Source: a virus
DNA: 20,115 nt
Virus record (IMG/VR): IMGVR_UViG_3300045286_000132
Location: 1-20,115 of that record
Direction: 5' to 3' (one strand)
In this document: piece after piece, positions 1-20,115 of the stretch
Position numbering within the stretch: the stretch's first letter is position 1
Layout of the letters: each line of letters starts with the position of its first letter
Notes under the pieces: generated by a model
The model's database searches: none
The model's input: only the letters and a program-made list of their open reading frames with translations
What the model was told of the DNA's origin: nothing
Program-made: the position numbers and the translations under genes

Positions 1-32
1 TCATGAGGTACCTTCGGTTAGTGATGTTGCGG

Positions 33-61
33 ATGTTAGTTGTCTTCCAGCGGTCGGTCAA
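33..61 (-). promoter_or_regulatory. Putative repressor (cI-type) promoter, leftward
   Basis: On the minus strand, TTGACC (complement of 56-61) and TAACAT (complement of 33-38) are separated by exactly 17 bases, a good match to a sigma-70 promoter. Downstream on the same strand lie GAAGG (complement of 11-15) and, six bases further, an ATG whose first base is position 4. This fits a divergent repressor gene that leaves the window at once. The gene itself cannot be seen, so calling it cI is inference from its position opposite a Cro-like gene. Confidence 0.5.
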
Positions 62-68
62 GTAAGAT
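40..68 (+). promoter_or_regulatory. Putative rightward (cro) promoter
   Basis: TTGTCT (40-45) and TAAGAT (63-68) are separated by 17 bases, a sigma-70-like promoter reading toward the Cro-like gene that starts at 99. It interleaves almost completely with the leftward promoter at 33-61, so only one could be occupied by RNA polymerase at a time. Two GTTAGT hexamers (17-22 and 35-40, spaced 18 bp) and repeated CTACC/CAACC blocks (71-86) are candidate operator half-sites. Confidence 0.5.
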
Positions 69-98
69 GCCTACCGTCTACCAACCGGAGTTTCTCAC

Positions 99-305
99 GT
101 GGTAACCTCGAAGCCGATCAAGAAGACCGCCCTGCTGGCAAAGGCCGGTGGCGTGGTCGCACTCGCCCGCCTCTTCGGCATCTCGCATAGTGCGGTGTCG
201 CAATGGGGCGAGACTGTCCCTCAGGACCGCATCAACGAACTGCGGCTCGACGCGAAAACGAGCCATTGGTTCACGAAGGAAGGCGACTTGCGTGCTCGGG
301 GCTGA
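99..305 (+). CDS. Cro-like transcriptional regulator
   Basis: A 68-residue protein with a single helix-turn-helix. The segment LARLFGISHSAVSQWG (about residues 22-37) is the recognition unit, followed by VPQDRINELRL, the usual tail of Cro/YdaS-type small phage regulators. It probably binds operators between itself and the divergent gene at the left edge and represses the repressor promoter on lytic entry. The GTG start at 99 is chosen because CCGGAG lies eight bases upstream, and no in-frame ATG precedes the helix-turn-helix. It is the first gene of the rightward operon. YdaS-type antitoxins share this fold, so that label is an alternative, but the divergent-promoter context favours a Cro role. 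Confidence 0.8.
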   Translation: MVTSKPIKKTALLAKAGGVVALARLFGISHSAVSQWGETVPQDRINELRLDAKTSHWFTKEGDLRARG

Positions 306-344
306 ACGGCGTACGCTCTTCGTCCCCTACCGGAGTCGCCCGCC

Positions 345-371
345 ATGTCCACCCCCGACAACCGGGGGTGA
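345..371 (+). CDS. Putative 8-codon leader ORF upstream of the primase
   Basis: ATG at 345 opens an ORF reading MSTPDNRG and ending at TGA 369-371, three bases before the primase ATG at 375 and in the same frame. GGAG (333-336) sits upstream at usable spacing, in a context (ACCGGAG) like that before the Cro gene. The primase start has a poorer site: G-runs partly held in the hairpin 350-370. Translating the leader would open that hairpin and allow re-initiation. Alternatively the primase originally began at 345 and the TGA is a mutation or a sequencing error. Confidence 0.35.
   Translation: MSTPDNRG
350..370 (+). promoter_or_regulatory. Hairpin over the primase translation start region
   Basis: CACCCCCG (350-357) pairs perfectly with CGGGGGTG (363-370), leaving the 5-base loop ACAAC. 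The 3' arm contains the G-run nearest the primase start at 375. No T-tract follows, so this is more plausibly a translational control structure than a terminator. Its effect is inferred. Confidence 0.5.
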
Positions 372-374
372 GGG

Positions 375-2864
375 ATGTTCAATCTACCGACATCGCTCAC
401 CCCCTGGGCGGCCTTTCGCCGCTTCCTGATCTGCGAGTTCGTTCCGCTACCCTCAGGGAAGACCGACAAGGTCCCCCTGCTGCCTTCCCTGCAAGGCCCG
501 CACGGCAGGCCCTTCGAGCGCGGGGACGCCCACGATGCCGCCACGCAGCTATCGCTACTCGAAGCCCAGGCGTGGCTCGAAGTCGCGCAGCAGACCTTCC
601 CGGCCCGTCAGTTCGGCGTAGGCTTTGCGTTCAATCAAGCCGACGGGTGGTGGTTCCTTGACATAGATCATTGCATCGTCGACGGGGCGTGGTCGCCAGT
701 CGCGCTGCAGATGATGCTCGAAGCGTTTCCGCGCTCGCCGGTGGAACTCTCGCACTCAGGGCAAGGCCTGCACATCTTCGGGCGAGGCGTGCCGCCGGTG
801 CACTCGACGAAGAACGGGCAATGGGGCCTTGAGCTTTACCACAAGGATCGCTTCGTCGCCTTGACCGGGCGCATGGTCCGCGAGGGCGATCTTTGCGCTG
901 ACTCAAGCGCAAACCTCAATTGGCTTGTTAGCACTTACTTTCAACCCAAGGTCGCAGGCGACACGGTCGACTGGCAGGAAGGCCCGGATCCCGAGTGGCA
1001 CGGCGAGCCTGACGACGATCGCCTGATCGAGTGGGCCTGCAGGCTGCCACCCGGCACCTGGGGCTCGGTCCCCTTCGGCGCGCTGTGGATGGCTGATGTG
1101 TCGGTGCTGTCGCAAGCCTACCCCGATGCACAGCGTGACTTCGATCACAGTCGGGCCGATCTCGCGCTCGCGACTGAACTGGCGAAGATGACGGGCTACG
1201 ATGGCCCGCGCATCGAGCGGCTCATGAGGCGCAGTGCGCTGGCCCGCGACAAGTGGGATCACCACGGCAGTTACCTGCGCGAACTGACGATCGGCCGCGG
1301 TGTGGGCGCCGCCCGGGAAGCAGCCGCACGAGCCCGGGCTGCCGGCAACGTGCCATGGCCGCGACAGGCCTGGGCACCCGTGCAGGTGGCGCCAGCAGCA
1401 CCGGCGACGGCGGGCGTGGTGCCTGAGCCGCCCGTTGCAGGGCAGTGGGTTGATCCGACCTACCGCTACGCTGTCGGCTCGTTCGTGCCCTACGGGCAGT
1501 TGCCCGACTACTGTCAAGGCTACAGCTACGTGCACGAGCGCGAAGAGGTCATTGACCCTGAAGGCCGCGCCTACAGCCACGCGCAGTTCAAGAACTGGCA
1601 CCTTGGGCGGGCCTGGGGCAAGGATCCGACGAATGCAGCCACCCGCGACGCCTGGGAAGCTGCAGTGCCCTTCTCGCAGCGATACGACCGCACTGTCGAG
1701 TGGTACGACGAGCCCTTCATGCGCGAGGTGCGTTTCGACGATCGTCGCTGCCTGAACATCGGCAAGCTGCCCGACGTCGCTACCCGACCTGCCACCCGCG
1801 AGCAGAAGCGTACCTTCATGCGTCACCTGCAGTGGCTCTTCCCGAACCGCGACGCCCGCCGGATCCTGCTCGCCCATATGACCCGCGCCGTGCAGCGCAG
1901 GGGCCACCGGATCGGGTGGGCGCCCGTGATCCAAGGGGCTGAAGGCACAGGTAAATCGCTCGTCGTCAACTTGCTGGAGTACGCGGTAGGCCACAGCAAG
2001 TGCGTGCTCGTGAACACCCCGCAGATCGCGAAGAACGGACAAATCGGCTTCAACGCGGATATGGAAGGCGCCTTGCTGGCAATCATGAACGAGTCGAAGC
2101 TGGCGGACGCCCGGGACGTGCTTGAGGTGCTGAAACCGTTCCTGACCGACGACCACATCCGAGTCGAAGGCAAAGGGATTGCCTCGAAGCGGGTGCGCAA
2201 CTTCATGAATTGGATCGCCGTCACGAACCATAAGACGGGCGTGCCAATCGAAGAGGGCGGCCGACGGTGGGCGCCTCTCTACACGGCGCAGCAACCTGAC
2301 TCGAAGTTCAATACAGCAGTGCCGTCGGCCTTCTGGAAATGGTGCCAGGACTCAGCGAACAGAGAAGCGGTCGCTCACTTCCTAGGCACTTTGCAGGTGG
2401 TTCGAGCCCCTGCTTGCGATCCGACGGCGGACTACACCCGAGCACCCGTCACCCCCGATACCGACGAAGCGATCCGCGAATCACTGGGTGCCTGGGAGCA
2501 GGAGATCCAAGAGGCGATCGACTCGGGCGTCGACGGCTTCAAAGGCGGCGTGATCTCCAGTTTGTGCGTCATGAAGCTGATCCCGCGGCTGAAGACCCGG
2601 GCCTTGAAAGCCACGATGGCCCGCCTGGGCTACGTGCCGCACCCCGCGCTGCCGGACGGTCGAGTGAACACCGTGCTCGATCTTTCGAAGTCGCTGGCGG
2701 ACCATCAACGGAAGCCGCGGCTCTATGTGCACCGCAGCAATGTCGCGGTCCTCGCCATTTCTGATCCCGCCGAAGTCTCGCGAGCGTACGTCAAGATCTG
2801 GAACGATCAGCCGGTATTGACAATGGTTCCTCCGCCGCCGCAACTCGGGGGTCATTCGGGGTAA
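375..2864 (+). CDS. Phage primase-polymerase/helicase fusion (NrS-1-like, DUF5906 helicase)
   Basis: An 829-residue replication protein. The N-terminal third looks like an archaeo-eukaryotic-type primase-polymerase: FLDIDH (residues 94-99, metal-binding D96 and D98), HSGQGLH (127-133), then LYHKDRFVALTG. Residues about 205-310 match the primase C-terminal helical region (ADLALATELAKMTG, then LARDKWD). The C-terminal half is an AAA+/SF3-type helicase: Walker A GAEGTGKS (about 521-528), a Walker B region ending in MNES (about 570-573), sensor-1 NWIAVTNH (612-619) and a candidate arginine finger RRW (630-632). It would unwind and prime phage DNA at the origin. ATG 375 lies directly after the TGA of a short in-frame leader and has a weak ribosome site, so an ancestral start at 345 is possible. 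A repeat-rich non-coding block follows immediately. Confidence 0.85.
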   Translation: MFNLPTSLTPWAAFRRFLICEFVPLPSGKTDKVPLLPSLQGPHGRPFERGDAHDAATQLSLLEAQAWLEVAQQTFPARQFGVGFAFNQADGWWFLDIDHCIVDGAWSPVALQMMLEAFPRSPVELSHSGQGLHIFGRGVPPVHSTKNGQWGLELYHKDRFVALTGRMVREGDLCADSSANLNWLVSTYFQPKVAGDTVDWQEGPDPEWHGEPDDDRLIEWACRLPPGTWGSVPFGALWMADVSVLSQAYPDAQRDFDHSRADLALATELAKMTGYDGPRIERLMRRSALARDKWDHHGSYLRELTIGRGVGAAREAAARARAAGNVPWPRQAWAPVQVAPAAPATAGVVPEPPVAGQWVDPTYRYAVGSFVPYGQLPDYCQGYSYVHEREEVIDPEGRAYSHAQFKNWHLGRAWGKDPTNAATRDAWEAAVPFSQRYDRTVEWYDEPFMREVRFDDRRCLNIGKLPDVATRPATREQKRTFMRHLQWLFPNRDARRILLAHMTRAVQRRGHRIGWAPVIQGAEGTGKSLVVNLLEYAVGHSKCVLVNTPQIAKNGQIGFNADMEGALLAIMNESKLADARDVLEVLKPFLTDDHIRVEGKGIASKRVRNFMNWIAVTNHKTGVPIEEGGRRWAPLYTAQQPDSKFNTAVPSAFWKWCQDSANREAVAHFLGTLQVVRAPACDPTADYTRAPVTPDTDEAIRESLGAWEQEIQEAIDSGVDGFKGGVISSLCVMKLIPRLKTRALKATMARLGYVPHPALPDGRVNTVLDLSKSLADHQRKPRLYVHRSNVAVLAISDPAEVSRAYVKIWNDQPVLTMVPPPPQLGGHSG

Positions 2865-3046
2865 GCATTCGGGGGCCTTCAGTTTCATAGGTAAAACCCC
2901 CGAACCCCCGAATCCCCCCGAATAAATTAGGTTCATGGCTCAAGAGTGAAATTAGTACATGTTGTTACAGTCAGTAAAATATCCTCGCGTACGCGAGGGC
3001 GCACGCGCGAAGAGTGGAAAATTCGGGGGTTCGGGGGTTCGGGGGG
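2843..3046. repeat. Iteron-like TTCGGGGG repeat block; candidate origin or packaging site
   Basis: The 8-mer TTCGGGGG occurs as three perfect tandem copies at 3022-3045. Its complement CCCCCGAA occurs as three near-tandem copies at 2897-2922, so the two arrays form an almost perfect 26-27 bp inverted repeat about 98 bp apart. Further G-runs lie at 2847-2851, 2858-2861 and 2871-2875, overlapping the end of the primase gene. The core between the arms is AT-richer (about 2921-2982) and contains a perfect palindrome at 2983-2998. The stretch 2865-3110 has no supportable gene. Its place between the primase-helicase and the small terminase suits a replication origin or a cos/pac site; the choice is inference. 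Confidence 0.6.
2983..2998. repeat. Perfect 16-bp palindrome CCTCGCGTACGCGAGG
   Basis: CCTCGCGTACGCGAGG equals its own reverse complement. It sits between the two arms of the TTCGGGGG inverted repeat and beside an AT-richer stretch containing GTAAAATAT. It could be a dimeric protein-binding site or part of an extrudable structure. No T-tract follows it. Confidence 0.65.
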
Positions 3047-3110
3047 AAGCCCGAAGTGAGATGTGATCGCTAGGTAACTGACCGATCTTTGCGCTAGGAT
3101 CGCGACCATC

Positions 3111-3920
3111 ATGGCCTTGACCCCCAAGCAGAAGCGATTCGCTGACGAGTACCTTGTCGACCTGAACGCGACGGCTGCCGCTGTGCGCGCGGGGCTCGGG
3201 CCGAAAGGCGGCTTCAGGACTCGCGAGACTGCAGCCCAGGCCGGCCATGTCATGCTCACGAACGCTGACGTAGCCGAATATGTAACAGCGCGACAGGCTG
3301 AGATGTCCGAGCAACTGTCGATCGACGCGAAGACGGTCATCAAGCTGTACTGGGACATCGCGACCGCGGACGCGAGCGAGATCGTAAGCGGGCTTAAGCG
3401 CCCCTGCCGCCACTGCTACGGGATCGGCTTTGCTTACCAGTGGAAGAGCGAAGCCGAGTACGCAGAGGCTTACGAGCGTGAGCTACTGGCTGCCGAGCGC
3501 GACAAGCGGCTGCCTGTGCTGCCTGACTGCAGCGGCGGCTTCGAGTACGACTGGCGCCTTGCCCCGAACCAAGACTGCCCGCAGTGCGAGGGCGAGGGCC
3601 GCCTCGAAGTCCGTATCAACGACACGAGTCGACTGACGGGCAAGGCCCGCCGCCTGTTCGCAGGCATCAAGCAGACGCGGCTCGGCACTGAAGTCAAGAT
3701 GCGTGATCAAGATGGTGCTTTGCGTGCGGTCGCTGCGCACCTGGGCATCACGCTCGAAAGCTTCCGCATGAGCGATCCGAGCAACGTGCCCTACACGGCC
3801 GACATGCTGGCGGAACTGGGCGAGGATGAACTCGAAGCGCTCGAAGCTGCCCGCCTGAAGTTAGACAAGGTACGCGAACTCGCGACGGCAGCGGTCGGCA
3901 AGGCGAAGGCGGTTGCCTGA
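3111..3920 (+). CDS. terS: Terminase small subunit with zinc-ribbon-like insert
   Basis: The N-terminus (LTPKQKRFADEYLVDLNATAA, beginning at residue 3) is the classic Terminase_2-type DNA-binding domain that recognises the packaging site and recruits the large subunit. The end of the recognisable family region, RAVAAHLGI, lies near residues 205-213. Between them is an insert with CRHC (C99, C102), C140 and CPQCEGEG (C156, C159), resembling DnaJ-type CxxCxGxG zinc ribbons. At 269 residues it is longer than the usual 150-180, and the insert accounts for much of the excess. ATG 3111 has AGGA at 3096-3099. The stop overlaps the large-subunit start, so the two are probably translationally coupled. 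Confidence is high for the family; metal binding by the insert is inferred. Confidence 0.88.
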   Translation: MALTPKQKRFADEYLVDLNATAAAVRAGLGPKGGFRTRETAAQAGHVMLTNADVAEYVTARQAEMSEQLSIDAKTVIKLYWDIATADASEIVSGLKRPCRHCYGIGFAYQWKSEAEYAEAYERELLAAERDKRLPVLPDCSGGFEYDWRLAPNQDCPQCEGEGRLEVRINDTSRLTGKARRLFAGIKQTRLGTEVKMRDQDGALRAVAAHLGITLESFRMSDPSNVPYTADMLAELGEDELEALEAARLKLDKVRELATAAVGKAKAVA

Positions 3921-5481
3921 TCTCTTCGACCCTCGCGCCCGGCTGCAGTCGCAAGCCTGGGCCCTCAAGCGGGGCGCAAAGGCGGCGACTGCAGCGGCCC
4001 CCTCCCGTGACGGCGTCCCCGACCTGATCATCATAAAGGCGGCGCGCGGTAAGAAGTCTTTCCGCTACTTTTTCGAGCACTTCGCGTGGCCCGTGCTGCA
4101 GCCTGGGCGGGGGTTCGTCGACAACTGGCACGTCCATGTGCTTTGCGAGCACATGGAAGCGCTCAAGCGAGGGCAGATCCGTAAGTTGCTCGTGAATCTC
4201 CCATTCAGAATGCTCAAATCGTCAATCATGTCGCAGGCTTTTCAGGCCTGGGATTGGATCGACAACCCGAGCCGGCAGTACCTCACCGGCAGCTACTCGA
4301 AGGACGTCGCCACGCGCGATGCAGTCGAAACGCGGAAGATCATCGAGAGCCCGCTCTACCGTGCGGCTTACGGCGACCGCTTCCGCATGTCGAGTGACCA
4401 GAACGTCAAGACCCGCTTCGAGAACGACAAACGAGGCTCGCGGATCATCACGTCGACCGATGCAGCGGTCATGGGCTTCGGCGGCGACGTGCGCCTACTC
4501 GACGACCCGGTCAGTGCGCAACAGGCGAACAGCCTGATCGCGATCAACAACTCGATCGAGTTCTACCGCGGGGCGTTTGCCACCCGCGCCAACGATCCGG
4601 GTGACATCCGCATAGCGGTGGTGCACCAGCGTGTGCACGTCGACGACCTGACGGGCTGGCTGCTGGCGAACGAAGACGGATGGGAGCACCTGATCTTTCC
4701 GTTTCGCTACGAGCCCGACAACAAGCTGCTGCGGAAGACGACGAGCCTGGGTTTCCACGATCCGCGCACGACTGAAGGCGAACTGATCCACCCTTCACGA
4801 ATCGACGAGACGTCGGCTGCAGCGTTAGAAAAGACGCTCGGCAGCTACCACACGAAGGCGCAGCTACAGCAGGACCCCGAACCGCGGGGTGGCGTCATCT
4901 TCAAGCGTGACGAGTGGAAGTACTGGAAGGTGCTGCCTGAGATCGATGAGATCGTCATCACAGTCGACTGCACGTTCAAGGATCTGCAGACATCGGATCA
5001 CGTTGCGATCCAGGCCTGGGGAGCGAAGTACGGCGGCGCGAACACTTACCTGCTGCCCGGGCGCATCAAGGAACGCATGGGCTTCGCTGCGACGGTGCAG
5101 GCGGTGCGCAACATGAAGGCCCTGTACCCCGATGCGATCGCGGTCCTGATCGAGGACAAGGCGAACGGCAGCGCAGTGATCGAGACGCTGACTGACGAGA
5201 TCCAAGGGGTGCTAGCGATCCAGCCTGAAGGCGGCAAGGCAGCCCGGGCCTATGCGATGCAGCCGACCCAGGAAGCCGGCAACGTGTGGCTGCCTGACCC
5301 GTCAGTCGACCCCACGATCGAGCAGTTCGTCGGGACCTGCTCGAAGTTCACGGGCGCGGAAGGCGGCGACGATGACGAAGTCGACGCGATGACTCAGTAC
5401 CAGAACTGGCGCCGTGTGCGCGAGAAGGGCAGCGGCTTGCAGGACTTCATGCGCGAGCAAATGGAAGCGAAGAAGGGGTAA
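3913..5481 (+). CDS. terL: Terminase large subunit (ATPase-nuclease)
   Basis: A 522-residue DNA-packaging motor. The ATPase domain carries LPFRMLKSS (K102, S103), the P-loop form of the Terminase_6-type family, whose usual sequence is PPRHMKS. Its Walker B is DVRLLDDP (D197, D198). The C-terminal RNase-H-fold nuclease shows VDCTFKD (D352), IEDKANG (D415) and DDDEVDA (D491), matching the acidic metal-binding residues. It would cut concatemers and pump DNA through the portal encoded downstream. The TTG start at 3913 overlaps the small-subunit stop by eight bases; no better start lies before the conserved region. Length and domain order are normal for the family. Confidence 0.93.
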   Translation: MPDLFDPRARLQSQAWALKRGAKAATAAAPSRDGVPDLIIIKAARGKKSFRYFFEHFAWPVLQPGRGFVDNWHVHVLCEHMEALKRGQIRKLLVNLPFRMLKSSIMSQAFQAWDWIDNPSRQYLTGSYSKDVATRDAVETRKIIESPLYRAAYGDRFRMSSDQNVKTRFENDKRGSRIITSTDAAVMGFGGDVRLLDDPVSAQQANSLIAINNSIEFYRGAFATRANDPGDIRIAVVHQRVHVDDLTGWLLANEDGWEHLIFPFRYEPDNKLLRKTTSLGFHDPRTTEGELIHPSRIDETSAAALEKTLGSYHTKAQLQQDPEPRGGVIFKRDEWKYWKVLPEIDEIVITVDCTFKDLQTSDHVAIQAWGAKYGGANTYLLPGRIKERMGFAATVQAVRNMKALYPDAIAVLIEDKANGSAVIETLTDEIQGVLAIQPEGGKAARAYAMQPTQEAGNVWLPDPSVDPTIEQFVGTCSKFTGAEGGDDDEVDAMTQYQNWRRVREKGSGLQDFMREQMEAKKG

Positions 5482-5515
5482 GCTACCGACTCCCGTAACT
5501 CTTGAAGGAGCAGCC

Positions 5516-5803
5516 ATGTCCTACACCTTTACGGTCAAGCGGCCTACTAAGAGCGAAGCGAAGCATGCGGTGCGTGCCGAGTTCGACAAGATCGTCAGCA
5601 ACCAACCGCCGCACGCGCGCGACTGCAACGGCGTCATCGCAGCGGCCGACGCCTTCATCGATGCCCTCGACGACCGCGACGGGCACGACTTCGAGGTGTC
5701 GATCTACGGCTCGGTGTCGTGGTGGGGCACCTGGGGCACAGAAGCAGCGACTGTCGTGCAGGTCAGTGCGAACATCACTGCCCGGACGGTTGCCAAGACC
5801 TGA
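5516..5803 (+). CDS. Small hypothetical protein
   Basis: A 95-residue protein that I do not recognise. The start at ATG 5516 is clear: AAGGAG at 5505-5510 is five bases upstream, whereas the longer open frame from 5414 runs back into the terminase gene. It begins MSYTFTVKRPTKSEAKHAV and continues with a lysine/aspartate-rich helical part (AVRAEFDKIV, AAADAFIDALDD). The second half is beta-rich (FEVSIYGSVSWWGTWGT). There is no signal peptide, membrane segment or cysteine pair. Lying between the terminase and the portal-proximal genes, it is probably a small accessory protein of the packaging/head operon, but the sequence gives no specific function. Confidence 0.7.
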   Translation: MSYTFTVKRPTKSEAKHAVRAEFDKIVSNQPPHARDCNGVIAAADAFIDALDDRDGHDFEVSIYGSVSWWGTWGTEAATVVQVSANITARTVAKT

Positions 5804-5840
5804 AGGCGAGCACCCACTCGCCAGCCGGCCGGGTCCGTGC

Positions 5841-5854
5841 CACAATCCCGGCCA
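5841..5854 (+). promoter_or_regulatory. CACAATCC element, copy 1
   Basis: CACAATCCCGGCCAC lies about 30 bases upstream of the GTG at 5879. A closely related string, CACAATCCGGTCCAC, occurs at 20084-20098, also just before a ribosome binding site. CACAAT could serve as a -10 hexamer, but there is no convincing -35 at 17 bases. A shared promoter or regulatory element is a weak inference from position and similarity. Confidence 0.25.
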
Positions 5855-5878
5855 CGCAAGGCTTCGGAGGTGCGCCCG

Positions 5879-6877
5879 GTGGATCCGCTCGAACGAGTGC
5901 AGCGCTACCTGCGCAAGGGCGACGTGCCGGGGCACGAGTTCCACGGGAACCAATACTCGGGCGGTCAGAGCGGCGGGGCTGAACGGCCCCCGAAGCCCCG
6001 GATGGGGGAGAACGCTGACGAAGTGTTCCGCGCCTTCAAGACTGCAGCGATGGGCGGGGTTGTCGATTCACGTTACGGCATCCTTTACCCCGTCGCGCGG
6101 CACCCGGGCGGCGGCCCGACCTACACATTTCAGGGCAGCGGCAAACTCGGCATTGCGGGCGACAACGGCATGTCTGTTCGCGATGCGACTGCCGCTGAAG
6201 AAAACGAGTTTCACAGCGATCTCGGGCACGATCGACTGTGGATCTACACGCAGACTCGTCCAGGCTACGGCAGCGGCGGCAAAGCACAGCGGATGCTGAC
6301 CGAACTGCACAGCCCGAGCGGTAACGACTTCGCGCACCGTAAGGCAGTCGACGCCCACCTGCGCAAGGGCGACGTGCCCGGCCATGAGTTCCACGGCAAT
6401 CAGTGGACCGGCGGTCAAGGTGGCGGCAAGGGCGACATGTCCGAGGGTTACAAGATGTCGCCCGCCGACATCCCCCGTGCGCCTGCACGGGACGTCCCTG
6501 ACGGCGAAGCCGGCAAGCGCTTCAGGGAAGTCGAGGATCGGTTCGCGAACGAGATCGCCCATGTGGGTGTCGACGCGATGCTCGCCCGATACGCGGCGAT
6601 CAAGGAACCTGACGATACGAAGGGCGGCCGGATCATTAACACCGACACCTTCCGCGAACTATCTCCCGACTACCGCGCCGATCGTAGCAACTCTTCAGCA
6701 GTGCACGAGCCTGCAAGCTACCTTGCGAAGATCGCTCTCGCACGTGCCATTGCCGCGCTTCCGGTATCAGGGTTGGCGGTCTTTACGGCAGGTGGTTCAG
6801 GGGCGGGCAAGTCGAGTGGCCTCGATGCGCGACGCGCCGAAGAAGTAATCGCCAAGTTCCTCGGGGGCACGTTGTAA
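5879..6877 (+). CDS. Modular protein with two GHEFHGNQ motifs and a truncated zeta-toxin-like P-loop
   Basis: A 332-residue protein. GTG 5879 is chosen because GGAGG (5866-5870) is eight bases upstream; an in-frame GTG at 5837 lacks a good site. Two copies of KGDVPGHEFHGNQ followed by (Y/W)(S/T)GGQ occur at about residues 12-30 and 162-180. Between them is an unrecognised Gly-rich globular stretch. After the second copy come IINTDTFRELSPDYRADRS and SAVHEPASYLAK, which resemble the region preceding the P-loop in phage zeta-toxin-like kinases, and then AVFTAGGSGAGKSS (Walker A GGSGAGKS at 305-312). Only about 20 residues follow, so most of the kinase core and its catalytic residues are missing. 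The stop overlaps the portal ATG by one base. It is probably a head-associated polyvalent-type protein; enzymatic activity is doubtful. Confidence 0.65.
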   Translation: MDPLERVQRYLRKGDVPGHEFHGNQYSGGQSGGAERPPKPRMGENADEVFRAFKTAAMGGVVDSRYGILYPVARHPGGGPTYTFQGSGKLGIAGDNGMSVRDATAAEENEFHSDLGHDRLWIYTQTRPGYGSGGKAQRMLTELHSPSGNDFAHRKAVDAHLRKGDVPGHEFHGNQWTGGQGGGKGDMSEGYKMSPADIPRAPARDVPDGEAGKRFREVEDRFANEIAHVGVDAMLARYAAIKEPDDTKGGRIINTDTFRELSPDYRADRSNSSAVHEPASYLAKIALARAIAALPVSGLAVFTAGGSGAGKSSGLDARRAEEVIAKFLGGTL

Positions 6878-9462
6878 TGGCTGCCCGCGAGGACATGGGC
6901 CGCACGCTCGATTCGAGCTTTGTCAGCCGGGTCGCGGCGGGTTTGAAGTACATCGTCAGCGGGGTCGGCCCGGACAACTGGTTCGGCCCGATGCAGCCGC
7001 TGCAGCCCCAGGCGCAGCAGCAGGCTGAAGGCCGGGCCTTCGACTTCCCGGTCGGATACAACCTTCGGATCCAGCCCCGCAGCGAGGAAACGGTCAGCTT
7101 CGCGCAGCTTCGGCAGCTTGCCGATGCGTACGACCTGATGCGCCTCGTGCTCGAAACACGGAAGGACCAGATCGAAGCCTTCGAGTGGGAGATCGTCCCG
7201 AAGGACAAAGACGTCAAGCCTGAGACACGCAAGCAGGACATTCGCGCCGTCACTGAGTTCCTAGAGAAACCCGATCAAGAACGCTACTGGCCTCAGTGGC
7301 TGCGTTCACAGATCGAGGACATGCTCGTGCTCGATGCGATTTGCGTCTATCCGCGCCCTGATCGCGGCGGCCGGCTGTACGCACTTGAACTTGTCGCGCC
7401 GGACAACATCAAGCGTGTGATCGACGAGACAGGGCGTACGCCGCTGCCCCCGAGCCCGGCTTACCAGCACATCCTGAAAGGCATTCCGGCAGCGGACTAC
7501 ACGACAGACACATTCGTGTACCAGATGCGCAACCCGCGCTCGAACCGCATCTACGGCTTCTGCTTCGCGCCGGACATGGAGATTCTGACGCGAGCGGGTT
7601 GGAAGCGCGTGGGCGAGGCAAGCTACGACGATGAGTTCGCGACTCGTAACCCTGAGACGCACGTGTTCGAATGGCAACGGCCGGTAGCCGTGACTTCACG
7701 GGAGTTCGAGGGCGAACTTGTCCACTTCAAGGCGAAGTCGCTCGACATCCTCGTGACCCCAGAACACCGCATGCTCGTACAGTGCGATCGGCCTGATGTG
7801 GACCCGCGTGAGCGCACCGTGACGGCGGGCGAGCTTGCCAGACTCGACGCGCATTGGCGCGTGCCGATTGCCAGTGACGGATGGGCCGGCGAGCGGATCG
7901 AGTCGCGCCGGTTCGGTGGCGATCGAGTCGAGCAGATCAAGTCATTGCGACAAGATGGCCGTAGCTACATGCAGATCGCACGCGAGGTCGACTGCGCGGT
8001 TGGGACGGTTGCTGATGTTGTGACCGAGCGTTACGACTACACGCGCGATCGGGTGGAACTGAGCGGCGAGGACTACTGCGCGTTCATGGGAATGTACCTG
8101 TCGGAGGGCAGCATCAACAAAGGCCGCGTTGTGGTGATCAGCCAATCGTCGACTTCGAAGCACTTCAACAAGTTCAAGACTGCACTCAGCCGTATGTTCC
8201 GCTCGGCAACGCATGTTGATGGCGATTTCTCGATTTACAGCTTGTCGCTCGCAACGTACCTGAAGCAGTTCGGCCACTCGCACGAGAAGTTCGTGCCAGA
8301 AGACGTCATGAACGCTACGACCGAGCAGATCGAGACGTTCCTTGAATATCTTTTTGATGGTGATGCGCATCGCAATCCTCGGGGTGCGACGTACTACTAC
8401 ACCACGAGCAAGCGGCTTGCAGATCAGGTGCAGGAACTAGTTCAGAAAATCGGCAAGGCAGCTTCGGTGCGGCCCTGCGAATTGCGTAGCAGCATCCTGC
8501 GTGATGGGCGTGTCATCAGGAGTTTGCGCCAGCAATACCGTGTGTCGATCCTTCGTCGTCGCTACATGCACCCAGTGGCAGCCCGTGTGCCCTACCATGG
8601 CCCCGTGCACTGCCTGAGCGTGCCGAACCAGACTGTCTACGTGCGACGTAACGGATATGCCGCATGGACGAAACAGTCGCCCGTCGAACAGGTCATCACG
8701 ACCGTCAACATCGCGATCCGCCGGCAGATGTCGCAGTTGCAGTTCTACACCGAAGGCAACGTGCCTGAAGCAATTGCCCAGGTGCCGGACACGTGGACCG
8801 GGAAGCAGATCGCCGAGTTCCAGCTCATGTGGGACTCGATGAACGAGGGCAACACGGCGCAGCGGCGGAAGATGCGCTTCATCCCGTCGCTGAAGGACAT
8901 TATCTTTCCGAAAGACGCAGTGCTGAAGGACGAGTACGACGAATGGCTTGCGCGCATCGTGTGCTTCGCGTTCTCGATCAGCCCGACTGCCCTGATCAAG
9001 CAGGTCAACCGCGCCAGCAGCGAGCAGATGTCGGAGACGGCAAAGGAAGAGGGCCTGATCCCGCTGCTTCGCTTCCTCGAAGTCCACTTCACGGCATTGT
9101 TGCAGCGCCACCAGAACGGCAAGGGCTTGCGCTTCCGGTTCAAGATTCAGAACAAGGTGTCGCCGCAAGAGCAAGCTGCGATCGATGCCAGTGACATCGC
9201 CTCGAAGATCCGCACGCCTGATGAAGCGCGGGTCGATCGCGGCTTGGAGCCGATGCCGGAAGCTGAGCGTGAGAAGCACTTCCCCGCCGGCCCTGACCCG
9301 CTCGAACTTGCCCAGGTGCAAGCAAAGGCCCGCGCAGGGCAGCCCGTGCCGCCCGGTAAGCCCGATGAGAAGGAACCGCCTGTCGTCAAGTTCGAGCAGG
9401 GCGACATCTTCGTGACGGTGCACGGCGACCGTGCCGCGGTTCAACGGATGCCGCCGAAGTGA
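6877..9462 (+). CDS. Phage portal protein precursor interrupted by an intein
   Basis: An 861-residue precursor. The exteins total 489 residues, a normal portal length. The N-extein (1-228) contains RSEETVSFAQLRQLADAYDL, TRKDQIEAFEWEIVPKD and the run ending RSNRIYGF. The C-extein (from 601) begins SPVEQVITTVNIAIRR. Joining them gives YGFSPVEQ, a strongly conserved stretch of this portal family, so the intein sits in a critical site. The mature protein would form the dodecameric ring at the packaging vertex, working with the terminase before it and the MuF-like protein after it. ATG 6877 overlaps the upstream stop; the MuF start overlaps this gene's stop (GTGA). Function depends on splicing unless the intein is removed. 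Confidence 0.92.
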   Translation: MAAREDMGRTLDSSFVSRVAAGLKYIVSGVGPDNWFGPMQPLQPQAQQQAEGRAFDFPVGYNLRIQPRSEETVSFAQLRQLADAYDLMRLVLETRKDQIEAFEWEIVPKDKDVKPETRKQDIRAVTEFLEKPDQERYWPQWLRSQIEDMLVLDAICVYPRPDRGGRLYALELVAPDNIKRVIDETGRTPLPPSPAYQHILKGIPAADYTTDTFVYQMRNPRSNRIYGFCFAPDMEILTRAGWKRVGEASYDDEFATRNPETHVFEWQRPVAVTSREFEGELVHFKAKSLDILVTPEHRMLVQCDRPDVDPRERTVTAGELARLDAHWRVPIASDGWAGERIESRRFGGDRVEQIKSLRQDGRSYMQIAREVDCAVGTVADVVTERYDYTRDRVELSGEDYCAFMGMYLSEGSINKGRVVVISQSSTSKHFNKFKTALSRMFRSATHVDGDFSIYSLSLATYLKQFGHSHEKFVPEDVMNATTEQIETFLEYLFDGDAHRNPRGATYYYTTSKRLADQVQELVQKIGKAASVRPCELRSSILRDGRVIRSLRQQYRVSILRRRYMHPVAARVPYHGPVHCLSVPNQTVYVRRNGYAAWTKQSPVEQVITTVNIAIRRQMSQLQFYTEGNVPEAIAQVPDTWTGKQIAEFQLMWDSMNEGNTAQRRKMRFIPSLKDIIFPKDAVLKDEYDEWLARIVCFAFSISPTALIKQVNRASSEQMSETAKEEGLIPLLRFLEVHFTALLQRHQNGKGLRFRFKIQNKVSPQEQAAIDASDIASKIRTPDEARVDRGLEPMPEAEREKHFPAGPDPLELAQVQAKARAGQPVPPGKPDEKEPPVVKFEQGDIFVTVHGDRAAVQRMPPK
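7561..8676 (+). mobile_element. LAGLIDADG intein in the portal gene, C-terminal Gln
   Basis: A 372-residue in-frame insertion (precursor residues 229-600). Block A starts at C229 (CFAPDMEILTRAGWKRVGEA). Block B is VTPEHRM (T294, H297). A helix-turn-helix-like stretch (SYMQIAREVDCAVGTV) lies around residues 363-378. Homing-endonuclease motifs are FMGMYLSEGS (E410 acidic) and LEYLFDGDA (489-497, D494), preceded by KFVPEDV (block D). Block F is GPVHCLSVPN. Block G is VRRNGYAAWTKQ, followed by Ser +1. The terminal Gln replaces the usual Asn and Lys replaces the penultimate residue. Both LAGLIDADG acidic residues are present, so the nuclease may be active. It copies itself into intein-free portal alleles if so. 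Confidence 0.9.
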
Positions 9463-10259
9463 GACTCGAAGCCACGCCCTACAGCTACCGCACCGTGCGG
9501 CTGTGCGGCTGCACTGCGCTGGCTAAGCGTGGCATCACGACCCGCCTGGGCCGCTACGTCGAGGCGAAGGTGCCGAAGGTTGCGGCCAAGCTGAACCGTG
9601 TGTTCGCCCAAGCTGCGAAGCGCGCCATTGCAGCCTACCGCGCGAAGATGCGCAAGGCTGACGAAGACATCGTGAAGGCGATCCTCGCGGAGATCGACCC
9701 GCTCGGCTTGTCGCAGGATCTGGCTGACGCAATCACGCCGGACATGATCGAGGCGTACAAGGTCGGCGGCATCACAGGGGCTCTCGACGTTCTCGACGGA
9801 CCTTCGCCTGGGCTGACTGACCAGATCGACGCGAAGGCGATCGGGTGGGCTGCCGAACGGGGCGGCGAACTGATCAAGCAACTGAACGAGACGACGGTCG
9901 ACGACCTGCGCGACTTCCTGTCGGAAGCCGTTGCGGCGGGCATGGGCCCTGAGGATCTCGCGGATGCGGTCGACGAACTGGGCGCCTTCGGCGAGGCACG
10001 CTCGATTTTGATCGCTCGTACTGAACTTGCGTTCGCGCATGTGCAGGGTAACCTGCAGGGCTGGCGTGAAACCGGACAGGTCGAGGGCAAGCGCTCGATT
10101 CTCGGGGACACGCACGAGATCGTTGACGAGTGCGACGATGCAGTCGAAGCGGGTGTCGTCCCGCTCGATGAAGAGATCATTCCCGGGTACGTAGGGCCCC
10201 CCTACCACCCGGCGTGTTTGTGTGACCTAGTGCCGGTTTTAACGGCGGAAGAGGACTGA
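9459..10259 (+). CDS. Head morphogenesis protein, SPP1 gp7 / Mu gpF-like
   Basis: A 266-residue minor head protein. The C-terminal half has the family's hallmark: ARTELAFAHVQGNLQGW (ARTE at 186-189), then DECDDAVEAGVVPLDEE, and a closing GPPYHPACLCD with H250, C253 and C255. These are the positions that usually form the Cys/His-rich core of the MuF domain. The N-terminal part is helical and charged (KVAAKLNRVFAQAAKRAIAA). Such proteins associate with the portal during assembly and are often present inside virions; some are fused to toxins, but this one has no extra domain. GTG 9459 overlaps the portal stop by four bases (GTGA), showing translational coupling. Family assignment is firm; the exact role is inferred. 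Confidence 0.88.
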   Translation: MRLEATPYSYRTVRLCGCTALAKRGITTRLGRYVEAKVPKVAAKLNRVFAQAAKRAIAAYRAKMRKADEDIVKAILAEIDPLGLSQDLADAITPDMIEAYKVGGITGALDVLDGPSPGLTDQIDAKAIGWAAERGGELIKQLNETTVDDLRDFLSEAVAAGMGPEDLADAVDELGAFGEARSILIARTELAFAHVQGNLQGWRETGQVEGKRSILGDTHEIVDECDDAVEAGVVPLDEEIIPGYVGPPYHPACLCDLVPVLTAEED

Positions 10260-10263
10260 CATC

Positions 10264-10875
10264 ATGGAACAAACGAAGACTTCGGATCTCGTGTCCGCTG
10301 GCCTGGGTGCACTGCACGAAGCCCCGGCAGCGCTGAACGTCGGCGGCAAGTACGTGGTCGAGTGCCACGAGTACGAGGGCGGCCCGCTCGTGTGGCGCGA
10401 CGACATCGACAACGTCATCACGATTGCCGGCCGCAACAAGATGTACGACAACTACCTTGCGGGGTCGTCGTTCTCGCAGGTCGGGCCGTTCATGGGCCTG
10501 ATCTCGGCAACCGCGGGCACGCCGGTGGAAGCTGACACCATGTCGTCGCACGGCACGTGGACCGAATGCGGCAACGCCGTCGCGCCCGCGTACAACGTGG
10601 GCGGCTCACAGACCCGCCCGACGCTGAACGGCAAGTTCGATGCAGCCAGTGGGGGCAACAAGGCGGTTAACTCGGGCAACCGCCCGGTCTTCACGATCTC
10701 GTCGAACGGCACGGTGCGTGGCGCCTTCCTCGTGTGCGACACCAGCGCCAGCAACGCGATCGACAACACGAGCGGCACGCTCTTCTCGGCCGGCTTGTTC
10801 TCGGGTGGCAACCAGCCGGTCATCATCGGCAACACGCTGACGGTGTCGTGGCAGGCGACGAGTACCTCGTCGTAA
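10264..10875 (+). CDS. Conserved phage virion-type protein, function unknown
   Basis: A 203-residue protein of a type repeatedly seen among phage structural genes. It begins with a segment like KYVVECHEYEGGPLVWRDD and NVITIAGRNKMYDNYLAG, followed by FMGLISA, the landmark DTMSSHGTWTE (about 92-102), and a beta-rich C-terminus (FTISSNGTVRGAFLV, GTLFSAGLFSG, VIIGNTLTVSWQ). No catalytic motif, signal peptide or membrane segment is visible. AGAGGA (10249-10254) precedes ATG 10264. It lies between the head morphogenesis gene and the host-recognition genes, so a head-decoration, connector or tail-associated role is possible. I recognise the family pattern but no experimentally defined function. Confidence 0.6.
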   Translation: MEQTKTSDLVSAGLGALHEAPAALNVGGKYVVECHEYEGGPLVWRDDIDNVITIAGRNKMYDNYLAGSSFSQVGPFMGLISATAGTPVEADTMSSHGTWTECGNAVAPAYNVGGSQTRPTLNGKFDAASGGNKAVNSGNRPVFTISSNGTVRGAFLVCDTSASNAIDNTSGTLFSAGLFSGGNQPVIIGNTLTVSWQATSTSS

Positions 10876-10884
10876 GGGGCTGAC

Positions 10885-11319
10885 ATGGGCCTGTACGTCT
10901 TCAGCCGGCCGCGGTCGGCACTCGACCCGACGAAGGACACGATCAAGATTACGGCGGGGTCGTTCCCGCTGAAGATCTGGAAGGCCAAAGTCGCGGGTGC
11001 CGAAGCGCAGTCAGGGTACAACGTGGTGCTGCTGGCGCGCAGCACGGGCGGCACGAGCCCTGCCGGCAGCATCACCCCGAAGCCTGTCGGCGGTTCGTCC
11101 GTTGCGGGCTTCACTGTGACCTACGGCGACACGTCAGCAGCGAGCCTGGGTGACGTCCTGCACCGCTTCACGCCGAACTCGAACGGCGGGATCGACCCCG
11201 AGACGACTATGCCCGGCGCCGAGTATTCGGTCCCGCCGGGCGGGCAAGTCAGCCTGCGCTCAGAAGTCGGTACGGCAAACGTGGTGCCGAACTTCCTGAT
11301 CGAAGAGATCACGGGTTAG
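10885..11319 (+). CDS. Hypothetical virion protein, 144 residues
   Basis: Not recognised. It starts MGLYVFSRPRSALDPTKDT and then shows a compact beta-rich, Gly/Ser-rich sequence (IKITAGSFPLKIWKAKVAG, NVVLLARSTGG, VAGFTVTYGD, EYSVPPGGQVSLRSEVG) ending in NFLIEEITG. There are no cysteines, no transmembrane segment and no enzyme motif. AAGGGG (about 10874-10879) lies a few bases before ATG 10885, and only nine bases separate it from the preceding gene. The beta-sandwich-like composition and location next to the tailspike suggest a virion component such as an adaptor, but that is inference from context only. Confidence 0.55.
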   Translation: MGLYVFSRPRSALDPTKDTIKITAGSFPLKIWKAKVAGAEAQSGYNVVLLARSTGGTSPAGSITPKPVGGSSVAGFTVTYGDTSAASLGDVLHRFTPNSNGGIDPETTMPGAEYSVPPGGQVSLRSEVGTANVVPNFLIEEITG

Positions 11320-11323
11320 CGTC

Positions 11324-14068
11324 ATGAGTTTCGGCCGCCCTTTGCGCATGTCGCCGCGGGGCGGTCGGCCGTTGCCACCGGTCTACAGCCACAGCCCGTC
11401 GACGATCAAGGTCAGCATCGGCGAGAGCATGGGCGCGCTCGATCCGACGAGCGTGGGCGCTGCAGCGGGTGCTGCGATTGTCGAGTCGCTTGTCGCCCTG
11501 GGCGCTCAGAACGCAAGTGTGACGGCAACTTCGTTCGTCGGCATCATGGTTGAAGCGGTCACGGCTCTCGACGTGAAGTCGGCGGCTGCGGCTGCTGCAG
11601 CAGCAGTGGTCGAGTCGGCTGCAAGCACGTCGCCTGTCGGCGCTACCAGTTCGAGCAGTTCGTCGACTCCGTTTCTGAACGCTCGCACGGGGTTGCGCTA
11701 TACGACATTGAAGCAAGCAGTCGGTCTAGGGGGCGAAGGCTTTGTTGCCCAGTCAGGCGACACGATCAAGGTGGCGCCCGGTACCTATGTGATCACTGAT
11801 GTCAACAGTGTGGGTTGCCCGGCTATCCAGTCGGCAGGGGGCATCTCGTTTGGCGTCGAACTGCCGGCTTTGACGATCGAATGGGAGGTGCCTGGGCAGC
11901 CGGCCATCTTCGATATGTCGGCGTGGAACCCCGCTTACGGCATTCAGATGGGCTCGCCTTGCACGAGTCTAACCCTTCGTGGACTCCACTTCATTGGGCG
12001 CCAGGAGAATGGAAGCTGCGGCCTTGAAGCCAACACAGGATACCCGTACAACTCGGATTGGACGCTAAACCCCACGTGCACGCTGACGGTCGAATACTGC
12101 AAGTTCAAGCACTGGGCCGATGGTATCCTCATGGGTTACGGGATGACGCAGGCGACGCTGAATGTCCGGTACTGCTGGTTCGAGGATTGCACTCAGTATG
12201 ACGGTTTGACCCACGGTATTTATTGCTCGCCGGGTGCCCAGTGCAACGTCATCGGTTGCTTCTTCACTTCGACTGCAGCAGCGGTTGGCAGTCAGACCGG
12301 CGCAGGGCACTTCCTGAAGTCTCGTGCTCGCTCGACGACGGTCTACGGCAATTTGTTTGCGGGAGGGACGACAGGGGGTTGTGCTTGCTGCGTCGAGTTG
12401 CCGTGTGGCGGCGACGTGGACATCAGCGGCAACATCCTCTTGCACTATGGCTTTGCGGATCACGCGGACGAGAACCCGCCGATCAAGTACGGCTACGAGC
12501 AGCACGCGGGCGGCAATATCTCCGCAGACTCAGAGGTGCGCGGGTACTCGATCAAGATTGCGCAGAACACCATTCGCAAGGACGAACCGAACTGGGACAA
12601 CAACCTCGCTGACGGCATCGGCATGTTGTGGGTCGCGACGAACATGACACACTTGGACGGCTCACCAAGAAGCGCGGCCAGCGTGTCGAAGACGCTGCGC
12701 AACAACATCCTTGCCGGTAACCCGCTCGGTCCGAAGTCTGTCAGCGATTGGGGTAGCGGTGTCGGCACAGCGGTCGCGCGCAATACGGTTGACGACTCTG
12801 GTGTGTACTCGGGGTCTGCTATCAGCGGTAGCCCGGCCCTTAATGATGCGCAGTGGTCGTGGACGGCGGGTTTCACTGCACCGAACGGCCGAACAGACAC
12901 CTACCAGGGCGGGCTGCTTACGGCTGATCCAGCGTGGCGTCAGGGCATGGCGGCCAACACGTGGAAGACGGTTAGCACATCGCAACTTACTGATGTCGAC
13001 CCGGAAAAGAACGCGGCCATCAACCCCAATGGTGTGAGCAACGCACCTTGGCACGGTACGAACGGCCAACAGGCACACATCGGCGCCTGGGGCTCTACGG
13101 TGTGGGACGAGCCGAACCGTCGAATCTGGACCCCTATTGGCGGCGGCCACGGGAACTATGGGGGCAACGAGCCTTACATGATGGATTTGTCGGCGGGCTC
13201 ACCTGTGTGGGTGATGAAGCGCAACCCGTCAGGCGCCATCGGCAATCTCATCAACTTCAACGACGGACAAGAGTCAAGCGGCGTCTATTCCGACGGTCGA
13301 CCACGTTCGACCCACGTCTACAACAACATCGCCTTCGTCCCCGGTGTTGGGCCGATGATCGTGCGAATCGGATCGGCGTATCCCAATTCTGGTGGCAGCA
13401 ACAAGGTCTGGAAAGTCGACCAGTCGACGGGCGAGACGACCCTCGTGTTCGACTTGTCGTCACTGGGCGTCAACGTCGGCGGCAGCGTGGGGTCAGCGTG
13501 CTATGACCCGTCTCGCAATCGCGTTTACAGCATTGGGTCGGGGTCTGGTGTGCGCCCGGCCTACGTGGTGCCGCAGGCCGGTGCAGGGGCGTGGGCCGGT
13601 GGCGTACTGGCGGGTTCGGTCTACGTCAGCGACAGCTACCAGCGGCTCGTATACCTTCCGGCACCATATGACCGCCTGCTGGCGCTGCATGGCTTCTCGA
13701 CACCATCGATCAGTCTTATCCACCCGGACACGGGCGCGCAGACCGAGATCAACATCACCGGCTCTTACGCCAGCGGCTTCGATAGCGCGACGGGCGCAGG
13801 CGGCATGGTGTGGGCGCCGCGGCTCGGCAAGTTGCTTCTGTACGGTCAGACAAGTAACGCCGCGCAAATCTCGACCCTTACGCCGACCGACATCAATAAC
13901 TGGGTCGCGGGCGCGCTAACCGTCTCCGGCTCTAATACTCTTGTTCCGCCGGTCAGCATCTATGGCAATGCGACAGTGATGGGCACCTTCGGCTACAGCG
14001 ACGCGCTTCGCGGCTGCTACTACGTCCACAGCAACACTGACTCGGTGTACTTCTACGCAACTGAGTAA
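11324..14068 (+). CDS. Tailspike/adhesin with N-terminal repeats, beta-helix and beta-propeller-like domain
   Basis: A 914-residue protein. A short N-terminal anchor-like part (MSFGRPLRMSPRGGRPLPP) leads into three or four copies of an Ala-rich repeat (IVESLVALGAQ, MVEAVTALDVKSAA, VVESAASTSP), the same type that fills the 908-residue adhesin downstream. Residues about 125-480 look like a right-handed beta-helix (TLKQAVGLGGEGFVAQSGDTI begins it, then VEYCKFKHWADGI, VRYCWFEDC, NVIGCFF, TVYGNLFAGG, VDISGNILLHYGF). From about 570 a kelch/galactose-oxidase-like propeller follows (QQAHIGAWGSTVWDEPN, GGGHGNYGGNEPYMMDL, SACYDPSRNRVYSIG). It would bind and possibly degrade a surface polysaccharide. 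No catalytic residues can be assigned from sequence alone. Confidence 0.72.
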   Translation: MSFGRPLRMSPRGGRPLPPVYSHSPSTIKVSIGESMGALDPTSVGAAAGAAIVESLVALGAQNASVTATSFVGIMVEAVTALDVKSAAAAAAAAVVESAASTSPVGATSSSSSSTPFLNARTGLRYTTLKQAVGLGGEGFVAQSGDTIKVAPGTYVITDVNSVGCPAIQSAGGISFGVELPALTIEWEVPGQPAIFDMSAWNPAYGIQMGSPCTSLTLRGLHFIGRQENGSCGLEANTGYPYNSDWTLNPTCTLTVEYCKFKHWADGILMGYGMTQATLNVRYCWFEDCTQYDGLTHGIYCSPGAQCNVIGCFFTSTAAAVGSQTGAGHFLKSRARSTTVYGNLFAGGTTGGCACCVELPCGGDVDISGNILLHYGFADHADENPPIKYGYEQHAGGNISADSEVRGYSIKIAQNTIRKDEPNWDNNLADGIGMLWVATNMTHLDGSPRSAASVSKTLRNNILAGNPLGPKSVSDWGSGVGTAVARNTVDDSGVYSGSAISGSPALNDAQWSWTAGFTAPNGRTDTYQGGLLTADPAWRQGMAANTWKTVSTSQLTDVDPEKNAAINPNGVSNAPWHGTNGQQAHIGAWGSTVWDEPNRRIWTPIGGGHGNYGGNEPYMMDLSAGSPVWVMKRNPSGAIGNLINFNDGQESSGVYSDGRPRSTHVYNNIAFVPGVGPMIVRIGSAYPNSGGSNKVWKVDQSTGETTLVFDLSSLGVNVGGSVGSACYDPSRNRVYSIGSGSGVRPAYVVPQAGAGAWAGGVLAGSVYVSDSYQRLVYLPAPYDRLLALHGFSTPSISLIHPDTGAQTEINITGSYASGFDSATGAGGMVWAPRLGKLLLYGQTSNAAQISTLTPTDINNWVAGALTVSGSNTLVPPVSIYGNATVMGTFGYSDALRGCYYVHSNTDSVYFYATE

Positions 14069-14077
14069 GAGACGCCA

Positions 14078-14725
14078 ATGACTACCATTGTTATCAGCGA
14101 CAACACGACCGGTGCTGACTTCTCGGGGACCGATGATTGCGACCTGCAGCAGACCTCCGAGGCTACCAATAACGGCACTGATGCGACGTTTTGGTCGCAC
14201 CACTACGATACAGACAACCATCGCAACGGGCTGATCCGGTTCACAATGCCGGGCGTTCTTGCCGGGACAACGATTATTTCAGCGACTTTGTCTCTGTGGC
14301 TCAATTCGGGCGACGGCGATCAGACTCACGATGTGTACCGCTGCCTTCAGGCATGGGTCGAGGCGCAGGCCACCTGGGCGTTGATCTCTACGGGCAACGC
14401 GTGGAACGCTGCTGGTGCGGCAGGATCGGCGGTCGACATTGCCGCAGGCCCTACTGCATCAATCGCCGTCACCAACACCAACATCGGCGCGTATTTCGAT
14501 ATCACAGGCCTGGGCGCGGACGTTGCAGCCTGGGTCGCGGGGACGACGAATAATGGGTGGCTGATCCGGCGCCAGGACTACTCGCCCTCGCCCCCAACAA
14601 ATAGGTTTCGCTACTCTGAGTTTGCGAGTAGCGAGGGGACAGACGGACACCGTCCGAAGCTGACGATCAACTACACGTCAGCAGGTAGCAGCGCCAAGCA
14701 ACTGACGACTCTAGGAGTGGGCTGA
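14078..14725 (+). CDS. DNRLRE/CBM96-like carbohydrate-binding protein
   Basis: A 215-residue protein matching the DNRLRE (CBM96-like) beta-sandwich pattern. It has GLIRFTMPGVLAGTTIISATLSLWL (positions 52 on, quoted in part), a following YRCLQAWVEAQATW, then YFDITGLGADVAAWVAG, NNGWLIRRQD, an SSEGTDGHRPKL segment and a closing LTINY. Proteins of this group occur on surfaces and bind glycans. ATG 14078 follows an AAGAGA ribosome site nine bases after the tailspike stop, so it is co-expressed with the tailspike. Its stop overlaps the next gene's ATG by one base. A role as an accessory receptor-binding or virion-decoration protein is inferred from this company. Confidence 0.6.
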   Translation: MTTIVISDNTTGADFSGTDDCDLQQTSEATNNGTDATFWSHHYDTDNHRNGLIRFTMPGVLAGTTIISATLSLWLNSGDGDQTHDVYRCLQAWVEAQATWALISTGNAWNAAGAAGSAVDIAAGPTASIAVTNTNIGAYFDITGLGADVAAWVAGTTNNGWLIRRQDYSPSPPTNRFRYSEFASSEGTDGHRPKLTINYTSAGSSAKQLTTLGVG

Positions 14726-15270
14726 TGAACAAGTACATCAAGTCGGCGTTCGTTCGCCGCTTCCATCAACTCGAAGCGGGCGACGGCATGATGCTGCGCC
14801 TGCTCGCCGACAACTTCACGGCGAACGCCGGCAGCGGGGGCGCCACGTTCGCGTCCGACGACGTCGGCCCGGGCGTGCAGTACCCGCGGGTCAAGACGTC
14901 GGTCGGGCCTGACGGCACAGCACAGGACGGCTGGATGCCGTTCCGCCTGCTCTCGGCGGCCACGACGAATGCAACGAGTGTGAAGAATGCTGCGGCCTTG
15001 CTCGGGTTCATCTATGCGGTCAACCTGAACGCTGCGGTGCGATACCTGAAGCTGTACAACAAGGCGAGCGCGCCGACGGTGGGCAGCGATACGCCGATCG
15101 CGACCCTGCCGATCCCCGCCAGTACGACGGGCGCGGGCTTCGTGCTGCCGATCCCGAACGGCGTGCAGTTCACCACAGGCCTCGCGCTGGCGATCACGAC
15201 CGGCGTGGCTGATGCTGACACCGGCGCGGTGGCAGCGAACGAGATCATCCTGTTCGGCGGGTACGCCTAA
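14725..15270 (+). CDS. Conserved phage structural protein, function unknown
   Basis: A 181-residue protein. The C-terminal half carries a pattern I recognise from many phage structural clusters: NAAVRYLKLYNKASAPTVG, then DTPIATLPIPAST, GVQFTTGLALAITTG and VADADTGAVAANEI, ending in a short hydrophobic strand. The N-terminal half includes ATFASDDVGPGVQYPRVK and DGTAQDGWMPFRL. There is no enzyme motif, signal peptide or transmembrane helix. ATG 14725 shares its A with the upstream TGA, implying coupling. Family members have no defined biochemical role that I know of; a virion-surface or tail-associated role fits the neighbours. Confidence 0.6.
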   Translation: MNKYIKSAFVRRFHQLEAGDGMMLRLLADNFTANAGSGGATFASDDVGPGVQYPRVKTSVGPDGTAQDGWMPFRLLSAATTNATSVKNAAALLGFIYAVNLNAAVRYLKLYNKASAPTVGSDTPIATLPIPASTTGAGFVLPIPNGVQFTTGLALAITTGVADADTGAVAANEIILFGGYA

Positions 15271-15285
15271 CCGTCAGGGGGTTCG

Positions 15286-18012
15286 GTGTCGGCTGCCCTG
15301 ACCCTTCTAGGGTCGATCACTGCAAGTACGACGAACAGCGGGAACAAGACCGTTACTGCTACGCCGGCAGTTGGCGATCTGATCTTCCTGCTGTGCGGTG
15401 CCACGGGCAACACTTCGGCGACCGCGCCGACCGACAACAACAGCGACGGGCTCGGGAGCTACACACAGGTCGGTTCAACCTTCCTGAAGGCGTCGAGTGC
15501 TGATGCCCTGACGGTCTGGGTGCGCAACAGCCTGATCGGCAGCGCAACCTCGACGACCTTCACGCACAACCCCGGCACAACGTCAGGCGGCTTCGTCGCT
15601 GCGGTCAAAGCGACCGGAATGTCGGTTGCAGGCCTGAAGGCAATTCGTCAGTCTGCAGGGCAGCAGAACGCGACCGCTGCGACAACGCCGGCCCCCGTGC
15701 TGCCGGCCACGCCGTATCGCGAGAACCCGGTCTTCGGCGCGGTTTTCAACGCCACGAACCCGGCGACCATGACGCCGCGGTCAAGCCCGTCCTACACCGA
15801 ACGGGGAGATACCGGATACAGCACCCCCACGAGTGGCTTCGAGGTGATGACGATCGACTCGGGCGAGACGTCCGCGACGATCACATGGGGCGGCACTTCG
15901 GCGAGTGCGTTCGCTTCTTTTGCGGCCGAACTGAACACGACGGCGTTCTTCGAGCCGCATGTGTCCACGACGCCGACGTCAGCACAGATGGACGCTGTCG
16001 CGTCAGTCAGCGAAAGCCTGACGGTCAATGACTCGACGACCGGCTCGTTACCTGCCAGCGTAGGCGCCCCTGCTTCTCTGCCTTCGATCGGTCTGGTCCT
16101 GCAGGCGGTAGTCAATAGTTACTCGGCGAACATCGCTGAAGCGATCGCTGCGCAAGATCTAATCTCGGCGCTACTGGCCGCAGCAGCCAGCGTGAGCGAA
16201 CCCCACGTGTCGACTGATCCGCAGTCGGTTGCGATGGTTGTAGCTGCAGCGATTAGTGAACCACACGTATCGACCGATTTGCAGGCGATCAACCCTGCGG
16301 CTGTGGTTAGCGAGACGATCGTTGCTCAGGATCTGCAATCGAGTGCGATGGCGGCGGCAAGCTCGGTCAGCGAGCCCCACGTGTCGACGGCGCCGACGGA
16401 CGGCAGCACGGGCAGTGCCTTCCTGGGCAGTGTCAGCGAGACGATCGTTGCCCAGGATCCGCAGTCGGTAGCGCTCGCAGCGACTGCAGCGGTCAGCGAG
16501 CCCCACGTGTCGACGAGCCCGGCCAGCGCCCAGGCCGCGGCAGCGGGCACGGTCAGCGAAGCGGCTGCGGTCGCCGACACGCTGAACGGCAGCGCTTCGA
16601 CGCCGGCCTCGGTCGACGCCCCTGCCCCGTTGCCCTCGATCGGTCTGGTGCTCGGGGCGCCGACGGCGTTCTCGAAGGCGGTCGTCGAAGCGCTCGTCGC
16701 TCAGGACCCGACTTCAGCGACGACGTCGACGTCAGCGTTCACGGGTGTGGTCGTCGAAGCGCTCGTCGCCCAGGATCAGCAGTCGGCGGCGCTCGCAGCG
16801 GCTGCAGCGGTCAGCGAAGCGGCAGCACTCACTGACGCGGCTGCGGCGGTCATCCCGGCAAGCGTGGGCGCTCCCGCCCCGCTGCCCTCGATCGGCCTGT
16901 TGCTGGCGGCTGCAGGCCCGCTATCGGCCAGTGTGGTCGAGGCGATCGTCGCCCAGGATCCGACCGCGGCAGCAGGCGCAGCGGCAGCGACGGTCAGCGA
17001 GCCCCACGTGTCGACCGACCCGCAGTCGGTTGCGATGGCGGCGGCTGGCGCGGTTGTCGAGTCGGCGGTTGTGCAAGACCCGGTCGCGGGGGCCCTTGCA
17101 GGCGCCTTCGCGGGCGCGGTCAGCGAGACGGCGGCTGTGCAGGACCTGCTCGATGCTGCTCTTGCGAGCACAGAAGTCGCGCCGCAGATCCCTGACGAAA
17201 TCTTGCCTTGGGTCTTCTACGCGGACCCAGGCTATAGCGCGCTGTACTTCGGTGGCGAACCGATCGGCACGCCGCCTGCGGTTCTGGGCGAGTCACTTGT
17301 TGATGTCAGCGAGTCGACGACGGTTGCTGATCTGCTGTCGGCTGCGGTGACGTTTGCAGTGAGTGTGACTGAAGCGCTCGTCTCCCAGGATCCAACTGCA
17401 GTGGTAGGGGCTGCAACGGCTGTGGTTGTGGAGTCGTATGCGTCGACCGATCCGCAGTCAGCCACGATGGCAGCGGGGGCTACGGTCAGCGAAGCAGCCA
17501 CGGTCAGCGACGTTCAGCAAAGTGCGTTGCCGGGCGTGCTCTTGGGATTCCAAACCGAAACGATCGTTGCTCAGGATCAATCTGCAACGGCGATGGCGGC
17601 TGCAGCGACGAGCGGCGAAAGCGCACTTCTGTCGGATGTTCTCTCTGCGGCTGTGGCGAGCCCTGTTGCTCTTGCCGAAGGCCTGGGCGCGGCTGATGCA
17701 GCGTTCGCTACCTTGGCAACGGCCTGTACCGTTTCCGAAGGCCTGGGCCTCGGGGACCTTTGCGACGCGACAGTCGGTGCTGGCGGGGTGTTCTTCGCCT
17801 CGATCATCGAAACGCTCGATGTCATCGCATCTGCGCAGGCTTCCGCGGCTGCAGTAGCCGCCTTGATGGAAGCGCTAGTAAGCGCTGACGTTTCTCAGGC
17901 ACAATTCGTCGGGGAGCTAGAGGAAGACCCGCGGTTCACCGTAGTGGGATCTGCTTCGAGCTATGAGGTATCCGCGCCCACGGGCACGTTCAACATCGTG
18001 AAGGAAGCTTGA
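15286..18012 (+). CDS. Large repeat-rich virion adhesin-like protein
   Basis: A 908-residue protein. GTG 15286 has CAGGGGG (about 15274-15280) upstream. Residues 1-220 form a beta-rich globular domain (VGDLIFLLCGATGN, ALTVWVRNSL, SGGFVAAVKATGM, SATITWGGTSA). Residues about 220-865 hold roughly 27 imperfect repeats of about 20 residues with the core V(S/V)E(P/A/T)-x-V-x-x-D-x-x-S-A-x-A-A-A, for example VSEPHVSTDPQSVAMA and VVEALVAQDPTSA. Three longer inserts share GAPAPLPSIGLVL. A non-repeat island (DEILPWVFYADPGYSALYFGG) lies around residue 640. The end (TVVGSASSYEVSA, FNIVKEA) is typical of phage proteins paired with the next small gene. It is likely an extended virion fibre or surface protein; the exact role is unknown. 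Confidence 0.6.
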   Translation: MSAALTLLGSITASTTNSGNKTVTATPAVGDLIFLLCGATGNTSATAPTDNNSDGLGSYTQVGSTFLKASSADALTVWVRNSLIGSATSTTFTHNPGTTSGGFVAAVKATGMSVAGLKAIRQSAGQQNATAATTPAPVLPATPYRENPVFGAVFNATNPATMTPRSSPSYTERGDTGYSTPTSGFEVMTIDSGETSATITWGGTSASAFASFAAELNTTAFFEPHVSTTPTSAQMDAVASVSESLTVNDSTTGSLPASVGAPASLPSIGLVLQAVVNSYSANIAEAIAAQDLISALLAAAASVSEPHVSTDPQSVAMVVAAAISEPHVSTDLQAINPAAVVSETIVAQDLQSSAMAAASSVSEPHVSTAPTDGSTGSAFLGSVSETIVAQDPQSVALAATAAVSEPHVSTSPASAQAAAAGTVSEAAAVADTLNGSASTPASVDAPAPLPSIGLVLGAPTAFSKAVVEALVAQDPTSATTSTSAFTGVVVEALVAQDQQSAALAAAAAVSEAAALTDAAAAVIPASVGAPAPLPSIGLLLAAAGPLSASVVEAIVAQDPTAAAGAAAATVSEPHVSTDPQSVAMAAAGAVVESAVVQDPVAGALAGAFAGAVSETAAVQDLLDAALASTEVAPQIPDEILPWVFYADPGYSALYFGGEPIGTPPAVLGESLVDVSESTTVADLLSAAVTFAVSVTEALVSQDPTAVVGAATAVVVESYASTDPQSATMAAGATVSEAATVSDVQQSALPGVLLGFQTETIVAQDQSATAMAAAATSGESALLSDVLSAAVASPVALAEGLGAADAAFATLATACTVSEGLGLGDLCDATVGAGGVFFASIIETLDVIASAQASAAAVAALMEALVSADVSQAQFVGELEEDPRFTVVGSASSYEVSAPTGTFNIVKEA
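15950..17880 (+). repeat. About 27 imperfect ~60-bp repeats encoding VSE...D...SA units
   Basis: DNA-level recurrence is strong: GAGCCCCACGTGTCGAC-type strings recur near 16197, 16373, 16498 and 17000, GTCGTCGAAGCGCTCGTCG at 16681 and about 16751, and GAGACGATCGTTG near 16311, 16438 and (as AAACGATCGTTG) 17559. The left half of the array is more homogeneous than the right, where units have diverged. Such an array can expand or contract by recombination. Confidence 0.8.
16057..16905 (+). repeat. Three 45-bp copies encoding SV(G/D)APA(S/P)LPSIGL
   Basis: Copies at 16057-16101, 16609-16653 and 16861-16905 encode nearly the same 15 residues and are embedded at different spacings (552 and 252 bp) in the main repeat array. 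They look like insertions carried by one repeat type and duplicated with it. The proline content suggests an extended linker. Confidence 0.75.
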
Positions 18013-18013
18013 G

Positions 18014-18304
18014 ATGCTGCCCCCGAAGGATGTCGAAGAGTGGGTCGTCGTCACCTTCAACTTTCAACCATTGCTGACGCGCCTGGGCCTGTCTGACACG
18101 AGTCTTTCGGACGTCAACGTCGAGACTGGCCGCGACGAAGGCGACGGTCAGCTTGTCGCCGACGGTGCGCAGCAGGTGTCAGGCGTCAAGGTCAGGCAGC
18201 TTTACAAGGCGGGCACACGGGGGCAGATCTACGATGTCGCATGCCTCGCGACCCTGTCGAATGGTGAACGGCGGCGCCTGTGGGACCGCCTGCCGGTGGC
18301 GTGA
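18014..18304 (+). CDS. Small conserved phage virion-type protein
   Basis: A 96-residue protein of a pattern often found beside structural genes: MLPPKDVEEWVVVTFNF, LLTRLGLSDTSLSDVNVE, GVKVRQLYKAGTRGQIYD (starting near residue 56), and a closing RRRLWDRLPVA. These proteins usually follow a gene ending in the kind of C-terminus seen in the preceding adhesin, and such pairs lie in head or head-tail-joining regions. ATG 18014 has GGAAG (18003-18007) upstream and begins one base after the preceding stop; its TGA shares a base with the next ATG (TGATG). Function is not known; a head-tail completion or connector role is a reasonable guess from context. Confidence 0.55.
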   Translation: MLPPKDVEEWVVVTFNFQPLLTRLGLSDTSLSDVNVETGRDEGDGQLVADGAQQVSGVKVRQLYKAGTRGQIYDVACLATLSNGERRRLWDRLPVA

Positions 18305-20082
18305 TGCCGATCCATTCCTGCACTCTTCCTGACGGTCGTTCCGGCTTCAAGTGGGGCGATTCAGGCAAGTGCTACCCCACGCGCGAGCAGGCTGAAGCCC
18401 AGGCGCGAGCAGCGTATGCAAACGGGTACACCGGTAAGGCTGATCTGCTCGGCCGGTTGCGCAAGCCCGAGCCCAGGCCTGCACCACTCGCTGCGTTGCT
18501 GAAAGCGAACCTCGATCAGGCTGCGCATCAGGCCGCTACGAGCGTGTTCAACCTGAAGAAACCCCCAACTGAAGCCCAGGCGAAGGCAGGCAACTACCCG
18601 AAAGGGCATTGGTCGCTGAAGGGTCTGAAGTTCACGATCGAGAACCCCGAGCACTCGCACCGGCGCCCGGAGTGGCCCCCGCTGTCAGCGCACTACGGCT
18701 ACATCCGCGGCACTGTGGGCGCCGATGGTGATCAGGTCGACGCCTTCCTGCGGCCGGCTACCGACGAGCATTGGGATGGCCCGGTCTTCGTGATCGACCA
18801 GAACGACGAACAGGGCGAGTTCGACGAGTTAAAAGTGATGATCGGGTGGGACAACGAGCGCACGGCGGTGCATGACTACCTGAAGAACTATCCGCACGGC
18901 TGGAAAGTTGGGGAAGTAACTGAACTGACGCTTGATCAGCTAAGGCAGTTTCTTTCGACTGGGGGCGGCGCGGAGCCTCTTAAGGGGCAGCTCCCGGCTA
19001 ACGAACATATTGCGAACTGCGCTCCAGGTCACGCCCATGCGGCGGCCAATCAACTCCCACGACAAGCCTTGCTGTCGAAGCTCGATCGCAAGATTCAGGT
19101 CCCACTTGGGCCCGGTCATCAAGTGGTGGCGCTGATGCTCGCGCTGCGAGAGAATCTCCAAGTTAGCAAGGTCGTTGTTCAGCCCGTTACCGTCGCGATG
19201 GTGGACAACTTCCTTGCGCGTAAGCGCTCGGCCGATGGCAGCTTCCATGATCAGGCGATGCTCAAATCGCTGTCGTCGGACCCCGCCGACTACGACGCTG
19301 ATGAGACGGTACGCCGTCTTGTGGCGTGGAAAGTAGCGGATGTGCCCGCCAGTCGAGGGGCGCCCCATGAACTGCACCGTGTTGCTGAACTTGCGGTCAG
19401 TATAACTGACGATTCATCAAAGTCAGTCAGCAAGGGTGACGTGCCGGGGCACGAGTTCCACGGCAATCAGTGGACCGGCGGCGAGGAAAGCGGCAAGGGC
19501 GATCCGCCTGCACCCGGCCAGAAGTTCACGGTCTATCGGGTCGGTACCGAACCGAGCCTTGCAATGCGCAACGCAGGCAACGCTCAGGGTGTGGCCGACT
19601 TCCTCGCGCATGCTGACGACCCGTTCGGCCCCACCGTGGCCGCCAAAGGCACGAACCTCATGGCTTTCGAGGTGTCTGTCGATCAGCCGTTCGGGGAGTA
19701 CGCAACGCTGAACCACGGGCGCGGGTCGGCGAAGGCCCCCGGCAGGTGGTCCGACCAGCGAGGGGGTGTCAAGTATTCGTTCCCCGAGACTGGCTTCTCG
19801 CATCGGCTGATCGCATCGGTGCCGATGTCTCAGGTGCGTGACGCCATGAAGGCCCGCGGCTTTGCGGATTTCGACGAGTCGGGCTCGATCGCAGGCGCAC
19901 AGGTGCTTCGAGACATGATCAAGCCGAGAGCAACGAAAGCCGACCTGATCGCCCGCCTGGGCAAGGAATGGACGCAGTCCGCATCGGCAACGAGCGGCAT
20001 CACCTCGTACGGGCGTACGCGGGCCCGACGAGAGAAGTTGAAGCGGATCAAGCGCTCACTTCCCAATTCACCCGCGCAGTAG
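18304..20082 (+). CDS. Polyvalent-type protein: inorganic-pyrophosphatase-like domain, GHEFHGNQ motif, unknown C-terminal domain
   Basis: A 592-residue open frame. ATG 18304 is chosen over an upstream GTG because of the TGATG overlap. The N-terminus (HSCTLPDGRSGFKWGDSGKCYP) is a short cap common in phage proteins. Residues about 105-215 match the inorganic-pyrophosphatase-like domain described from phage polyvalent proteins: SAHYGYIRGTVGADGDQVDAFL (128-149, metal-type D141, D143, D146), VFVIDQND, then GEFDELKVMIGWD. Residues about 213-372 are the antisense of an HNH gene and probably not native protein. KGDVPGHEFHGNQWTGG follows (about 377). The C-terminal domain starts KFTVYRVGTEPSL and has GNAQGVADFLAHADD and FGEYATL; a faint ADP-ribosyltransferase-like look is not enough to assign it. 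It may be a virion-borne effector. Confidence 0.6.
   Translation: MPIHSCTLPDGRSGFKWGDSGKCYPTREQAEAQARAAYANGYTGKADLLGRLRKPEPRPAPLAALLKANLDQAAHQAATSVFNLKKPPTEAQAKAGNYPKGHWSLKGLKFTIENPEHSHRRPEWPPLSAHYGYIRGTVGADGDQVDAFLRPATDEHWDGPVFVIDQNDEQGEFDELKVMIGWDNERTAVHDYLKNYPHGWKVGEVTELTLDQLRQFLSTGGGAEPLKGQLPANEHIANCAPGHAHAAANQLPRQALLSKLDRKIQVPLGPGHQVVALMLALRENLQVSKVVVQPVTVAMVDNFLARKRSADGSFHDQAMLKSLSSDPADYDADETVRRLVAWKVADVPASRGAPHELHRVAELAVSITDDSSKSVSKGDVPGHEFHGNQWTGGEESGKGDPPAPGQKFTVYRVGTEPSLAMRNAGNAQGVADFLAHADDPFGPTVAAKGTNLMAFEVSVDQPFGEYATLNHGRGSAKAPGRWSDQRGGVKYSFPETGFSHRLIASVPMSQVRDAMKARGFADFDESGSIAGAQVLRDMIKPRATKADLIARLGKEWTQSASATSGITSYGRTRARREKLKRIKRSLPNSPAQ
18940..19368 (-). CDS. HNH homing endonuclease, antisense within the polyvalent gene
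   Basis: A 142-residue protein on the minus strand. It has the full HNH_3-type signature: EHRLIMEAAIGRALTRKE, then VVHHRDGNGLNNDLANLE and ILSQREHQRHH. Key residues are H56, H57, N65, N69 and H78. The C-terminal third (AIELRQQGLSWELIGRRMGV, about 97-116, then TWSAVRNMF) looks like a helix-turn-helix for target binding. The ATG at 19368 is preferred to the GTG at 19377, though neither has a strong ribosome site. Conserved motifs make this, not the + strand frame, the evolved coding sequence here. Free-standing HNH genes spread by cutting related phage DNA at their insertion site. Nothing in the flanks shows a group I intron. Confidence 0.85.
   Translation of the reverse strand: MGRPSTGGHIRYFPRHKTAYRLISVVVGGVRRQRFEHRLIMEAAIGRALTRKEVVHHRDGNGLNNDLANLEILSQREHQRHHLMTGPKWDLNLAIELRQQGLSWELIGRRMGVTWSAVRNMFVSRELPLKRLRAAPSRKKLP
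19396..19410. promoter_or_regulatory. Palindrome GTCAGTATAACTGAC upstream of the HNH gene
   Basis: Six-base arms GTCAGT and ACTGAC flank ATA, 28 bases upstream of the HNH ATG. On the minus strand it contains TATACT, a good -10 hexamer, but no matching -35 at 16-18 bases. It could be the HNH promoter/operator or a remnant of the insertion junction. Confidence 0.35.
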
Positions 20083-20083
20083 C

Positions 20084-20115
20084 ACAATCCGGTCCACCCG
20101 GCTAGGAGCAGGAAG
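20084..20115 (+). promoter_or_regulatory. CACAATCC element copy 2 and ribosome binding site of the next gene
   Basis: CACAATCCGGTCCAC repeats, with small changes, the element at 5841. AGGAG (20104-20108) and GGAAG at the very end are good Shine-Dalgarno sequences, so another + strand gene probably starts just beyond the window. Confidence 0.35.

Follow-up and report, generated by a model that had tools for sequence, protein, structure and literature searches.

The bidirectional repeat array between the primase-helicase gene and the terminase small subunit gene (TerS) is, in our assessment, very probably a phage replication origin of the SaPI/PICI iteron type, which would be read by the phage's own primase-helicase. 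The array lies in what we call the window, the whole 20,115-bp virus fragment analysed here (IMG/VR record IMGVR_UViG_3300045286_000132, positions 1–20,115). An earlier sequence-only reading of this DNA had listed a replication origin among several candidate roles, and comparison with related phages strongly supports that choice. Genes for TerS, TerL, the portal and the head are present in the record; it is a tailed phage and not a PICI, and only the origin type is common to both. An origin of this kind is itself already known, and the element in the window adds to it.

Table 1. Features of the proposed origin and its flanking genes (window coordinates)
Feature	Position	Strand	Remarks
Primase-helicase gene	375–2864	+	829 aa; NrS-1 helix bundle domain (HBD, PF22763) and DUF5906 helicase; proposed initiator
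Primase C-terminal domain, ~aa 697–786	2463–2732	+	predicted winged-helix-like topology; candidate iteron reader; structural matches weak
Proposed replication origin	2843–3055		iteron sets flanking AT-rich core; same place and layout in relatives
Outer iterons	2844–2875	+	CTCGGGGG 2844–2851 and TTCGGGGT 2855–2862 (each one mismatch); exact TTCGGGGG 2868–2875
Left inner set, three CCCCCGAA iterons	2897–2904, 2905–2912, 2915–2922	-	exact copies
AT-rich core, candidate melting region	2923–2982		left 60 bp of spacer
GC-rich right core part	2983–3009		palindrome 2983–2998; alternating purine-pyrimidine runs CGCGTACGCG 2986–2995 and GCGCACGCGCG 2999–3009
Right inner set, three TTCGGGGG iterons	3022–3029, 3030–3037, 3038–3045	+	exact copies
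Terminase small subunit gene TerS (Terminase_2)	3111–3920	+	first packaging-module gene; outside proposed element

The inverted iteron sets and their core

The array starts at 2844 and the primase gene ends at 2864, which places the repeats directly 3′ of the putative initiator gene, as SaPI/PICI-type origins require; this start in the last codons of an HBD/DUF5906 primase-helicase gene argues for the origin reading. The two inexact outer iterons fall inside the final primase codons, in line with the earlier remark that further G-runs reach back into the end of that gene. The opposed inner sets, three CCCCCGAA facing three TTCGGGGG, were confirmed where they had been described. They had also been described as a long inverted repeat with a 98-bp middle; the inverted arms are present (19 nt at 100% or 21 nt at 95% complementarity), but the spacer counts 99 nt (2923–3021). 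Exact TTCGGGGG occurs only twice in the window beyond the seven copies at the array, and 8 of the 14 occurrences of TTCGGGG in the window (3.2 expected) are located there. The best local bidirectional 7-mer count was 8, compared to a maximum of 4 when the whole window was shuffled 100 times with its dinucleotides preserved, in agreement with the view that this is strong structure. When the array stretch was removed, nothing in the rest of the window reached the bidirectional 7-mer cut-off.

The three plus three inner copies flank the window's 60 bp of highest AT content, the arrangement of inverted sets seen in SaPI/PICI-type origins. These 60 bp begin at 2921 and are 70% AT, against a window mean of 37%, so that the AT-richer core noticed earlier is confirmed for the left part of the spacer. 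The perfect 16-bp palindrome in the right part is real but within what chance alone would give (0.8 expected per window). A three-tetrad G-quadruplex pattern (loops up to 7) was absent from both strands of the whole window, and the idea that the G-rich strand folds into unusual structures is therefore unsupported beyond hairpin folding. GC skew, which the sequence-only reading had proposed as a check, was not decisive; it has its minimum near 600 in the 20-kb fragment and showed no consistent relation to the arrays in complete genomes.

The putative initiator and the neighbouring genes

By sequence, the solved relatives of the primase are the NrS-1 primase and 7ola, which is titled 'Primase-Helicase in SaPI5' in the structure search. 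The phmmer match to 7ola (E 9.2e-10) is confined to residues 78–199. The predicted primase fold matched 7ola and 7pds in Foldseek (E ~6e-7), and its nearest neighbours were the NrS-1 C-terminal region, AsfvPrimPol, poxvirus D5/E5 and SaPI5 PriRep. Sequence and predicted fold both relate the putative initiator, a primase-helicase, to SaPI Rep/PriRep. The C-terminal domain was modelled with a pLDDT of 82 and its elements follow a winged-helix-like order; winged-helix matches of the C-terminus were weak (Foldseek E no better than 0.38, VIA Z at most 5.8). When IMG/VR was scanned with the primase as a single protein, nothing closely related came up. L016, the closest contig (portal 78%), begins too near TerS to include the primase-TerS gap, which in the window measures 246 bp from the primase stop to the TerS start.

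Several other features of the genes around the array were recorded. The window's TerS carries a pair of CxxCxGxG-type cysteine motifs (CRHCYGIG and CPQCEGEG) resembling a DnaJ zinc domain, and the TerS proteins of L027, L171 and L227 have similar cysteine pairs. The portal gene (6877–9462) contains an intein-like insert of ~370 aa (residues ~229–600) with a LAGLIDADG domain, which is present in L016 and absent from the portals of L011, L012 and L013. The ORF at 5837–6877 has two copies of the motif KGDVPGHEFHGNQ(W/Y)(T/S)GG, and the inorganic-pyrophosphatase-domain ORF at 18280–20082 has one. Within the latter plus-strand ORF lies a minus-strand, HNH homing endonuclease-like ORF (18940–19377), possibly an inserted endonuclease gene. 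The 908-aa ORF at 15286–18012 has many degenerate repeats, e.g. SEPHVSTDPQSVAMAAA and VVEALVAQD.

Arrays at the same place in related phages

Related phages keep the layout and place of the array while the repeat sequence changes. The sequence-only reading had taken an unrelated sequence at this place in related phages as a sign against its proposals; the sequence does differ, but layout and place are kept, which makes that expectation misleading. The layout recurs with other motifs in NrS-1, Stenotrophomonas phages Silvanus and B2, Acinetobacter phage 4316, Listeria phage LP-101 and several IMG/VR contigs, and more degenerate arrays are found in Klebsiella phage JD001, Edwardsiella phage PEi21 and others.

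The comparison with the biochemical model, Nitratiruptor phage NrS-1 (AB746912), points to an origin, because inverted iterons occupy its genome from the primase stop (17051) to TerS (17459). This gap, 17052–17458, holds AAAGTGT/ACACTTT in both orientations, with 12–14 copies by k-mer count, and all eight exact copies of GGTTACACTT in the NrS-1 genome are in it (8/8). The NrS-1 primase recognition site (template motif TTTGGTTA or GTG) also lies inside the array. TTTGGTTA, the site recognised by the NrS-1 polymerase in vitro (PMC8718748), has a single exact copy in the genome, within the array. Template recognition and the hexameric ring of this polymerase have been studied in vitro; a structural paper counted the recognition sequence twice in the genome centre, and its authors suggested that these copies 'may serve as the origin' (PMC7102993); our exact search of the genome found one copy compared to their two. 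No description of the iteron array was found in the NrS-1 literature searched. The NrS-1 gap resembles the window in the order primase, array, TerS, in its primase family, in its inverted iterons and in its AT-rich stretch. It differs in its motif (AAAGTGTAACC) and copy number, and in being annotated with an ORF, NRS1_29, rather than as an origin. The array covers this ORF (L237:17055–17456) almost wholly, and NRS1_29 is probably not a real gene.

Lactobacillus phage phiadh (NC_000896) served as a positive control, and it supports the origin reading because its deposited rep_origin (13084–13469) is at the matching place, starting at the end of a primase gene with D5_N, HBD and DUF5906 domains. 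As in the window, inverted iteron sets flank an AT-rich core; unlike the window, the motif is GTGTATA/TATACAC, the inner orientation is opposite and TerS is not directly next to the array. Three further phages were examined 3′ of the primase after the rule had been formed. Listeria phage LP-101 and Stenotrophomonas phage Silvanus had significant arrays there (0/300 shuffles); in Rhizobium phage RHph_TM3_3_10 the primase is followed by no gap, and an array was absent from the stretch examined. In Acinetobacter phage 4316, AGTGACGTT x2, an AT core and AACGTCACT x2 were recognised by eye between the D5-type helicase gene and TerS. The fit of Silvanus and LP-101 in these later checks, and that of 4316, likewise argue for an origin.

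In the primase-TerS gap of L171/L174, three ATACACC copies face three GGTGTAT copies; the same gap contains sets of TTGGGGTA in L227 and a weaker TAGTAAA set in L027. In L018, L021, L037 and L050 the array is at the 3′ end of a VapE/DUF5906 helicase gene with TerS 2.5–5 kb away, and this attachment to the helicase gene also supports the origin reading. Against the origin reading, JD001, PEi21, LAPP1, Scuro and B2 have the array before TerS, with the primase at least 4 kb away. The genome's densest GGGGTA cluster is just before TerS in JD001, PEi21, Scuro and LAPP1; these four arrays were recognised through the GGGGTA motif taken from relatives, and in a motif-free test they were not or only weakly significant (JD001, k=7, p 0.03). 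The B2 array was not too degenerate for that test. A further point against is that, among 76 distinct related primase loci, a clear, non-coding-looking array was present within 3.5 kb downstream in only 8. Arrays in L164, L173, L212 and L217 were left out of the count, as their spacings are typical of coding repeats.

Two other sets of repeats were observed along the way. Regularly spaced ATTAGTA/TACTAAT pairs occur in viral contigs without a primase-helicase match nearby (L128:2365–2699 and L135:7238–7490). Bidirectional repeats are also found 3′ of, or near, another helicase type (PriCT_2 and AAA_25) in L088 (3231–3486) and L077 (3121–3430), and these could either be an origin of another class or be unrelated.

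Among 12 phages, motif similarity rose with primase identity (Mantel rho 0.51, p 0.023) and with identity of the C-terminal 230 aa of the primase (rho 0.59, p 0.010) but not with that of TerS (rho –0.27, p 0.98); the motifs were hand-chosen and the 12 phages are not independent. That the motif tracks the primase C-terminus and not TerS is consistent with a site read by the primase-helicase.

The core lends further support to the origin reading, as no other stretch of the window is richer in AT, and the same holds in several complete genomes. The sequence next to the right iterons ranks in the top 0.01–0.1% of its record for AT content in the window, PEi21, B2, SppYZU01, L226, JD001 and LAPP1, and in the top 0.4–0.5% in Scuro, 4316 and NrS-1; it is not among the most AT-rich in L216, L037, L184 and L175. 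Unusually long alternating purine-pyrimidine runs (p ~0.003–0.01 per record) are present in the window, L171, L227, L216, L175, L178, L037 and L048 and absent in L226 and L027. In L216, L037 and L175 such runs are found instead of an AT-rich stretch. Tentatively, and with considerable doubt, we suggest that the PrimPol-helicase tailed phages may share one origin family, in which helicase and primase domains would read the same array and, in GC-rich members, a Z-DNA-prone run in the core might aid or replace the AT-rich melting region.

Alternative explanations, known origins and a proposed mechanism

The stretch directly upstream of TerS is a common location of cos or pac sites. The array is in this position in the window, NrS-1, L171, L227, L175, B2, JD001, LAPP1 and PEi21, as would be expected if TerS bound the repeats and TerL cut nearby, which the sequence-only reading had raised. 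We consider such a packaging start very improbable. L018 and L021, whose TerS proteins are 45% and 42% identical to that of the window, have no array before TerS; theirs is at the helicase gene 3–5 kb off. Relatives of the TerS that are accompanied by other replication genes (Itty13, LASTA, BcepMigl and Parlo) show no array before TerS either, the GGGGTA motif is common to phages with nearly unrelated TerS proteins, and phiadh has its deposited rep_origin at the matching place. The absence of the array where TerS lacks an adjacent PrimPol, together with a motif that does not follow TerS similarity, disfavours a site bound by TerS. A combined site, with replication starting from the iterons and TerS acting on the same DNA or on DNA that overlaps it, would account for an element that, in many relatives, occupies the space from the replication module to the packaging module. 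Beyond iterons and core, however, no sequence feature is shared with TerS, and some arrays have TerS kilobases away, and we regard a double function as highly improbable.

Very little weight, in our view, attaches to a transcription control region bound by a phage regulator at the early/late boundary. The element does lie in the interval that separates the primase from the late genes, but a search for sigma-70-like promoters found none, terminator-like hairpins were on the minus strand only, the AT-rich core with inverted sets matches origins, and the motif tracks the primase; this earlier suggestion is thus without positive support. Meaningless expansion of a tandem repeat deserves next to no credence. 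Exact-motif DNA scans did return TTCGGGGG tandems in unrelated contigs, but these were one-sided only; the two-sided layout was seen in none of the 47 other contigs carrying the window's 16-mer, and the layout recurs with different motifs at the same place in relatives. On these comparative data the expansion reading is largely refuted.

The SaPI/PICI origin (pri-rep-ori; PMC6092414; SaPI Rep per PMC7581432) was compared by its published description, and the window's putative initiator is related to the SaPI5 primase-helicase (7ola, 7pds). The window differs in that its element is in a tailed phage next to TerS, has TTCGGGGG as iteron and includes a GC-rich alternating purine-pyrimidine part in the core. 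In vitro, the SCCmec Cch2 helicase bound repeats located directly downstream of the gene that encodes it (PMC7581432). Cch2 is of the same broad helicase type and its repeats are likewise 3′ of the helicase gene, but they are three 5-nt direct iterons vs two inverted sets in the window.

For the proposed origin, we infer binding, melting and bidirectional firing as follows. The primase-helicase encoded directly upstream would bind the TTCGGGGG iterons on both sides of the core, probably via its C-terminal domain; SaPI Rep reads its iterons with the C-terminal domain (PMC7581432). Two hexamers may then assemble in mirror orientation around the AT-rich core, melt it and unwind outward both ways, after which priming by the primase domain would take place on the strands so exposed.

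For NrS-1 the comparison of arrays yields a concrete candidate origin, and for many PrimPol-helicase phages a rule by which origins can be sought: short inverted repeats flanking the stretch of highest AT content, either where the primase-helicase gene ends (3′) or immediately ahead of TerS. The iteron origin layout had been held to be unique to PICIs (PMC6092414). Its extension to full phages is relevant to the way in which replication modules are shared between satellites and phages.
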